Source of the DNA: Aeromicrobium stalagmiti
GTDB taxonomy: Bacteria > Actinomycetota > Actinomycetes > Propionibacteriales > Nocardioidaceae
DNA: 64,000 nucleotides
Assembly (NCBI RefSeq): GCF_013283745.1
Contig: NZ_JABSTZ010000001.1
Coordinates: forward strand, 1,382,406 to 1,446,405
Reading direction: 5' to 3'
The first letter of the stretch is position 1, and every line of letters starts with the position of its first letter. The notes below the pieces were generated by a model. The model had not been told where the DNA came from and did not search any database. It worked only from the letters and a program-made list of their open reading frames with translations. A program made the translations under genes and the position numbers. Below, piece after piece: positions 1 to 64,000 of the stretch.

Positions 1-1493
1 GCTTCTCCAACTTCGCGATCTCGTTCTCCATCATCTCGATCCTCGCCGGCTGCTTCACGACATTCGGCCAGGCGTGGAACAACGGCGGTCCGGTCGCCAT
101 CTCGTGGGGCTGGCCGATCATCTCGATCTTCATCCTCATCATCGGTTTCACGATGTCGGAGCTGGTGTCGGCCTATCCGACGTCGGGCGGCATCTACTGG
201 TGGGCCTCGAAGATGGGTGGTCCGGCTGCCGGGTTCTTCACCGGCTGGCTCAACCTGATCGGCCTGCTGGCCGTGACGGCCTCCGTGGCCTATGGGTGCG
301 CGACCTTCCTCGACCTGACGCTCGGCACGCTGAGCTCGGGGTGGGCCGAGGACTACAGCCTCCAGCGGGTCTTCGTGCTCTTCGTCGTCATCCTGGCCGT
401 GGCGGCGGTGCTGAACATCTTCAGCGGTCACCTGCTCGCGGTGATCAACAACATCTCGGTGTGGTGGCACGTCGCCGGCGTGGCCGTCATCGTCGCGATC
501 CTGGTGATCGTCCCCAAGACGCACCTGGCGATCAGTGAGGTGTTCACCGGCAAGGTCAACAACTCCGGCTACGCCGAGGGTGCGATGAACAACGGGACGT
601 ACTGGTTCCTGGTCCTGCCGCTCGGGTTCTTGCTGACGCAGTACACGATCACCGGCTTCGATGCCTCCGCTCACCTCTCCGAGGAGACCCAAGGGGCCTC
701 GGAGGCGGCGGCCAAGGGCATCTGGCGCTCCATCGCCTACTCCGCGATCGGCGGGTGGATCCTGCTGCTCTCGTTCCTGTTCGCGGTGCAGGACAAGGAT
801 GCCGTGACTGCCGGTGGCGGTGGCGTCGACCTGATCTTCAGCCAGGCGCTGGGCCAGGGGTGGCACGTCATGGTGCTCGCGATCTCGGTGGCGGGCCAGT
901 TCTTCTGCACGATCGCCTGTCTGACGAGCGCATCTCGCATGACGTTCGCGTTCAGCCGTGACGGGGCGATTCCTGGCTCGAGCATCTGGTCGAAGGTCAC
1001 GTCCGCGAAGGTTCCGGCCAACGCCGTCGTCTTCGTGGCCGTGATCGGAGTGCTCATCTCGCTGCCGGCTCTCGTCGAGGTCAACCTCGGAACCGCTGAC
1101 GCGCCGTTGATCGTGCCGGTCGCCTTCTACGCGGTCGTCTCGGTCGCGGTCATCGGGCTCTACCTGGCCTTCCTGATCCCCATCTTCCTGCGCTGGAAGA
1201 TGGGCGACGCCTTCGTGCCGGGCAGCTGGAACAACGGCAACAAGTACAAGTGGATGAACCTGGTGGCGGTGGCCGAGATCGCGATCATCTGCGTCTACTT
1301 CGTCCTCCCGTTCGTCCCGGCAGCGGTGCCGTGGAACGACAACTTCTCGTGGAAGTTCGTCAACTACGCGCCGATCCTCACCGGCGGCACCTTGATCATC
1401 CTGACGCTGTGGTGGCACCTGTCGGCCAAGAAGTGGTTCACCGGGCCGAAGCACACGATCGACACGGCGGTGACGGAGGCGTTCAAGGACTAG
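1..1493 (+). CDS. APC-superfamily amino acid/amine permease (5' partial)
   Basis: Membrane transporter that imports an amino acid, GABA-like or amine substrate. The reading frame is open from base 3, so the start codon lies before the window; about 496 residues are visible. The visible N-terminus (FSNFAISFSIISILAGCFTT) and the motif TGFDASAHLSEET near visible residue 216 are typical of the amino acid/choline transporter (ACT) branch of the APC superfamily. About eleven hydrophobic segments can be counted, ending in a hydrophilic tail. It is followed after 25 bases by a GntR regulator and then by amine-type catabolic genes, so it probably feeds that pathway. The substrate cannot be fixed from sequence. 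Confidence 0.9.
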   Translation, partial: FSNFAISFSIISILAGCFTTFGQAWNNGGPVAISWGWPIISIFILIIGFTMSELVSAYPTSGGIYWWASKMGGPAAGFFTGWLNLIGLLAVTASVAYGCATFLDLTLGTLSSGWAEDYSLQRVFVLFVVILAVAAVLNIFSGHLLAVINNISVWWHVAGVAVIVAILVIVPKTHLAISEVFTGKVNNSGYAEGAMNNGTYWFLVLPLGFLLTQYTITGFDASAHLSEETQGASEAAAKGIWRSIAYSAIGGWILLLSFLFAVQDKDAVTAGGGGVDLIFSQALGQGWHVMVLAISVAGQFFCTIACLTSASRMTFAFSRDGAIPGSSIWSKVTSAKVPANAVVFVAVIGVLISLPALVEVNLGTADAPLIVPVAFYAVVSVAVIGLYLAFLIPIFLRWKMGDAFVPGSWNNGNKYKWMNLVAVAEIAIICVYFVLPFVPAAVPWNDNFSWKFVNYAPILTGGTLIILTLWWHLSAKKWFTGPKHTIDTAVTEAFKD

Positions 1494-1504
1494 GGGTCGA
1501 TCGA

Positions 1505-1510
1505 TACGGT
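1505..1510 (+). promoter_or_regulatory. Putative -10 hexamer TACGGT, leaderless type
   Basis: TACGGT lies 8 bases before the ATG of the UTRA regulator. It matches the TANNNT form seen before many starts in this window, and no ribosome binding site lies between. It suggests the regulator can be transcribed separately from the permease. Confidence 0.4.
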
Positions 1511-1518
1511 TCTTCTCC

Positions 1519-2325
1519 ATGAGGACGCTCGCGGTCGACGACGAGGCACTGGGCGGCAAGCCCGATCTCTCGTCGTCGACCGACGAGCCGTCGCACGTGC
1601 GCATCACGGCCTGGCTGCTCGATCGCATCGGGACGGGCCGGATCCGCATCGACGACAAGCTGCCTCCCGAGGAAGAGCTTGCGGCCTCGATCGGGGTCAG
1701 CCGCATGACCCTGCGGCAGGCCCTCGGGTCGTTGGAGGCGCAGGGCTGGATCGAGCGCAGACGCGGCCGTTCGGGCGGCAGCTTCGTCCGTGAGCCCAAG
1801 GTCGAGGTCGACCTCTCGGGGCTGCCCGGCTTCACCGAGCAGATGCGCCGGGCCAACGTCCGTGCCGGCGCCCGGGTCGTGCGCGCCGGCCTGGTCGAGG
1901 CGGCCGGCGAGGTCGCCGCGGCGCTCGAGGTGGCCAAGGGCCAGCCGGTCATCGAGATCGTCCGCGTGCGGTCGGCCCGCCGCCAGCCGCTGGCGCTGGA
2001 GGAGACCTACCTGCCGGCACACCTGTTTCCGGGGCTGCTGGAGCGCAACCTCTCGGCGTCGGTCTACGGCCTGATGCGCCAGCACTACGACCTGGCTCCG
2101 CAGAGCGCGCAGGAGTGGCTGGAGCCCGAGATCTCGTCGGACGAGCACGCCCGCCTGCTCGAGGTCGCGCCCGGCTCGGCCCTGATGCTGGTGACGCGCA
2201 AGGCGTGGACGGCGTCAGGTCTGCCGGTCGAGTTCGCCTACGACCGCTATCGGTCCGACCGCACCCGCATCACGCTGCAGACCGGACTGGGCACCGACAC
2301 CACGATCACCGTCGAACCCACCTGA
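1519..2325 (+). CDS. GntR-family transcriptional regulator, UTRA (HutC) type
   Basis: DNA-binding repressor or activator of 268 aa. Residues about 30-100 form the GntR winged helix-turn-helix (KLPPEEELAASIGVSRMTLR, then GWIERRRGRSGG). Residues about 110-255 form a UTRA effector domain with the usual E-x-x-Y-L-P-A-H-L-F-P pattern and a C-terminal EFAYDRYRSDRTRI stretch. HutC-type proteins bind small metabolites linked to their adjacent catabolic genes. It lies between the permease and the choline-kinase-like gene, so it likely controls this cluster. The start is the ATG 8 bases after a TACGGT hexamer. Confidence 0.9.
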   Translation: MRTLAVDDEALGGKPDLSSSTDEPSHVRITAWLLDRIGTGRIRIDDKLPPEEELAASIGVSRMTLRQALGSLEAQGWIERRRGRSGGSFVREPKVEVDLSGLPGFTEQMRRANVRAGARVVRAGLVEAAGEVAAALEVAKGQPVIEIVRVRSARRQPLALEETYLPAHLFPGLLERNLSASVYGLMRQHYDLAPQSAQEWLEPEISSDEHARLLEVAPGSALMLVTRKAWTASGLPVEFAYDRYRSDRTRITLQTGLGTDTTITVEPT

Positions 2326-2333
2326 TGCTGACG

Positions 2334-2373
2334 AGACCTTTACCGCGGCAAGGGGAACGTCTAGACCTTATGG
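2334..2373 (+). promoter_or_regulatory. Putative operator region with AGACCTT boxes
   Basis: The gap between the UTRA regulator and the kinase-like gene carries AGACCTTTA (2334-2342) and AGACCTTATGG (2363-2373). The second is identical over 11 bases to a sequence before the FadR-type gene (5789-5799). It sits 24-34 bases before the leaderless start at 2397, covering the -35 region, which fits a repressor site. The binding protein is inferred to be one of the two GntR proteins. Confidence 0.45.
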
Positions 2374-2384
2374 CGAGGCGCCAC

Positions 2385-2390
2385 TAGGCT
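2385..2390 (+). promoter_or_regulatory. Putative -10 hexamer TAGGCT, leaderless type
   Basis: TAGGCT is followed by 6 bases and then the ATG at 2397. This spacing puts the transcript start at or next to the A of the start codon. Confidence 0.5.
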
Positions 2391-2396
2391 CTCGTC

Positions 2397-3296
2397 ATGG
2401 CGGACCTTGATGAGCTGTTCGACCAGGTGACGTCGCTCGCCGGGCGTCCCCGCACGATCGAGGACCTCCCGGGCGGGCTCACCAACCAGAACCTCAAGGT
2501 CACCACCCCCGACGGGGTCTACGTCGTGCGGCTGAGCCGCAGCGAGAACGAGCTGCTGGGCATCAACCGAGACGCCGAGTCGTTCAACACCCGAGCTGCC
2601 GAGGCGTCCGGCGCCGGTGCACCGTTCGTCGACTACCGGCCCGACCTCGGCCTGCTGGTCATCGGCTTCCTCGGCGGTCGCAGCTATGCCAACGACGACC
2701 TGCGCAGGCCCGGCACCCTGCCGCGCGTCGCCGAGGCGATGCGACGTCTGCACGCCGGCCCCCGGTTCGCGTCGGACTTCGACATGTTCCGCCGCCAGCC
2801 GGCCTATCTGCAGACCTGCGTCGAGCGCGGGTTCCGGATCCCCGACGACTACGTCGCGCACGCCCAGGACCTCCTGCGCATCCAGGGCGCCCTCGCCGCC
2901 AGCCCCCAGCCCACGGTGCCGTGCAACAACGACCTGCTCGCGGGCAACATCGTCGACGACGGCGACCGCATCTGGCTGATCGACTACGACTACGCCGGCA
3001 ACAACGACGCCTTCTTCGAGATCGGCAACTCCTGGACGGAGTGCGAGCTCGACGACGATCACCTCGCCGAGCTCGTCACGGCGTACGTCGGTCACGAGGC
3101 CCCCGAGCTCGTCGCGCGCGCCCGCCTCCAGGCCACGGTGTCCCGCTACGGCTGGTCGCTGTGGGGGTTCATCCAGGCGGCGTCGTCGGACGATGACTTC
3201 GACTACTACGGCTGGGGCCAGGAACGGTTCGACCTCGCCGTCTCCGACTTCCGGTCACCCCACTTCTCGACTCTCCTCGACCAGGCGGCGCCATGA
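2397..3296 (+). CDS. Choline/ethanolamine-kinase-like phosphotransferase
   Basis: APH/choline-kinase-fold protein of 299 aa, likely transferring phosphate from ATP to a small alcohol or amino alcohol. The N-terminal loop LPGGLTNQNLKV (residues 24-35) matches the nucleotide loop of the choline kinase family. The catalytic loop reads CNNDLLAGN (about 175), keeping the catalytic Asp and Asn but with Asn where the family usually has His. The Mg-binding segment LIDYDYAGNND (about 193) resembles the IDFEYSG of choline kinases. It overlaps the next gene by 4 bases (ATGA), so the two are probably translated together. The substrate is unknown; a kinase is unusual in a gamma-glutamyl amine cluster. Confidence 0.8.
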   Translation: MADLDELFDQVTSLAGRPRTIEDLPGGLTNQNLKVTTPDGVYVVRLSRSENELLGINRDAESFNTRAAEASGAGAPFVDYRPDLGLLVIGFLGGRSYANDDLRRPGTLPRVAEAMRRLHAGPRFASDFDMFRRQPAYLQTCVERGFRIPDDYVAHAQDLLRIQGALAASPQPTVPCNNDLLAGNIVDDGDRIWLIDYDYAGNNDAFFEIGNSWTECELDDDHLAELVTAYVGHEAPELVARARLQATVSRYGWSLWGFIQAASSDDDFDYYGWGQERFDLAVSDFRSPHFSTLLDQAAP

Positions 3297-5746
3297 CTCT
3301 TCCCGGCAGGGCCCGCATCGTTGTCATCGGCGGTGGTGTCATCGGCACCAGCGTCGCCTATCACCTGACCAAGAACGGCGAGAGCGACGTCGTCCTGCTC
3401 GAGCAGGGTGAGCTGTCGTGCGGCACCACGTGGCACGCCGCGGGCCTGGTCGGCCAGCTGCGCGCGACCCAGAGCGGCACGTCGCTGGTGCAGTACAGCG
3501 CCTCGCTCTACGAGCAGCTCGAGGACGAGGTGGGGCTCAGCTCGGGCTTCCGGCGCAACGGCGGGGTGACGGTCGCCCGCACCGAGGACCGCATGGAGCA
3601 GCTGCGCCGCACCGCCGCGACCGCCGTGGCGTACGACCTGGAGTGCGAGCTGCTGACCCCTGACCAGGCGGGGGAGCGCTACCCGCTGCTCGAGACCGGC
3701 GACCTGGTCGGCGGCATCTGGCTGCCCGGCGACGGCACGGCCAACCCCACCGACCTGACCCAGGCGCTTGCGAGGGGCGCGCGCCAAAGAGGCGCCACGG
3801 TGGTCGAGCACGTCCGCGTCACCGAGGTCGTCGTCGCGGACGGCGTGGTCACCGGGGTGCGCACCGACCAGGGCGACATCGATGCCGAGATCGTCGTCAA
3901 CTGCGCCGGGCAGTGGGCGCACCACCTCGCCGCGCAGATCGGTGTGGCCGTGCCGCTGCACTCCGCCGAGCACTTCTACGTCGTCACCGACCAGATCGAG
4001 GGCGTCCGCCCGGACCTGCCGATCCTGCGCGACCCCGACGGTTACACCTACTTCAAGGAGGAGGTCGGCGGCCTCGTGGTCGGCGGGTTCGAGCCCGAGG
4101 CGAAGCCGTGGGTCGCCCCCGACCAGATCCCGTACCCGTTCGAGTTCCAGCTGCTCGACGAGGACTGGGACCACTTCCAGGTGCTCATGGACAGCGCGAT
4201 CGAGCGCATCCCCGTGCTCGGCGAGGTCGGCATCCGCAAGTTCTACAACGGCCCCGAGAGCTTCACCCCCGACAACCAGTTCATCCTCGGCGAGGCGCCG
4301 TCCGTCCGTGGCTTCTTCGTCGGCGCCGGATTCAACTCGGTCGGCATCGCCTCGGCCGGGGGCGCCGGACGTGCCCTCGCGGAGTGGATCCTGCAGGGTG
4401 AGCCGACGATGGACCTGCTCGCGGTCGACATCCGGCGCTTCGCCCCGTTCCAGAACGACCGGGACTACCTGCGGGCGCGGGTGACCGAGGTGCTCGGCCT
4501 GCACTACGCCGTGCCGTGGCCCAACCGCGAGTACGACACCGCGCGGCCGCTGCGGACGTCACCGGTCTACGAGCGCCTCGCCGCGGCCGGCGCCGGCTTC
4601 GGGTCGAAGATGGGCTGGGAGCGCGCCAACTTCTTCGCGCCCCAAGGGCAGGACCCCACGATCGAGTACGCATGGGGGCGGCAGAGCTGGCTGCCGTGGG
4701 CGGTCGCCGAGCAGGTCGCGTGCCGCTCACAGGTCGCGGTCTTCGACCAGACCTCGTTCTCCAAGTACGTGGTCCACGGCGCCGACGCCGAGGCGGCGCT
4801 GCAGTGGATCTGCAGCAACGACGTCGCGGTCGAGGTGGGACGGACGGTCTACACCGCGCTGCTCAACAGCCGCGGCGGCTACGAGTCGGACCTGACGGTC
4901 ACTCGCGTGGCCGACGACGAGTTCATGCTGGTCGCGAGCTCGGCGACGACCGAGCGCGATCAGGACTGGATCCGCCGGCACGTGCCGGACGGGATCGACG
5001 CCGTCGTCACCGACATCACCGACCGGCTTGCCGTGCTCGGCGTGATGGGACCGGCGTCGCGTGAGCTGCTCGCGCGGCTCGGCGCCGCGGACCTCGGCGA
5101 GGACGCCTTCGCGTTCGGCGCGAGCCGCGAGGTCGAGCTGGCCGGCATCCGGGTGCGCGCCACCCGCATCACGTACGTCGGCGAGCTCGGCTGGGAGCTG
5201 TACGTCCCGGTCGCTCGGGCGCTCGAGCTGTACGACGCGCTGAAGGCCGCGGGGCAGGATCTCGGGCTGGCCGACGCCGGCTACTACGCGATCGAGTCGA
5301 TGCGCCTGGAGAAGGGCTATCGCGCGTTCGGCCGCGAGCTGACGCCCGACGTCGACCCGGTCGAGGCGGGCCTGACCTTCACCTGCAAGCTCAGCACCGA
5401 CATCGACTTCGTGGGGCGCGAGGCCGTCGAGAGGGCCAAGGCGACCGGCCCGGCCCGGCGGCTGGTGTCGTTCGTGCTCGACGACCCGGACGTCATGGTG
5501 TGGGGCGGCGAGCTGCTGGTCCGTGACGGGCTGCCCGTCGGTCAGGCGACGTCGGGGGCCTGGGCCGCCACGCTCGGCGCCGGTGTCGGGCTGGCGTGGG
5601 TCCACGCGCCGACCGGCGAGGTGGCCACGGCGGCGTACGTCCGCGGGGGCGACTACCAGCTCGACGTCGGTGGCCGGCGGGTCGCCGTCCAGGTGTCGCT
5701 GCGCCCGCTGCTCGACCCCGACGGCGAGCGACTGCGACCGGCCTGA
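3293..5746 (+). CDS. FAD-dependent oxidoreductase fused to GcvT-type folate domain (dimethylglycine/sarcosine dehydrogenase-like)
   Basis: Two-domain enzyme of 817 aa. The N-terminal DAO-type FAD domain starts with the dinucleotide motif VVIGGGVIGTSVAYHL (residues 8-24), has the GTTWHAAGLVGQLR segment of the dimethylglycine/sarcosine dehydrogenase family (about 43-57), and ends with GAGFNSVGIASAGGAG (about 343). From about residue 430 to the end it has an aminomethyltransferase (GcvT) fold with GELGWELY and a C-terminal beta-barrel. Relatives demethylate N-methylated glycines and pass the one-carbon unit to tetrahydrofolate. Length and order match that family. The substrate here could be an N-methyl amine or a gamma-glutamyl adduct; it may be the amine-oxidising step of the cluster. 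Confidence 0.88.
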   Translation: MTLPGRARIVVIGGGVIGTSVAYHLTKNGESDVVLLEQGELSCGTTWHAAGLVGQLRATQSGTSLVQYSASLYEQLEDEVGLSSGFRRNGGVTVARTEDRMEQLRRTAATAVAYDLECELLTPDQAGERYPLLETGDLVGGIWLPGDGTANPTDLTQALARGARQRGATVVEHVRVTEVVVADGVVTGVRTDQGDIDAEIVVNCAGQWAHHLAAQIGVAVPLHSAEHFYVVTDQIEGVRPDLPILRDPDGYTYFKEEVGGLVVGGFEPEAKPWVAPDQIPYPFEFQLLDEDWDHFQVLMDSAIERIPVLGEVGIRKFYNGPESFTPDNQFILGEAPSVRGFFVGAGFNSVGIASAGGAGRALAEWILQGEPTMDLLAVDIRRFAPFQNDRDYLRARVTEVLGLHYAVPWPNREYDTARPLRTSPVYERLAAAGAGFGSKMGWERANFFAPQGQDPTIEYAWGRQSWLPWAVAEQVACRSQVAVFDQTSFSKYVVHGADAEAALQWICSNDVAVEVGRTVYTALLNSRGGYESDLTVTRVADDEFMLVASSATTERDQDWIRRHVPDGIDAVVTDITDRLAVLGVMGPASRELLARLGAADLGEDAFAFGASREVELAGIRVRATRITYVGELGWELYVPVARALELYDALKAAGQDLGLADAGYYAIESMRLEKGYRAFGRELTPDVDPVEAGLTFTCKLSTDIDFVGREAVERAKATGPARRLVSFVLDDPDVMVWGGELLVRDGLPVGQATSGAWAATLGAGVGLAWVHAPTGEVATAAYVRGGDYQLDVGGRRVAVQVSLRPLLDPDGERLRPA

Positions 5747-5773
5747 GCCATGGACAACGTCGCCGGACGGCCG

Positions 5774-5797
5774 ATAAGGTTCGAAACCAGACCTTAT
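5774..5797 (+). promoter_or_regulatory. Putative GntR operator, inverted repeat ATAAGGT-N10-ACCTTAT
   Basis: ATAAGGT (5774-5780) and ACCTTAT (5791-5797) form a perfect 7-base inverted repeat, with an inner GGTT-CGA-AACC (5778-5788). It precedes the FadR-type gene by about 20 bases. AGACCTTATGG at 5789-5799 is shared with the site at 2363-2373. TAAGGT (5775-5780) could also act as a -10 hexamer. Autoregulation by the FadR-type protein is an inference. Confidence 0.5.
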
Positions 5798-5817
5798 GGG
5801 ACGGAGGTGGGCCGCGG

Positions 5818-6543
5818 ATGACGATCGCCGAGCACCGGGGCGAGCTCGCTGATGCCGTCCTGCGCCCCGTCCGCGGTCATCACGCCTTCGAGTCGTGCGT
5901 CGAGCGCCTCGCCACGTCGATCCGCCTCGGCATCTATGCCGACGGCAGCACCCTCCCGCCCGAGCGCGACCTCGCCGACCGCATCGGCGTCTCGCGCGCC
6001 ACGCTGCGCGAGGCCATCGCGGCCCTGCGGGAGGCCGGGCTCGTGACGACGCGGCGCGGTCGCGGGGGCGGCACCGTCGTCACGTTCCGTCCCGGCGAGC
6101 CGGGGTCTGCCCCGACGCTGGCTCGCCCGCGCGCCGAGCTGCTCGACGCCCTCGACTTCCGCCGCATCGTCGAGCCGGGAGCCGCGTGGGCCGCCGCCGA
6201 CCAGGACCTCACCGTTGCCCAGGATGAGATGCTCCGGACGGCGCTCGAGCAGGTCAGCACGGCGTCCACCAAGGCCCTGCACCGTCAGGCCGACTCGCTG
6301 CTCCACCTCGCGATCGCCTCCGTGACCGGGTCGCCGCTGCTGATCGACGCCGTTACCAACGTCCAGATGTGCCTGCACGACATGCTCGACGCCATCCCGG
6401 TGCTCGACCGCAACATCGACCACTCCCGGCGGCAGCACGTCGCCGTGGTCGAGGCGATCCTCGCCGGTGACGCCGCCAAGGCGCGCCGCACGATGGAGAG
6501 CCACTGCGACGACACGGCGGCTCTGCTCCGGGGCCTGATGTGA
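5818..6543 (+). CDS. GntR-family transcriptional regulator, FadR (FCD) type
   Basis: DNA-binding regulator of 241 aa. Residues about 18-85 are the winged helix (STLPPERDLADRIGVSRATL, then GLVTTRRGRGGG). The rest is an all-helical FCD ligand domain with D-x-x-H and the HSRRQHVAVVEAILAGD segment carrying the metal-binding histidines. FCD regulators respond to carboxylic acids or amino acids. The start is the ATG at 5818, preceded by GGAGGTG (5803-5809); the frame is open further upstream, but that part overlaps the previous gene. It is the second GntR protein in the cluster and precedes the ligase, dehydrogenase and hydrolase genes. Confidence 0.9.
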   Translation: MTIAEHRGELADAVLRPVRGHHAFESCVERLATSIRLGIYADGSTLPPERDLADRIGVSRATLREAIAALREAGLVTTRRGRGGGTVVTFRPGEPGSAPTLARPRAELLDALDFRRIVEPGAAWAAADQDLTVAQDEMLRTALEQVSTASTKALHRQADSLLHLAIASVTGSPLLIDAVTNVQMCLHDMLDAIPVLDRNIDHSRRQHVAVVEAILAGDAAKARRTMESHCDDTAALLRGLM

Positions 6544-6571
6544 AGGGGACTTCCACGATGAGGACAGCACC

Positions 6572-7933
6572 ATGACCACCCGCAACCCGCGGCTGCTGAG
6601 CCTGGAGCAGCTGCGCGTCCAGATCACGGAGGGGCACGTCGACACCGTCGTCGTGGCGTTCACCGACATGCAGGGCCGCCTCCAGGGCAAGCGGCTCCAC
6701 GCGGCCTACTTCCTCGACGTCGTCGTCCACCAGGGCACCGAGGGGTGCAACTACCTGCTCAGCGTCGACGTCGACATGAACACCGTCGACGGCTACGCCA
6801 TGAGCTCGTGGGAGAAGGGCTACGGCGACATGGAGTTCGCGATCGACTTCGACACGATCCGTCGCCTCGACCACCTGCCGGCCACGGTGATGGTGCAGTG
6901 CGACCTGGTGTGGCTCGACCACGCCCCGGTGGTGCAGTCGCCGCGCACGATCCTCAAGGCCCAGGTCGACAAGGCCGCTGCGGCCGGGTTCGCCGCGCTC
7001 GCCGGCACGGAGCTCGAGTTCATCCTGTTCGACACGACCTACGAGCAGGCGTGGCGCGACAACTACCAGGGGCTCCCGGCCGCCAACCAGTACAACGTCG
7101 ACTACTCGATCGTCGGCACGACCCGGGTCGAGCCGCTGCTGCGCGAGATCCGCAACACGATGTACGCCGCTGGCATGAACGTCGAGGGCGCCAAGGGCGA
7201 GTGCAACTTCGGGCAGCACGAGATCGGCTTCCTCTACGACGACGTCGTGGTGACGGCCGACAACCACGCGGTCTACAAGACCGCCGCCAAGGAGATCGCG
7301 GCGCAGCACGGCAAGGCGCTGACGTTCATGGCGAAGTACGACGAGCGGGAGGGCAACTCGTGCCACATCCACCTGTCGCTGCGCGGCACGGACGGGTCGA
7401 TCGCGTTCTGGGAGGACGGGGCCCGCTCGGCGGTCTACGACCAGTTCATCGCCGGCATCCTCGCCACGATGCGCGACTTCACGCTGCTCTACGCGCCCAA
7501 CATCAACTCCTACAAGCGCTTCGCGGACGGCTCGTTCGCGCCCACGACCGTGGCGTGGGGCCTCGACAACCGCACGTGCGCCGTGCGCCTGGTGGGCCAC
7601 GGTCCCTCGGCCCGGCTGGAGAACCGAGTCCCCGGCGGTGACACCAATCCCTACCTGTCGCTCGCGGCGATGCTGGGCGGCGGCCTGTACGGCATCGAGC
7701 ACCAGCTGGAGCTGGAGCCCGAGCAGACCGGCAACGCGTACGCGTCGGGCAAGCCCAAGGTCCCGACGACGCTGCGCGAGGCCCGCGACGCGTTCCACGG
7801 GTCCGCGATCGCGCGCGCGGTCCTCGGCGACGACGTCGTCGACCACTACACCAACATGGCCGACGTCGAGCTGAAGGCGTTCGACGCCGCCGTGACCGAC
7901 TGGGAGCTGCGCCGCGGCTTCGAGAGAATGTGA
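6572..7933 (+). CDS. Glutamine-synthetase-like gamma-glutamyl amine ligase
   Basis: Cytoplasmic ATP-dependent ligase of 453 aa, expected to join glutamate through its gamma-carboxyl to an amine. It has the N-terminal beta-grasp start FTDMQGRLQGKRL (about 31-43), the metal/glutamate segment ECNFGQHEIGF (about 210), HIHLSLRG (about 267) and the ATP/glutamate segment ENRVPGGDTNPYLSLAAML. No adenylylation loop of the housekeeping enzyme is evident. Gamma-glutamyl polyamine and ethanolamide synthetases (PuuA, GlnA3/GlnA4 types) share this form. With an aldehyde dehydrogenase, an SDR and a gamma-glutamyl hydrolase next to it, glutamylation of an amine is more likely than ammonia assimilation. GAGGA precedes the ATG by 6 bases. 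Confidence 0.85.
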   Translation: MTTRNPRLLSLEQLRVQITEGHVDTVVVAFTDMQGRLQGKRLHAAYFLDVVVHQGTEGCNYLLSVDVDMNTVDGYAMSSWEKGYGDMEFAIDFDTIRRLDHLPATVMVQCDLVWLDHAPVVQSPRTILKAQVDKAAAAGFAALAGTELEFILFDTTYEQAWRDNYQGLPAANQYNVDYSIVGTTRVEPLLREIRNTMYAAGMNVEGAKGECNFGQHEIGFLYDDVVVTADNHAVYKTAAKEIAAQHGKALTFMAKYDEREGNSCHIHLSLRGTDGSIAFWEDGARSAVYDQFIAGILATMRDFTLLYAPNINSYKRFADGSFAPTTVAWGLDNRTCAVRLVGHGPSARLENRVPGGDTNPYLSLAAMLGGGLYGIEHQLELEPEQTGNAYASGKPKVPTTLREARDAFHGSAIARAVLGDDVVDHYTNMADVELKAFDAAVTDWELRRGFERM

Positions 7934-7942
7934 GGGAGCTGG

Positions 7943-9304
7943 ATGAGCGCCACCTACACCGTCGTGAACCCCGCGACGGAGCAAGCCGTGACGGACGTCG
8001 CGATGGCCTCGCTCGCGGAGGCGGACGCCGCGATCGAGCGGGCTGCCGAGGCCTATCCGGCCTGGCGTGACACGGCCCCCGGCGAGCGAGCCCGCCTGCT
8101 GCGTCGCTTCGCCGCGGTCGTCGACGAGCACATCCCCGAGCTGGCCGAGCTCGAGGTCCGCAACTCGGGCCACACGTGGGGCAACGCGACGTGGGAGGCG
8201 GGCAACGTCCGCGACGTCCTCAACTACTACTCCGCGGCGCCGGAGCGGCTGACCGGTCATCAGATCCCCGTCGCCGGCGGCATCAACGTGACGTTCCACG
8301 AGCCGCTCGGTGTCGTCGGCATCATCGTGCCCTGGAACTTCCCGATGCCGATCGCCGGCTGGGGGTTCGGCCCGGCGCTCGCCGCCGGCAACACGGTCGT
8401 CCTGAAGCCCGCCGAGCTGACGCCGCTGACCGCGATCCGGCTCGCTGAGCTCGCCCTCGAGGCAGGCATCCCCGAGGGCGTCTTCACCGTCGTCCCGGGC
8501 AAGGGGTCCGTCGTGGGGGAGCGGTTCGTCACCCACCCGCTCGTGCGCAAGGTGTGCTTCACCGGCTCGACCGACGTGGGCAAGAAGATCATGGCCGGGT
8601 GCGCCGACCAGGTGAAGCGCGTGACGCTCGAGCTCGGCGGCAAGAGCGCCAACATCGTGTTCGCTGACGCCGACCTGGCCAAGGCCGCCGCCGCCGCCCC
8701 GTCGGCCGTGTTCGACAACGCAGGCCAGGACTGCTGCGCCCGGTCGCGCATCCTGGTGCAGCGATCGGCGTACGACGAGTTCGTCTCGCTGCTGCAGCCG
8801 GCCGTCGCCGGCGTGAAGGTCATCGACCCGTCCGACCGGTCCAGCGAGATGGGACCGCTCATCTCGGCGGCCCAGAAGGCGGCCGTCCAGGGCTTCGTCG
8901 ACGAGGTCGAGGTCGCCTTCGCAGGCGTCGCACCGCAGGGGCCCGGCTACTGGTTCGCCCCGACGGTCGTGCTCGCCGACGACCCGCAGCAGCGGATCTG
9001 GCGCGAGGAGGTCTTCGGGCCGGTCGTGGCGGTCATGCCGTTCGACGACGAGGCCCACGCGGTCGAGCTCGCCAACGACACCGAGTTCGGGCTCTCAGGC
9101 TCGATCTACACCCGTGACGTCGGCCGTGCGCTGCGCGTCTCGCGGGGCGTCGAGGCCGGCAACCTCAGCGTCAACTCGCACTCGTCGGTCCGCTACTGGA
9201 CGCCGTTCGGCGGCTTCAAGCAGTCCGGCCTCGGCCGCGAGCTGGGGCCCGACGCCCCGCACAGCTTCACCGAGGTGAAGAACGTCTTCATCAGCAACGA
9301 CTAG
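7943..9304 (+). CDS. Aldehyde dehydrogenase (NAD(P)+), PuuC-like role
   Basis: Oxidises an aldehyde to the acid with NAD(P)+; 453 aa, slightly shorter than the usual 470-500. It carries the cofactor-site motif VPWNFPMPIAGW, the general-base motif ELGGKSANIVF (about 230) and the catalytic cysteine in AGQDCCARS (about 262). The C-terminal PFGGFKQSGLGRELG stretch is typical. It starts 9 bases after the ligase gene with GAGGGAG ahead of the ATG. By position it would oxidise the aldehyde made after amine oxidation, giving a gamma-glutamyl amino acid for the hydrolase at 10196. Confidence 0.9.
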   Translation: MSATYTVVNPATEQAVTDVAMASLAEADAAIERAAEAYPAWRDTAPGERARLLRRFAAVVDEHIPELAELEVRNSGHTWGNATWEAGNVRDVLNYYSAAPERLTGHQIPVAGGINVTFHEPLGVVGIIVPWNFPMPIAGWGFGPALAAGNTVVLKPAELTPLTAIRLAELALEAGIPEGVFTVVPGKGSVVGERFVTHPLVRKVCFTGSTDVGKKIMAGCADQVKRVTLELGGKSANIVFADADLAKAAAAAPSAVFDNAGQDCCARSRILVQRSAYDEFVSLLQPAVAGVKVIDPSDRSSEMGPLISAAQKAAVQGFVDEVEVAFAGVAPQGPGYWFAPTVVLADDPQQRIWREEVFGPVVAVMPFDDEAHAVELANDTEFGLSGSIYTRDVGRALRVSRGVEAGNLSVNSHSSVRYWTPFGGFKQSGLGRELGPDAPHSFTEVKNVFISND

Positions 9305-9307
9305 TGG

Positions 9308-9396
9308 TCTCGACACACCGCTCGTTCCTCGGCGGCACTCGACCAACGAGTGCTCGCTGATCGAGTGCCCGTGAGGAACGAGCGGGTGTATCGAGA
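9308..9396. repeat. REP-like long imperfect palindrome
   Basis: The spacer between the aldehyde dehydrogenase and SDR genes is nearly all palindrome. CCGCTCGTTCCTC (9318-9330) pairs with GAGGAACGAGCGG (9373-9385), GCACTCGA (9335-9342) with TCGAGTGC (9361-9368), and the outer TCTCGACACA with GTGTATCGAGA. The tip contains CGAG-TG-CTCG. It could fold as a long hairpin in RNA between two co-directional genes. CTCGTTCCTC recurs in the spacer at 24131-24140, so it looks like a dispersed intergenic repeat. Confidence 0.75.
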
Positions 9397-9414
9397 TCAG
9401 ACAGGAGAGATCTC

Positions 9415-10182
9415 ATGGCAGGACGCATCGAGGGCAAGGTCGCCGTCGTCACCGGAGGATGCTCCGGCATCGGGCTGGCGACGGTCCGCCGGTTCGCCGA
9501 GGAGGGCGCCCAGGTCGTCATCGGCGACCTGGACGACGCCAAGGGGCCCGGCATCGCCGAGGAGGTCGGGGGCACCTACGTGCACGTCGACGTCACCGAC
9601 AAGGAGCAGGTCGACGCGCTGTTCCAGACCGCGAAGGACACCTACGGCTCGGTCGACATCGCCTTCAACAACGCCGGCATCTCGCCGCCGGAGGACGACT
9701 CGATCCTCGACACCGACCTCGAGGCGTGGAAGCGCGTGCAGGACGTCAACCTGACGAGCGTCTACCTGTGCTGCAAGGCCGCGCTGCCCTACATGCTCGA
9801 GCAGGGCAGGGGATCGATCATCAACACCGCGTCGTTCGTCGCGGTGATGGGCGCGGCGACGTCGCAGATCTCGTACTCGGCCTCCAAGGGCGGCGTGCTG
9901 AGCATGTCGCGCGAGCTGGGTGTGCAGTTCGCCCGCGAGGGCGTCCGCGTCAACGCCCTCTGCCCCGGCCCGGTCAACACCCCGCTGCTGCAGGAGCTCT
10001 TCGCGAGCGATCCCGAGCGCGCTGCGCGGCGTCTCGTGCACGTGCCGGTCGGACGCTTCGCCGAGCCCGAGGAGATGGCCAACGCGGTGCTGTTCCTCGC
10101 CTCGGACGAGTCGTCGTTCATCACGGCATCGACCTTCCTGGTGGACGGTGGCATCTCCGGGGCCTACGTCACCCCGCTGTGA
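9415..10182 (+). CDS. SDR-family dehydrogenase/reductase
   Basis: Short-chain dehydrogenase/reductase of 255 aa, classical type. It has the Rossmann motif VTGGCSGIGLATV (residues 11-23), an acidic residue after beta-2 (GDLDD) that suggests NAD(H), NNAGIS, a catalytic serine in INTASF, and YSASKGG (about 152) with the active Tyr and Lys. AGGAGAG precedes the ATG. It lies in the cluster between the aldehyde dehydrogenase and the gamma-glutamyl hydrolase and may oxidise an alcohol or hydroxy intermediate, for example from an amino alcohol. The substrate is not known. Confidence 0.9.
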   Translation: MAGRIEGKVAVVTGGCSGIGLATVRRFAEEGAQVVIGDLDDAKGPGIAEEVGGTYVHVDVTDKEQVDALFQTAKDTYGSVDIAFNNAGISPPEDDSILDTDLEAWKRVQDVNLTSVYLCCKAALPYMLEQGRGSIINTASFVAVMGAATSQISYSASKGGVLSMSRELGVQFAREGVRVNALCPGPVNTPLLQELFASDPERAARRLVHVPVGRFAEPEEMANAVLFLASDESSFITASTFLVDGGISGAYVTPL

Positions 10183-10195
10183 CGGGATGCCCGCG

Positions 10196-10885
10196 ATGAC
10201 CCGGCCCCTCATCGGCATCTCGACCTACCGCGAGCAGGCCCGGTGGGGCGTGTGGGACGAGTTCGCGGACGTCCTGCCGGCCGGCTACGCCCGCTCGATC
10301 GAGCGCGCCGGCGGGGTGCCTGTCCTGCTGCCGCCGGGCGACCCGTCCGGGGCTGCATCGATCGTGACCCGCCTCGACGGCCTGGTCATCGCGGGTGGGG
10401 CCGACGTCGACCCGGCGCGCTACGGGCAGGCGCCGCACGAGCGGACGGCTGCGTGGCGCGAGGACCGGGACGCCTGGGAGCTCGCGCTGCTCGGGGCCGC
10501 CCCGTCCGACCTGCCCGTGCTCGGCATCTGCCGGGGCATGCAGGTCATGGCGGTGCACGCCGGAGGCACGCTCGTCCAGCACGTGCCGGACGTCGTCGGG
10601 CACGAGGACCACTCGCCGGGGGGTGCGAAGTTCGGTGAGGTCGACGTCGACGTGCTGCCCGGCACCCGGCTCGCCGCAGCGATCGGCGCCAAGGGCGCGG
10701 TGCGCTGCCACCACCATCAGGCGGTGCGCGACCACCCCGGGTTCGTCCCGGCGGCCCGGGCCGCCGACGGCACGCTCGAGGCGATGGAGGACCCGTCGCA
10801 CCGGTTCCGCCTCGCGGTGCAGTGGCATCCCGAGACCCGGGACGACGCGGGCCTGTTCGCGGCCCTGGTCGCGGCGTGCGGATGA
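10196..10885 (+). CDS. Gamma-glutamyl-GABA hydrolase-like class-I amidotransferase (peptidase C26, PuuD-like)
   Basis: Cysteine hydrolase of 229 aa expected to release glutamate from a gamma-glutamyl amino acid. The N-terminus MTRPLIGISTYREQARWGVW is the family signature. The nucleophile is in GICRGMQVM (about 110), and the His-x-Glu pair is in VQWHPETR (about 207). PuuD performs the last step of the gamma-glutamyl putrescine route, and the ligase and dehydrogenases upstream fit such a route. An in-frame ATG at 10187 would add three residues. It follows the SDR stop by only a few bases, so it is in the same operon. Confidence 0.88.
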   Translation: MTRPLIGISTYREQARWGVWDEFADVLPAGYARSIERAGGVPVLLPPGDPSGAASIVTRLDGLVIAGGADVDPARYGQAPHERTAAWREDRDAWELALLGAAPSDLPVLGICRGMQVMAVHAGGTLVQHVPDVVGHEDHSPGGAKFGEVDVDVLPGTRLAAAIGAKGAVRCHHHQAVRDHPGFVPAARAADGTLEAMEDPSHRFRLAVQWHPETRDDAGLFAALVAACG

Positions 10886-10914
10886 GGGCCCTCGTCGGAT
10901 CCGCCCCGCTGGCC

Positions 10915-10920
10915 TAGGGT
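10915..10920 (+). promoter_or_regulatory. Putative -10 hexamer TAGGGT, leaderless type
   Basis: TAGGGT, then 6 bases, then the ATG of the ABC ATPase at 10927. This marks the exporter pair as a transcription unit separate from the catabolic cluster. Confidence 0.5.
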
Positions 10921-10926
10921 CGAGCC

Positions 10927-11829
10927 ATGGGGGTAGAGATCAGGGCCGAGGGTCTTGTCATGACGTACGGCGACGTGCGCGCCGTCGACGGGGTCAGCTT
11001 CACGGTGGCGCCGGGCGAGTTCTTCGGGCTCCTCGGGCCCAACGGTGCGGGCAAGACCACGACGCTCGAGATGGTCGAGGGGCTCCGCAAGCCCCAGGCC
11101 GGCTCGGTGCGCATCGACGAGCACGAGCCCTGGAAGCGGGAGCCCGCGCTGCAGCGGCGCATGGGCGTCCAGCTGCAGTCGTCGTCGTTCTTCGAGCGGC
11201 TGACGGCGCGCGAGCAGCTCGACACGTTCGGCGCTCTCTATGGCGTCGCCGCCGGACGCACCGACGAGATGCTCGAGCAGGTGGGGCTCGTCGACAAGGC
11301 CGACATCCGCACCGAGGACCTCTCCGGCGGCCAGAAGCAGCGCCTCTCGATCGCGTGCGCGTTGATCCACGATCCTGAGGTCGTGTTCCTCGACGAGCCG
11401 ACTGCGGCCCTCGACCCGCAGGCGCGGCGCAACCTCTGGGACGTCCTGCGCACGATCAACGACTCCGGGCGGACGGTCGTGCTGACGACGCACCACATGG
11501 ACGAGGCCGAGGTGCTCTGCGACCGTGTCGCGATCATGGACTCCGGCCGGATCCTGGAAATGGACACTCCCGCAGCTCTCGTGAGGGGGCTCGACGCGCC
11601 GGTGCGCATCAGTCTCGCCCCCGGCACCCTGTCGGCCGACGACGCGCGGGCAGTGGCCGGTGACGACGCCGTGGACACCGACGAGTCGGGGACGACGATC
11701 ACGACCCGTGACCCGTCGCGGGTGCTGAGCGACCTCGCCAACCGCGACGCGCTCGCGGGGCTGAGCGTCAAGGGGGCGTCGCTCGAGGACGTGTTCCTCG
11801 AGCTCACCGGACGGGAGTACCGGGCATGA
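10927..11829 (+). CDS. ABC transporter ATP-binding protein (ABC-2 exporter)
   Basis: Nucleotide-binding subunit of 300 aa for the permease encoded next. It has Walker A GPNGAGKTT (about 37-45), the signature LSGGQKQRLS (about 132), Walker B VVFLDEPTAALD (about 155) and the switch histidine in TTHHMDEAE. The C-terminal 80 residues form the extra domain typical of drug/lipid exporter ATPases of the DrrA/CcmA kind. It overlaps the permease by 4 bases. The cargo cannot be told from sequence; resistance or lipid export are common roles. Confidence 0.93.
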   Translation: MGVEIRAEGLVMTYGDVRAVDGVSFTVAPGEFFGLLGPNGAGKTTTLEMVEGLRKPQAGSVRIDEHEPWKREPALQRRMGVQLQSSSFFERLTAREQLDTFGALYGVAAGRTDEMLEQVGLVDKADIRTEDLSGGQKQRLSIACALIHDPEVVFLDEPTAALDPQARRNLWDVLRTINDSGRTVVLTTHHMDEAEVLCDRVAIMDSGRILEMDTPAALVRGLDAPVRISLAPGTLSADDARAVAGDDAVDTDESGTTITTRDPSRVLSDLANRDALAGLSVKGASLEDVFLELTGREYRA

Positions 11830-12884
11830 ACGCCTTCAGGTCGCTCGCCCGGGCCATGCTCAAGGGCTTCTTCCGCGACAAGATGGCGTTCTTCTTCGCC
11901 GTGATCTTCCCGCTGATGTTCCTCGTGCTGTTCGGTGGCATCTTCACCGACCAAGGGGCGTCGAAGTCCGAGGTCATCCAGATCGGTGCGGTCCCGGTGC
12001 TCGACGACACACCCCGGGAGGTCAAGGCCTCCCTCGCCGAGAGCCTCGAGATCACGACATCGTCCGACGAGAAGGACGCCATCGAGCAGGTCCGCAAGGG
12101 CGACGCCGACGCGGTGATCTCCCAGCGGGGCGACGAGCTCGTCGTCCGCTACTCCCAGGCCGACCAGGTCAAGGCCGCCACGGTGCAGGGCACCTTCCAG
12201 GCGATCGTGCAGTCGGCCAACATCGCTGTCACGGGCGAGGCTCCGCGCTTCAGCCTCTCGACCGACCAGGTCGAGGACGACTCGCTGAAGCCGATCCAGT
12301 ACTACACCCCGGGCCTGATGGGCTGGGCGATCGCGTCCGGCGCCACGTTCGGTGCAGCGACCAACCTCGTCGTCTGGCGCAAGAACGGGCTGCTCAGGCG
12401 CCTGCGCCTCGCCCCGATCCCGACCCGTTCGGTCGTGACGGCCCGCGTCGCGGTGTCGATCGCGATCGCGGTGGTGCAGGCGGCGATCTTCCTCGGCGTC
12501 GGCGTCGCGCTGTTCGGGCTACGCCTCACGGGGTCGTGGCCGATGATCGTCCCGCTGCTGGTGTGCGGCACGCTCGCCTTCATGGCGATCGGCCTGCTGG
12601 CGGGGGCCATCGCCAAGAGTGAGGAGGCCGCGGTCGGCATCGCCAACTTCGTCGTGCTCCCGATGGCGTTCCTGTCGGGGTCGTTCTTCCCGCTCGACGG
12701 CGCGCCGGGCTACGTCACGGCGATCAGCAAGGTGCTCCCGCTCAAGCACCTCAACGACGGCATGCTCGACACCATGGTCCGCGGCGAGGGTCCGGCGGCG
12801 GCACTGCTGCCCATGGCGATCCTGCTCGGCTTCGCGATCGTGGTCACCGCGATCGCGAGCCGACTCTTCCGCTGGGACGACTGA
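11826..12884 (+). CDS. ABC-2 type transporter permease
   Basis: Membrane subunit of 352 aa paired with the upstream ATPase. One transmembrane segment lies near residues 18-38, then a hydrophilic, probably extracytoplasmic stretch of about 120 residues, then about five segments from 165 to the end. The last part has the ABC-2 family pattern LPMAFLSGSFFPLDGAPGY followed by PLKHLNDGM. The two genes together form a complete export system. Cargo unknown. Confidence 0.92.
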   Translation: MNAFRSLARAMLKGFFRDKMAFFFAVIFPLMFLVLFGGIFTDQGASKSEVIQIGAVPVLDDTPREVKASLAESLEITTSSDEKDAIEQVRKGDADAVISQRGDELVVRYSQADQVKAATVQGTFQAIVQSANIAVTGEAPRFSLSTDQVEDDSLKPIQYYTPGLMGWAIASGATFGAATNLVVWRKNGLLRRLRLAPIPTRSVVTARVAVSIAIAVVQAAIFLGVGVALFGLRLTGSWPMIVPLLVCGTLAFMAIGLLAGAIAKSEEAAVGIANFVVLPMAFLSGSFFPLDGAPGYVTAISKVLPLKHLNDGMLDTMVRGEGPAAALLPMAILLGFAIVVTAIASRLFRWDD

Positions 12885-12909
12885 CCGGTCGGGCCGGCGG
12901 TCGCCTGGG

Positions 12910-13179
12910 CTAGAGGCCGCGCAGGTAGTCGGGGTCGTCGTCAGGGCCTCGCGGCCCGGGCGGCGGCGTCCATCCGCCGGTGTTGCGGGGCTTCGGCGGG
13001 GCGTCCTTGATGTGGCCCCAGAAGATCCACAGCAGCGGACCGGCCACCGGCACCAGCAGGATCACGAGCCAGACGATCTTGGGAAGCAGCCGGGCCTGGG
13101 CCTTGGGGGTGGCGATCAGGTCGAACACCGCGTACACGAAGAGAACCACGCCGAGTGCGACGAGAACAGCCTTGCCCAT
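12910..13179 (-). CDS. Small membrane protein with PLDc_N-type domain
   Basis: Protein of 89 aa with two transmembrane helices (about 4-25 and 32-52) and a proline-rich cytoplasmic tail (GGWTPPPGPRGPDDD). The sequence around KIVWLVILLVPVAGPLLWIFWG is the phospholipase D N-terminal transmembrane (PLDc_N) pattern, which also occurs in stand-alone small proteins. No catalytic domain is attached. It is divergent from the DUF4229-type gene. Its role is not known. Confidence 0.75.
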   Translation of the reverse strand: MGKAVLVALGVVLFVYAVFDLIATPKAQARLLPKIVWLVILLVPVAGPLLWIFWGHIKDAPPKPRNTGGWTPPPGPRGPDDDPDYLRGL

Positions 13180-13185
13180 GCCTCC

Positions 13186-13191
13186 ACCGTA
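13186..13191 (-). promoter_or_regulatory. Putative -10 hexamer TACGGT (minus strand)
   Basis: Read on the minus strand, TACGGT is followed by GGAGGC and then the ATG at 13179, so the hexamer and a possible ribosome binding site are directly joined. Confidence 0.45.
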
Positions 13192-13236
13192 TCGGGGTGT
13201 TCACAACCGGCAGGGCGTGTGGCTGGCGCGACGGTT

Positions 13237-13242
13237 TAGGCT
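13237..13242 (+). promoter_or_regulatory. Putative -10 hexamer TAGGCT, leaderless type
   Basis: TAGGCT, 6 bases, then ATG at 13249. Same arrangement as at 2385. Confidence 0.5.
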
Positions 13243-13248
13243 GGCGCC

Positions 13249-13515
13249 ATGAAGGCTTTTTGGACCTACACCCTGGCTCGCTTCGCCGTCCTGGCCGTGG
13301 TGTTCGCCATCGTGTGGTTCGCTGCGCCGATCTGGTTCGAGCGCACCGAGATCGTCAACATCTTCGTGCTCCTCGTCTCGCTCGTCATCTCGTCGGTCAT
13401 CTCGATCTTCCTGCTCGCCGGGCTGCGCGCGCGGCTCGCCGAGGACGTCCACGCCCGTGCCGAGCGGATGACCGCACGGATCGAGGAGTCCCGTCGTGCC
13501 GAAGACATCGACTGA
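13249..13515 (+). CDS. DUF4229-type small membrane protein
   Basis: Protein of 88 aa with two transmembrane helices (about 7-28 and 36-58) and a charged C-terminal helix ([20 protein letters not shown]). Size and pattern fit the actinobacterial DUF4229 family, often encoded near menaquinone genes. Its last 20 bases overlap the start of the Cds1-like gene, so the two are co-transcribed. Function unknown. Confidence 0.75.
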
Positions 13516-14590
13516 GAGCCGCGACTGGATCGCCGAGGCGATCCGCCGCGTCGACGCCGACGCCAACCGCAGCGCCGACACGCACCTGCACGTCCTGCCG
13601 ATCCCGGTGCCGGGCATCGACCTCTATCTCAAGGACGAGTCGGTCCACCCGACCGGCAGCCTCAAGCACCGTCTCGCGCGGTCGCTGTTCCTCTACGCCC
13701 TGTGCAACGGCTGGATCGGCCCGTCGTCGACCGTCATCGAGGCGTCCAGCGGGTCGACCGCGGTCAGCGAGGCCTACTTCGCCCGGCTGATCGGCCTGCC
13801 GTTCGTGGCCGTGATGCCCGCCTCGACCAGCACCGAGAAGATCGCCCTGATCGAGTTCTACGGCGGTCGGTGCCACCTGGTCGACGACCCCGGCACGGTC
13901 TACGACGTCGCCCGCCAGTTGGCCGTCGACTGCGGCGGGCACTACATGGACCAGTTCACCTACGCCGAGCGGGCCACCGACTGGCGGGGCAACAACAACA
14001 TCGCGGAGTCGATCTTCGACCAGCTGTCGGCCGAGCCGCACCCCTGCCCCAGCTGGATCGTGGTCAGCGCGGGCACGGGTGGCACCTCGGCGACGATCGG
14101 CCGTTTCGTCCGCTACCGCCGCTTCGCGACCCGCATCGCGGTCGCCGACCCCGAGAACTCCGCGTTCTACGGCGGCTGGGAGCAGGACCGTTCCGACGTC
14201 ACCACCGACACCCCGTCGCGCATCGAGGGGATCGGTCGCATGCGCGTCGAGCCGTCGTTCGTCGGCGGCGTCATCGACGACATGGTCAAGGTGCCCGACG
14301 CCGCGTCGATCGCGACGATGCGCTGGGTCTCGGCGATCCTCGGGCGGCCGGTCGGCGGCTCGACGGGCACCAACGTGTGGGCGTCCCTCGAGCTGATCGG
14401 CGACATGCGCGAGGCCGGCGAGGTGGGCAGCGTCGTCACGCTGCTGTGCGACGGTGGCGAGCGCTACGCCCACACCTACTACGACGACGCGTGGCTGGCC
14501 GCCAAGGGCATCGACATCGCGCCCTACGTCGCGGCGCTCGACGAGTTCTCCGCCACGGGCGTCCTGCCCGTCGTCACCAACGGCGCCTGA
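13496..14590 (+). CDS. PLP-dependent cysteine synthase-family protein, Cds1 (cysteine desulfhydrase)-like
   Basis: Fold-type II PLP enzyme of 364 aa. The Schiff-base lysine is in [10 protein letters not shown] (about 53-62); [11 protein letters not shown] (about 82) binds PLP and substrate, and [10 protein letters not shown] (about 197) holds the cofactor phosphate. The overall form matches mycobacterial Cds1, which breaks down L-cysteine to sulfide, ammonia and pyruvate; a synthase or another beta-elimination reaction remains possible. The start is a GTG inside the end of the DUF4229-type gene, with GAGGAG 7 bases before it. No sulfur genes are adjacent. Confidence 0.8.
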
Positions 14591-14620
14591 CGGCCCGACC
14601 TCGGTGACGAGGGCTGCCGG

Positions 14621-15127
14621 TCACGGGGCCGCAGGGGTGACCGGCACGATGTCGACCGACACGATGCGTCCGTCGTCGACGACGACCCGGGCCATCGTCC
14701 CGCGGGGCTGGCGGCGCTTGTCGGTCGGCGACCCGGGGTTGAGCAGACGCTGACCGTCCTGCTCGGTGTCCCACGGGATGTGGGAGTGGCCGAACACGAC
14801 CAGGTCGGCGTCGGGGAACCGGCGCCGCATCCGGGCGGCACGCCCCTGCTTCGGGCCGGAGTCGTGGATCATCGCGACGCTGACGCCGTCGAGGTCGAGC
14901 TCGAGGGTGTCTGGAGCACCCCAGGCGCGGACGTCGTCGCCGTCGTTGTTGCCGGCCACGACGTGCACGGGTGCGTACGCCGCCAGCTCGTCGAGCACCG
15001 AGGGCAGGCAGACGTCGCCGGCGTGCAGGATCAGGTCGACGTCGCGCAGCTGCTCGGCGACCGCATCGGGCAGCGCCTTCCAGAACCGGGGTGCGTGGGT
15101 GTCGGAGACGACGGCGACGCGCAGCAC
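14621..15127 (-). CDS. Metallophosphoesterase, YfcE/MJ0936 type
   Basis: Cytoplasmic phosphodiesterase-like protein of 168 aa. The metal-binding motifs are all present: SDTHAPRFW near the start, HAGDVC, VVAGNNDGD and FGHSHIPW. The GTG start at 15127 follows the menA stop codon directly; the frame is open further upstream, but that part overlaps menA. Both genes run in the same direction, so they form an operon. The natural substrate is unknown for most of this family. Confidence 0.85.
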   Translation of the reverse strand: MLRVAVVSDTHAPRFWKALPDAVAEQLRDVDLILHAGDVCLPSVLDELAAYAPVHVVAGNNDGDDVRAWGAPDTLELDLDGVSVAMIHDSGPKQGRAARMRRRFPDADLVVFGHSHIPWDTEQDGQRLLNPGSPTDKRRQPRGTMARVVVDDGRIVSVDIVPVTPAAP

Positions 15128-15128
15128 G

Positions 15129-16013
15129 TCAGGCGCCGATCGCGAGACCGATCGCGAGACCGGCGGCATAGACGAGCTCGGCCAGGCCGGTGTCGCGCAG
15201 CACGGGGATGAGGGCCATGCCCTGGGCGCCCGAGGCGACGACGGAGGCGCCACGGCCGATCAGGGGCAGGGCCGCGAGGCCCAGGAGGGCCCACGGGGTG
15301 GAGAAGGCGGCCCAGACGAGCATCCCGATCGCGACGACCATGAGGACGCCGTAGAGGCGACGGGTCCCGGCCTCGCCGAGCACCACGGCGAGGGTCTTCT
15401 TGCCCGTGACCGAGTCGGTCGGGATGTCGCGCAGGTTGTTGGCGACGAGGATCGCGCAGGCGAGCGCGCCGATGCCGATCGATGCCGCGATCGCCGGTGC
15501 GGTGATGTCCTCGATCTGGACGTAGGCGGTGCCGAGCACGGCGACGAGCCCGAAGAAGACGAAGACGCTGACCTCGCCGAGCGCGCGGTAGCCGTACGGC
15601 GAGGGGCCGCCCGTGTAGGTCCAGGCGGCACCCAGCGCGGCGACCCCGACCAGCAGGAGCCACCAGCTGGAGGTCGCGGCCAGCGCGAAGCCGAGCGCGC
15701 CACCGAGGCCGAGGAAGAGGAGTGCAGCTGCCTTGACCCGCCGGGCCGGCACGAGCCCCGATCCGACGAGCCGCAGCGGGCCGACGCGGTCGTCGTCGGT
15801 GCCCTTGATGCCGTCGGAGTAGTCGTTGGCGTAGTTGACGCCGATCTGCAGCGCCAGCGACACGCCGAGGGCCAGCAGGGCCTTCCACCAGACGACGGAG
15901 TCGGCGAACGCCGCCGCGCCGGTGCCGGCCAGGACCGGAGCCACGGCGGCCGGAAGGGTGCGCGGCCTCGCTCCGGCGATCCAGAGCTGGGCGGGGGAGA
16001 GCGAGGCGGTCAT
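15129..16013 (-). CDS. menA: 1,4-dihydroxy-2-naphthoate polyprenyltransferase
   Basis: Integral membrane UbiA-family enzyme that attaches the polyprenyl tail to dihydroxynaphthoate, giving demethylmenaquinone. The protein has 294 aa from the ATG at 16013; an in-frame GTG at 16031 would add six residues. The first aspartate motif is NYANDYSDGIKGTDDDRVGP, the MenA form, and eight to nine hydrophobic segments follow. It lies back to back with an HTH-like gene whose operator-like repeats sit in the shared promoter region, and near menE, menC and menD. The prenyl donor may come from the synthase at 46782. Confidence 0.93.
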   Translation of the reverse strand: MTASLSPAQLWIAGARPRTLPAAVAPVLAGTGAAAFADSVVWWKALLALGVSLALQIGVNYANDYSDGIKGTDDDRVGPLRLVGSGLVPARRVKAAALLFLGLGGALGFALAATSSWWLLLVGVAALGAAWTYTGGPSPYGYRALGEVSVFVFFGLVAVLGTAYVQIEDITAPAIAASIGIGALACAILVANNLRDIPTDSVTGKKTLAVVLGEAGTRRLYGVLMVVAIGMLVWAAFSTPWALLGLAALPLIGRGASVVASGAQGMALIPVLRDTGLAELVYAAGLAIGLAIGA

Positions 16014-16042
16014 GACCGACCAGTCTGCCACCCATATGCCAT

Positions 16043-16087
16043 GTCAACCTCCAGTTGACGCCATTTGGGTGTCAAGATAGCGTTGAC
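16043..16087. promoter_or_regulatory. Twin operator-like sites GTCAAS-N5-GTTGAC
   Basis: GTCAAC-CTCCA-GTTGAC (16043-16059) is a perfect inverted repeat. GTCAAG-ATAGC-GTTGAC (16071-16087) is a second copy with one mismatch. They are 28 bases apart in the divergent promoter region of menA and the HTH-like gene. The second covers TAGCGT (16078-16083), the likely -10 of the rightward gene. The arrangement suits a repressor, perhaps the HTH-like protein itself. Confidence 0.55.
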
Positions 16088-16090
16088 GGC

Positions 16091-16651
16091 ATGACGATCG
16101 ATGACGCTGAGTTCTCGGACCTCATCGCGCGTGCCGTCGCGCGGCTCGACCCCACGTTGGAGCGTCGGCTCGAGAAGGAGCCCCAGGCGCACCTCGACCT
16201 CGTGGTCATCACCCGGCGCGCCCACGACGAGACCAACCAGCTGCTGGCCGCTGCCGTCTCGTCGGCGCGGGCGGCGGAGTGGAGCTGGGAGGCGATCGGC
16301 ACGGCGCTGGGGATGTCGCGCCAGGCCGCGCAGCAGCGGTTCGGCAAGCGCCCCGAGCCCATCCCCGGCACGACGGAGCACCGCCAGCTCGTCGGCCTCA
16401 CGGCGCTCAACGAGATCGACCAGCTCAACGAGTGGGGTCGCCACGGCTGGCACTCGGTGGGCTACGGACCCCTCTTCCACGACGTGGAGAAGTCGCCCGT
16501 CCAGTGGGAGCACCGCCGGGCGGTGATCGGCAGCCGCAAGGCCAAGGACCTGGAGGCCAGGGGGTGGGAGCGCATCGGCACGATGTGGTTCCCGTGGACC
16601 TATCTCAAGCGTCCGATCGACCTGCCCGCCGTGCCGGGTGAGCCTGCGTGA
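16091..16651 (+). CDS. HTH-like protein of unknown function
   Basis: Protein of 186 aa. Residues about 60-90 contain WSWEAIGTALGMSRQAAQQR, which reads as a helix-turn-helix of the sigma-region-4/BldC-like sort. The N-terminal 50 residues are helical and charged. The C-terminal half (FHDVEKSPVQWEHRR, then GWERIGTMWFPWTYL) is not a domain I recognise. The start is the ATG 7 bases after TAGCGT; an in-frame TTG at 16055 is less likely. Twin palindromes overlap its promoter, suggesting autoregulation. It overlaps menE by 4 bases and may tie menE expression to its own signal. Confidence 0.7.
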   Translation: MTIDDAEFSDLIARAVARLDPTLERRLEKEPQAHLDLVVITRRAHDETNQLLAAAVSSARAAEWSWEAIGTALGMSRQAAQQRFGKRPEPIPGTTEHRQLVGLTALNEIDQLNEWGRHGWHSVGYGPLFHDVEKSPVQWEHRRAVIGSRKAKDLEARGWERIGTMWFPWTYLKRPIDLPAVPGEPA

Positions 16652-17676
16652 CCGGGCTGCGGCCCGTCGCCGGCGACCCGCGCGACGTCTTCGCCCTCGT
16701 CGTGGACTGGGTGCGCGAGGGCGGCGACCCGGTCGTGATCCGCACGTCCGGCAGCACGGGCGAGCCCAAGGACGTCGTGCTGTCGCACGCGGCGATGCTG
16801 GCCTCGGCGCAGGCCAGCCTCGAGCGCCTCGGTGGTCCCGGTGGCTGGCTCCAGGCGATGCCCGTCACCGGCGTGGGCGGCCTGCAGGTGCTCGTGCGGT
16901 CGGCGCTCGCCGGCCTCGAGCCGGTCTATGCCGCCGACCACGCGTCTCTCCCCGAGGCGATCCTGGCGATCCCCGGAGACCGTCGCTACGCCTCACTGGT
17001 GCCGACGCAGGTGCACCGGCTGCTCGAGAGCGGCTCGGCCGACCTGTTCCGGTCGCTCGACGCGCTCCTGATCGGCGGCGCCGCGGTGCCGCAGGACATG
17101 CTCGACGCCCTGGCGGACGTCACGGTCGTCCGCACCTACGGGATGAGCGAGACGTGGGGCGGGTGCGTCTACGACGGCGTGCCGCTCGACGGCGTCGAGC
17201 TGCGCATCGACCACGACGGTCAGGTGCTGATCTCGGGCCCCGTCCTGTTCGACGGCTACGCCGATGCCGCTGCCACGGCTGCCGCGCTGCAGGACGGCTG
17301 GTTCGCGACCTCCGACCTCGGTGAGATCGTCGACGGTCGGCTGCGGGTGACCGGACGATCGGACGACGTCGTGATCAGCGGCGGCGTCAACGTGCCGCTG
17401 CCGGCGGTGACCCAGGCCCTGCGCGGGCTCGCGGGCGTCCGCGACGCCGTGGCGCTCGGCGCCAAGGACGAGGAGTGGGGTGCGCGCGTCGTGGCGTACG
17501 TCGTGCCCGCCGATGCGGTGTGCCTCGACGGCCTCCGGCTCGACGAGCTGCGCGACGCCGTCGAGGAGGCGGGCCTGCCGCGCAGCTGGGCCCCGCGCGA
17601 GGTCGTGCTGCTGGACGATCTTCCGTTGCTGCCCGGCGGCAAGATCGACCGCCGGGCCCTGCAGGGCGGCACCTGA
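16648..17676 (+). CDS. menE: O-succinylbenzoate-CoA ligase
   Basis: AMP-forming ligase that activates o-succinylbenzoate to its CoA ester in menaquinone synthesis. At 342 aa it has the short actinobacterial MenE form without a long N-terminal domain. It carries the P-loop IRTSGSTGEPKDVVLS (about 31), TYGMSETWGG (about 163), the hinge segment SDLGEIVDGRLRVTGRSDD (about 222) and the catalytic lysine in PGGKIDRRAL near the end. The GTG start overlaps the HTH-like gene. Its product is the substrate of MenB, which is not in this window. Confidence 0.9.
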   Translation: MTGLRPVAGDPRDVFALVVDWVREGGDPVVIRTSGSTGEPKDVVLSHAAMLASAQASLERLGGPGGWLQAMPVTGVGGLQVLVRSALAGLEPVYAADHASLPEAILAIPGDRRYASLVPTQVHRLLESGSADLFRSLDALLIGGAAVPQDMLDALADVTVVRTYGMSETWGGCVYDGVPLDGVELRIDHDGQVLISGPVLFDGYADAAATAAALQDGWFATSDLGEIVDGRLRVTGRSDDVVISGGVNVPLPAVTQALRGLAGVRDAVALGAKDEEWGARVVAYVVPADAVCLDGLRLDELRDAVEEAGLPRSWAPREVVLLDDLPLLPGGKIDRRALQGGT

Positions 17677-17707
17677 GCGGCGACCCGGACTGCGGTGTCG
17701 CTCAGGT
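17671..17707. terminator. Putative bidirectional terminator
   Basis: ACCTGAGCG (17671-17679) pairs perfectly with CGCTCAGGT (17699-17707), with further wobble pairs inside. It lies between convergent genes and includes the menE stop. No T-run is evident, which is usual at high GC. Confidence 0.5.
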
Positions 17708-17718
17708 GCTCGCTGCGA

Positions 17719-18372
17719 TCAGGCAGCGGCGACCGCGTCGGCGATCGGGGTGGACCCGCCGACGACCTCCCACTGCTTGCCGTACGTCGTGGGGTCGGCG
17801 ACCACGGCCGCGATCAGCGCGGCGACGTCGGCGCGAGGGATCTCGCCCCGGTCGACCTCCTCGGCGAGCTCGACCGAGCCCGTGCCGGAGTCGTCGGTGA
17901 GTCCGCCCGGCCGGATGATCGTCCAGTCGAGGTCGCTGTCGCGCAGCGCCACGTCGGCGTCGCGCTTGGCCTCGACGTACGCCTTCCACACCGGCTGGGT
18001 GTCGTCGGGCAGCGGCTCGTCGACGCTGATCGCGGAGATCTGCACGAACCGGCTGACACCGGCTTTGGCGGCACCCTCGATCGACTTCAACGAGCCACCG
18101 AGGTCGACGCTCTTCTTGCGGTCGATGTCGCCGTCGGCGCCTCCGCCGGCCGCGAACACGATGCCGTCAGCACCGGTGAAGGCATCGGCGAACGCGTCGC
18201 TGTCGGACGCCTCGATGTCGAGGAGGACGACCTCCGCGCCGGCGGACTCGAGCTCGGCGGCGTGGTCGGGGTTGCGGACGAGGGCGACGGGCAGGTGGCC
18301 GGCGTCGACGAGGAGGGGGATGAGGAGGCGGGCGATCTTGCCGTGGCCTCCGACGATGGCAATTCGGCTCAT
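17719..18372 (-). CDS. NAD(P)-binding atypical SDR (NmrA/YwnB-like)
   Basis: Rossmann-fold protein of 217 aa. The glycine motif IAIVGGHGKIARLL lies at residues 4-17, followed by ALVRNPDHAAELESAGAEVV and a mid-domain FVQISAISVDEP; this is the atypical SDR pattern of NAD(P)-binding proteins with SDR5/SDR7-like folds. WTIIRPGGLTDD matches that subgroup. The classical Tyr-x-x-x-Lys appears as YVEAKRDAD. It is divergent from menC. Function unknown; it is probably not part of menaquinone synthesis. Confidence 0.82.
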   Translation of the reverse strand: MSRIAIVGGHGKIARLLIPLLVDAGHLPVALVRNPDHAAELESAGAEVVLLDIEASDSDAFADAFTGADGIVFAAGGGADGDIDRKKSVDLGGSLKSIEGAAKAGVSRFVQISAISVDEPLPDDTQPVWKAYVEAKRDADVALRDSDLDWTIIRPGGLTDDSGTGSVELAEEVDRGEIPRADVAALIAAVVADPTTYGKQWEVVGGSTPIADAVAAA

Positions 18373-18378
18373 ACCTCC

Positions 18379-18402
18379 ACCGTAGGTCGGTGGCGGTAAG
18401 TT
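18379..18402. promoter_or_regulatory. Divergent -10 hexamers for the SDR gene and menC
   Basis: On the minus strand TACGGT (18379-18384) is followed by GGAGGT and the ATG at 18372. On the plus strand TAAGTT (18397-18402) is followed by 7 bases and the GTG of menC at 18410. Both fit the short-leader/leaderless pattern. Confidence 0.45.
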
Positions 18403-18409
18403 GCCAGTC

Positions 18410-19354
18410 GTGCAGCCCCGTACCTTCGCGATCCCCATGCCGACGACCTTCCGCGGCATCACCCGGCGCGAGGGCATGGTGCTCGAGGGCCCGGCGGGCT
18501 GGGCGGAGTTCAGCCCGTTCCTCGACTACGACGCCCGTGAGAGCGCGCCGTGGCTCGCCGCCGCGATCGAGTCGGCCGGGCGGGAGTGGCCCGCGCCGCT
18601 GCGCGACCGGATCCCCGTCAACTGCACCGTGCCGGCGGTCGGACCCGAGCAGGCCGCGGCGATCGTCGCCCGAAGCGGCTGTGGCACGGCCAAGGTCAAG
18701 GTCGCCGAGAGGGGCCAGACCCTCGCCGACGACATCGCGCGGGTCGAGGCGGTCCGCGACGCCATCGGCCCGCGGGGCAAGGTGCGGGTCGACGCCAACG
18801 GCGGCTGGTCCGTCGACGAGGCGGTCAGCGCCGTCGCAGCACTCGAGCTGGCGGCTCACGGGCTCGAGTACGTCGAGCAGCCCTGCGCCTCGGTCGAGGA
18901 CCTCGCCGTCGTACGTCGCAGGGTCGGCGTGCCGATCGCTGCCGACGAGTCGATCCGCCGGGCCGACGACCCGTTCCGCGTCGTCGAGCTCGAGGCGGCC
19001 GACATCGCCGTCCTCAAGGTCGCGCCCCTCGGTGGCGTCCACGCGAGCCTGCGCATCGCCGAGCAGATCGGACTGCCGGTCGTGGTCTCCAGCGCGGTCG
19101 ACACGTCGATCGGTCTCGCGGCGGGTCTGGCGCTGGCCGCCGCGCTGCCCGAGCTGCCCTATGCCTGCGGTCTCGCGACGACGTCGCTGCTCGACGGAGA
19201 CGTCGTCGCGGCGCCGCTCGTGCCGGTCGACGGCTTCCTGCCGGTCGGGCGCCAGGTGCTCGACCTCGACGCCTACAGCGCCGTGGCCGCCGACGGCGAG
19301 ACCGACGCCCGTTGGCAGGCCCGGCTGTCGGCCGTCCGCGCGGTGCTGGCGTGA
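18410..19354 (+). CDS. menC: o-Succinylbenzoate synthase
   Basis: Enolase-superfamily enzyme of 314 aa that dehydrates SHCHC to o-succinylbenzoate. The catalytic lysine is in TAKVKVAE (about 96), the metal ligands are in VRVDANGGW (about 126), YVEQPC (about 155) and PIAADES (about 178), and the second lysine is in AVLKVAPLGG (about 202). The protein is compact, as in actinobacterial MenC. The GTG start lies 7 bases after a TAAGTT hexamer. It overlaps menD by 4 bases, giving a menC-menD operon. Confidence 0.9.
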   Translation: MQPRTFAIPMPTTFRGITRREGMVLEGPAGWAEFSPFLDYDARESAPWLAAAIESAGREWPAPLRDRIPVNCTVPAVGPEQAAAIVARSGCGTAKVKVAERGQTLADDIARVEAVRDAIGPRGKVRVDANGGWSVDEAVSAVAALELAAHGLEYVEQPCASVEDLAVVRRRVGVPIAADESIRRADDPFRVVELEAADIAVLKVAPLGGVHASLRIAEQIGLPVVVSSAVDTSIGLAAGLALAAALPELPYACGLATTSLLDGDVVAAPLVPVDGFLPVGRQVLDLDAYSAVAADGETDARWQARLSAVRAVLA

Positions 19355-20931
19355 GCGCGACGCAGGACTCCCGCAGCCTCGTCGGGATGCTCCACCAGCT
19401 CGGCGTGCGTGAGGCGGTGCTCGCGCCGGGGTCGCGGTCCGGACCGCTGGCGCTGGCGCTCTGGCAGGCCGACCAGCAGGGCATGGTCAGGCTGCACGTC
19501 CGGGTCGACGAGCGGGAGGCCGCCTTTCTCGCCCTCGGCATGGCGAAGGCGTCGCACCGGCCCGTGCCGGTCGTGACCACCTCGGGCACCGCGGTGGCCA
19601 ACCTGCACCCGGCGATGCTGGAGGCGGTGCACGCCAAGGTGCCCCTGATCGCGATCACGGCCGACCGCCCCGCTCGCCTGCGCGGCACCGGCGCCAACCA
19701 GACCACCGAGCAGCGCGAGATCTTCCCGGGCGTCAGGTTCGTCGCCGACCCGGACGACATCGTCGAGCTGATGGCGGGAGACGGTCCCGGGCACCTCAAC
19801 CTCGAGCTCGACGAGCCGCTCGTCGAGCCCGTCACGGGTCCCATCGAGGAGGGTCGACCGGCCGAGCACCCGCGCCGTGGCCCCCTGCGCGACCACGTGC
19901 TCGACCTCGGCCCTCGCACCGTCGTGGTGGCCGGTGACGACGCTCGTCAGCCCGCCCGCATCCTGGCCCGCGACGCGCACTGGCCGCTCCTGGCCGAGCC
20001 CAGCTCGGGGTCGCGCAACGGAGAGGCGCTCGTGGCCTACCGGCTGCTGCTGGCCCACTCCCCGCTGGCCGAGCAGGTCGAGCGGGTGATCAGCCTCGGG
20101 CACGCGACGCTCACGCGGCCGGTCACGCGGCTGCTCGCACGCACCGACATCCCGATCGTGCACGTGGGCGACCAGTCCACCTTCCCGGTGCCTGCCGGCC
20201 CCAACGTGACGTTCGTGTCGCCGCTGGACGCCCGTGTCGCCGTCGACGGTGCGGACGACCCGGCCTGGCTCGACGCGTGGAAGGTCGCCGACGACGCCGC
20301 CACCGCTGCTGTCGACGCCGCGCTCGACGGCACCACCCCCTACGACGTCGCGCAGGCCGTCAACGCCGCCGTTCCCCGGGGTGGGCTGCTGTTCGTCGGC
20401 TCCTCGAGCCCCGTCCGCGACCTCGACCTGGTGGCGCGCCCCTACGTCGTCGGCGAGAAGCGCCTCATCATCGCCAACCGCGGGCTGGCCGGCATCGACG
20501 GCGTGCTGTCGAGCGCGATCGGTGCGGCGCTGGCCCGTCCGTCGACCCGCGCGATCGCCTACGTCGGCGACCTGACGTTCCTGCACGGCAGCAACGGTCT
20601 GCTGATCGGTCCTGACGAGCCGCGTCCAGACCTCACGATCGTCGTCGCCTCGGACGACGGCGGCAGCATCTTCACGACCCTCGAGCAGGGAGCCCCGGAG
20701 TACGCCACGTCGTTCGAGCGCGTCTACGCGACCCCGACCGGCGCCGACCTCGGTGCCCTCTGCGCCGGCTACCGAGTGCCGCACCGGCTGGTCGACGCCG
20801 CCGACCTGGCGGCCGCGCTCGCCGAGGACGTCGCCGGCATCCGGGTGCTCGAGGTGCCCGTCGACAGGACAGTCCGTCGCGATCTCGACGCGCGGATCTC
20901 CGCCTCCGTGAAGGCCGCCCTGCAACCCTGA
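19351..20931 (+). CDS. menD: SEPHCHC synthase
   Basis: Thiamine-diphosphate enzyme of 526 aa that condenses isochorismate with the succinyl semialdehyde unit from 2-oxoglutarate. It has GSRSGPLALAL near the N-terminus, the conserved glutamate in DEREAAFLALG (about 53), TSGTAVANLHPAMLEA, and the ThDP/Mg segment GDLTFLHGSNGLL (about 409). The start is the GTG overlapping the menC stop; the frame is open far upstream inside menC, but that part is a shadow. MenF at 28838 supplies its substrate. Confidence 0.93.
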   Translation: MSATQDSRSLVGMLHQLGVREAVLAPGSRSGPLALALWQADQQGMVRLHVRVDEREAAFLALGMAKASHRPVPVVTTSGTAVANLHPAMLEAVHAKVPLIAITADRPARLRGTGANQTTEQREIFPGVRFVADPDDIVELMAGDGPGHLNLELDEPLVEPVTGPIEEGRPAEHPRRGPLRDHVLDLGPRTVVVAGDDARQPARILARDAHWPLLAEPSSGSRNGEALVAYRLLLAHSPLAEQVERVISLGHATLTRPVTRLLARTDIPIVHVGDQSTFPVPAGPNVTFVSPLDARVAVDGADDPAWLDAWKVADDAATAAVDAALDGTTPYDVAQAVNAAVPRGGLLFVGSSSPVRDLDLVARPYVVGEKRLIIANRGLAGIDGVLSSAIGAALARPSTRAIAYVGDLTFLHGSNGLLIGPDEPRPDLTIVVASDDGGSIFTTLEQGAPEYATSFERVYATPTGADLGALCAGYRVPHRLVDAADLAAALAEDVAGIRVLEVPVDRTVRRDLDARISASVKAALQP

Positions 20932-20937
20932 CACCGG

Positions 20938-20966
20938 TTGTGTCATCGTCATACCCGCAGTAGGTT
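20938..20966 (+). promoter_or_regulatory. Putative promoter TTGTGT-N17-TAGGTT
   Basis: A -35-like TTGTGT (20938-20943), a 17-base spacer and TAGGTT (20961-20966) precede the GMC oxidoreductase by about 35 bases. This is one of few starts in the window with a leader long enough for a normal ribosome binding site (GAGAGGGA). Confidence 0.4.
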
Positions 20967-21000
20967 TGTGTCCCACGTCACGTGCCGTCGAGAGGGAACC

Positions 21001-22584
21001 ATGGCTGACGAGAGCTACGACTACATCGTCATCGGATCGGGCAGCGCGGGCGGTGTCGTCGCAGCCCGACTGACCGAGGACCCCCAGGTGAGCGTCCTGC
21101 TCCTCGAGGCAGGTCCCGCGGACGACGACGAGATGATCCACATGCCGCTGGGCTTCTCGACGCTGTTCAAGACCAAGTGGGACTGGGGCTACGAGACGAC
21201 GCCGCAGAAGCACCTCGCCGGACGGCGCGCCGACTGGCCGCGCATGAAGGCCCTCGGCGGCTGCTCGTCGATGAACGCGATGATCTACATCCGCGGCAAC
21301 CACGCCGACTACGACGAGTGGCGCGACGCCTACGGCGCGACCGGCTGGGGCTTCGACGACGTCCTGCCCTACTTCAAGAAGGCCGAGGGCAACACCCGCC
21401 TCGGCGACCCGTTCCACGGCACGAAGGGTCCTCTGCACGTCGAGGACCGCAGCTACAACCACGAGCTCAGCACGGCGTTCATCGAGGCAGGTGTCGCAGC
21501 CGGGCTCAAGCGCAACGACGACTTCAACGGTGCCGAGCAGGAGGGCATCGGGCTCTATCAGGTCACGTGCAAGAAGGGGCGTCGCTGGTCGGTCGCCGAC
21601 GCCTACATCCACCCGGCGGAGAAGCGTCCCAACCTGACCGTGCTGACCGAGGCCTTCGTCACCAAGATCGTGCTGGAGGGCACCCGCGCGGTCGGCGTCG
21701 CGTACGTCCGCGGCGGCCAGGCGCACGTCGCGCGGGCCGGTGCCGAGGTCGTGCTCAGCGGCGGTGCCATCAACAGCCCCCAGCTGCTGATGCTCTCGGG
21801 CATCGGGCCGGGCGCCCACCTGCGCGAGATGGGCATCGACGTCGCGGTCGAGTCGTCCGGCGTCGGGCAGAACCTGCAGGACCACCCGGTCTCGGGCATC
21901 CTCACCTACACCAAGGACACGTCCGACGTCGCCGAGATGCTCGGTCTCGGCAACCTGATCAAGTGGCGCGCCACGGGCAAGGGGCCGCTGAGCTCCAACG
22001 TCGCCGAGACCGGTGCGTTCTACGCCTCGCGCGACGACCTCGACGTGCCCGACATCCAGCTGCACGTCGCCCCGACGGGCTTCTACGACAACGGCCTGCA
22101 CGAGCCGACCCGGCGCGCGTTGACGACCGCCGTGACGCTCGTCAACGTCCAGAGCAAGGGTCACATCAAGCTGCGATCGGCCGACCCGACGTGGCACCCG
22201 GAGATCGAGCCGGGCTACTTCGACGACCGGGCCGACCTCGACGCCATGATCAGCGGCTACCGCCGGGCGTTCGAGATCCTGCGCGAGGGACCCATCGCCA
22301 AGTTCCTCGAGGCTCCCTGGGTGCCGGCATCGTCCGACCCCACCGACGACGAGATCATCGAGGCGATCGGCTCGCTCGCCCAGACGCTCTACCACCCTGT
22401 CGCGACCTGCGCGATGGGCACGATCGAGGGCAGCGTCGTCGGCCCCGACCTCAAGGTCCACGGCGTCGAGGGCCTGCGCGTCGCCGACGCGTCCGTCATG
22501 CCGCGGGTGCCCCGCGGCAACACCAACGCCCCGACCATCATGATCGGCGAGAAGTGCGCCGACCTCATCAAGGAGAACGCATGA
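21001..22584 (+). CDS. GMC-family FAD oxidoreductase, choline dehydrogenase-like
   Basis: FAD-dependent alcohol dehydrogenase of 527 aa. The dinucleotide motif YIVIGSGSAGGVVAARL starts at residue 8, followed by the ADP-contact VLLLEAG. GGCSSMNAMIYIRG (about 84) and GGAINSPQLLMLSGIG (about 256) are the two GMC signatures. HPVATCAMG (about 465) carries the catalytic histidine, and the C-terminal PRGNTNAPTIMIGEK carries the second polar residue. BetA choline dehydrogenase is the closest well-known relative, but other alcohols are possible. It overlaps an aldehyde dehydrogenase by 4 bases, a pair that could convert an alcohol to an acid in two steps. Confidence 0.9.
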   Translation: MADESYDYIVIGSGSAGGVVAARLTEDPQVSVLLLEAGPADDDEMIHMPLGFSTLFKTKWDWGYETTPQKHLAGRRADWPRMKALGGCSSMNAMIYIRGNHADYDEWRDAYGATGWGFDDVLPYFKKAEGNTRLGDPFHGTKGPLHVEDRSYNHELSTAFIEAGVAAGLKRNDDFNGAEQEGIGLYQVTCKKGRRWSVADAYIHPAEKRPNLTVLTEAFVTKIVLEGTRAVGVAYVRGGQAHVARAGAEVVLSGGAINSPQLLMLSGIGPGAHLREMGIDVAVESSGVGQNLQDHPVSGILTYTKDTSDVAEMLGLGNLIKWRATGKGPLSSNVAETGAFYASRDDLDVPDIQLHVAPTGFYDNGLHEPTRRALTTAVTLVNVQSKGHIKLRSADPTWHPEIEPGYFDDRADLDAMISGYRRAFEILREGPIAKFLEAPWVPASSDPTDDEIIEAIGSLAQTLYHPVATCAMGTIEGSVVGPDLKVHGVEGLRVADASVMPRVPRGNTNAPTIMIGEKCADLIKENA

Positions 22585-24098
22585 CCGCCACCCTCGAGCC
22601 GACCGCCGCGCCTGACGCGCCGGTCGCGACGTTCGACTCGCTCAACCCCGCCAACGGCGACCTCGTCGGCACCTACCCGATCGCGTCCAAGGCCGAGGTC
22701 GACGCCGCGGTCGCCCGCGCCCGCGAGGCCGCGGGCTGGTGGGGCAACCTGACGTTTGCCGAGCGCGCCGAGCACCTGCTCACGTGGCGCAGCGTGATCA
22801 CCCGCCGCATCGCCCAGCTCGCCCACCTCTCGCACCTGGAGACCGGCAAGCCGCACGGCGACGCGCAGCTCGAGATCGTCCTGGCGATCGACCACATCGC
22901 GTGGGCCGCCAAGAACGCCAAGAAGGTGCTCGGCCCGCACAAGGTCTCGTCCGGCCTGCTCATGGCCAACCAGGCCTCGACGGTCGAGTACAAGGCGCTC
23001 GGCGTCGTCGGCGTCATCGGGCCGTGGAACTACCCGGTCTTCACCCCGATGGGCTCGATCGCGTACGCGCTGGCGGCCGGCAACACCGTGGTCTTCAAGC
23101 CGAGCGAGTACACGCCGGGCGTCGGCCAGTGGCTCGCCGACACGTTCAGCGAGGTCGTCCACGGCCGGGCCGTGCTGCAGGTCGTCACAGGACTCGGCGA
23201 GACCGGCAACGCGCTGTGCACCGCCGACGTCGACAAGCTCGCCTTCACCGGATCGGGCCCGACGGGCAAGAAGGTCATGGCCGCGTGCGCCCAGAACCTC
23301 ACGCCGGTCATCATCGAGGCCGGAGGCAAGGACTCGCTGATCGTCGACGAGGACGCCGACATCTCCAAGGCCGCCGAGGCGGCGCTGTGGGGCGGCATGT
23401 CTAACGCGGGCCAGACCTGCATCGGCACCGAGCGGGTCTACGTGCACGAGAGGGTCTTCGACCAGTTCATGGCCGAGATCCTCGACCAGGCCAAGGGCCT
23501 GCGCGCCGGCGCCGACGCGGGGGCCAAGATCGGCCCGATCACGATGCCGTCGCAGCTCGGCATCATCAAGAGCCACATCGACGACGCGATCGCCAAGGGC
23601 GCCACCGTCGCGCTCGGTGGAGCCGACGCGGTCGGCGAGCGGTTCGTCCAGCCGACGATCCTCACGCACGTGCCGGAGGACTCCACCGAGATCACCGAGG
23701 AGACGTTCGGCCCGACGCTCGCGATCAACCCCGTCGCGAGCATGGACGAGGCGATCAGCCGCACCAACGCGACGGCCTACGGCCTCGCGGGTGCCGTGTT
23801 CTCCAAGAAGCAGGGCATGGAGATCGCGCGCCAGATCCGTTCGGGCATGACGTCGGTCAACTCGGTGATCGCCTTCGCCGGCGTGCCGACCCTGCCGTTC
23901 GGCGGCGTCGGCCAGTCGGGCTTCGGGCGCATCCACGGGCCCGACGGGCTCAAGGAGTTCACCTACGCCAAGGCGATCACGCGGCAGAAGTTCAAGCCCG
24001 TCATGATGCTGACGTCGTTCACCCGCGACGCCAAGACCGACGGCAAGGTCGCCACGCTGATCACGCTGATGCACGGGGGCAAGAAGACCCTCAAGTAG
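22581..24098 (+). CDS. Aldehyde dehydrogenase family protein
   Basis: NAD(P)+-dependent aldehyde dehydrogenase of 505 aa. The cofactor-site segment is IGPWNYPVFTPMG, the catalytic cysteine is in NAGQTCIGTE (about 273), and the general-base region reads IEAGGKDSLIVDE (about 246). The C-terminus extends about 30 residues past the usual PFGGVGQSGFGRIHG segment. Its ATG overlaps the GMC gene stop, so it likely oxidises the aldehyde made by that enzyme. If the pair acts on choline the product would be betaine, but the sequence alone does not show this. Confidence 0.9.
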   Translation: MTATLEPTAAPDAPVATFDSLNPANGDLVGTYPIASKAEVDAAVARAREAAGWWGNLTFAERAEHLLTWRSVITRRIAQLAHLSHLETGKPHGDAQLEIVLAIDHIAWAAKNAKKVLGPHKVSSGLLMANQASTVEYKALGVVGVIGPWNYPVFTPMGSIAYALAAGNTVVFKPSEYTPGVGQWLADTFSEVVHGRAVLQVVTGLGETGNALCTADVDKLAFTGSGPTGKKVMAACAQNLTPVIIEAGGKDSLIVDEDADISKAAEAALWGGMSNAGQTCIGTERVYVHERVFDQFMAEILDQAKGLRAGADAGAKIGPITMPSQLGIIKSHIDDAIAKGATVALGGADAVGERFVQPTILTHVPEDSTEITEETFGPTLAINPVASMDEAISRTNATAYGLAGAVFSKKQGMEIARQIRSGMTSVNSVIAFAGVPTLPFGGVGQSGFGRIHGPDGLKEFTYAKAITRQKFKPVMMLTSFTRDAKTDGKVATLITLMHGGKKTLK

Positions 24099-24104
24099 GG
24101 CGCG

Positions 24105-24297
24105 CGGCTCCTTCGTCGCCGCTCCAGCGGCTCGTTCCTCCCCGCTGCCGGGCTGCGCCCGGGCGCCTGCCGGCGCTCGCTGGCGCTCGCTCGACCTGAG
24201 GCTCGGGGAGGTCTGGATGCAGGGGTCTGAGGTAGGCGGGGTCTGAGGTAGGCGGCGCGAGCATAGGGCGTTCGCCCGATGTGGCGGCCTACCTCAG
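24105..24297. repeat. Repeat-rich spacer with tandem and inverted repeats
   Basis: The 216-base gap before the next gene holds no clear coding sequence. At 24130-24140 it has GCTCGTTCCTC, shared with the REP-like palindrome at 9320-9330, followed by GC-rich inverted stretches to about 24200. GGGGTCTGAGGTAGGC is repeated in tandem (24222-24237 and 24238-24253). CTGAGGTAGGC (24243-24253) has a perfect inverted partner GCCTACCTCAG (24287-24297) around an inner GGGC-GTTC-GCCC hairpin. Confidence 0.6.
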
Positions 24298-24314
24298 GCG
24301 CCGAGGCTGGACGC

Positions 24315-24488
24315 ATGATCATCGACCCGCTGACCTTCGTCCCCCTGGAGCTGGACCGTCGCCTGGCGGCCGCCCGCGCTGCGCAGGCGTACAGCGAGCG
24401 GGCGGGCGCTGCGGGACGGCGCAGGCCCCGGCGCAGCCTCGTGCTCCGCCTCGCCGCCTGGGCGACCGGCCGCACGGTCCATGCATGA
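24315..24488 (+). CDS. Small basic protein of unknown function
   Basis: Predicted protein of 57 aa, MIIDPLTFVPLELDRRLAAA then an Arg-rich C-terminal half (GRRRPRRSLVLRLAAWATG). No signal peptide or clear transmembrane helix is seen; the C-terminus may form an amphipathic helix. Codon use resembles real genes, and an ATG four bases from its end begins the frame of the regulator. It could be a leader or partner peptide of the LuxR-type gene. I do not recognise a family. Confidence 0.45.
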   Translation: MIIDPLTFVPLELDRRLAAARAAQAYSERAGAAGRRRPRRSLVLRLAAWATGRTVHA

Positions 24489-24535
24489 GCCTCGAGGTGG
24501 TCGAATCGTCGGTCGCGTCCGCCATGATGGACTCC

Positions 24536-27436
24536 ATGGCGAACGACCGGGCACCCTCGACGCCGCTGGTCGGACGAGGCCGTGAGCTCGACCAGCTGCT
24601 GGGCTATGCCGGGCTGGGCGATCCCGACGTCCGCGACGTCGTCCTGCTCGGCGGTGACGCCGGCATCGGCAAGACCCGGCTGCTGCGCGAGCTGGGCATC
24701 CGTGCCCGCGAGGCCGGCCACCGCGTGCTCGCCGGTCACTGCCTCGACCTGGGCGACAGCTCGTTGCCCTACCAGCCGTTCGCCGAGGCGTTCTCGTCGC
24801 TGGGCGATGCCGAGCGCGTCGGGCTCGCCGAGCGGTTCCCGGCCCTCGCACCCCTGCTGCCGTGGCCGTCGCCGGCACCTGGACCGGGCGTCGAGCGGGC
24901 CGAGCTGTTCGCGTCGGTGGTGGCGGCGCTCGACTCGCTCGCGGTCGATCAGCCGCTGCTGCTCGTCGTCGAGGACGCCCACTGGGCCGATGCCTCGACA
25001 CGGCACCTGATCCGTTATGTCCTCGCGCAGGGATTCCACGAGGCGGTCCACGTCGTGATCAGCTATCGGGCCGACGACCTGCACCGCCGGCACCCGCTGC
25101 GTCAGGCCATCGCCGAGTGGGTGCGCCTCGCGGGGGTGCGGCGCATCGAGCTGGAGCCCCTCGACGACGCAGACGTCGCCGATCTCGTGCGCGTCCGGGC
25201 CGCCGCCGAGCTGCCGCCCGACGAGCTCCACGCCGTCGTGCAGCGGGCGGCGGGCAACGCGTTCTTCGTCGAGGAGCTGCTCGACGCCGGTCTCGCCGAC
25301 CGCTCGTCGGCGCTGCCCGAGACGTTGAGCGACCTCCTGCTGGTGCGCCTCGAGCGGCTCGACGACGAGGCACGCCGGCTCGTACGGGCCGCGTCCGTCA
25401 CCGACGGTCGCGAGGGCTTCGCGGCCCTCGCCGCGGCCGCGGGCCTCACCGAGGCGGAGCTCGACGCCGCGCTCGGGTCTGCCGTCGACCACAAGGTGCT
25501 GCGTCGCATCGGCGCCGACGACTACGCGTTCCGCCACGCCCTGCTCGGCGAGGCGCTGCGCGACGACCTCCTGCCGGGGGAGCGGCGTCGCATCCACGCG
25601 GCGTTCCTCGCCGCGCTCGACGACAGCGCACCGGCGGCGACCGTCGCCCGGCACGCCTCCGCGGCCGGTGAGCACGAGATCGCGTTCAGCGCGACGGTCA
25701 GGGCGGCCGAGCAGGCGAGCCGCGTCGCGGGCTACGACGAGGCGGCGCAGCACTACGAGCACGCGCTGGCCCTGATCGACGCCGCGCCTACGGGCACCGA
25801 CGAGATCGACCTGGTCATCGACGCCGCCGACGCGCTGGTCACCTCGGGCCAGATCCTGCGCGCGCTCGAGCTGCTGCACGACCAGCTGACCCAGCTGACC
25901 CAGCTGCCCACCGACACGGGTCGCGACTGCCACGGCAGGCTTCTGGTCGCGATCGGCAACACGACCTACTACGGCAACCTCGACGCCGAGTCCCAGCAGG
26001 CCAGCATCGAGGCCGCGCGGGTCGTGCCCGACGAGTCGACGGTGCTGCGGGGCGAGGTCGCCGCGCTGCGGGCGCGGACGCTGGCCAACCGCCGCCAGGA
26101 CGCCGAAGCCGTCCAGTGGGGTGAGCGGGCCCTCGCGATCGGCGAGCAGCTCGGGTCTGCTGACATCATCTCCGACGCCAAGGCGACGCTGACCCGGCTC
26201 ATGGTGCGCTCCGGCAACGACCCGGCGAAGGCCAAGCTGGCGTTCCGAGAGCTGATCGAGGGCTCCCGCGCCGCCGGCCACGTGCTGGGCGAGCTGCGGG
26301 GCCTGCACCAGATGGCCTTCGTGCACCTCAACGCCGGCGAGCTCGACGAGGCGGAGTGGGCATTCGGCGAGGCTCGGCGGCGGGCCGACGAGACCGGTTG
26401 GTCATTTGGGCCCTACGGCTTCGACGGTCGATTCTTCGGCGCACTGCTGGCCTACATGCGGGGCCGGTGGGACGAGGCGCTCGAGCTATGCGAGGGCGGG
26501 CCCGGCACCCCGGCGATGTTCGAGGCCTACCTGAGGGCGATCGCCTTGCTGGTCGCGGCCGGCCGGGGCGAGATCGAGCAGGTCGAGCGCACCTTGTCGT
26601 TGCGGTCGATGTGGCGCCACGAGATGGCCTCGTCGATCCACAGCAGCGCCTCGCTCATCGAGCTGTACGGTCTCGCGGGCGATCTCGTTGCCGCGCGGCA
26701 GACGCACGACGCGCTGGTCGAGCTGGAGACCAAGGCCTGGGACGAGCCGCTGTTCCCGGGCCGCATCCGCATCTCGGCCCTGCTGGTCGCCCACTACGCG
26801 ACGGCGCTGCCCGCCCTCCAGCGCGCTGATCAGGCTCCGCTGCTCGAGCACGCGGCCGAGCTCGCGGGCATCGTCGACGAGGTCGTGGCCGACAACCCGC
26901 TCCTGGGGCCTGAGGGGCTCACCTGGCGGGCACGTTTCGAGGCCGAGCACGCTCGGGCGCGCTGGCTGGCCGGGGTCGCCGATCCGGATGCCGCCCCGGA
27001 TGCCACCGAGCTGGCGGCCAGGTGGCGCGCGGCGCTCGACGGCTTCGTCGCCCTCGACGACCCGTACGAGACCGCTCGGTCGGCGACCCGGCTCGCGGCC
27101 GTCCTGCTGACCTCGGGCGAGGAGGCCGAGGGGCGCAGGCTCCTGCAGGAGGCCCGCGACGTGGCGCAGCGGCTCGGGGCGCGACCCTTGCTCGCCGAGA
27201 TCGAGTCGCTGGGCGGTTGGCGTCCCCGGCTGGTCGACGTCGACCTCACGCCCCGCGAGCGCGAGGTGCTCCAGCAGGTCGCCCTCGGCCGCAGCAACGG
27301 CGAGATCGGCACGCGGCTGTTCATCAGCACCAAGACCGTGTCGGTGCACGTCTCCAACATCTTGGCCAAGCTGGGCGCGGCCGGGCGCACGGAGGCCGCT
27401 GCGATCGCGCGCCGCAAGGGTCTTCTCGACGACTGA
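24536..27436 (+). CDS. Large ATP-binding LuxR-family transcriptional regulator (LAL/MalT-like)
   Basis: Regulator of about 966 aa. The N-terminus has an AAA/NACHT-like ATPase: LVGRGRELDQLLG, Walker A LGGDAGIGKTRLLREL (about 36-51) and Walker B LLLVVEDAHWADAST (about 143). A long TPR-like helical middle follows, and the last 65 residues are a LuxR helix-turn-helix (LTPREREVLQQVALGRSNGE, then TVSVHVSNILAKLGAAGRTE). Such proteins act as signal-dependent activators. The start is uncertain: ATG 24536 follows CATGAT by 7 bases, while ATG 24485 overlaps the small upstream gene by 4 bases. No target is evident nearby. Confidence 0.87.
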   Translation: MANDRAPSTPLVGRGRELDQLLGYAGLGDPDVRDVVLLGGDAGIGKTRLLRELGIRAREAGHRVLAGHCLDLGDSSLPYQPFAEAFSSLGDAERVGLAERFPALAPLLPWPSPAPGPGVERAELFASVVAALDSLAVDQPLLLVVEDAHWADASTRHLIRYVLAQGFHEAVHVVISYRADDLHRRHPLRQAIAEWVRLAGVRRIELEPLDDADVADLVRVRAAAELPPDELHAVVQRAAGNAFFVEELLDAGLADRSSALPETLSDLLLVRLERLDDEARRLVRAASVTDGREGFAALAAAAGLTEAELDAALGSAVDHKVLRRIGADDYAFRHALLGEALRDDLLPGERRRIHAAFLAALDDSAPAATVARHASAAGEHEIAFSATVRAAEQASRVAGYDEAAQHYEHALALIDAAPTGTDEIDLVIDAADALVTSGQILRALELLHDQLTQLTQLPTDTGRDCHGRLLVAIGNTTYYGNLDAESQQASIEAARVVPDESTVLRGEVAALRARTLANRRQDAEAVQWGERALAIGEQLGSADIISDAKATLTRLMVRSGNDPAKAKLAFRELIEGSRAAGHVLGELRGLHQMAFVHLNAGELDEAEWAFGEARRRADETGWSFGPYGFDGRFFGALLAYMRGRWDEALELCEGGPGTPAMFEAYLRAIALLVAAGRGEIEQVERTLSLRSMWRHEMASSIHSSASLIELYGLAGDLVAARQTHDALVELETKAWDEPLFPGRIRISALLVAHYATALPALQRADQAPLLEHAAELAGIVDEVVADNPLLGPEGLTWRARFEAEHARARWLAGVADPDAAPDATELAARWRAALDGFVALDDPYETARSATRLAAVLLTSGEEAEGRRLLQEARDVAQRLGARPLLAEIESLGGWRPRLVDVDLTPREREVLQQVALGRSNGEIGTRLFISTKTVSVHVSNILAKLGAAGRTEAAAIARRKGLLDD

Positions 27437-27458
27437 CGCCCACCCCTCCCGCCTCGGC

Positions 27459-27578
27459 AGGTGGATCTGCAACCTCATCGCGGCGGACCCCGGCCGGGCA
27501 GGTGGATCTGCAACCTGTCACGCCGTCTTGAGGTGGAGGATCCACCTGGCCCCGCCGGGTGAGGTGGCGGATCCACCT
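27459..27578. repeat. Four 17-bp palindromic repeats AGGTKG-N5-CMACCT
   Basis: The gap between the LuxR-type gene and the GDSL gene contains four copies: AGGTGGATCTGCAACCT at 27459-27475 and 27500-27516, AGGTGGAGGATCCACCT at 27531-27547 and AGGTGGCGGATCCACCT at 27562-27578. The last two are perfect inverted repeats. Relative to the first two they are in the opposite orientation. Starts are 41, 31 and 31 bases apart. They may act as terminators, protein sites or REP-type elements. Confidence 0.75.
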
Positions 27579-27613
27579 GGATCGGTCCGCGGACGTCGGG
27601 CGGCCCGCCCCCG

Positions 27614-27619
27614 TACCCT
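27614..27619 (+). promoter_or_regulatory. Putative -10 hexamer TACCCT, leaderless type
   Basis: TACCCT, 6 bases (GAGGGG), then the GTG at 27626. Confidence 0.5.
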
Positions 27620-27625
27620 GAGGGG

Positions 27626-28387
27626 GTGACCTTCCACCGCTACGTCGCGCTCGGCGACTCGTTCACCGAGGGTGTCGGCGACCCCGACGCCGCCCGGCCC
27701 AACGGCGTGCACGGCTGGGCCGACCGGGTGGCCCGGGTGCTGGCCGGCGACGACTTCACGTACGCCAACCTGGCGATCCGCGGTCGCAAGCTGCTGCAGA
27801 TCGTGGCCGAGCAGATCGATCCGGCGATCGAGATGAAGCCCGACCTCGTCACGATCTATGCCGGCGCCAACGACGTGCTGCGTCCCCGCGTCGACATCGA
27901 CCACCTCGTCGCGGCGTACGACGTCGCGATCGGCCGACTCGTCGACGCCGGGGCCCACGTCGTCCTGTTCACGGCCTACGACCCCGGTGGCTCCCCGATC
28001 TTCGGCGCGCTGCGCGGACGGTTCGCGATCTACAACGAGCTGGTGCGCGAGGTCGCCGACCGCCACGGCGTGACGCTGGTCGACTTCTGGCGCATCCGCG
28101 ACTACCGCGACGACCGGCTGTGGGACGTCGACCGCATGCACATGTCGAGCGCCGGGCACCAGCGCATGGCGATCGCCGTCCTCGACGCGCTGGGCGTCCC
28201 GCACGACCTCGAGCCGCTTGTCCTCGCCGACCGCCCGCTGCTCTCCGCCAAGGAGCGTCGAGCCGCCCACGTCGACTGGGCCAAGGCCCACGCCGCGCCG
28301 TGGGTCAAGCGGCGCCTCACCGGCACGTCCTCGGGCGACAGCCTGAGCCCGCGCTGGCCCGATCTCACGCCGGTCGCCGGCAGCTGA
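27626..28387 (+). CDS. SGNH/GDSL-family hydrolase
   Basis: Esterase/lipase-like protein of 253 aa. Block I is VALGDSFTEGVGD (residues 7-19) with the nucleophile Ser, block III is AGANDVLRP (about 79) and block V is DRMHMSSAGHQ (about 170) with the catalytic Asp and His. No signal peptide is seen, so it is probably cytoplasmic. The C-terminal 60 residues are rich in Arg and Ala. Substrate unknown. The next gene starts 8 bases later. Confidence 0.88.
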   Translation: MTFHRYVALGDSFTEGVGDPDAARPNGVHGWADRVARVLAGDDFTYANLAIRGRKLLQIVAEQIDPAIEMKPDLVTIYAGANDVLRPRVDIDHLVAAYDVAIGRLVDAGAHVVLFTAYDPGGSPIFGALRGRFAIYNELVREVADRHGVTLVDFWRIRDYRDDRLWDVDRMHMSSAGHQRMAIAVLDALGVPHDLEPLVLADRPLLSAKERRAAHVDWAKAHAAPWVKRRLTGTSSGDSLSPRWPDLTPVAGS

Positions 28388-28394
28388 CGTCGTC

Positions 28395-28823
28395 ATGGTC
28401 CGTCTGCCGAGGCTCGGCCCCAAGCTGGCGCCGCCACCGACCGACCTCGACGACGACTCGATGGAGCGGCTCGACGCGTTCATCCGCATGTCCGGCAGCG
28501 AGAAGGTCATCAACACGCGGCGGCTGCTGTGGCTGGCGGTCGTGTTCTCGGGGCCGCTCCAGCTCAAGGACGACAGCCAGCCCAAGGCGACGCAGGACAC
28601 CGTCGTGCTGCGCCCGCACACGGTCGTGATGACGCCCCAGCAGTTCGTCGGCGTCGCGAAGGTCAACTACTACCTGACACAGCTCGACGCCGGCGAGACG
28701 ATCAAGCCCGCGCGGGTCTACGACGTCGGCGACGGCAACGGCTGGTGGCACCTCGACGGGCTGCACCGGCTGCTCGCCGCGCGCATCCTCGGCCACGACC
28801 TCGAGGCCAAGGTCTGGCGCTGA
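28395..28823 (+). CDS. Small protein with ParB/sulfiredoxin-like motif
   Basis: Protein of 142 aa. The C-terminal part reads GWWHLDGLHRLLAARILGHD, close to the D-G-x-H-R-x-x-A-A motif of ParB/Srx-type folds, after an LTQLDAGETIKPARVYDVG stretch. The N-terminal half (LDAFIRMSGSEKVINTRRLL) is not recognised. It is co-directional with the GDSL hydrolase and convergent with menF. ParB-like single-domain proteins can be CTPases, nucleases or phosphotransferases, so no function can be assigned. Confidence 0.6.
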   Translation: MVRLPRLGPKLAPPPTDLDDDSMERLDAFIRMSGSEKVINTRRLLWLAVVFSGPLQLKDDSQPKATQDTVVLRPHTVVMTPQQFVGVAKVNYYLTQLDAGETIKPARVYDVGDGNGWWHLDGLHRLLAARILGHDLEAKVWR

Positions 28824-28852
28824 GCCCGGTCAGGGCCTCAGGGTGTCAGCGC
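28817..28852. terminator. Putative bidirectional terminator
   Basis: GCGCTGA (28817-28823) pairs with TCAGCGC (28846-28852), with CCC/GGG pairing inside. It lies between the convergent ParB-like gene and menF and includes the stop of the former. Confidence 0.45.
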
Positions 28853-30091
28853 GTCGCGCACCGGGATGAGCTTGGCGTTGGACTCGGCCAGCTCGTCGGC
28901 CGGGACGGAGTCGGCGACGATGCCGCACCCGGCGAACAGGCGGACGGTGCGGCCGTCGCCCTCGACCTGGGCCGAGCGCAGCGCGATGCCCCACTCGCCG
29001 TCGCCCGACGCGCCGATCCAGCCGACAGGCCCGGCGTAACGGCCCCGGTCGAGCTGCTCGATCTCGGCGATGAGTGCCACGGCCGCTTCGGTCGGGGTGC
29101 CACCGACGGCGGCCGACGGGTGCAGCGACGCGGCCAGGGTGAGGGCGCTCGCGCCGTTCTTCATGACGCCGGTGACGTCGCTGGCCAGGTGCATAACGTT
29201 GGGGAGGTGCAGCACGAACGGCGCCTCGGGCACGTTCATGCTCGTGCAGTGCGGCGCCAGGGCCTCGGCGACGGAGCGCACGGCGTACTCGTGCTCCTCG
29301 AGGTCCTTGCTCGACCGGGCGAGCGACCCGGCGAGGGCGAGGTCGTGGGCGTCGTCGCCCGTGCGGCGGATCGTGCCCGCCAGCACCCGTGACGTCACGA
29401 GGCCGCGCTCGAGACGGACGAGCATCTCGGGGGTGGAGCCGAAGAACCCGTCGACGTGGAAGGTCCAGCAGCTCGGGTAGTCGGCGGCCAGCCTGCTGAG
29501 AGGGGCGCGGACGTCGAGCGGCTCGTCGAGCGAGGCGACGAGGTCGCGGGCCAGGACGACCTTGTCGAGGGCGCCGCCCTGGATGCGCTGGACCGCCTCG
29601 GCGACGAGCCCCTGCCACGTGGCGCTGTCGACCGGCCCGTCGGCGAACGTCGTGCCGGCCGGCAGGGTCACGGGCTCGGCCGGTCCGACGGCCGGCGGGG
29701 CAGCGATGCCGGCGCCGATGACGGTGACCCAGGCGACGCCGTCACGGCGACCGACGACGACCTCGGGGACGACGAGGGCGCTGCCGTCGGCGTCGTCGGT
29801 GAACGTGAACGACCCGAACGCGACCAGGCCGGACCCCGGGGTGTCGACGTCGTCACGGACGACGGCGTGCGCGCACAGCTCGCTCCACCACTCGTCGGCG
29901 TCGGCGAAACGAGATGCGCCGGACGTGCGGAACTCGGCCGCTCGACCCCACGCGACGATGCCGTCGGCGGCATGGACCCATGCGAACGCGTCGTCGGGCG
30001 GCAGCAGGGAGAGCAGCGCACCGGGGTCGTCGATCGGTGTGGACCGGACCACGAGGGGCCCGATCTCCGCGACGACGGCTGGGTTGCTCAC
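28838..30091 (-). CDS. menF: Isochorismate synthase
   Basis: Chorismate-binding enzyme of 417 aa making isochorismate for MenD. Family motifs are KVVLARDLV (about 196), a FGSTPEMLVRLERG stretch (about 236), RVLAGTIRRTG, HLASDVTGVMK and the C-terminal HPSAAVGGTPTEAA, followed by GPVGWIGASGDGEW and FAGCGIVADS. These are shared with salicylate and anthranilate-type synthases; the menaquinone genes nearby favour isochorismate synthase. The GTG start lies 8 bases after a minus-strand TAGGCT (30100-30105). It is divergent from menG. Confidence 0.88.
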   Translation of the reverse strand: MSNPAVVAEIGPLVVRSTPIDDPGALLSLLPPDDAFAWVHAADGIVAWGRAAEFRTSGASRFADADEWWSELCAHAVVRDDVDTPGSGLVAFGSFTFTDDADGSALVVPEVVVGRRDGVAWVTVIGAGIAAPPAVGPAEPVTLPAGTTFADGPVDSATWQGLVAEAVQRIQGGALDKVVLARDLVASLDEPLDVRAPLSRLAADYPSCWTFHVDGFFGSTPEMLVRLERGLVTSRVLAGTIRRTGDDAHDLALAGSLARSSKDLEEHEYAVRSVAEALAPHCTSMNVPEAPFVLHLPNVMHLASDVTGVMKNGASALTLAASLHPSAAVGGTPTEAAVALIAEIEQLDRGRYAGPVGWIGASGDGEWGIALRSAQVEGDGRTVRLFAGCGIVADSVPADELAESNAKLIPVRDALTP

Positions 30092-30139
30092 AACTCATGA
30101 GCCTACTGGTGGCCCCCACAACGCGCTCACGCTGTGAGC
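30086..30139. promoter_or_regulatory. Divergent menF-menG control region with GCTCA palindromes
   Basis: GCTCAC-GCT-GTGAGC (30125-30139) is a perfect inverted repeat, and GCTCA-N7-TGAGC (30086-30102) overlaps the menF start. The minus-strand TAGGCT (30100-30105) is the likely menF -10. The palindromes could be one regulator's sites controlling both genes, but this is weak. Confidence 0.35.
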
Positions 30140-30203
30140 CCTCCACGGGTGTGACATTCGCACGGTCGCCGGGGCTGGAACGGCGTGCAGGGGCTCCGCG
30201 TCG

Positions 30204-30209
30204 TACGCT
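30204..30209 (+). promoter_or_regulatory. Putative -10 hexamer TACGCT, leaderless type
   Basis: TACGCT, 6 bases, then the GTG of menG at 30216. Confidence 0.45.
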
Positions 30210-30215
30210 TCAGCG

Positions 30216-30914
30216 GTGAGCAGAGCCGGTCTGGACAAGCAGCCCCACGACGTCGCGAAGATGTTCGACGGCGTGGCCGAGAAGTACGACATCACCAACG
30301 ACGTGCTGTCGCTCGGGCAGGACCGACGCTGGCGCAAGCGCGTCGTCGACCTCGTGGCGCCGATGCCCGGCGAGGTCATCCTCGACCTCGCTGCCGGCAC
30401 CGGCACGTCGAGCCAGCCGTTCGCCGACGCCGGCGCGACCGTGGTGCCCTGCGACTTCTCGATCGGCATGCTCGAGGTCGGCAAGCGTGATCGGCCGGAC
30501 CTGGCGTTCACCGCCGGCGACGGCACGCAGCTGCCGTTCGGCGACGAGACGTTCGACGCCGTCACGATCTCGTTCGGGCTGCGCAACATCGTCGACCCGA
30601 TCGCCGGGCTCCGCGAGCTGCTGCGGGTCACGCGCCCGGGCGGACGCATCGTGGTGTGCGAGTTCAGCACCCCCACGTGGGGCCCGTTCGACGCGATCTA
30701 CACCAACTACCTGATGCGCGCGCTGCCCCCCGTGGCTCGCGCGGTGTCGTCGAACCCCGAGTCGTACGTCTATCTCGCCGAGTCGATCCGCGAGTGGCCC
30801 GACCAGAAGGGGCTGGCCATGCGCATGGTCGAGGCCGGCTGGGGCAAGGTCGAGTGGCACAACCTCTCGGCGGGCATCGTCGCCCTGCACCACTCCACCA
30901 AGCCCATCCGCTGA
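30216..30914 (+). CDS. menG: Demethylmenaquinone methyltransferase
   Basis: SAM-dependent C-methyltransferase (UbiE/MenG family) of 232 aa that completes menaquinone. The N-terminal signature is [20 protein letters not shown] (about 11-30), the SAM motif is [16 protein letters not shown] (about 54), and the second family signature is [20 protein letters not shown] (about 119). [14 protein letters not shown] follows. It is the last biosynthetic gene before the nuo operon, whose complex reduces menaquinone. Confidence 0.93.
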
Positions 30915-30915
30915 C

Positions 30916-31050
30916 GAGACCCTTCCGGCCCCTTCGCGAGACCTTTCCCGCCCCTTGAGCGGGCGGTCCGACACGCCCCGGGGCGGCAACCCTCTCCTCG
31001 AGGGGCGGCAACGCTCTCCTCGGGGGGCGGGAACGCTCTCGCGAGCGTTC
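30916..31050. repeat. 22-bp repeat array with inverted copies and a terminal hairpin
   Basis: Five related units fill the gap between menG and the nuo promoter. Two begin GAGACC (30916-30937 and 30938-30959). Three begin GGGGCGG and lie head to tail at 30980-31001, 31002-31023 and 31024-31045. The first two are inverted versions of the last three around a core GGGGCGGNAANNNTCTC. The array ends in GAACGCTC-TCGC-GAGCGTTC (31031-31050), a perfect 8-base hairpin that could end menG transcription. Confidence 0.7.
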
Positions 31051-31061
31051 GGGCGGGTTAG

Positions 31062-31077
31062 TGTGACCTAAGTTACA
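31062..31077 (+). promoter_or_regulatory. CRP/GlxR-like site TGTGACCTAAGTTACA
   Basis: It matches TGTGA-N6-TCACA with one mismatch and has the central TA of the actinobacterial GlxR form. It sits just upstream of the candidate nuo promoter (TTACAG at 31073-31078, 17 bases, TAGGGT at 31096-31101), where an activator could bind. Confidence 0.45.
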
Positions 31078-31116
31078 GGTCCGATCCCGCGGGCGTAGGG
31101 TGAGACCGTGATCACG

Positions 31117-31134
31117 TTGTGAAGTAATTCACAA
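31117..31134 (+). promoter_or_regulatory. Rex-like operator TTGTGAAGTAATTCACAA before nuoA
   Basis: Perfect inverted repeat TTGTGAA-GTAA-TTCACAA, equal to the Rex consensus TTGTGAA-N4-TTCACAA. The same bases fit TGTGA-N6-TCACA (CRP/GlxR). It lies downstream of the likely TAGGGT -10 hexamer and 52 bases before the nuoA start, where repressor binding would block transcription. Rex senses the NADH/NAD ratio and controls nuo in streptomycetes, so Rex is favoured. Confidence 0.65.
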
Positions 31135-31186
31135 GGGAACGATCACGCAGGTTCCTCGCTCTGTCGGCCCCGATCCTGGAGGTGTC

Positions 31187-31546
31187 GTGACGGCTTACAC
31201 GCCGATCCTCGTGCTGGGTGGTCTGGCTGCCCTCTTCGCCATCGGCAGCATCGCCATCGCGCCGTTCACGGGGCCCAAGCGCTACAACCGCGCCAAGCTC
31301 GACCGCTACGAGTCCGGCATCGAGCCGAGCCCGCTGCCCGACGGCGGCGGCAAGGTGTCGATCCGCTACTTCATCATCGCGATGCTGTTCATCGTCTTCG
31401 ACATCGAGATCATCTTCCTCTACCCCTTCGCCGTCGCGTTCGACGCGCTCGGCTGGTTCGGGCTGATCGAGATGTTCCTGTTCATGCTCACCGTGTTCAT
31501 CGCTTATGCCTACGTCTGGCGCCGTGGAGGCCTCGAATGGGACTAG
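31187..31546 (+). CDS. nuoA: NADH-quinone oxidoreductase subunit A
   Basis: Membrane subunit of complex I, 119 aa, three transmembrane helices. The conserved loop YESGIEPSP (about 43) and the segment [20 protein letters not shown] match NuoA. The GTG start has GGAGG four bases before it (31178-31182). First gene of a complete 14-gene operon; it overlaps nuoB by 10 bases. Confidence 0.95.
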
Positions 31547-32091
31547 AAGAGAAGCTGCCCTCAGGAGTTCTGCTCTCGACCGTCGAGGGGCTCGCCGGCT
31601 ACATGCGCAAGGCCTCGTTCTGGCCCGCGACGTTCGGCCTGGCCTGCTGCGCGATCGAGATGATGACCTTCGGCGCCCCGCGCTTCGACTCCTCGCGCTT
31701 CGGCATGGAGGTCTTCCGCCCCTCGCCGCGTCAGGCCGACCTGATGATCGTCGCGGGCCGCGTCAGCAACAAGATGGCGCCGGTGCTGCGCCAGATCTAC
31801 GACCAGATGGCCGGCCCCAAGTACGTCCTCGCGATGGGCGTCTGCGCCAGCTCGGGCGGCATGTTCAACAACTACGCGATCGTCCAGGGCGTCGACCACG
31901 TCGTGCCGGTCGACATGTATCTCCCCGGCTGCCCGCCGCGGCCCGAGATGCTGATCGACGCGATCCTCAAGCTGCACGACCAGATCCAGCACGAGAAGCT
32001 CGGCGCCAACCGCCTCGCCCAGATCAAGGAGGAGGAGAAGGTCGCGCTGCTGGCCACTCCCACCTCGGCGATGAAGGGCCTCATGCGATGA
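31537..32091 (+). CDS. nuoB: NADH-quinone oxidoreductase subunit B
   Basis: Peripheral-arm subunit of 184 aa that binds the N2 4Fe-4S cluster next to the quinone site. Ligands are visible as [10 protein letters not shown] (about 33), [13 protein letters not shown] (about 103) and PGCPPRPE (about 130). It is followed after 13 bases by nuoC. A second, divergent NuoB is encoded at 59572. Confidence 0.95.
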
Positions 32092-32104
32092 AGGGCGGTC
32101 ACTG

Positions 32105-32854
32105 ATGGTCGACGCCAAGGGCGACAAGGACGCACGCGACGCCGGCACGACGACGCAGGACGGCTCGCACGAGACCCGCGACGAGCTGGTCCGCGCCGGC
32201 ACGACCGAGCTCGAGGTCGTCGAGATCCGCGAGGGGGCGTTCGGCGCCCACGGCACCGGCGACACCAGCGGCTTCGGCGGACTGACCCGGCCCGTGATCA
32301 TGCCCGGCGCCAGCCAGAGGCCGTACGGCGGCTGGTTCGACGAGGTCGCCGACCGCTTCGAGGGCGGTCCGGGCCTCGGTGACGCGATCGAGAAGGTCGT
32401 CGTCGACCGCGGCGAGATCACCTTCTACGTCCGCCGGCAGCTGCTGCTGGAGGCCGTGACGCACCTGCGCAACGACCCCGTGCTCCGCTTCGAGTTCTGC
32501 TCCAGCGTGTCGGGCGTGCACTTCCCGCACGAGACCGGCCGCGAGCTGCACGTCGTCCACCACCTGCTGTCGATGACCCACAACCGTCGCATCCGCCTCG
32601 AGGTCACCGCCCCCGAGGACGACCCGCACATCCCCAGCGTCGTGCCGATCTATCCGACGGCCGACTGGCAGGAGCGCGAGGCCTGGGACTTCTTCGGCAT
32701 CGTCTTCGACGGGCACCCCGCGCTGACCCGCATCCTCATGCCGGACGACTGGCCCGGCCACCCCCAGCGCAAGGACTATCCCTTGGGCGGCATCCCCGTC
32801 GAGTACAAGGGCGGCACCATCGCACCACCGGACCAGCGGAGGAGCTACTCATGA
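32105..32854 (+). CDS. nuoC: NADH-quinone oxidoreductase subunit C
   Basis: Peripheral-arm subunit of 249 aa. The C-terminal signature [20 protein letters not shown] (about 190) followed by [10 protein letters not shown] identifies NuoC. The N-terminal 60 residues are hydrophilic and longer than in many homologues. The start is the ATG right after GGCGGTCACTG. It overlaps nuoD by 4 bases. Confidence 0.94.
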
Positions 32855-34194
32855 CACAGAGCGCCACGTCGGGTCAGACCGACCCCTACGCCGGCACCAC
32901 CGACTCGACCGACGGTCCGGTCTTCACCGTCACCGGTCAGGACTGGGACACGATCGACTCGTCGGCGGTCGAGGGCGACCACCTGGTCATCAACATGGGT
33001 CCGCAGCACCCGTCGACCCACGGCGTCCTCCGCCTGATCCTCGAGATCGACGGCGAGACGGTGCGTGACGCCCGCGCGGGCATCGGCTACCTGCACACCG
33101 GCATCGAGAAGAACATGGAGTTCCGCACCTGGACCCAGGGCGTGACCTTCTGCACCCGCATGGACTACGTCGCCCCGTTCTCCAACGAGGCGGCGTACGT
33201 CATGGCCGTCGAGAAGCTGCTCGGCATCGAGGCGCCCGAGAAGGCGCAGGCGATGCGCGTGCTGCTCCTCGAGCTCAACCGGATCTCGTCGCACCTGGTG
33301 TGCCTGGCGACCGGCGGCATGGAGATCGGCGCCCTCACCGTCATGACCTGCGGCTTCCGCGACCGTGAGCTGATCCTCGACGTGTTCGAGATGATCACCG
33401 GCCTGCGCATGAACCACGCGTTCTTCCGCCCCGGCGGCGTCGCGCAGGACCTGCCCGACGGCGCGATCGAGAAGCTCCGCTCGACCGTCGCGCTGCTCAA
33501 GAAGCGGCTGCCGGAGTACGCGGCCCTCTGCAACGCCAACCCCATCTTCAAGGGACGCCTCAAGGGTGTCGGACACCTCGAGCTGGCCGGCTGCCTGGCC
33601 CTCGGCCTCACCGGCCCGGTGCTGCGCGCCACCGGCTACGACTGGGACCTGCGCAAGAAGCAGCCCTACTGGGGCTACGAGACCTACGACTTCGACGTCG
33701 TGACCCGCGACGAGCCCGACGCCTACGGACGCTTCCGGGTGCGCCTCGACGAGATGTGGGAGTCCATCAAGATCGTCGAGCAGGCCATCGAGCGGCTCGC
33801 CGGCATGGAGGGCATGCCCGTCATGGTCGCCGACAAGAAGATTGCGTGGCCGGCCCAGCTGAGCGTCGGGGCCGACGGCCAGGGCAACTCCGCCGAGCAC
33901 ATCAAGCACATCATGGGCGAGTCGATGGAAGCGCTCATCCACCACTTCAAGATCGTGACCGAGGGCTTCCGCGTCCCGGCCGGTCAGGCGTACGCCTCGA
34001 TCGAGGCGCCGCGCGGCGAGATCGGTTGCCACCTGGTGTCCGACGGCGGCACCCGGCCCTACCGGGCGCACTTCCGCGACCCGTCGTTCGTCAACCTGCA
34101 GGGCACCTCGGTGATGAGCGAGGGCGGCATGCTCTCGGACGTCATCGTCGCGATCGCCAGCATCGATCCCGTCATGGGCGGTGTCGATCGGTGA
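32851..34194 (+). CDS. nuoD: NADH-quinone oxidoreductase subunit D
   Basis: Subunit of 447 aa that forms the quinone pocket with NuoB and Nuo[21 protein letters not shown] (about 50) holds the conserved histidine loop, followed by [13 protein letters not shown]. The C-terminal [20 protein letters not shown] and DPVMGGVDR are typical. It is the only nuoD in the window; the second nuo cluster lacks one. Confidence 0.95.
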
Positions 34195-34247
34195 GCCGTC
34201 AGTCGCTTCGCTCAGGCCATGGTTGCGTCCGGATGGGATGGTTCTAG

Positions 34248-35081
34248 ATGACGCTTTCTGATGTGACTCTGGGTGAGCTGCGCGAGCTCGCCTCTCGCTA
34301 CCCGCAGGCCCGCAGTGCTCTGCTGCCCATGCTGCATCTCGTGCAGTCGACCGAGGGCAGCGTCACCAACGAGGGCATCGAGGTCTGCGCCGACATCCTC
34401 GACATCAGTGCCGCCGAGGTCTCCGGCGTCGCCACGTTCTACACGATGTACAAGCGCCGTCCCATGGGCAAGCACCACGTCGGCGTCTGCACCAACACCC
34501 TGTGCGCCGTCATGGGCGGCGACCTGATCTTCGAGCGGCTCAAGGGCCACCTCGATGTCGGCAACGACGAGACGACCGACGACGGCACGGTCACGCTCGA
34601 GCACATCGAGTGCAACGCCGCGTGCGACTTCGCGCCGGTCGTCACCGTCAACTGGGAGTTCTTCGACAACCAGACCCCCGAGTCGGCCGTCGAGCTGGTC
34701 GACCAGCTGCGCGCCGGCGAGACGGTCAAGGCCACCCGTGGCGCGACCATCACGTCGTGGCGCGAGGCCGAGCGGGTCATCGCCGGCTTCGAGGACGGGC
34801 GGGCCGACGAGGGCCCGACCGCTGCGGGCGCCTCACTGGCCGGCTTCGAGATCGCGAAGGCCAACGGCTGGACCGCTCCGGCCTACGGCACAGACGCGAC
34901 GGCACCGACCGGCAAGGCCGACAAGAGCGACAAGGCCGGCGCGACCACCAAGAAGAAGGCGGCCGAGCAGGCCGACACCTCCCGGGCCGAGACCGAGACG
35001 GCGATCGAGGAGTCACCGGCCCAGACGTCGAAGGAGTCGGCGTCGAACGAACCAGCCTCGAAGGAGGACTCGGATGACTGA
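34248..35081 (+). CDS. nuoE: NADH-quinone oxidoreductase subunit E
   Basis: NADH-module subunit with a 2Fe-2S thioredoxin-like domain, 277 aa. Cluster ligands are CTNTLC (about 83-88) and ECNAACDFAP (about 123). Residues from about 185 to the end form a Lys/Thr/Glu/Ser-rich tail (KADKSDKAGATTKKKAAEQA and similar) that typical NuoE proteins of about 160-240 aa lack or have shorter. A 53-base gap separates it from nuoD, the widest in the operon. It overlaps nuoF by 8 bases. Confidence 0.94.
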   Translation: MTLSDVTLGELRELASRYPQARSALLPMLHLVQSTEGSVTNEGIEVCADILDISAAEVSGVATFYTMYKRRPMGKHHVGVCTNTLCAVMGGDLIFERLKGHLDVGNDETTDDGTVTLEHIECNAACDFAPVVTVNWEFFDNQTPESAVELVDQLRAGETVKATRGATITSWREAERVIAGFEDGRADEGPTAAGASLAGFEIAKANGWTAPAYGTDATAPTGKADKSDKAGATTKKKAAEQADTSRAETETAIEESPAQTSKESASNEPASKEDSDD

Positions 35082-36384
35082 CCTGCTCACCCCGGTGCTG
35101 ACGGCCGACTGGGGCACCGACCGTGCGTGGACGCTCGACGCCTACCGCAGCGCGGGCGGCTACCAGGGGCTCGAGAAGGCCCTGACGATGAAGCCGGCCG
35201 ACGTGGTCGAGATGGTCAAGGAGTCGGGCCTGCGCGGTCGCGGCGGCGCCGGATTTCCCACGGGGATGAAGTGGAGCTTCATCCCGCAGGACAACCCCAA
35301 GCCCAAGTACCTCGTCGTCAACGCCGACGAGTCGGAGCCGGGCACCTGCAAGGACATCCCGTTCATGATGGCGACGCCGCACACCCTCATCGAGGGCGTC
35401 ATCATCGCGGCCCACGCGATCAACGCCAAGCAGGCGTTCATCTACGTCCGCGGCGAGGTGCTGCACGTCATCCGCCGGCTGCGCGCCGCGTGCCGCGAGG
35501 CCTACGAGGCCGGCTACCTCGGCACCGACATCCTCGGCAGCGGCATCGACATCGACCTGGTGATCCACGCCGGCGCCGGTGCCTACATCTGCGGCGAGGA
35601 GACGGCGCTGCTCGACTCGCTGGAGGGCAGACGCGGTCAACCCCGTCTGCGCCCGCCGTTCCCCGCGGTCGAGGGCCTCTACGCCAGCCCCACCGTCATC
35701 AACAACGTCGAGTCGATCGCCTCGGTCCCGGCGATCATCCGGGGCGGGCACGAGTGGTTCTCCTCGATGGGCACCGAGAAGTCCAAGGGCTTCGTCATCT
35801 ACTCGCTGTCGGGCCACGTCAAGAAGCCCGGCCAGTACGAGGCGCCGCTCGGCATCACGCTGCGCGAGCTGATCGACCTTGGCGGGGGCATGCGCGAGGG
35901 CAGTGAGCTCAAGTTCTGGACCCCCGGCGGGTCGTCGACGCCGCTGCTGACGGCCGAGCACCTCGACATGCCCCTCGACTACGAGTCGGTCGGGGCCGCC
36001 GGGTCGATGCTCGGCACCCGCGCCCTGCAGATCTTCGACCAGACGACGTCGGTCGTGCGCTGCGTGCTGCGGTGGACCGAGTTCTACAAGCACGAGTCGT
36101 GCGGCAAGTGCACCCCGTGCCGTGAGGGCACGTGGTGGCTGGTCCAGACCCTGCAGCGCCTCGACGAGGGCCAGGGCCGCGAGGGCGACATCGACCTGCT
36201 CGTCGACCTCTGCGAGAACATCCTCGGTCGTTCGTTCTGCGCCCTCGGCGATGGCGCGACGAGCCCCATCACCTCGGCGATCCAGCACTTCCGAGAGGAG
36301 TTCGAGGCGGGCCTGCACACGCCGTCACACGAGCTCTTCCCGCCCGCCGCCTCCACCCTCTTCCCGCAGGAGGTGCCGGCATGA
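35074..36384 (+). CDS. nuoF: NADH-quinone oxidoreductase subunit F
   Basis: NADH- and FMN-binding subunit of 436 aa. The NADH-binding segment is [13 protein letters not shown] (about 55), the FMN segment includes [15 protein letters not shown], and the N3 4Fe-4S ligands are in [12 protein letters not shown] (about 341) with a later cysteine in [10 protein letters not shown]. The start at 35074 has AAGGAGGA ahead and overlaps the nuoE end. It overlaps nuoG by 4 bases. Confidence 0.95.
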
Positions 36385-38783
36385 CGGTCACCGTCCCGCC
36401 CTCAGGATCGACCGACGAGACCCCCGTCGAGCTCGTCACGCTGACGATCGACGACGTCGAGGTCAGCGTCCCGAAGGGCACGCTCGTGATCCGCGCGGCC
36501 GAGCTCATCGGCACCGAGATCCCGCGCTTCTGCGACCACCCGCTGCTCGAGCCGGTCGGTGCCTGCCGCCAGTGCCTGGTCGACATCACCGACGCGGGCA
36601 ACGGCCGCGGCTTCCCCAAGCCGCAGGCCTCGTGCACGATCGAGGTCGCCGCCGGCATGGTCGTCAAGACCCAGGTCACGTCGCCGGTCGCCGAGAAGGC
36701 GCAGCGCGGCACGATGGAGTTCCTCCTCATCAACCACCCGCTCGACTGCCCGGTCTGCGACAAGGGCGGCGAGTGCCCGCTGCAGAACCAGGCGATGACG
36801 CACGGGCAGGGCGAGTCGCGCTTCACCGAGACGAAGCGCACGTTCCCCAAGCCGATCAAGGTCTCCGAGCAGGTGCTGCTCGACCGCGAGCGCTGCGTGC
36901 TCTGCGCCCGGTGTACCCGGTTCTCCGAGCAGATCGCCGGTGACCCGTTCATCGCCCTGATCGAGCGCGGTGCGCGCCAGCAGGTCGGCATCTACGAAGA
37001 AGAGCCGTTCAGCTCCTACTTCTCGGGCAACACGATCCAGATCTGCCCGGTGGGTGCGCTCACCAGCGCCGACTATCGCTTCCGCTCGCGGCCGTTCGAC
37101 CTCGTCTCGACCCCGTCGATCGCCGAGCACGACGCCAGCGGCTCCGCGATTCGCGTCGACCACCGCCGCGGCAAGGTCATGCGCCGTCTCGCCGGCGACG
37201 ATCCTGAGGTCAACGAGGAGTGGATCACCGACAAGGACCGCTTCGCGTTCACCTACGCCACCCAGGGAGACCGGGTCGCCACGCCCCTGGTCCGCAGCCC
37301 CGAGACCGGCGAGCTCGAGCCCGCATCGTGGCCCGCGGCCCTCGCGATCGCCGCCCGCGGGCTCGCCGCGGCCGAGGGCAAGGTCGGCGTGCTGCCCGGC
37401 GGCCGGCTGACCGCCGAGGACGCCTTCGCCTACAGCAAGTTCGCCCGGATCGTCCTGCGCACCAACGACATCGACTTTCGGGCCCGCGCCCACTCCGCCG
37501 AGGAGGAGGCCTTCCTGGCCTCGCACGTGGCCGCGACCCAGCTCGTCGTCCGCTTCGCCGACCTCGAGAAGGCATCGACGGTCGTGCTGGTCGGCTTCGA
37601 GCCCGAGGACGAGAACGGCAGCATCTTCCTGCGCCTGCGCAAGGCCGCGCGACAGAACGGCGTCAAGGTCGTCTCGATCGCGAGCCACGCCACCCGCGGC
37701 CTGACCAAGATGTCGGGCGAGCTGGTCCGCACGGTGCCCGGCGACGAGCCGGCCGCGCTGGCCGGGCTCGACCTGCCCGCCGGATCGATCATCCTGGTCG
37801 GCGAACGCCTCGCCTCGGTCGCCGGTGGCTTCACCGCTGCCCTCGCGGCCGCCGACAAGGCCGGAGCCCGCCTCGCGTGGGTCCCGCGCCGCGCCGGCGA
37901 CAGGGGAGCGGTCGAGACCGGCTGCCTGCCCCACCTGCTGCCGGGCGGACGTCCGCTCGACGACGTGGAGGCGCGCACCGACCTCGCCGCAGCCTGGGGC
38001 GTGCGCACGATCCTGGCCAAGGCCGGCCGCGACACCTCGACGATCTTCGCCGACGCCAAGCACGGCGTCGTCAAGGCGTTGCTCGTCGGCGGCGTCGAGA
38101 TCGACGACCTGCCCGACCCGGCGACGGCCCGCGCGGGGCTCGCCGCGGCCGACTTCGTCGTCAGCCTCGAGGTCAGGCACAGCGACGTGACGGCCGCGGC
38201 CGACGTCGTCCTGCCGATCGCCCCCACCGTCGAGAAGCCGGGCATGTTCGTCAACTGGGAGGGCCGTGTCCGGACCTTCGACGCCGTGCTGCACGAGCCC
38301 GGCTCGCTGACCGACATCCGGGTGCTCGCCGGCATCGCGGAGGAGATGGGCACGCCGCTCGGCTTCCGCACGGTCGCCGCCGCCCGCCAGGCCATGACAG
38401 AGCTGGGCCCGTGGGACGGCACCCGCGCCGCCGCTCCGACCGTCCAGCCCGCCCAGCCCGCTGCCACGAAGGGCACCGTCGTGCTCGACTCGTGGCGCCT
38501 GCTCGTCGACGACGCCCGCGGCCAGGACGGCCAGGAGCAGTTCAAGGCCACCGCCCGTCCGGCCGTCATCCGCGCCAGCGCGTCGACCTTCAAGGCCTTC
38601 GACGTCGAGCCGGGCGCCCCGGCGACGCTGTCGACCGAGACCGGCAGCGTGACGTTGCCGAGCCAGGTCGCCGACCTGCCCGACGGCGTCGTCTGGGCGC
38701 CGGCCAACTCCGGGGTGAGCCTGCGGGCCGCCCTCGGTGCCGGCTTCGGGGACCGGGTCATGCTGAGCGGAGGAGCGTCATGA
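36381..38783 (+). CDS. nuoG: NADH-quinone oxidoreductase subunit G
   Basis: Largest peripheral subunit, 800 aa. The N-terminal 2Fe-2S domain has [19 protein letters not shown] (about 52), then the HxxxCxxCxxxxxC region [17 protein letters not shown] (about 121) and the 4Fe-4S set [15 protein letters not shown] (about 171) with CPVGAL (about 220). A degenerate molybdopterin-type domain fills the rest. It overlaps nuoH by 4 bases. Confidence 0.94.
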
Positions 38784-40045
38784 GCGATCTCTTCGGCAAC
38801 GAGCCGTTCTGGGTCATCGCGCTCAAGGCCGTGCTGATCTTCGTCGTCCTGCTCGTCTACACGCTGTTCAACATCTGGTTCGAGCGCCGCGTCGTGGCCA
38901 AGATGCAGCACCGCATCGGCCCCAACGTCCACGGACCCTTCGGCCTGCTGCAGAGCCTCGCCGACGGCGTCAAGCTCGCGCTCAAGGAGGACATCGTCGT
39001 CAAGGCGGCCGACAAGGTCGTCTACATCCTGGCGCCGATCCTCGCCACGATCCCGGCGTTCCTCGCCTGGGCGGTCATCCCGTTCGGCCCCGAGGTCACG
39101 ATCCCGTTCACCGACACCAAGACCGTGCTGCAGCTGACCGACCTCCCGGTCGCGGTGCTCTACGTCCTCGCGGTGACCTCGATCGGGGTCTACGGCATCG
39201 TCCTGGCCGGCTGGGCCTCCGGGTCGATCTACGCCCTGCTGGGTGGCCTGCGCTCCAGCGCCCAGGTCATCTCGTACGAGGTCGCGATGGGCCTGTCGTT
39301 CGTCTCGGTGTTCATGTATGCCGGATCGATGTCGACGTCGGAGATCGTCGAGGCGCAGTCCGACCTCTGGTACTTCGTGCCACTGTTCCCCTCGTTCGTC
39401 ATCTACTGCATCGCGATGGTCGGCGAGACCAACCGCGCACCGTTCGACCTCCCCGAGGCCGAGGGTGAGCTGGTCGGTGGCTTCCACACCGAGTACTCCT
39501 CGCTGAAGTTCGCGCTCTTCTTCCTCGCCGAGTACGTCAACATGGTCACCGTGTCGGCGCTCGCCACGACGCTGTTCCTCGGCGGCTGGCGTGCACCGTT
39601 CGGCATCGGCCAGATCAACGACGGCTACTTCAACACCGGCTACTGGCCGTTGATCTGGTTCTTCGGCAAGACGCTGTTCTTCATCTTCTTGTTCGTCTGG
39701 CTCCGCGGCACCCTGCCGCGCATGCGCTACGACCAGTTCATGAACTTCGGCTGGAAGATCCTCATCCCCGTCTCGCTCGTGTGGATCATCGCGGTCGCGT
39801 TCATCCGCAAGCTCAAGAGCGAGGACATGCTCGACCAGCAGACCCTCACGTACGTCGCGATCGCGGCGGGCGTGCTGGTCGCCATCACGTTCTTCATCCC
39901 CGAGAAGAAGACCCCCGACAGCGGGGACGATGCGGAGCCCGAGGAGTGGGACGCCTTCGCCGGCGGCTACCCCGTGCCCCCGATGCCGGGCCAGCAGACC
40001 ACCGAGACCCTGCCCGACGCTCGACCCGAGAGGACGGCTCCCTGA
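38780..40045 (+). CDS. nuoH: NADH-quinone oxidoreductase subunit H
   Basis: Membrane subunit of 421 aa at the quinone tunnel, about eight or nine transmembrane helices. [19 protein letters not shown] (about 34), the [20 protein letters not shown] loop (about 215) and [15 protein letters not shown] are family signatures. The acidic, proline-rich tail from about 380 is longer than in many bacteria. Its stop overlaps the nuoI start (TGATG). Confidence 0.95.
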
Positions 40046-40608
40046 TGAGCTCACCGATTCGCGAGACCTTGTGGGACCCGATCGCCGGCTTCGGCGTGAC
40101 GTTCCGGACGATGTTCCGCAAGACCGTCACCGAGCAGTACCCGTTCGAGAAGGTGCCGACCGCGCCGCGCTTCCACGGCCGTCACCAGCTCAACCGCTGG
40201 CCCGACGGGCTCGAGAAGTGCATCGGCTGCGAGCTGTGCGCCTGGGCCTGCCCGGCCGACGCGATCTACGTCGAGGGCGCGTCCAACGCCGACGGCGACC
40301 GTCACAGCCCCGGTGAGCGCTACGGCCGCGTCTACCAGATCAACTACCTGCGCTGCATCCTGTGCGGCCTGTGCATCGAGGCCTGCCCGACCCGCGCGCT
40401 GACGATGACCAACGAGTACGAGCTGGCCGACAACAACCGCCAGGACCTCATCTACGAGAAGAGCGACCTGCTCGCCCCGTTGCTGCCAGGCATGGTGGAG
40501 CCGCCGCACGAGATGATGATCAGCGACGACCACCACGACTACTACAAGGGCATGCAGCTGCCGATCGTCGCCGTGACGTCGGGCGACGCCGGAGGTGCGG
40601 ACGAGTGA
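40045..40608 (+). CDS. nuoI: NADH-quinone oxidoreductase subunit I
   Basis: Subunit of 187 aa with two 4Fe-4S clusters (N6a, N6b). Both motifs are complete: [16 protein letters not shown] (about 54) and [16 protein letters not shown] (about 105). An N-terminal helix anchors it to the membrane arm. It overlaps nuoJ by 4 bases. Confidence 0.95.
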
Positions 40609-41387
40609 CCACGTTCTGGCTCCTGGCGCCGATCATGGTGATCGCCGCCCTCGGCCTGCTGTTCGCGAGGAAGGCCGTGCACGCGGCCCTCGCGCTCGCG
40701 GTCGTGATGATCAGCCTCGCGATCCTCTACGCGGCGCAGGGCGCCCCGTTCCTGTTCGCGGTGCAGATCATCGTCTACACCGGCGCGATCATGATGCTGT
40801 TCCTGTTCGTCCTCATGCTGGTCGGCGTCGAGTCGTCCGAGGCGGTCCGCGAGACCATCTCGGGCCAGCGCCTGTTCGCGACCGTCATCGGCCTGGTCTT
40901 CGGCATCACGCTGGTGCTCGCGGTCGGTCAGACCGTCACCGGAGTCGTGGTCGGTCTCGGTGCCGCCAACGAGAACGGCAACCCGTACGGCCTCGCCGAG
41001 CTGCTGTTCGGCAAGTACGTCCTCGCCTTCGAGTTCACCAGCGCCCTGCTGATCACCGCTGCCCTCGGTGCGATGGTGCTGGCCCACAAGGAGCGCCTCA
41101 CGCCGCGGCACACGCAGGCCGACCTCGCGGCCCGCCGCATGCGGGAGTACGCCGAGACCGGCCGGCACCCCGGCCCCGCGCCGACGCCGGGCGTCTTCGC
41201 CCGTCACAACGCGGTCGACACCCCGGCGCTGCTGCCCGACGGCACGCCGCTGGAGGAGTCGATCTCGCCGAGCATCGTCGAGCGTGGCCAGGTCCGCTCC
41301 GGCTTCGACGACGACATCGACACGGTCGTCGACCAGCTCGCGACCGACGAGCAGCGCGACAGCGACGGATTCGGGGGAGAGAAATGA
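40605..41387 (+). CDS. nuoJ: NADH-quinone oxidoreductase subunit J
   Basis: Membrane subunit of 260 aa with five helices. [20 protein letters not shown] (about 54) is the conserved third helix with its pi-bulge. The soluble C-terminal tail after about residue 165 is long, as in other actinobacteria. The GTG start overlaps nuoI, and the end overlaps nuoK. Confidence 0.94.
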
Positions 41388-41677
41388 ACGAGTACATCAC
41401 CCTCTCGCTGATCCTGTTCACGATCGGGGCCGTCGGCGTCCTCGTCCGCCGCAACGCGATCGTCGTCTTCATGTGCATCGAGCTCATGCTCAACGCCACC
41501 AACCTCGCGTTCGTGAGCTTCTCCCGCCAGCACGGCAACCTCGACGGGCAGGTGGCCGCGTTCTTCGTGATGGTCGTCGCCGCGGCCGAGGTCGTCGTCG
41601 GGCTGTCCATCATCGTGTCCATCTACCGCACGCGCCGCTCGACCTCGGTCGACGACGCGAGCCTGCTGAAGTCGTAA
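41384..41677 (+). CDS. nuoK: NADH-quinone oxidoreductase subunit K
   Basis: MrpC-like membrane subunit of 97 aa, three helices. The two proton-path glutamates lie in [15 protein letters not shown] (about 29-43) and in [13 protein letters not shown] (about 69-81). It overlaps nuoJ by 4 bases and is followed after 7 bases by nuoL. Confidence 0.94.
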
Positions 41678-41684
41678 GGGGGGC

Positions 41685-43561
41685 ATGATGTTCGATCTCC
41701 AGTGGCTGCTCATCGCCATCCCGCTCGCCAGCGGCGCCCTGCTCCTGATCTGGGGCAAGGAGGCCGACCGGTTCGGTCACCTCATCGGCACCGCCGCCTC
41801 GGCCGCGTCGTTCCTGTTCGGCGTCGTGCTGTTCGCGGCCCTGCTGGGCAAGGACGCCGAGGCCCGCTCGCAGTCCACGTCGTTGTTCACGTGGATCGAC
41901 ACGGGCACGTTCCACGTCGAGATGGGCTTCACGTTCGACCAGCTGTCGGGCCTGTTCGTCCTGCTGATCACCGGAGTGGGCACGCTGATCCACGTCTACT
42001 CGATCGGCTACATGGAGCACGACCCTCGCCGTCGCCGCTTCTTCGCCTACCTCAACATCTTCGTCGCGGCGATGGTCACGCTCGTGCTCGCCAGCGACTA
42101 CCTCGTGCTGTTCCTCGGCTGGGAGGGCGTCGGCCTGGCGTCCTACCTGCTGATCGGCTTCTGGCAGCACAAGCCCTCGGCGGCGGCCGCGGCCAAGAAG
42201 GCGTTCGTCGTCAACCGTGTCGGTGACATCGGCATGGCGCTGGCGATCATGCTGATGTTCGCGCAGTTCGGCACCTCGGCGATCCACGCCGTCAACGCCG
42301 CTGCCCCGGGTGCGGGCGACGGTGTCGCCACGGCGCTCGGCCTGCTGCTCCTGCTCGGCGCGTGCGGCAAGTCCGCCCAGGTGCCGCTGCAGAGCTGGCT
42401 GCTCGACGCGATGGAGGGCCCGACCCCGGTCTCGGCCCTCATCCACGCCGCGACGATGGTCACCGCCGGCGTCTACCTCGTGGTCCGCTCCGGCGGCGTC
42501 TTCGACTCGTCCGAGGCCGCCCGCACCGCGGTCATGATCGTCGGCCTCGTCACGCTGCTCGCAGGTGCCTGGATCGGCTGCGCCAAGGACGACATCAAGA
42601 AGGCGCTCGCCGGCTCGACCATGAGCCAGATCGGCTACATGATGCTCGCCGCGGGCCTCGGCCCCGCGGGCTACCCGTTCGCGATCTTCCACCTCATCAC
42701 CCACGGCTTCTTCAAGGCCAACATGTTCCTCGGCGCCGGCTCGGTCATGCACGGCATGAACGACGACGTCGACATGCGGCACTACGGCGCCCTCCGCAAG
42801 GCCATGCCCATCACGTTCGCGACCTTCGCCCTCGGCTACCTCGCGATCATCGGGTTCCCCGGCTTCTCCGGCTTCTGGTCCAAGGACAAGATCATCGAGA
42901 CGGCGTTCGGCGAGAACCTCTGGGTCGGCCTCGGCGCCCTGCTCGGAGCCGGTGTCACGGCGTTCTACATGACGCGCCTGATGATGATGACCTTCTTCGG
43001 CGACAAGCGCTGGAAGGACGACGTCCACCCGCACGAGTCGCCCAAGGTGATGACCTACCCGCTCATCGCGCTCGGCGCCCTGTCGCTGCTCGGTGGTCTG
43101 CTCCTGGTCGGCGACTGGATCGTCGAGTGGCTCGAGCCGGTCGTCGGCGAGGGCGAGCACCACGAGCTCGCGATCCCCGCGATCGCCCTGACCGGCATCA
43201 TCACGCTGGTCGCCGCGTCGGGTGTCGCGCTCGGCTACTTCACGTACGGCACGAAGCCCATCGCGGCCGAGACGCCCGCTGACAGCTCGGTGTCGGTGTT
43301 CACCCGCGCCGGTCGCCACGAGCTCTACGGCAACCAGATCAACGACGCGGTCGTCGTCCGTCCCACGACCCACCTCACCCGGTTCCTGGTCTGGCTCGAC
43401 GGCAAGGGCATCGACGGCTTCGTCACCGGTCTCGCCGACCGGCTCGGCGAGACGTCGCAGTTCCTCCGCAAGCCGCAGACCGGCTTCGTCCGTTCCTATG
43501 CCCTCACGATGTTCGGTGGCGTCGCCATCCTCGTCCTGTGCCTCCTGGCGGTGACCCTCGC

Positions 43562-43565
<4 letters not shown>
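41685..43565 (+). CDS. nuoL: NADH-quinone oxidoreductase subunit L
   Basis: Antiporter-like proton-pumping subunit of 626 aa with the long lateral helix near the C-terminus. [19 protein letters not shown] (about 144), [20 protein letters not shown] (about 239) and the [15 protein letters not shown] segment carry the key Glu, Lys and His residues. Two ATGs in tandem (41685, 41688) are possible starts. The end overlaps nuoM. Confidence 0.95.
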
Positions 43566-45117
<1,552 letters not shown>

Positions 45118-45118
<1 letters not shown>

Positions 45119-46737
45119 TGAAGACCCTCATCACCGCGACCGACCTGCCTCCCATCAAGGCACCGGAGATCGAGTACGCCCTGCTGGGCCCGCTGTTCAT
45201 CATCGCCGGTGCCGCCGTGCTCGGCGTCATCATCGAGGCGTTCTGGCCCCGCGCGACCCGCTTCTGGACCCAGGTCGTCGTGGCCGTCGTCGGCATCATC
45301 GCCGCGCTGGCCGACACCGTCTGGGTCTACACCGACCTCGACAAGGTCGATGCCGACCTCGTCGCCCGCGGCAAGGTCGCCGCCGAGGGCGCGCTCTCGG
45401 TCGACGGTCCCGGCGTCTTCACGTGGGGCATCCTGCTCGTGTTCGGCCTGCTCAGCATGCTGCTGTTCGCCGAGCGCCGCCTCGAGGGCGGCATGAGCGC
45501 GTTCACGGGACGCGCCGCGGACGCCCCGGGCTCTGCCTCGGAGGCCGAGGCGATCAAGCTCCGCGTCGAGCACACCGAGGTCTTCCCGCTGGCGCTGTTC
45601 GCCCTCGTCGGCATGATGCTGTTCGCGACGTCGAACGACCTGCTGACGATGTTCGTCGCGCTCGAGGTGCTGTCGCTCCCGCTCTATCTGCTGTGCGGCC
45701 TCGCGCGGCGTCGCCGGCTGCTCAGCCAGGAGGCGGCGCTCAAGTACTTCCTGCTCGGCGCCTTCTCGTCGGTCTTCTTCCTCTACGGCATCGCGCTGGC
45801 CTACGGCTACGCCGGCAGCTTCGAGCTCTCGGCGATCGACACCGCCGTCAGCAACCGCTCCGGCAGCGAGAACATGCTGCTCGCCTCGATCGCGCTGATC
45901 GCGGTGGGCCTGCTGTTCAAGATCGGCGCTGCGCCGTTCCACACGTGGACGCCCGACGTCTACCAGGGGGCCCCGACCCCGGTCACCGCGTTCATGGCTG
46001 CCGGCACCAAGGCGGCGGCGTTCATCGCCCTGCTGCGGGTGTTCTTCGTGGCCTTCGGTGGGTCGCAGTGGGACTGGCGGCCGATGATCGTGGCGATCGC
46101 GATCATCACGATGTTCCTCGGAGCCGTGGTCTCGATCTCGCAGACCGACGTCAAGCGCATGCTGGCCTACTCGTCGATCGCCCACGCGGGCTTCCTGCTC
46201 GTCGGCTTCGTCGGCGCCTATGCGGGCGTCGCCGGGTCCGACCGGGTCACCTCCGTCTCGAGCACGCTGTTCTACCTGACGGTCTACGGCATCTCGTCGA
46301 TCGGCGCGTTTGCCATCGTCACGCTCGTTCGTGACTCCGGAGGCGAGACGACTCACCTGTCGAAGTGGGCGGGTCTGGGAAAGAAGTCACCCTGGCTCGC
46401 GGGGGCGTTCGCGCTCTTCATGCTGTCGTTCGCCGGCATCCCGCTGACGGGTGGCTTCATCGGCAAGTGGGGCGTGTTCAGCGCGGCCTACTCCGGCGGC
46501 TTCTGGTGGCTCGTGGTCATCGGTGTGCTCGTCAGCGCGCTGGCCGCCTACTTCTACGTGCGCGTCATCGTCCTGATGTTCTTCACCGATCCCGTCGGCG
46601 ACGGCCCGACGGTCGCGGTCCCGAGCCTGCTGACTACCGTGGTCATCATCATCGCCGCGCTGGGCACGGTCGGACTCGGTATCATTCCGGGACCGGTGCT
46701 GGATCTGGCGCAGCACGCGGGCGCCTTCGTGCGCTGA
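45118..46737 (+). CDS. nuoN: NADH-quinone oxidoreductase subunit N
   Basis: Antiporter-like subunit of 539 aa. MFVALEVLSLPLYLLCGLAR (about 178), KIGAAPFHTWTPDVYQGAPT (about 268) and FMLSFAGIPLTGGFIGKWGV (about 437) are clear. GGAGG precedes the ATG. It closes the first nuo operon; the prenyl synthase starts 44 bases later. Confidence 0.95.
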
Positions 46738-46781
46738 CCACTTTCCGACCGATGTGCCGGACTTCCTCCTAGGAGCACTGC

Positions 46782-47771
46782 GTGTCCACTCTGGGTGTCT
46801 CGTTCACCGACGCCGCACTGGAAGCACGGGTGCTGGCCGGTGTCGAGGACGTCGAGCGGCAGCTCTCGGCCGCGGTCGAGAGCCCTGACGCGCTGGTGTC
46901 CGAGGCGGCGGCCCACCTGCTCAACGCCGGTGGCAAGCGGTTCCGGCCGCTGCTGGTCATGCTCAGCGCCGAGTTCGGCACGCCGGCCGAGCCCGACGTC
47001 GCTCGTTCGGCCGTCGTGGTCGAGCTGACCCACCTCGCGACGCTCTACCACGACGACGTCATGGACGAGGCCGACAAGCGCCGCGGAGCCCCCAGCGCCA
47101 ACGACCGGTGGGGCAACTCGGTCGCGATCCTGGTCGGCGACTACCTGTTCGCCCAGGCATCCGAGCTGGTGTCATACCTCGGGCCCGAGGCGGTCCGCAT
47201 CCAGGCCCGCACGTTCTCGCGCCTCGTGCAGGGGCAGATCCGCGAGACGATCGGTCCCGCCGACGACGAGGACGCGCTCGCCCACTACCTCGCGGTCGTG
47301 GCCGACAAGACCGGCTCGCTCATCGCGACCGCGGCGCTGTTCGGCGCCAAGATGTCGGGTGCTCCTGACGACGTCCAGGAGACGCTCACCGAGTTCGGCG
47401 AGCGCATCGGTGCGGCGTTCCAGCTGGCCGACGACATCATCGACATCGCCAGCGAGACCGGCGACTCGGGCAAGACGCCCGGCACCGACCTGCGCGAGGG
47501 CGTCCCGACGCTGCCGACCCTCATCGCGCTGCGGTCGACAGACGCCGGGAGCGAGCGCCTGCGCACCCTGCTCGGTCGTCCACTCACCGACGACGCCGAG
47601 CACGCGGAGGCGCTCGCCCTGCTGCGGGTCCACCCGGCCCTCGACGAGGCGCGCTCCTACGTCCAGGCCGAGGCCGACGCCGCGAGCGTCCTGCTCGCCA
47701 AGCTGCCGGCCTCGCCGGCCCGTGAGGCGCTGCAGGCGCTGTGCGACACCGTCGTCACCCGCCTGGGCTGA
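46782..47771 (+). CDS. Polyprenyl (trans-type) diphosphate synthase
   Basis: Soluble enzyme of 329 aa that builds an all-trans polyprenyl diphosphate from IPP units. The first aspartate motif is YHDDVMDEADKRRG (about 87) and the second QLADDIIDIA (about 213). Position after nuo and close to menaquinone genes suggests it makes the menaquinone side chain used by MenA. GTG start with AGGAG six bases ahead. It may share transcripts with nuoN. Confidence 0.88.
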   Translation: MSTLGVSFTDAALEARVLAGVEDVERQLSAAVESPDALVSEAAAHLLNAGGKRFRPLLVMLSAEFGTPAEPDVARSAVVVELTHLATLYHDDVMDEADKRRGAPSANDRWGNSVAILVGDYLFAQASELVSYLGPEAVRIQARTFSRLVQGQIRETIGPADDEDALAHYLAVVADKTGSLIATAALFGAKMSGAPDDVQETLTEFGERIGAAFQLADDIIDIASETGDSGKTPGTDLREGVPTLPTLIALRSTDAGSERLRTLLGRPLTDDAEHAEALALLRVHPALDEARSYVQAEADAASVLLAKLPASPAREALQALCDTVVTRLG

Positions 47772-47779
47772 GCCACCTC

Positions 47780-47830
47780 GGGACGATCTGTCCCAAACCT
47801 CCTCCGCGGTGGGACTTTCGTCCCTAGACT
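47780..47830 (+). promoter_or_regulatory. Twin GGGAC/GTCCC palindromes and -10 TAGACT
   Basis: GGGAC-GATCT-GTCCC (47780-47794) and GGGAC-TTTC-GTCCC (47811-47824) are two perfect inverted repeats starting 31 bases apart. The second differs from the DosR core GGGACTWWAGTCCC at one base. TAGACT (47825-47830), directly after it, is a likely -10. They precede the secreted repeat-protein gene; control by a DosR/DevR-type regulator is an inference. Confidence 0.5.
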
Positions 47831-47837
47831 GCCGAGT

Positions 47838-47939
47838 GGGAGAGTTCCCGGGTCCACGTATGGGAGTGCGTGCCGGGCGCTGAAGAGGGAGTTGCCCAGG
47901 CCGCGGCGTCAACCGCGGCGGGGCGTGAGGGAGTCACAC
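47838..47939 (+). other. Structured 5' leader of the secreted protein gene
   Basis: If transcription starts near 47837 the leader is about 100 bases. It contains GGGA-GAGT-TCCC (47838-47849) and CCGCGG-CGTCAA-CCGCGG (47901-47918), which can form hairpins. I could not match it to a known riboswitch class. Confidence 0.3.
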
Positions 47940-50225
47940 ATGTCTCGTCGTGCCGTCGGCGCCAGTGCAGCACTGGTGCTCGTCCTGTCCGGGCTGACCA
48001 TGCTCAGCACGTCGCCCGCATCAGCGGCGCCGCCCAGTCCGGAGGCGCTCGCGGTGGCCCTCGACGCCCCGGAGGACGTCACCGTCTCCGCGCCGGCGGA
48101 CCCACTGTCGTACGCCGTCGTTGATCAGCTGGTCGATCCGACGGTGGCGTTCAACGACCTCCCCTCCAAAGGTGACAGCTATGTCGTGCTCTCGACGGGT
48201 CTGGCGGCCGATGCCTTCTCGTCGAGCGTGCCCAACGACCAGCCGAGCACCGATCTCGGCGTTGCCGGGCCCGACACGACCACCCTGACGCTCGACGTCG
48301 CGCCACAGAGCGTCATGCGTTGCCTGCTGGTCGACTTCTCGATGGCGACCGAGGAGCGGGTCCACACCTACACGGCTGCCAGCCCCAGCGACTACCTCTC
48401 GGTCAAGCTCGCGGGCGACGCGACGGAGCGGGCCAGGAACCGCGGAGGTGCCTACATCAACGAGTCCGGCGTCCTGGCAGACGACGTCGACTACACGGTC
48501 AACGCCGTCAACTACTGGCACAGCCCCGGCGACTCGAGCGACCCCCTGCACGGCACGATCGAGCAGCCCCGCCTGCCCGCGGGCGCCACGCCCTTCGACT
48601 ACTTCACGACCCGCGACACCGCGGAGGTGCCGATCTCCGCGGCAGGTGGCACCGTCACCGTGACGATCGCCGACGCCAACAACGGCAGGCTCGACTCCGC
48701 AGCACTGGTCGACAGCGTGCGGCTCACGCAGGCCTGCTCGTTCGACGTCAGCGCCGACACCGGGATCTCGACCGGCAAGGCCCGCATCGACGGCTACCGC
48801 GGCGTCGGCAACACCCTCACCCTCGATCCCGACCGGTCGACCGAGGACGTCGTCGAGAAGTACGACGACCCGTCCAACGGCTGGTTCGCCCAGCCCGTCG
48901 AGCTGCGGTTCCGCTGGTACCGCAACAAGATGCCCTACACCAGTGACTGCTACAAGACGAGCCTCGCCAACTGGACAGCGATCCCTGATGCCGACCGGCA
49001 GTCGTACGTGCCGACCAACGTCGACAAGAACTACTGCCTGATGGCGCGCGTGACCGGCGTCAAGGACGGCTATCGCAGCGAGACCTTCCCCCAGTCGGCC
49101 TCGCCCGACCAGTGGTACGTGACACTGCCGATCCAGGACGGCGCGTTCACCGCGGAGGAGCCGACCGTGACGGGCGCCTTCGAGGTCGGCGGCGACGTGA
49201 CGGTGCAGGTTCCGTCATTCACGCCGCGACCGGACTCCCACTCGATCCAGTGGTACGCCGGCACCAGCCAGATCTCCGGTGCGACCGGCCAGGTGCTGCG
49301 GCTCACTGCGTCCGAGGCGGGCAAGATCATCAGCGTCAAGGTCACCGCCAAGCGCAGCGGCTTCGCCGATGCCACCAAGACCAGCCCGCAGTACGGCCCG
49401 GTGCTGCTGCAGGAGATGACGTCGGCCGACACGCCGACCATCTCCGGCACCACCGCCGTCGGGGCCACGCTGACGGCGCTGCCGGGCACGTGGAGCCCGG
49501 TGCCCGACAAGTTCACCTATCAGTGGAAGCGCGACGGAGAGGTGATCGGCAGCTCCATCACCTCGACCTACACGACCAAGACGACCGACGTCGGCCGGCG
49601 GATCTCCGTCGAGGTGACCGGCGCGAAGTCGGGCTACTTCCCGCTGACCAGGACGAGCGACCCCGTGATGATCGGCGAGGGCGGGATGGGCGGCCTTGAC
49701 CCGACGATCAAGGGCACCCCGACCGTGGGGGAGCAGCTCACCGCCAGCACGACCGGGTGGTCGCCGGTCGGAGCCAGCTTCACCTATCAGTGGAAGGTGG
49801 ACGGCGTGGCGGCCTCCAAGGGCACCAGCCGCCTCTTCACGATTCCCGGGACGGCCGCCGGCAAGAAGATCACCGTGACGGTCTCGGGTGAGCTGGCCGG
49901 CTACACCACGACGTCGCGCACGACGGCGCCGACGGCGGCCGTGGCCAAGGGCAGGATCACGACCACCTCGCCCGGCATCAGCGGGCGGACGAAGGTCGGG
50001 TACACGGTGTCGGTGCGCACGCTCGGCTGGAGCCCGTACGACGTCAGGAAGACCTATCGCTGGATGCTCGACGGCAAGTTCTACGGCGGCTCGACGAGCC
50101 GGTCGACGTTCAAGCTGCCGAAGTCGGCGCGCGGCAAGCGCGTCAGCGTCCGGGTGACCGGCACCCTGACGGGCTACACGACGGCGGTCCGCACCAGTCC
50201 CAAGACGAGCAGGGTCTCGAAGTAG
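47940..50225 (+). CDS. Secreted protein with C-terminal Ig-like repeats
   Basis: Exported protein of 761 aa. A Sec signal peptide covers residues 1-30 (RAVGASAALVLVLSGLTMLS, ending ASAA). Residues about 40-275 form a unique region of mixed beta pattern. A cysteine-containing divergent repeat follows, then four repeats of about 85-90 residues at roughly 406-487, 496-578, 585-668 and 674-761. Each has a VGxTLT-type opening, a WSP turn, YQW and a GKxIxVxVTxxxxGY end. No LPXTG or anchor is seen, so it is probably secreted or loosely wall-bound. GAGGGAG precedes the ATG. Confidence 0.82.
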   Translation: MSRRAVGASAALVLVLSGLTMLSTSPASAAPPSPEALAVALDAPEDVTVSAPADPLSYAVVDQLVDPTVAFNDLPSKGDSYVVLSTGLAADAFSSSVPNDQPSTDLGVAGPDTTTLTLDVAPQSVMRCLLVDFSMATEERVHTYTAASPSDYLSVKLAGDATERARNRGGAYINESGVLADDVDYTVNAVNYWHSPGDSSDPLHGTIEQPRLPAGATPFDYFTTRDTAEVPISAAGGTVTVTIADANNGRLDSAALVDSVRLTQACSFDVSADTGISTGKARIDGYRGVGNTLTLDPDRSTEDVVEKYDDPSNGWFAQPVELRFRWYRNKMPYTSDCYKTSLANWTAIPDADRQSYVPTNVDKNYCLMARVTGVKDGYRSETFPQSASPDQWYVTLPIQDGAFTAEEPTVTGAFEVGGDVTVQVPSFTPRPDSHSIQWYAGTSQISGATGQVLRLTASEAGKIISVKVTAKRSGFADATKTSPQYGPVLLQEMTSADTPTISGTTAVGATLTALPGTWSPVPDKFTYQWKRDGEVIGSSITSTYTTKTTDVGRRISVEVTGAKSGYFPLTRTSDPVMIGEGGMGGLDPTIKGTPTVGEQLTASTTGWSPVGASFTYQWKVDGVAASKGTSRLFTIPGTAAGKKITVTVSGELAGYTTTSRTTAPTAAVAKGRITTTSPGISGRTKVGYTVSVRTLGWSPYDVRKTYRWMLDGKFYGGSTSRSTFKLPKSARGKRVSVRVTGTLTGYTTAVRTSPKTSRVSK

Positions 50226-50260
50226 GCCGCCCCCACAGACTGCCTCCGCGCCCAGCGTGA

Positions 50261-50274
50261 CCCACCCCGGTGGG
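50261..50274. terminator. Weak candidate terminator hairpin
   Basis: CCCAC-CCCG-GTGGG lies in the 121-base gap between the convergent secreted-protein and rarD-like genes. No T-run. The rest of the gap holds nothing recognisable. Confidence 0.3.
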
Positions 50275-50346
50275 CCGACCCTCAGCCCGTTCCCTCCATC
50301 CGGGGTGGTGCTGCGCGGGCGCGGAGGCCTGCACTCCTCGCCGGTG

Positions 50347-51255
50347 CTAGATGGCGGTGGCCTCTGCGGTCTGCCGCAGGAGCCGCCGCCGGCTCAGCAC
50401 GGCGTCGGTCGTGAAGATCACGAGCGCCGCCCAGACCAGGACGAACCCGGCCCAGCGGGCGCCGGTCATCTCCTCGTCGAAGATCGTCAGGCCGGTGATG
50501 AACTGGATGATCGGTCCGAGGTACTGCAGCAGCCCGATCGTCGTCAGCGAGAGGCGCGTCGCGGCAGCGCCGAACAGGAGCAGAGGGATCGCCGTGACGA
50601 CGCCCGTGCCCACGAGCAGGGCAACGTTGCCGGGCCCCTCGTGGCCGAACGTGAGCTCGCCCCGCAGCTGCAGCACGACCAGGAAGCCCAGTGCGACCGG
50701 GAACAGGATCGCGGTCTCCATGCCGAGGCCCTCGAACGTGCCGATGTCGGCCTTCTTCTTCAAGAACCCGTAGGCGGCGAACGTGAACGCGACGAGCAGC
50801 GCGACCCAGGGCAGCCGGCCGTAGTCGACGGTCAGCACGACCACCGCGATCGTCCCGATGCCGACCGCGCACCACTGAGCGGGCCGCATCGTCTCCTTGA
50901 GCACGAAGACGCCGAGCATGACGGTCACGAGGGGGTTGATGAAGTAGCCCAGCGACGTCTCGATGACGTGGCCGTTGGTGACGCCGTAGATGAAGCCGCC
51001 CCAGTTGCCGGCGATGACGACCGACGCAGCGGCGAGGATCAGCATCAGCCGGCGGTTGCGGGCGATGGCGCGGAAGGCGCCCCACTTGCCCATCACCGTG
51101 ATCAGCACGAGCACGAACGCCATCGACCACACGAAGCGGTGCGCGAGCACCTCGAGCGAGCCGGCCGGCTCCAGCAGCGGCCAGTAGAGGGGGAAGAAGC
51201 CCCAGCAGAGGTAGGCCGCGACGCCGAAGGCCGCGCCGCGCTGGGTCTCGTTCAC
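50347..51255 (-). CDS. rarD: EamA-family transporter, RarD type
   Basis: Drug/metabolite-superfamily membrane protein of 302 aa with ten helices in two EamA halves. The N-terminus RGAAFGVAAYLCWGFFPLYW and the LEVLAHRFVWSM segment are typical of RarD. The GTG start lies 6 bases after a minus-strand TACTCT (51262-51267), a leaderless arrangement. Substrate not known. It is divergent from a methyltransferase. Confidence 0.9.
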   Translation of the reverse strand: MNETQRGAAFGVAAYLCWGFFPLYWPLLEPAGSLEVLAHRFVWSMAFVLVLITVMGKWGAFRAIARNRRLMLILAAASVVIAGNWGGFIYGVTNGHVIETSLGYFINPLVTVMLGVFVLKETMRPAQWCAVGIGTIAVVVLTVDYGRLPWVALLVAFTFAAYGFLKKKADIGTFEGLGMETAILFPVALGFLVVLQLRGELTFGHEGPGNVALLVGTGVVTAIPLLLFGAAATRLSLTTIGLLQYLGPIIQFITGLTIFDEEMTGARWAGFVLVWAALVIFTTDAVLSRRRLLRQTAEATAI

Positions 51256-51300
51256 CAGCCGAGAGTACGCCCGTCAGGGCCGGTGGGCGACGATGGGCGC

Positions 51301-51912
51301 ATGACCGACCGCCCCCGCTGGTTCACCGAGACCAAGGACGGCCACTCGAAGTGGTACGTCGACCGCTTCCGCACGATGGCCGCCGAGGGCGCCGACCTGG
51401 CGGGAGAGGCACGACTGGTGGACGCTGCGATCGCCCCGGGCTCGCGAGTGCTCGACGCCGGGTGCGGTCCGGGCCGTGTCGGCGCCGAGCTGCACGCCCG
51501 CGGGCACACGGTCGTCGGCGTCGACGCCGACCCGGTGCTGATCGCCGCGGCGCAGGAGGACCACCCGGGCCCCCGGTGGCTCGTGGCCGACCTCTCGACG
51601 CTCGCCCTCGACGACGAGTCGATCGTCGAGGACCTCTTCGACGTCGCGGTCGTCGCGGGCAACGTCATGGTGTTCGTGGCCCCCGGCACCGAGCAGGCGG
51701 TGCTCGGCTCCCTGCGCGCGGCGGTACGCCCCGGCGGGCGGATCATCATCGGGTTCGCGACCGATCGCGAGTATGCCCTCGAGGCCTTCGACGCTGACGT
51801 CGAGGCGGCGGGGCTCGTGATCGAGCAGCGCTTCGCGACGTGGGACCTCGTGCCGTTCACGGCCGACGCCGACTTCGCGGTGACGTTCTTGACGGTTCCC
51901 GAGGTCGTCTGA
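51301..51912 (+). CDS. Class I SAM-dependent methyltransferase
   Basis: Protein of 203 aa. SAM motif I is VLDAGCGPGRVGAELHARG (about 50), followed by VVGVDADPVLIAAA and a motif III RPGGRIIIGF (about 142). The short N-terminus (WFTETKDGHSKWYVDRFRTM) is typical of small actinobacterial methyltransferases near the membrane or of metabolites. Target unknown. The frame is open far upstream on the plus strand, but that part is antisense to rarD. Confidence 0.85.
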   Translation: MTDRPRWFTETKDGHSKWYVDRFRTMAAEGADLAGEARLVDAAIAPGSRVLDAGCGPGRVGAELHARGHTVVGVDADPVLIAAAQEDHPGPRWLVADLSTLALDDESIVEDLFDVAVVAGNVMVFVAPGTEQAVLGSLRAAVRPGGRIIIGFATDREYALEAFDADVEAAGLVIEQRFATWDLVPFTADADFAVTFLTVPEVV

Positions 51913-51949
51913 GCCCCTTTCGAGTTGTGCTGGAGTGCGCTCCAGGTCG

Positions 51950-51955
51950 TAGCGT
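51950..51955 (+). promoter_or_regulatory. Putative -10 hexamer TAGCGT, leaderless type
   Basis: TAGCGT, 7 bases, then the ATG at 51963. Confidence 0.45.
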
Positions 51956-51962
51956 CGAGAGC

Positions 51963-52802
51963 ATGACTGACAACGCCTCCAAGATCTGGTTCATCACCGG
52001 TGCGTCGCGCGGCTTCGGTCGGGAGTGGAGCATCGCCGCTCTCGAGCGGGGTGACAAGGTCGCCGCCACGGCCCGCGACACGTCCTCGCTGGACGACCTG
52101 GTCGAGAAGTTCGGCGACGCGATCCTGCCGATCCAGCTCGACGTCAACGACCACGACGCCGACTTCGCCGCCGTCGCCCAGGCACACGAGCACTTCGGCC
52201 GCCTCGACGTCGTCATCAACAACGCCGGCTACGGCCACTTCGGCTTCATCGAGGAGATCTCCGAGGCCGAGGCCCGCGCCCAGATCGAGACGAACCTGTT
52301 CGGTGCGCTCTGGGTGACCCAGGCGGCCCTGCCGTTCCTGCGCGACCAGAGCAGTGGCCACGTCATCCAGGTGTCGTCGATCGGCGGCATCTCGGCCTTC
52401 CCGCTGGTCGGCATCTACCACGCCTCGAAGTGGGCCCTCGAGGGCTTCTCGCAGGCTCTCGCCCAGGAGGTTGCCGACTTCGGCATCCACGTCACGCTCG
52501 TCGAGCCCGGCGGCTTCTCGACCGACTGGAGCGGCGACTCGGCCTCGCACTCCGAGCAGAATCCGGCCTACGAGGCGTTCCGCGAGAAGACGATGCAGGG
52601 CCGAGCGAGCCGCAACGCCACCCCCGGCGACCCGCAGGCGTCGGCCCAGGCCATCCTCGAGGTCGTCGACGCCGACGAGCCCCCGCTGCGCGTCTTCTTC
52701 GGAACGGCGCCGCTCGGCATCGCCAAGGCGGACTACGAGCAGCGCCTCGCCACGTGGCAGAAGTGGAACCACGTGTCGGAGCTGGCGCAGGGCAAGGGGT
52801 AG
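51963..52802 (+). CDS. SDR-family oxidoreductase
   Basis: Classical SDR of 279 aa. ITGASRGFGREWSIAAL (about 11-27), NNAGYGHFGFIEE (about 86), a catalytic Ser in VIQVSSIGGI and YHASKWALEGFS (about 153) are visible. TARDTSSLDDL after beta-2, with an Arg following, suggests NADPH. Many SDRs of this kind are annotated as ketoreductases without a known substrate. Own promoter; followed by the membrane-protein gene. Confidence 0.9.
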   Translation: MTDNASKIWFITGASRGFGREWSIAALERGDKVAATARDTSSLDDLVEKFGDAILPIQLDVNDHDADFAAVAQAHEHFGRLDVVINNAGYGHFGFIEEISEAEARAQIETNLFGALWVTQAALPFLRDQSSGHVIQVSSIGGISAFPLVGIYHASKWALEGFSQALAQEVADFGIHVTLVEPGGFSTDWSGDSASHSEQNPAYEAFREKTMQGRASRNATPGDPQASAQAILEVVDADEPPLRVFFGTAPLGIAKADYEQRLATWQKWNHVSELAQGKG

Positions 52803-52808
52803 GTCGAC

Positions 52809-52814
52809 TACCCT
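52809..52814 (+). promoter_or_regulatory. Putative -10 hexamer TACCCT, leaderless type
   Basis: TACCCT, 6 bases, then the ATG at 52821. Confidence 0.5.
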
Positions 52815-52820
52815 CGCGGC

Positions 52821-53528
52821 ATGACGTTGGCGGCGGGGGAGCGGTTCGAGTCGTACAGCTCGTCGCACCTCGTCGTCCTCGCGATCTTCGTCGCGGGGGT
52901 CGCCGTGGTGATCGTCGCCGGGCGCCGACTCGCCGGTCAGCCGGCCGAGCAGCGGGTGCGTCGGACGTTCGCGGTGGCCCTGATGGGCATCACGATCCCG
53001 CTGCAGATCCTGCAGCTCACCCCTGACGAGTGGAACCTGCAGACCTCGCTGCCGTTCCAGCTGTGCGACCTGGCGTGGATGTTCGCGGCTCACGCGCTCT
53101 GGACCCGCAACCGGCTGACCTCGACCATCACCTATCTGTGGGGCATCACGCTCACGACCCAGGGGATGCTCACGCCCGACCTCGCCTCTGACTTCCCCGA
53201 GCCACGGTTCCTCATGTTCTGGGGCATGCACGTGCTGATCGTGTGGGCCTCGTTCTTCCTCGTCGTGGGCCTGCGCATCCTGCCGACGTGGCGCACGTAC
53301 CGGCAGACGGTCGCGGTGACGCTGGGCTGGGCGGTCAGTGCGTATGTCTTCAACGTGGTCGCCGGCACGAACTACGGCTATCTCAACCGGCTGCCGAAGA
53401 ACGCGTCGCTGCTCGACTACCTCGGACCGTGGCCGCTCTACGTCGTGCTCGAGATCGCGATCGTCGCCGTCGTCTGGGCGCTGCTGACCTGGCCGTGGAC
53501 GAGGTCTCGCGCGCGGGTGGACGCATGA
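52821..53528 (+). CDS. TIGR02206-type (YwaF-like) membrane protein
   Basis: Integral membrane protein of 235 aa with about seven helices. LPFQLCDLAWMFAAHALWT (about 74) and the GTNYGYLNRLPKNASLLDYL loop (about 179) are the family hallmarks. Function unknown. Its stop overlaps the next start by 4 bases. Confidence 0.85.
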   Translation: MTLAAGERFESYSSSHLVVLAIFVAGVAVVIVAGRRLAGQPAEQRVRRTFAVALMGITIPLQILQLTPDEWNLQTSLPFQLCDLAWMFAAHALWTRNRLTSTITYLWGITLTTQGMLTPDLASDFPEPRFLMFWGMHVLIVWASFFLVVGLRILPTWRTYRQTVAVTLGWAVSAYVFNVVAGTNYGYLNRLPKNASLLDYLGPWPLYVVLEIAIVAVVWALLTWPWTRSRARVDA

Positions 53529-53743
53529 AGCGGCCCGCACTCCCTCGGGCCTCGACGTGGCGTCCCGCCTTCTTCCGCCGTCGCCGTGCCGGCAAGGCAG
53601 AGATGGTGAGGCTTGCCGAGGTCGCGTGGGAGCAGCGGAACTACGCCACGGTGGTCATCCTGTTGTCGCCCTTCAAGGGCAGCCTGGACTTCGACTCGGC
53701 CCAGAGGCTGGCGCTCGCCGAGGTGAGGGCAGAGCTCTCCTGA
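53525..53743 (+). CDS. Small basic protein of unknown function
   Basis: Protein of 72 aa. The N-terminus is Arg-rich (FFRRRRAGKAEMVRLAEVAW), and the C-terminal half is helical with LDFDSAQRLALAEVRAELS. It may be a short TPR-like helical hairpin. ATGA overlap with the membrane-protein gene suggests coupling. No family recognised. Confidence 0.6.
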   Translation: MKRPALPRASTWRPAFFRRRRAGKAEMVRLAEVAWEQRNYATVVILLSPFKGSLDFDSAQRLALAEVRAELS

Positions 53744-53760
53744 GGTTGCGGTGGCTCAGG
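53739..53760. terminator. Candidate terminator hairpin
   Basis: CCTGAG (53739-53744) and CTCAGG (53755-53760) form a 6-base stem between the convergent small gene and the HNH gene. No T-run. Confidence 0.35.
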
Positions 53761-55126
53761 GTCGCCAGCGGTGGTTCTGCTGCCAAGCGGTGTCGCCGGG
53801 GCGCTTCCACTGGATGTGACCGGTGGGCCCGAGACGAGCCTGCCAGCTGTCCTGGTGGGCTCTTCGGTGGTGGAAGGCGCAGATGAGGACGCCGTCGGCC
53901 AAGGTGGTGGTGGCTCCGTGGGCCCACTGCTGTCGCCAGTGGTGGCCCTCGCAGTCCTCGGGTGGTTTGTCGCAGCCCGGCGCGGTGCAGCCGCCGTCCC
54001 TGGCCGACATGTCCTGCTTCTGGGCCTTGGTGAAGAAGCGCTGCTCGTGACCGTGGTCGACGGGGATCGTCGAGCCGTTGAAGACCTGCGGGATGATGCC
54101 GAGGTTGCAGGCCATGTGGCGGGCCTGGGAGGCGGAGATGCGCGTGCCGGTCGACAGGGTCGCGGCCTTGATGCCGTGCAGGAGGGTGTCGTAGTCGAGG
54201 TGGACCATCAGCGTCGCTCCGAGGCCCGATCGCCCGGGCAGCAGATGGCCGGGCAGGCGCGAGCAGACCTCGGCGAAGCCCATGCCCAGGCGGGTGCGGT
54301 AGTCGAGCTCGCGGTCGTAGATCGTCGACGAGGCGTCACCCTCGGCGCTGCGGGCGTCGGTGTGGCCGTGATCGTCGGCCTGGGCCCCCGGGTGGTCTCG
54401 CAGGTGGTCGCGGCGCGGTGCGGACACGGCCTTGATCGCGGTGTCGAGCATGTCGGCCTGTGCGTCGGGCAGCGTGAACCCACCGGTCGTGGTGCCGTCG
54501 CCGTTGGGACGCATCCAGAACTCCGACTTCGCCCAGGCGCGCTTCTCCTGCGCCTGCAGGGAGTCGTTCTCGCCCTGGTCGACCTCGGGCTCGGGCAGGA
54601 ACTGGTCGGTGATCCGCTTCGACCGTGATCGCAGGTCCTTGAGGGAGTACTTCTGGGCGTCGCCAGCGAGCGTGTCCTCGCACGCCTGACGCTGCTCGGG
54701 CGTCGTGGTGTCGGGCAGATCGGCCACGGCCCGCGCGATGATCTCGGCCTGCGGCTGCGACAGGTCTCCGGCGGCCATGGCCTGCTCGGTGCGGGGCGAG
54801 CTCTTGAGCGCCTCGCCCGCCCTGACCATGCGATCACCGCCGGTCTTGTCGGCGCCGAAGCTGCCGGCCAGCAGGGCGCCGGTCGACCGGGCGCCCATCT
54901 GCTGGGCCAGGCCCGAGGCCTCCAGGACGCGGGTGCCGGCGATCTGGTGTGCCTTGAGCCGCGCCTCGACCCGCATCATCCGCTCGACCAGCGACCTGAC
55001 CTCGGTCGACGCGAGCCCGTCCCACGCCTCGACCGGCATCCGGTCCAACGCGTCCTCGATCGCTGCGACCCCACCCGCCAACGGGTGAGGGAGCTGACCG
55101 AGATCGGTCGAGAGCTGGGCAGACAT
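53756..55126 (-). CDS. DUF222/HNH endonuclease (13E12-repeat-like), SOS-linked
   Basis: Protein of 456 aa. A helical DUF222 region fills about residues 1-350 (IEDALDRMPVEAWDGLASTE near the start). The C-terminus has an HNH motif: RDGGCTAPGCDKPPEDCEGHH, then VLICAFHHRRAHQ, with zinc-binding cysteines. Members are abundant, often mobile, actinobacterial proteins including the mycobacterial 13E12 family. The start at 55126 has AGG six bases ahead; in-frame ATGs at 55132 and 55144 are alternatives. An SOS box overlaps its likely promoter. Confidence 0.88.
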   Translation of the reverse strand: MSAQLSTDLGQLPHPLAGGVAAIEDALDRMPVEAWDGLASTEVRSLVERMMRVEARLKAHQIAGTRVLEASGLAQQMGARSTGALLAGSFGADKTGGDRMVRAGEALKSSPRTEQAMAAGDLSQPQAEIIARAVADLPDTTTPEQRQACEDTLAGDAQKYSLKDLRSRSKRITDQFLPEPEVDQGENDSLQAQEKRAWAKSEFWMRPNGDGTTTGGFTLPDAQADMLDTAIKAVSAPRRDHLRDHPGAQADDHGHTDARSAEGDASSTIYDRELDYRTRLGMGFAEVCSRLPGHLLPGRSGLGATLMVHLDYDTLLHGIKAATLSTGTRISASQARHMACNLGIIPQVFNGSTIPVDHGHEQRFFTKAQKQDMSARDGGCTAPGCDKPPEDCEGHHWRQQWAHGATTTLADGVLICAFHHRRAHQDSWQARLGPTGHIQWKRPGDTAWQQNHRWRP

Positions 55127-55215
55127 ACGCATCCTGGGGGCCATCGTCAGCGTTGACGGTTTGAAGACGCAGGATGCGTGTGTGAAACCCGACCACGGTG
55201 GTCGACGCTGGTTCC

Positions 55216-55256
55216 AGCCTAGTCGCTCGTCTGGCTGCTGTCGAACACCTGTTCGA
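55216..55256 (-). promoter_or_regulatory. SOS (LexA) box and minus-strand promoter
   Basis: TCGAACACCTGTTCGA (55241-55256) is a perfect inverted repeat that fits the actinobacterial LexA box TCGAAC-N4-GTTCGA. On the minus strand, TTCGAC (55240-55245), 18 bases, and TAGGCT (55216-55221) form a likely promoter for the HNH gene, so the box covers the -35 region. The divergent gene starts 77 bases away on the other side. Confidence 0.65.
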
Positions 55257-55332
55257 ATAATGAGACGGATTCTTTCGTAGCCCGATCGCCCACCCGATCG
55301 TTGAGAGGGTGTCGCGAACCCAGGGGGACCAC

Positions 55333-57708
55333 ATGACCGATGACGACGGCACGGCCGCCAGCCCGACCTCACCGAGCACGCCACCGACTACAACACCACC
55401 GACCGCCACACCACCGAGCACGCCGCCTCAACCCTCAAGCGACATCTGGACCACGCTCGACGTCACTCCCACCGGTCTGGTCTCAGCGCTGCGGGTCGGC
55501 GCCATGGCCTATGCCGTGGCGTGGGTCGCCGGACTTGCGACCACGCTCCTGGCGATCGGGGTCGCGCAGCTCGAGGACGCCGGCGCCGACGTGTCGTACT
55601 GGTGGCTGCTCACGGCGCCCGGACAGATCGTGGCGATGGCGTTCCGCAGCCCAGCGGTGCTCTCGGCGAGCTCGGGCGGCGACGACTATGCCTTCACCGG
55701 GACGTTCGCCACCACGGCGCCGATCCTCACGATCCTGGCCATCGCGCTGGTGGCGGTCTTCCGATTGTCCCGACGTGACGAGTCGGCATCGCCGACCACG
55801 TCGACGACGGGCGCGGTGAGCCTCGCCGCCGCGACCGCGGTGTCGTTCGTCGCGATCGGCTGGCTGCTGGCCTTCGTGCTCAAGGTCTCCTACTCCGAGG
55901 GCGGCGACGGCACGTCGATCGGGGCGGGTCGGATCGAGCTCGTGCTCTTCGGCCTGCTCGGCGTGACGGTCACGGCCCTTCTGGGCCGCCGGGCCTGGAG
56001 CACGTGGCCGAGCGCGGCCTCGATCCCGCTCGCTGCCCGCGGTGCGTGGCGGGGAGTGCTGACGCACCTCGTGGTGTTCTCGGCGCTCACGATCCCCGCC
56101 GCGGTGATCTGGCTGGTGATCGAGGGCGATGCGAGCCTGCTGATCGCCGTTCCGGCCGCTGCCGGAAACGTCGTGGTCTATGCCCTCACGCTGGGACACC
56201 TCGGTGCGCTGCGGTTCGCGGGCGCCGGTGAGTTCCTCGGCGAGTCGGAGGGCGACTCCGACCATCTCTGGCTGTTCTCCGACGGCGTCGACGCCATCTT
56301 CTGGCTGCTGCTCGCCTTCGCCGTCGTGGCGACCCTCGCCGCCTCCGTGGTCCTGCACGAACGAGGCAAGGCGGCGCCGCGGACGACGTCCCACTGGGTC
56401 TGGGCCGCGGTCGTGTACGGACTCGTCGGTGGTGCGCTCACCTTCCTCGGCACGGCGTCGACGGGGGTCGGATCGTCGTTCGGGGCGAGCGGCTCCGCAT
56501 CGTTCGGCCCGGCGATCTGGTTCGTGCTCGTGCTCGCCGCCTGGGGCGCGCTGGCCGAGCTGCTCGCGCGCACCGTCGCGCCGGCGCTCGCGGGCGCCCT
56601 GCCGCCGGCCTGGGTGGAGCGGGCGGTCGGCAAGCCTGCCGAGATCGCCGTCGCGCCGGCCCCCACCGGGACAGCAGCGACGGCGCAGGCCTCCACCGGT
56701 CCCGCAGTCGTCCCGCCCACGGCACCGGCCGCTCCGCTGGACCCCCGCACGCGCAAGATCCTCGTCGGGATCGCCGGCCTCGCCGTGCTGGCTGTCGTCG
56801 CGGTGGTCGGGGTCTCGGTCGCGAACGGCTTCTTCTTCGGCCCTGAGAAGCAGGTCAAGGAGTACTTCGCGGCGCTCGAGGCGGGGGACGGCGAGAAGGC
56901 GCTCGACCTGGCCCGCCTCGACTTCTCGGACGACGAGCGGGCGCTGCTGACGGCCGACGTGATCGGCGAGGGTGGCATCACCGACGTCGAGATCGGCGAC
57001 GTCGAGACGCGGGGCGATCTGGCGGAGGTCACCGTCGACTACCAGCTCGACGGGGCCGACCAGAGCCAGGACGTCACGCTGCGGAAGTCGGGCTCGCGCT
57101 TCGTCGTCTTCGACGAGTGGGAGCTGGTCGATCCCGAGCTCGGATCGGTGTCGCTCACGGCTCCCGGCGCCACCGGGCTCACCGTCAACGGCGAGCAGGT
57201 CGACGTCTCCGGGCTCGACGACGGCGTCACGCTGCCGGTCTTCCCCGGGCGCTACGACATCGAGCCGGTCGGCGACTCCGACCTCATCGTGTACGAGCCG
57301 CAGGACGCCTCGATCGGCACGGACGACGAGTACCTCGACTTCGAGGCCGCGCCGTCGGACGCCCTGGTCACCGAGGTCACCACCCAGGCATCGGCCTATC
57401 TGGACGAGTGCATCTCGCGGCGTGAGGCAGACCCGGACGGCTGCCCCAACGAGACGTACGGCTTCGACCTGGAAGACGTGAAGTGGACGCTCAGCGACCC
57501 GCCGACCTATGCCGTCGAGTCGGACTTCTCGGGCGGGTGGCGCTTCACAACCTCCGTGCAGGGGTCGGCCACGGTCACCGCCAAGGCGCCGTCGTTCATC
57601 GACGGCGAGCCGGCCGAGGACTACAAGGACACGGTGCCGATCGACCTGTCGGGCACGGTCTCGATCGACGGCGGGACCGTCACGATCAAGGTCGACGACT
57701 ACTACTGA
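55333..57708 (+). CDS. Large membrane protein with extracytoplasmic C-terminal domain
   Basis: Protein of 791 aa, not recognised as a whole. Residues about 8-45 are rich in Pro, Thr and Ser. About nine to ten hydrophobic helices lie between 60 and 440. A low-complexity Ala/Pro linker precedes one more helix (about 478-500), then about 290 hydrophilic residues. This part begins with KEYFAALEAGDGEKALDLAR, which looks like an NTF2-like DUF4878 fold, and includes YLDECISRREADPDGC near the end. AGGGGGACC precedes the ATG; a GTG at 55309 is an alternative start. Confidence 0.7.
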   Translation: MTDDDGTAASPTSPSTPPTTTPPTATPPSTPPQPSSDIWTTLDVTPTGLVSALRVGAMAYAVAWVAGLATTLLAIGVAQLEDAGADVSYWWLLTAPGQIVAMAFRSPAVLSASSGGDDYAFTGTFATTAPILTILAIALVAVFRLSRRDESASPTTSTTGAVSLAAATAVSFVAIGWLLAFVLKVSYSEGGDGTSIGAGRIELVLFGLLGVTVTALLGRRAWSTWPSAASIPLAARGAWRGVLTHLVVFSALTIPAAVIWLVIEGDASLLIAVPAAAGNVVVYALTLGHLGALRFAGAGEFLGESEGDSDHLWLFSDGVDAIFWLLLAFAVVATLAASVVLHERGKAAPRTTSHWVWAAVVYGLVGGALTFLGTASTGVGSSFGASGSASFGPAIWFVLVLAAWGALAELLARTVAPALAGALPPAWVERAVGKPAEIAVAPAPTGTAATAQASTGPAVVPPTAPAAPLDPRTRKILVGIAGLAVLAVVAVVGVSVANGFFFGPEKQVKEYFAALEAGDGEKALDLARLDFSDDERALLTADVIGEGGITDVEIGDVETRGDLAEVTVDYQLDGADQSQDVTLRKSGSRFVVFDEWELVDPELGSVSLTAPGATGLTVNGEQVDVSGLDDGVTLPVFPGRYDIEPVGDSDLIVYEPQDASIGTDDEYLDFEAAPSDALVTEVTTQASAYLDECISRREADPDGCPNETYGFDLEDVKWTLSDPPTYAVESDFSGGWRFTTSVQGSATVTAKAPSFIDGEPAEDYKDTVPIDLSGTVSIDGGTVTIKVDDYY

Positions 57709-57715
57709 CGCCGCG

Positions 57716-58702
57716 CTATCTCCGGTGCCGGTCGTTGCGCCGCGACGCCACGACGGAGGCCTGCCGGCGCAGACCCTCGACGCGGCCGAACAGCCGACGG
57801 TCCGGGCCGGTGGGGGCCGTCAGCGACAGCTCGCGCAGCCACGCGAGCATGTCGCGGGCGGACGCCTTCTGGGCGCGCAGCCGTCCCGGCTCGATCAGGC
57901 TGCGCCGCTTGACCAGGACGGGGTTGGTGTTGATCTCCCACACCTGCAGGCGCCCCTCGTGGAAGCCGTAGTCGACGCGGCCGTAGTCGAGACCGGCGAG
58001 CGCGAAGACGTCCTCGATCTGGTCGCGATGTGGGAACTCGGCGAGGTAGGCGCGCTCCTCCTCGATCATCGGCCGGGTGATCAGGTCGGAGTGCTTGGTG
58101 ACCCACTGCTCGCTGAAGAAGACGTGGCGGGGGAAGAGGCGGTCGCCGATCTTCTGCGCGGAGTACTTGCGGAACAGGCCGTCGTCGCTGCGCACGTCGA
58201 GCTGCTCGATCACGAGCAGCTGGTCACGCGACGTCCGACGTCGGCCGCGCGCGACGTCGGCGAGTCGGCGGTCGAGCTCGTCGCGTGACCGGACGGGGTC
58301 GCCGACGCTGCCGCCGTGGTCGTTCTCCCAGCGGACGAACGCCGGGAACCGCAGGTCGTCGGGCACGTCGGCGGCGCGGAACGCGCGGTAGTCGTTGATG
58401 CCGGCGCGGGTGAGGGCCTGGTTGAGGCCGAGGCGGCCGGTCCACCGACCCGGGGAGTTGAGCACGGCGTACGACTCGGGGTGCTCGACGAGCCGGTCGT
58501 GGAACGTCCGTGCGAGGGTGAGCTCGGACGGGGTGAGCCGCTCGAAGTCGCTCAGCAGGTGCAGGCCGGCCGGGACGGGGCGGTGCAGGGCGAGGTCCTC
58601 GTAGGGGGTCACGGTGAGGGGAACGGTGCCGGCCTTGTCCCACGACGCCAGGAACTTCTCGACCAGGAAGGTGAACCTGCGGGTCGTGTGGACGTGGATC
58701 AC
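57716..58702 (-). CDS. ATP-grasp-like protein of unknown substrate
   Basis: Protein of 328 aa. The C-terminal [24 protein letters not shown] (split: [10 protein letters not shown], then [11 protein letters not shown], about 265) has the Mg-binding E-x-N of ATP-grasp enzymes, and mid-region [15 protein letters not shown] and [10 protein letters not shown] fit the grasp fold. No partner substrate domain is recognised. The GTG start overlaps the stop of the upstream NTF2-like gene by 4 bases, so they form a two-gene unit. It may ligate or phosphorylate a small molecule. Confidence 0.6.
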
Positions 58703-59109
58703 GCGAGCGTCCCGGGGACCATCGAGAAGTGGGTGTGGACGGCGCGCAGGGTGTCGTCCGCGCTGCTGAGGACGATCGTGGCGCGGCCCTCACGACGCCG
58801 GCGCGACCCGTCGGGCTCGAGCCCGTCCGAGCCCCACTCGGCCATCACGACGAGCAGCTCACCGTCCGACCACGACGTCGCGGCGTCGGTGTCGAACGCG
58901 AAGTCCCCGGTGCGATCCCACACGCCTCGCCACTGCTCGCGCTCGAGCTCGTCGAGGCTGACGTAGCGGGCGGCGACGGTGCCGAAACCCTCCGCGTCGT
59001 CGGTGCAGAGTGCGCGGCCGGCTGCGTAGTCGCGGCTGCGCACCGCGGCGGCGAATGCCTCGAGCCACTCACGGACCACGGGTGGGGTGGTCGAGGGCGA
59101 GGCAGGCAC
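58699..59109 (-). CDS. NTF2/SnoaL-like small protein
   Basis: Protein of 136 aa. The start [20 protein letters not shown] and the later [20 protein letters not shown] are typical of SnoaL/DUF4440-type NTF2 folds. The GTG start lies 6 bases after a minus-strand CATAAT (59116-59121). It is divergent from the second nuo cluster and co-directional with the ATP-grasp-like gene. Function unknown. Confidence 0.7.
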
Positions 59110-59115
59110 GCGCTC

Positions 59116-59194
59116 ATTATGGCGGCAGGCCGCCGAACGGTCTCGCGCTTCACCGTGACAGATCGAGCCGGACGGCAGTGCCACGCCCTAGAGT
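59116..59194. promoter_or_regulatory. Divergent promoters of the NTF2-like gene and nuoA2
   Basis: On the minus strand, CATAAT (59116-59121) is 6 bases from the GTG at 59109. On the plus strand, TAGAGT (59189-59194) is 6 bases from the ATG of nuoA2 at 59201. No Rex-like palindrome like that before nuoA1 is visible here. Confidence 0.45.
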
Positions 59195-59200
59195 GGGCCT

Positions 59201-59584
59201 ATGCGCGCCTACCTGGACGACACCTATCTGGAGGGCTACCTCCCGGTCGGCGTCATCATCCTGGTGGGCATCGGCCTCGCCGCCGCGATGCTCGGTGTCA
59301 ACCGGCTGATGCGCCCGCAGGTCGCGTCGCGCGAGAAGGCGACGACCTACGAGTCGGGTGTCGACCCGGTCGGCGACGGCTGGTCGCAGTCGACGGTCCG
59401 CTACTACGTCTACGCGTTCCTCTACGTGATCTTCGCGGTCGACGCGGTGTTCCTGTTCCCGTGGGCGGTCGTGCTGGAGGAGATCGGTGCCGCCGCCGCG
59501 GTCGAGATGGGCATCTTCATCGGCATCCTCGTGGTGGGCCTCGCCTACGCCTGGCGCAAGGGGGTCCTGTCGTGGACGTCGTAG
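59201..59584 (+). CDS. nuoA: NADH-quinone oxidoreductase subunit A, second copy
   Basis: Three-helix membrane subunit of 127 aa. [20 protein letters not shown] (about 46) has the conserved loop, and [18 protein letters not shown] the second helix. It differs clearly from NuoA1. First gene of a second, reduced nuo cluster, with a leaderless-type start. It overlaps nuoB2 by 13 bases. Confidence 0.92.
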
Positions 59585-60156
59585 GCGCCGTCGACCTGCC
59601 CATGCCCACCGTCGCACCGTCGACGCTCGGCGTCGGGTCGCAGGTCGCGCCCAAGCCGGCCCGCTACCTGCTCAACTGGGGCCGCAAGTACTCCCTCTGG
59701 GTCTTCAACTTCGGCCTCGCCTGCTGCGCGATCGAGTTCATCGCGACGTCGATGTCGCGCCACGACTTCATCCGCCTCGGCGTCATCCCGTTCGCTCCGG
59801 GCCCGCGCCAGGCCGACCTCATGGTGGTCTCCGGCACGGTGACCGACAAGATGGCGCCGGCCATCAAGCGTCTCTACGACCAGATGCCCGAGCCGAAGTA
59901 CGTCATCAGCTTCGGCTCGTGCGCCAACTCCGGCGGTCCCTACTGGGACTCCTACTCCGTCACCAAGGGCGTCGACCAGATCATCCCCGTCGACGTCTAC
60001 GTGCCGGGCTGCCCGCCGCGCCCCGAGGCGCTGCTCAACGGCATCGTCACGTTGCAGGACAAGATCGCGGGCGAGAACCTCTCCGAGCGCTACTCCCGGT
60101 CCACCACGTCGCTGCTGTCGCCGCGCGTCGTGGCGCCCCCGGCGGTCGATCAGTGA
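59572..60156 (+). CDS. nuoB: NADH-quinone oxidoreductase subunit B, second copy
   Basis: N2-cluster subunit of 194 aa. [13 protein letters not shown] (about 45), [14 protein letters not shown] (about 115) and PGCPPRPEA (about 144) keep all cluster cysteines, so the protein should carry the 4Fe-4S centre. The GTG start at 59572 is preceded by AAGGGGG; an ATG at 59602 is an alternative. It overlaps nuoC2 by 4 bases. Confidence 0.92.
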
Positions 60157-60674
60157 CGATCGAGGCCAACGCCTTCGGCCCGCCCCACCGCGTCGTCGAG
60201 GTCGAGGGCTGGCACGACGCCGTCGCCGGGCTCAAGCGTGATGGCTACACCTACTTCGACTGGCTGTCGGCGGTCGACGAGCACCCCGACGGGTTCCGGC
60301 TGGTCGTGCACCTGGCCCGTCTCGAGCCGGCGCTCGACCACCTGTTGCTGGTGACCTATCTCGACCGCGAGGCGCCGAGCGTCGCCTCGATCGCCGACGT
60401 CTTTGCCGGAGCGGCGTGGCACGAGCGCGAGACCCACGAGATGTTCGGCATCTCGTTCGGCGTCGACCTCGAACCGCTGCTGCTGCCCGACGGGTTCGAG
60501 GGGCATCCGCTGCGCAAGGAGTTCGTCCTCGCCTCCCGCGTCGCCAAGCCGTGGCCGGGTGCGAAGGAGCCCGGCGAGAGCGACTCCGACTCGTCGCACT
60601 CGCCGAGCCGGCGCCGGGTCAAGCCGCCGGGCGTCCCCGACGACTGGGTGCAGGAGCGAGGCGTCGATGGGTGA
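60153..60674 (+). CDS. nuoC: NADH-quinone oxidoreductase subunit C, second copy
   Basis: Peripheral subunit of 173 aa, shorter than NuoC1 (249). [20 protein letters not shown] (about 90) and [15 protein letters not shown] match the NuoC signature. The C-terminal tail is charged ([15 protein letters not shown]). Its stop overlaps the nuoH2 start by 8 bases, so no nuoD can lie between. NuoD would normally bind this protein. Confidence 0.88.
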
Positions 60675-61635
60675 GCTGCTCGACGCCGTCCTGCGGTGCC
60701 TGATCGTCCTCGGTGCGTTCCTGACGCTGCCGCTGCTGGTGGGCCAGATGGAGCACAAGGCGATGGCGCACATGCAGAGCCGGGTCGGGCCGATGGCCGC
60801 CGGCGGTTTTCACGGGTGGGCTCAGCTGGTCGCCGACGGCATCAAGTTCGTGCAGAAGGAGAGCATCACGCCGGCTGCGGCGGACCGTCGCGTGTTCGAG
60901 CTCGCTCCGGCCGTCGCCCTCGTGCCCTACCTCGTCGCGATGCTCGCGATCCCGCTCGGACCGTTCTTCGGCCAGACCAACCTCATCGGTCAGGACCTCG
61001 ACCTCGGACTGTTCTTCGTCCTCGCGGCCATGAGCGTCGGCGTGCTCGGCACCCTCATGGGTGGTCTCGGCAGCGGCAACAAGTACTCCTACATCGGCGG
61101 CATGCGGGTCGCCGCGCAGCTCATGTCGTACGAGCTGCCGATGGTGCTGGCCGCGGCGAGCGTCGCGATGGCCGCCGGCACGCTCTCGCTGGTCGGCATC
61201 GCCCAGGAGTGGGAGCCGTGGTGGCTGCTGACCCAGCTGCCCGGGCTCGTGGTGTTCTTCGTCGCCGGGCTGGCCGAGCTGCAGCGGCCCCCGTTCGACG
61301 CCCCGCTGGCCGACGCCGAGCTCGTGATGGGTCCGTTGACCGAGTACGGCGGCATGCGCTTCGCGATGTTCCTGCTGGCGGAGTACGCCGGCATCGTCGT
61401 CCTCGCGGCCCTGACGACGGTGCTGTTCCTCGGCGGGTGGGCCGGTCCGTGGTCCGACCACCTGGGCTGGGTGTGGTCGCTGCTGAAGATCGTGGCAGTC
61501 TCGTTCCTCGTGATCTGGGCGCGCGTGGCATATCCCCGCCTGCGCGAGGACCAGGTCAACGCGCTGGCGTGGAAGGTGCTGGTGCCGGTCGCGCTGGCGC
61601 AGGTCACCCTGACGACGGTGCTGGTGGTCGCATGA
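60667..61635 (+). CDS. nuoH: NADH-quinone oxidoreductase subunit H, second copy
   Basis: Quinone-tunnel membrane subunit of 322 aa, without the long tail of NuoH1. [20 protein letters not shown] (about 33) and [18 protein letters not shown] (about 207) match NuoH, with some departures from the NuoH1 loop ([14 protein letters not shown] becomes [14 protein letters not shown]). About eight helices. It overlaps nuoI2 by 4 bases. Confidence 0.92.
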
Positions 61636-62186
61636 GCGGGTCGTTCTGGGGCAAGGGCCTGCTGCAGGGACTCGCCGTCACGTGGCGCAACCTGACCCAC
61701 CGCAGCGTCACGGCGCACTATCCCGACGTCGAGCCCGACCTGCCACCGCGCAGCCGCGGCGTCATCGCCCTGCAGGAGGAGAATTGCACGTCCTGCATGC
61801 TGTGCGCCCGCGAGTGCCCGTCGTGGTGCATCACGATCGACTCCCACAAGGAGGTCATCCCGGCCGCGACCGAGGGCGGACGTGACCGCAGCCAGAACGT
61901 CCTCGACCAGTTCGACATCGACTACTCGATCTGCATGTACTGCTCGATCTGCATCGAGGTGTGCCCCTTCGACGCCCTGCACTGGTCGCCGGAGTTCGCC
62001 TATGCCGAGGGCGACCTCAAGGACCTCACGCACGACATGAACCGCCTGCGCACGTGGATGGACACGGTCCCGCCGCCGCAGCCGCTCGACCCCGGTGCGG
62101 AGCAGGGCAAGGAGCTCGACTCCTACCGTGCCTCGCAGGCAGCCGAGGCGGCCGAGGCGGCCCAGCCGGCCGAGGAGGAGTCGTGA
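61632..62186 (+). CDS. nuoI: NADH-quinone oxidoreductase subunit I, second copy
   Basis: Ferredoxin-like subunit of 184 aa. Both 4Fe-4S motifs are complete: [16 protein letters not shown] (about 53) and [16 protein letters not shown] (about 102). The C-terminus ends in an Ala/Glu-rich tail. Electrons could reach NuoB2 from here, but a NADH-oxidising module is absent from this cluster. Confidence 0.92.
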
Positions 62187-62683
62187 CCCTCACCGAGATC
62201 GTGTTCCTCGTCTTCGCGGTCATCGCCGTCGGCTCGGCCCTGCTGTCGATGACGAGCGGCCAGCTCGTCCACGCCGCGCTCTGGCTGGTCGTGACCCTCG
62301 GGGCCGTGGCCGGCTGCTTCGTGCTGATGACCGCCGAGTTCGTCGCGTGGGTGCAGGTGCTCGTCTACGTCGGCTCGGTCGTCGTGCTCGTGATCTTCGC
62401 CCTGATGCTGACCCGCCAGCCGAGCGGTGCCCGGTCGGCCGAGGTCACGGGCAACCGTTGGGTGGCCGCGGTGCTGGGCGCCGCGGCAGCGATCGGGCTC
62501 GGCGCGACCATGGTGGCCGGTTTCGGCGGCGAGCAGATCGAGGGGCGCCGCATCGGCACCGCCGGGTCGATCGGCGACGCCCTCTTCAACGACTGGGTCC
62601 TCCCGTTCGAGATCCTCAGCGGCGTGCTGCTCGCCGCGCTGATCGGCGCCATCGTCATCTCGCGATCAGGGTCCGATCGCTGA
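62183..62683 (+). CDS. nuoJ: NADH-quinone oxidoreductase subunit J, second copy
   Basis: Membrane subunit of 166 aa, five helices, shorter than NuoJ1 because the soluble tail is missing. [20 protein letters not shown] (about 53) is the conserved helix. GTG start preceded by GAGGAGG and overlapping nuoI2. Confidence 0.91.
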
Positions 62684-62979
62684 TGCCGCTGCTCTATCCG
62701 CTGGTGCTGGCGTCCGCCCTCTTCGGCATCGGGCTCTACGGCGTCCTGGCCCGGCGCAACGCCGTCATGATGCTGCTCGGGGTCGAGCTGATGCTCAACG
62801 CCGTCAACCTCAACCTGGTCGCGTTCGACGCGTGGTTCGCCGACGTCGTGCACTCGGGGCAGGTGCTCACGCTGTTCACGATCACCCTCGCGGCCGCCGA
62901 GATCGGTCTCGGGCTGGCGATCATCCTGGCGCTGTTCCGTGCGCTGCGGACGGTCGACGTCGACGAGGTGGGCCGATGA
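62683..62979 (+). CDS. nuoK: NADH-quinone oxidoreductase subunit K, second copy
   Basis: MrpC-like subunit of 98 aa. The two conserved glutamates lie in [18 protein letters not shown] (about 31-48) and [16 protein letters not shown] (about 69-84). The start ATG shares a base with the nuoJ2 stop (TGATG). It overlaps nuoL2 by 4 bases. Confidence 0.91.
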
Positions 62980-64000
62980 GCCGCCGCTGGATCTATGTCG
63001 CCCTGACGGCGGCGCTCGCGACAGCCGCGTCGATCTGGGCGGTCCCGCGCCTGGACGAGCCGGGATGGTTCGCGTACGTCGGTCAGGGCGGCGCGGGGGA
63101 CGGCCCGCCGCTGCCGTCCCTGTCGCCCGACCTGTTCCTCTATCCGGTCAGCGCCCAGGTCGTGCTGCTCGCGGTCGGCGTCGGCCTGCTGGTGCAGATC
63201 TACTCGACCGCCTATCTGGGTCACCACCCGCGCTACCGGTCCTACGCCCTGATCATCATTCTGTTCCTCGTCGGCATGATCGCCGTCGTCGGCACGACCA
63301 ACCTCTGGGTGCTGCTCGTGGGCTGGGAGGTCATGGGGCTGTGCTCCTACCTGCTGATCGGCCACGAGTGGCAGACGGCTGAGGCGCGCGCCGGCGCCGC
63401 GAAGGCGTTCCTCGTCACCCGCGTCGCCGACCTGGGCCTCCTGCTCGCGATCCTGGTGATCGGCGAGACCTACGGGACGTACGACATCGTGGGCGCGCAG
63501 ATCGCCTCGTCGCAGGACGGTGTGGCGAGCTCGACGGCGATCGGTCTGCTCGTCCTCGTGGCTGTCGTCGGCAAGTCGGCGCAGTTCCCGCTGCAGACCT
63601 GGCTGCCCGACGCGATGCCCGGTCCGACGCCCATCACGGCGCTGATCCACGCCGCGACGATGGTCGCTGCCGGGGTCTATCTGGCCGCCCGCCTCTTCCC
63701 GTTCTACGCCGACTCGACCGTCGTGCTCACCGCCATGGCGGTCGTCGCCGGCATCACGATGCTGATGGGCGCGCTGTTCGCGCTGGTGCAGACCGACCTC
63801 AAGCGAGCACTGGCCTGGTCGACCGTCAGCCAGCTGGCGTTCATGTTCGCCGCGATCGCAGCCGGCGACCCCGAGGCGGGCACCGACCACCTGATCTCGC
63901 ACGGCGTGTTCAAGGCCCTGCTGTTCCTGGGCTGCGGCTGCCTCATGCATGCCGTCGGCTCGAGCGCTCTCGCGGCGATGGGCGGTCTTCGCCGGTCGAT
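62976..64000 (+). CDS. nuoL: NADH-quinone oxidoreductase subunit L, second copy (3' partial)
   Basis: Antiporter-like subunit; the frame is open to the window end, so 341 residues are visible. It starts [20 protein letters not shown]. The key glutamate is in [20 protein letters not shown] (about 113), and [20 protein letters not shown] (about 210) and [18 protein letters not shown] (about 306) carry the other channel residues. nuoM2 and nuoN2 probably follow beyond the window. Confidence 0.92.

Follow-up and report, generated by a model that had tools for sequence, protein, structure and literature searches.

The second complex I gene cluster (nuo2) of Aeromicrobium stalagmiti very probably encodes, together with a nuoD gene located elsewhere in the genome, a two-locus 11-subunit complex I, for which we infer electron flow from ferredoxin to menaquinone and modification by a MidA-family protein. 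Subunits A through D and H through N would be supplied by a ten-gene operon, which begins within the 64,000-nucleotide stretch of DNA analysed (the window), and by an orphan gene, nuoD2, that resides ~1.05 Mb away beside a gene of the MidA/NDUFAF7 family. In the proposed enzyme, NuoD2 would join NuoB2, NuoC2, NuoI2 and NuoH2 in a proton-pumping oxidoreductase, where low-potential electrons would enter at NuoI2, probably from ferredoxin, and pass to menaquinone at a pocket carrying Trp78 in place of a tyrosine. The putative methyltransferase encoded beside nuoD2 would symmetrically dimethylate a NuoD2 arginine adjacent to cluster N2, Arg55.

The nuo2 operon and its distant nuoD gene

Within the window, and all on the + strand, the cluster comprises nuoA2 (59201-59584; 34% identity to NuoA1), nuoB2 (59602-60156; NF005012 and TIGR01957 over their cut-offs), nuoC2 (60153-60674; PF00329), nuoH2 (60667-61635; placed by the NuoH tree), nuoI2 (61632-62186), nuoJ2 (62183-62683; 32% identity to NuoJ1 over 124 amino acids), nuoK2 (62683-62979; 45% identity to NuoK1) and nuoL2 (62976-64697), which crosses the window end at 64000. 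The operon continues with nuoM2 (64694-66121 in window numbering) and nuoN2 (66118-67521), followed by a convergent PF04461 gene, which we take to be yajQ. A sequence-only reading of the window had described the run nuoA-B-C-H-I-J-K-L with overlaps at nearly every junction, and this description holds: all reading frames are open, and of the seven junctions within the window all but one show an overlap (4, 8, 4, 4, 1 and 4 bases), the exception being a 17-base gap between nuoA2 and nuoB2. The nuoC2-nuoH2 overlap is exactly the 8 bases given there. Also confirmed were the iron-sulfur ligands of NuoB2 (four cysteines, at positions 41, 42, 107 and 137) and of NuoI2 (both 4Fe-4S motifs complete, each CxxCxxCxxxC), as well as the lack of D, E, F and G genes in the cluster itself, by which it resembles complexes without EFG.

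A distal nuoD just past position 64000, which had been considered, was found neither among the flanking genes nor by a PF00346 search of the genome. This search yielded three matches. One was nuoD1, and the other two cover parts of a single remote gene outside the window, nuoD2 (G000:C1:394316-395458, or locus L005:9317-10459), which encodes a complete second NuoD scoring over the NF004739 cut-off and under that of TIGR01962. The suggested search for a third nuoD therefore did uncover an additional complete gene, which is the second rather than a third. The comparator nuoD1 (32851-34194, + strand), part of the 14-subunit complex, sits 25 kb upstream of the nuo2 operon.

In quick trees with long branches for L075, the f18 row, and for the f2 rows, 38 NuoD2 proteins form a clade (SH-aLRT support 100) separate from NuoD1 and 25 other NuoDs of 11- and 14-subunit complexes, and the main clades of the NuoH2 tree are the same as those of the NuoD tree. 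The nuoD2 gene is detached from the operon in three places on the tree. Because its orthologue in deeper Actinomycetota lies between nuoC and nuoH of the homologous operon, NuoD2 is assigned as the relocated D subunit of the nuo2 operon, an 11-subunit complex I. By sequence, the ten-gene operon and nuoD2 make up a complete set of subunits A-D and H-N, with NuoD2 in the same clade as its in-operon relatives. The earlier idea of a complex without a NuoD of its own is contradicted by this complete gene, by its clade apart from NuoD1 and by the in-operon orthologues.

A detached nuoD2 has already been published for Streptomyces, where a second nuo operon without EFG is likewise accompanied by a nuoD2 elsewhere on the chromosome (PMC3765725, PMC8388888). 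The gene lists in the available parts of these two papers leave out nuoC2, unlike the cluster described here, and the same parts make no mention of a MidA neighbour, a tryptophan at the quinone ligand or an in-operon ancestor. The nuoABCDHIJKLMN operon of Desulfitobacterium (PMC11238625), as described in the part available, is similar in having the same 11 subunits and no NADH module; however, D resides inside that operon, whereas it is detached here.

The quinone pocket and the electron donor

The position of the quinone-ligating tyrosine is occupied by tryptophan (Trp78) in 101 of 101 distinct NuoD2 proteins, drawn from 110 loci picked as NuoD2-type by the analyst after a first inspection of the sequences, compared with tyrosine in 33 of 33 comparison NuoDs. 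All 25 aligned NuoDs from other clades, a set with four Bacillota and without Desulfitobacterium, have tyrosine, and our genome pairs its tryptophan-bearing NuoD2 with a tyrosine-bearing NuoD1. A column scan of NuoB, NuoD, NuoH and NuoI (some genomes occur twice in the NuoB, H and I sets) gave this column as the only strict switch; looser limits (90/80%) add NuoD 53, NuoB 103, and NuoH 61 and 298. The tyrosine is described as a strictly conserved headgroup ligand in a review (PMC8119997), which together with a simulation study (PMC12890310) treats it as a conserved quinone ligand and proton donor. Our limited literature search (tryptophan or mutants at this tyrosine) returned no report of a tryptophan there, and the accessible part of PMC4893023 holds nothing on the site. 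Judged as an 11-subunit complex I, Nuo2 has the quinone-loop histidine and lacks the headgroup tyrosine; because Trp78 replaces the latter, we regard Nuo2 as a variant rather than a plain member of this group.

This replacement speaks in favour of an unusual quinone reaction, in which the enzyme would use another acceptor or run in reverse, with proton motive force and menaquinol driving the reduction of ferredoxin for an aerobic metabolism. The tyrosine-bearing NuoD1 in the same genome and the nearby POR-domain genes described below also speak for it. Against it, His25, His29 and Gly30 of the quinone loop are the same in all 38 aligned NuoD2s, and His29 is lost in the three f2 genomes, in which H2 and N2 are absent as well. 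Named loci were found by the patterns GPQHP[AS]TH and GYMHRGxEK, neither of which includes Trp78, so the count for His29, like that for Arg55, is partly selected. We argue from this that the other NuoD2s still bind quinone, with a counter-case in one same-class genome (G093) that has D2 and MidA and keeps His29, yet yields no H2 match at E<=1e-70. We consider an unusual quinone reaction rather unlikely beside the preferred ferredoxin-to-menaquinone enzyme.

For the latter, ferredoxin might be reduced in this organism by a 2-oxoacid:ferredoxin oxidoreductase of the PorABG type, for which the genome holds a candidate in a separate three-gene PF01558 set. In the order's other families, each of the 13 nuo2-carrying genomes has a PF01558 (POR-domain) gene at a distance of 0.5-18 kb from nuoC2 (KOR type confirmed by Pfam for L077 only). 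This linkage is weak evidence because G033, which lacks nuo2, has such a gene too and because the nuo1 and nuo2 clusters are close neighbours in these families. Within the genus, KOR as an obligatory donor was rejected: four nuo2-carrying genomes (G003, G008, G012 and G013) have no PF01558 match, and frames of fused-KorA size (625-634 amino acids) match PF01558 in only three of eight nuo2-carrying genomes. Across the relatives, four genomes without nuo2 (G002, G006, G009 and G033) do have a match. A single donor is therefore not supported. Identity as an F420H2 dehydrogenase (Fpo) was also rejected, since the genome has no PF04432 match and hence no input subunit of the FpoF/FrhB type.

Co-occurrence and selective constraint

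Among our genome and its relatives, nuoD2 and a nuoC2-like gene are both present in 21 of 39 genomes and both absent from the other 18 (within the genus, 8 and 17 of 25, respectively). These counts bear on the proposal that Nuo2 must borrow the NuoD1 of the 14-subunit complex, with NuoD2 serving another purpose. Although NuoD1 is encoded only 25 kb upstream, and swapping of L2 and M2 into the main complex has been proposed by the authors of PMC3765725 and PMC8388888, the D slot of the homologous operon is filled by NuoD2 orthologues. Moreover, all 18 relatives without the cluster lack nuoD2 while each has a NuoD1-type match (five of the 18 genomes are <90% complete, and the co-occurrence tests, including the Fisher test for D2 and MidA, ignore shared descent), and identity between the two complexes is only 29-51% for NuoB, C, D, H and I. 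With a second NuoD in the genome, borrowing is not required, and we consider it very improbable.

The ten cluster genes have dN/dS values of 0.08-0.26 and nuoD2 of 0.07, measured against one genome of the same genus (G012), and so the nuo2 genes are not decaying. The sequence-only reading had also raised a recent deletion of nuoD from a decaying cluster; homologous clusters in deeper lineages do carry nuoD, but neither a recent deletion nor decay was found here. A proton or ion module devoid of redox activity, or a decaying remnant, is suggested by the cluster viewed by itself, without D and the NADH module, but can practically be dismissed given the intact NuoB2 and NuoI2 ligands, the low dN/dS values, Streptomyces RNA data that suggest expression as one operon (PMC3765725, in the part available), and the retention of H2 and N2, which all eight nuo2-carrying members of the genus and 10 of 13 from the order's other families possess.

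The MidA-family neighbour of nuoD2

Near nuoD2, outside the window, lies a MidA-family gene (L005:6919-7848; PF02636 over its cut-off) under weaker constraint (dN/dS 0.31). Searching with a MidA profile retrieved PDB 5ztz ('arginine methyltransferase NDUFAF7 homolog') at an E value of 2e-32 (1e-8 for a class-only profile); profiles were required, since a PDB search with the single protein gave weak matches only, and no NCBIfam family scored over its cut-off. PF02636 is matched in 19 of 21 nuo2-carrying genomes versus 0 of 18 without nuo2, and in all 19 it shares a contig with nuoD2, at a distance of 0.2-6 kb. Same-class genomes with nuoD2 have MidA within 0.2-7 kb in 22 of 23 cases, and in the 23rd tblastn detects MidA. 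Where D2, MidA and H2 share one contig (11 same-class genomes; in the other 12 they are on different contigs or H2 is absent), the start of MidA is separated by 0.9-7.6 kb from that of D2 and by 143-1051 kb from that of H2. In deep lineages with both genes, 34 of 49 have them on one contig and 15 on different contigs. The linkage is missing in 2 of 31 named class loci, L094 (a 3.1-kb contig) and L117 (Glycomyces), and among the relatives in G028 and G038.

In a sample of 298 genomes of the phylum, 71 have D2 and MidA, 25 D2 only, 12 MidA only and 190 neither. Here 121 genomes matched D2 and 23 under 320 bits, the analyst's own, non-curated cut, were dropped as another clade; two more, with at least 343 bits, were left out, namely G218, whose NuoD has tyrosine and falls outside the D2 clade, and G290, with the same family code and a similar score. 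At each of the three detachments, nuoD2 is mostly near a gene for a MidA/NDUFAF7-family methyltransferase, a pattern that appears to be new as judged from a limited literature search.

Human NDUFAF7 dimethylates the HRG arginine of NDUFS2, the NuoD homologue (PMC3829151, PMC3750175, PMC8042128), a modification reported as needed for complex I assembly (PMC3829151). The likeness here, at the level of genes, consists of a PF02636/PDB 5ztz neighbour and an HRG arginine, Arg55, that is present in 38 of 38 NuoD2s, a partly selected count, and is replaced by threonine in 8 of 8 NuoD1s. Because of this threonine, NuoD1 would not be modifiable at the HRG position. Thermus NuoD (Nqo4) also has threonine there and tyrosine at the ligand, whereas NuoD2 has arginine and tryptophan. 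These observations suggest that the MidA-family gene beside nuoD2 probably encodes the methyltransferase for NuoD2. However, PF02636 is unmatched in 25 of 96 D2-carrying genomes (one, G248, has a tblastn match), and the arginine is kept in all 11 genomes examined of the remaining 24. Because these 11 genomes keep it and the E. coli arginine is present and unmethylated (PMC3750175, as far as the available text goes), arginine methylation of NuoD is not obligatory. A limited literature search (MidA/NDUFAF7 with bacteria or nuoD) returned no report of a midA-nuoD2 link, and linkage to a bacterial nuoD gene would be the new element relative to the NDUFAF7/MidA literature.

We tentatively propose, as a possibility well short of an even chance, a widespread actinomycetotal complex I with a tryptophan pocket that dispenses with the supposedly essential tyrosine and a NuoD matured by a dedicated adjacent MidA, nuoD and midA having stayed together, or been reunited, at each detachment. 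If this is true, pocket chemistry would be separable from pumping, and electrons may flow to ferredoxin instead of being drawn from it. The tryptophan clade, which includes Streptomyces and in our genome stands beside a tyrosine-bearing complex I, amounts to an experiment made by nature on how coupling works. Likewise, the midA-nuoD2 neighbourhood offers a bacterial genetic system for arginine methylation, with NuoD proteins with and without the arginine in one cell.

The nuo2 operon and a distant second nuoD

Within the window, the second complex I cluster (nuo2) reads nuoA2-B2-C2-H2-I2-J2-K2-L2, which matches the order proposed by the sequence-only reading to the single base. That reading had also described overlaps at nearly every junction and intact iron-sulfur ligands in NuoB2 and NuoI2; six of the seven junctions in the window indeed overlap, including the 8 bases shared by nuoC2 and nuoH2, and the Fe-S cysteines of both proteins are retained. 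Beyond the window, the operon comprises only the rest of nuoL2, nuoM2 and nuoN2 before it ends at a convergent PF04461 gene. Neither this downstream sequence nor a PF00346 profile search revealed a nuoD in the operon past the window end, and thus the idea that one might follow position 64000 was not borne out.

A search of the whole genome with Pfam PF00346 yielded two NuoD genes. One, nuoD1, belongs to the 14-subunit cluster; the other, nuoD2 (C1:394316-395458, on a contig of the same genome), is an orphan located ~1.05 Mb from the nuo2 operon. NuoD is therefore missing from the operon, as originally claimed, but not from the genome, and the additional gene is a second nuoD rather than the third that had been envisaged. 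NuoD2 is complete (380 amino acids) and scores above the NF004739 NuoD cut-off and below that of TIGR01962. Its start overlaps by 4 bases the preceding polysaccharide-pyruvyl-transferase-like gene (L005:7851-9320), and a DUF885 gene (L005:10488-12140) follows directly. Compared with one same-genus genome, the ten nuo2 cluster genes exhibit dN/dS values of 0.08-0.26 and nuoD2 a value of 0.07. The nuo2 genes are therefore not decaying, which removes the earlier scenario of gene decay. Separately, a 777-amino-acid frame after the nuo1 region (47892-50225) appears on visual inspection to have repeated domains and a signal-like start; it has no Pfam match at E 0.001.

NuoD2 as the detached subunit of an 11-subunit complex

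Among 39 genomes (this one and its relatives), a nuoC2-like gene and an additional gene resembling NuoD2 are found together in 21 and are both missing from 18, five of which are <90% complete. Within the genus, both genes occur in 8 of 25 genomes. NuoD2 is strongly diverged in three of the 21 (G025, G028 and G038), and its tree position is still beside the NuoD2s of the window's class. The homologous operon of deep Actinomycetota includes a NuoD2 orthologue between C and H (A-B-C-D-H-I-J-K-L-M-N) and often lies immediately after the 14-subunit cluster. Named loci with this in-operon orthologue come from Acidimicrobiia, Ilumatobacter, Actinomarina and others. In a tree of 74 NuoDs, orphan and in-operon NuoD2s form a single group (support 100) separate from NuoD1 and from 25 other 11- and 14-subunit NuoDs, and a NuoH tree has the same main clades.

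Orphan nuoD2 genes appear at three points of the NuoD tree (a minimum of 3 changes), corresponding to the class that includes the window's genome, family f19 together with MAG L118, and the long-branched family f18. Operons lacking D were observed in all three lineages (11 loci, L197-L207). Together, these placements and operons argue that the detached nuoD2 is an old state and that detachment probably occurred repeatedly. For Streptomyces nuo2, PMC3765725 and PMC8388888 already report a detached nuoD2, the same arrangement as in the window's genome. The missing D that looked odd is explained by an 11-subunit complex I whose genes are split over two loci, an arrangement already known in outline for Streptomyces.

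Some class-level clusters contain gaps (L203, L204 and L205), as if the operon had loosened in places: A2 is 7 kb away from B2 in L203, and L204 has 2.8 kb between B2 and C2 and 1.7 kb between H2 and I2. In L086 (genome G029, 7211-11076), two opposite-strand genes, NAD-epimerase-like and PIN-domain-like by eye, separate B2-C2 from nuoH2; nuoI2-K2 were not seen in this locus, and N2 is ~14 kb from H2.

The quinone site and reduced complexes

In a gap-free alignment, His29, Arg55 and Trp78 of NuoD2 correspond to Thermus Nqo4 positions 38, 64 and 87, the last of which we take to be tyrosine 144 of Yarrowia numbering. Yarrowia Tyr144 is described in PMC8119997 (cf. PMC12890310) as a quinone head group ligand and is termed strictly conserved. 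Position 78 is Trp in all 101 distinct NuoD2 sequences (110 loci) versus Tyr in all 33 aligned NuoD1 and other-clade sequences. When NuoB, D, H and I were scanned for columns in which the NuoD2-type complex is fixed (95%) for one residue and the other sequences (95%) for another, only this column emerged, and the change occurs once on the NuoD tree. Because Tyr is present in the NuoDs of Bacillota and other-clade Actinomycetota, which use menaquinone, the Trp should not be explained by menaquinone use alone. No publications were found on this uniform replacement of the quinone-ligating tyrosine by Trp.

In G025, G028 and G038, which belong to one family (loci L077, L079 and L081 with L076, L078 and L080), nuo2 is reduced to B-C-I plus a far-off D. 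H2 and N2 are absent, a POR-domain gene directly adjoins B, and NuoD2 has lost the quinone-loop histidine while keeping the Trp. This joint loss of membrane arm and histidine suggests that complete Nuo2 complexes use quinone; the remnant is perhaps a soluble electron-transfer module serving a 2-oxoacid:ferredoxin oxidoreductase (KOR). However, genome G093 (L051, L039) counts against such coupling, since it carries nuoD2 and a MidA-family gene (see below) and keeps His29 with no nuoH2 match at E<=1e-70. It represents either another instance of D lacking the membrane arm or a genome with a diverged nuoH2.

MidA, the HRG arginine and the electron donor

A MidA-family gene (PF02636, Methyltransf_28) is located two genes upstream of nuoD2. 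A profile built from 12 MidA neighbours hits PDB entry 5ztz, titled 'Protein arginine methyltransferase NDUFAF7 homolog', with E 2e-32, and one restricted to the class (8 sequences) does so with E 1e-8. MidA is present in 19 of 21 genomes with nuo2 versus none of 18 without it (8/8 versus 0/17 within the genus), and its distance to nuoD2 is 0.2-6 kb in each of these 19 genomes. Across the class, 29 of 31 named loci have MidA, and 22 of 23 genomes with nuoD2 carry it 0.2-7 kb away on the same contig; in the 23rd it was detected by tblastn. Where D2, MidA and H2 share a contig (11 of the 23), MidA starts 0.9-7.6 kb from the start of nuoD2 and 143-1051 kb from that of nuoH2. The orphan nuoD2 of f18 and f19 is 0.6-6.9 kb from MidA in six of seven genomes, and the two are on separate contigs in G092.

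In 9 of 15 named deep loci with nuoD in place, MidA comes after nuoN2; of the other six contigs, five stop short of nuoN2, and no MidA follows it in the sixth, L121. Among 49 deep genomes with both genes, they share a contig in 34 and do not in 15. A phylum sample of 298 genomes contains 71 with MidA and nuoD2, 25 with nuoD2 only, 12 with MidA only and 190 with neither. Deep genomes G075, G110, G188, G201, G223, G286, G298, G318 and G322 have MidA and no NuoD2 match at E<=1e-80. No publications on the repeated nuoD2-midA pairing were found.

According to PMC3829151 and PMC8042128, NDUFAF7 symmetrically dimethylates the HRG arginine, adjoining cluster N2, of NDUFS2, a homologue of NuoD. PMC3750175 describes Paracoccus NuoD as modified, E. 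coli NuoD as unmodified and Thermus as having Thr. This arginine is Arg55 in NuoD2 (38/38 aligned sequences), whereas NuoD1 has Thr (8/8), as in Thermus, so that in this genome only NuoD2 could be modified there. Methylation of NuoD2 itself is putative. All 25 other-clade NuoDs, a set partly selected by search patterns, also have the arginine, and the special residue is therefore the Thr of NuoD1. A strict link between MidA and the arginine is countered by the 25 of 96 NuoD2-bearing genomes without a PF02636 match, since Arg55 is retained in all 11 of their NuoD2s examined (G248 aside).

PMC11238625 describes the donor as unresolved for 11-subunit enzymes as a whole. A POR-domain gene (PF01558) lies 0.5-18 kb from nuoC2 in all 13 nuo2-bearing genomes of the other families of the order. 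In one genome, KorA and nuoA2 are 4.6 kb apart; this genome shares its family code with a NuoD2 that groups with Streptomyces. A POR gene is also found in G033, which lacks nuo2, and is often absent in the window's genus. The window's own genome has a PorABG-type set, a three-gene PorB-PorA-PorG 2-oxoacid:ferredoxin oxidoreductase (L208:7028-9832) for whose PorA the best model is an archaeal pyruvate synthase, with a score below cut-off; an F420 input subunit was not found in this genome. Our best guess is that ferredoxin is the electron donor of Nuo2.
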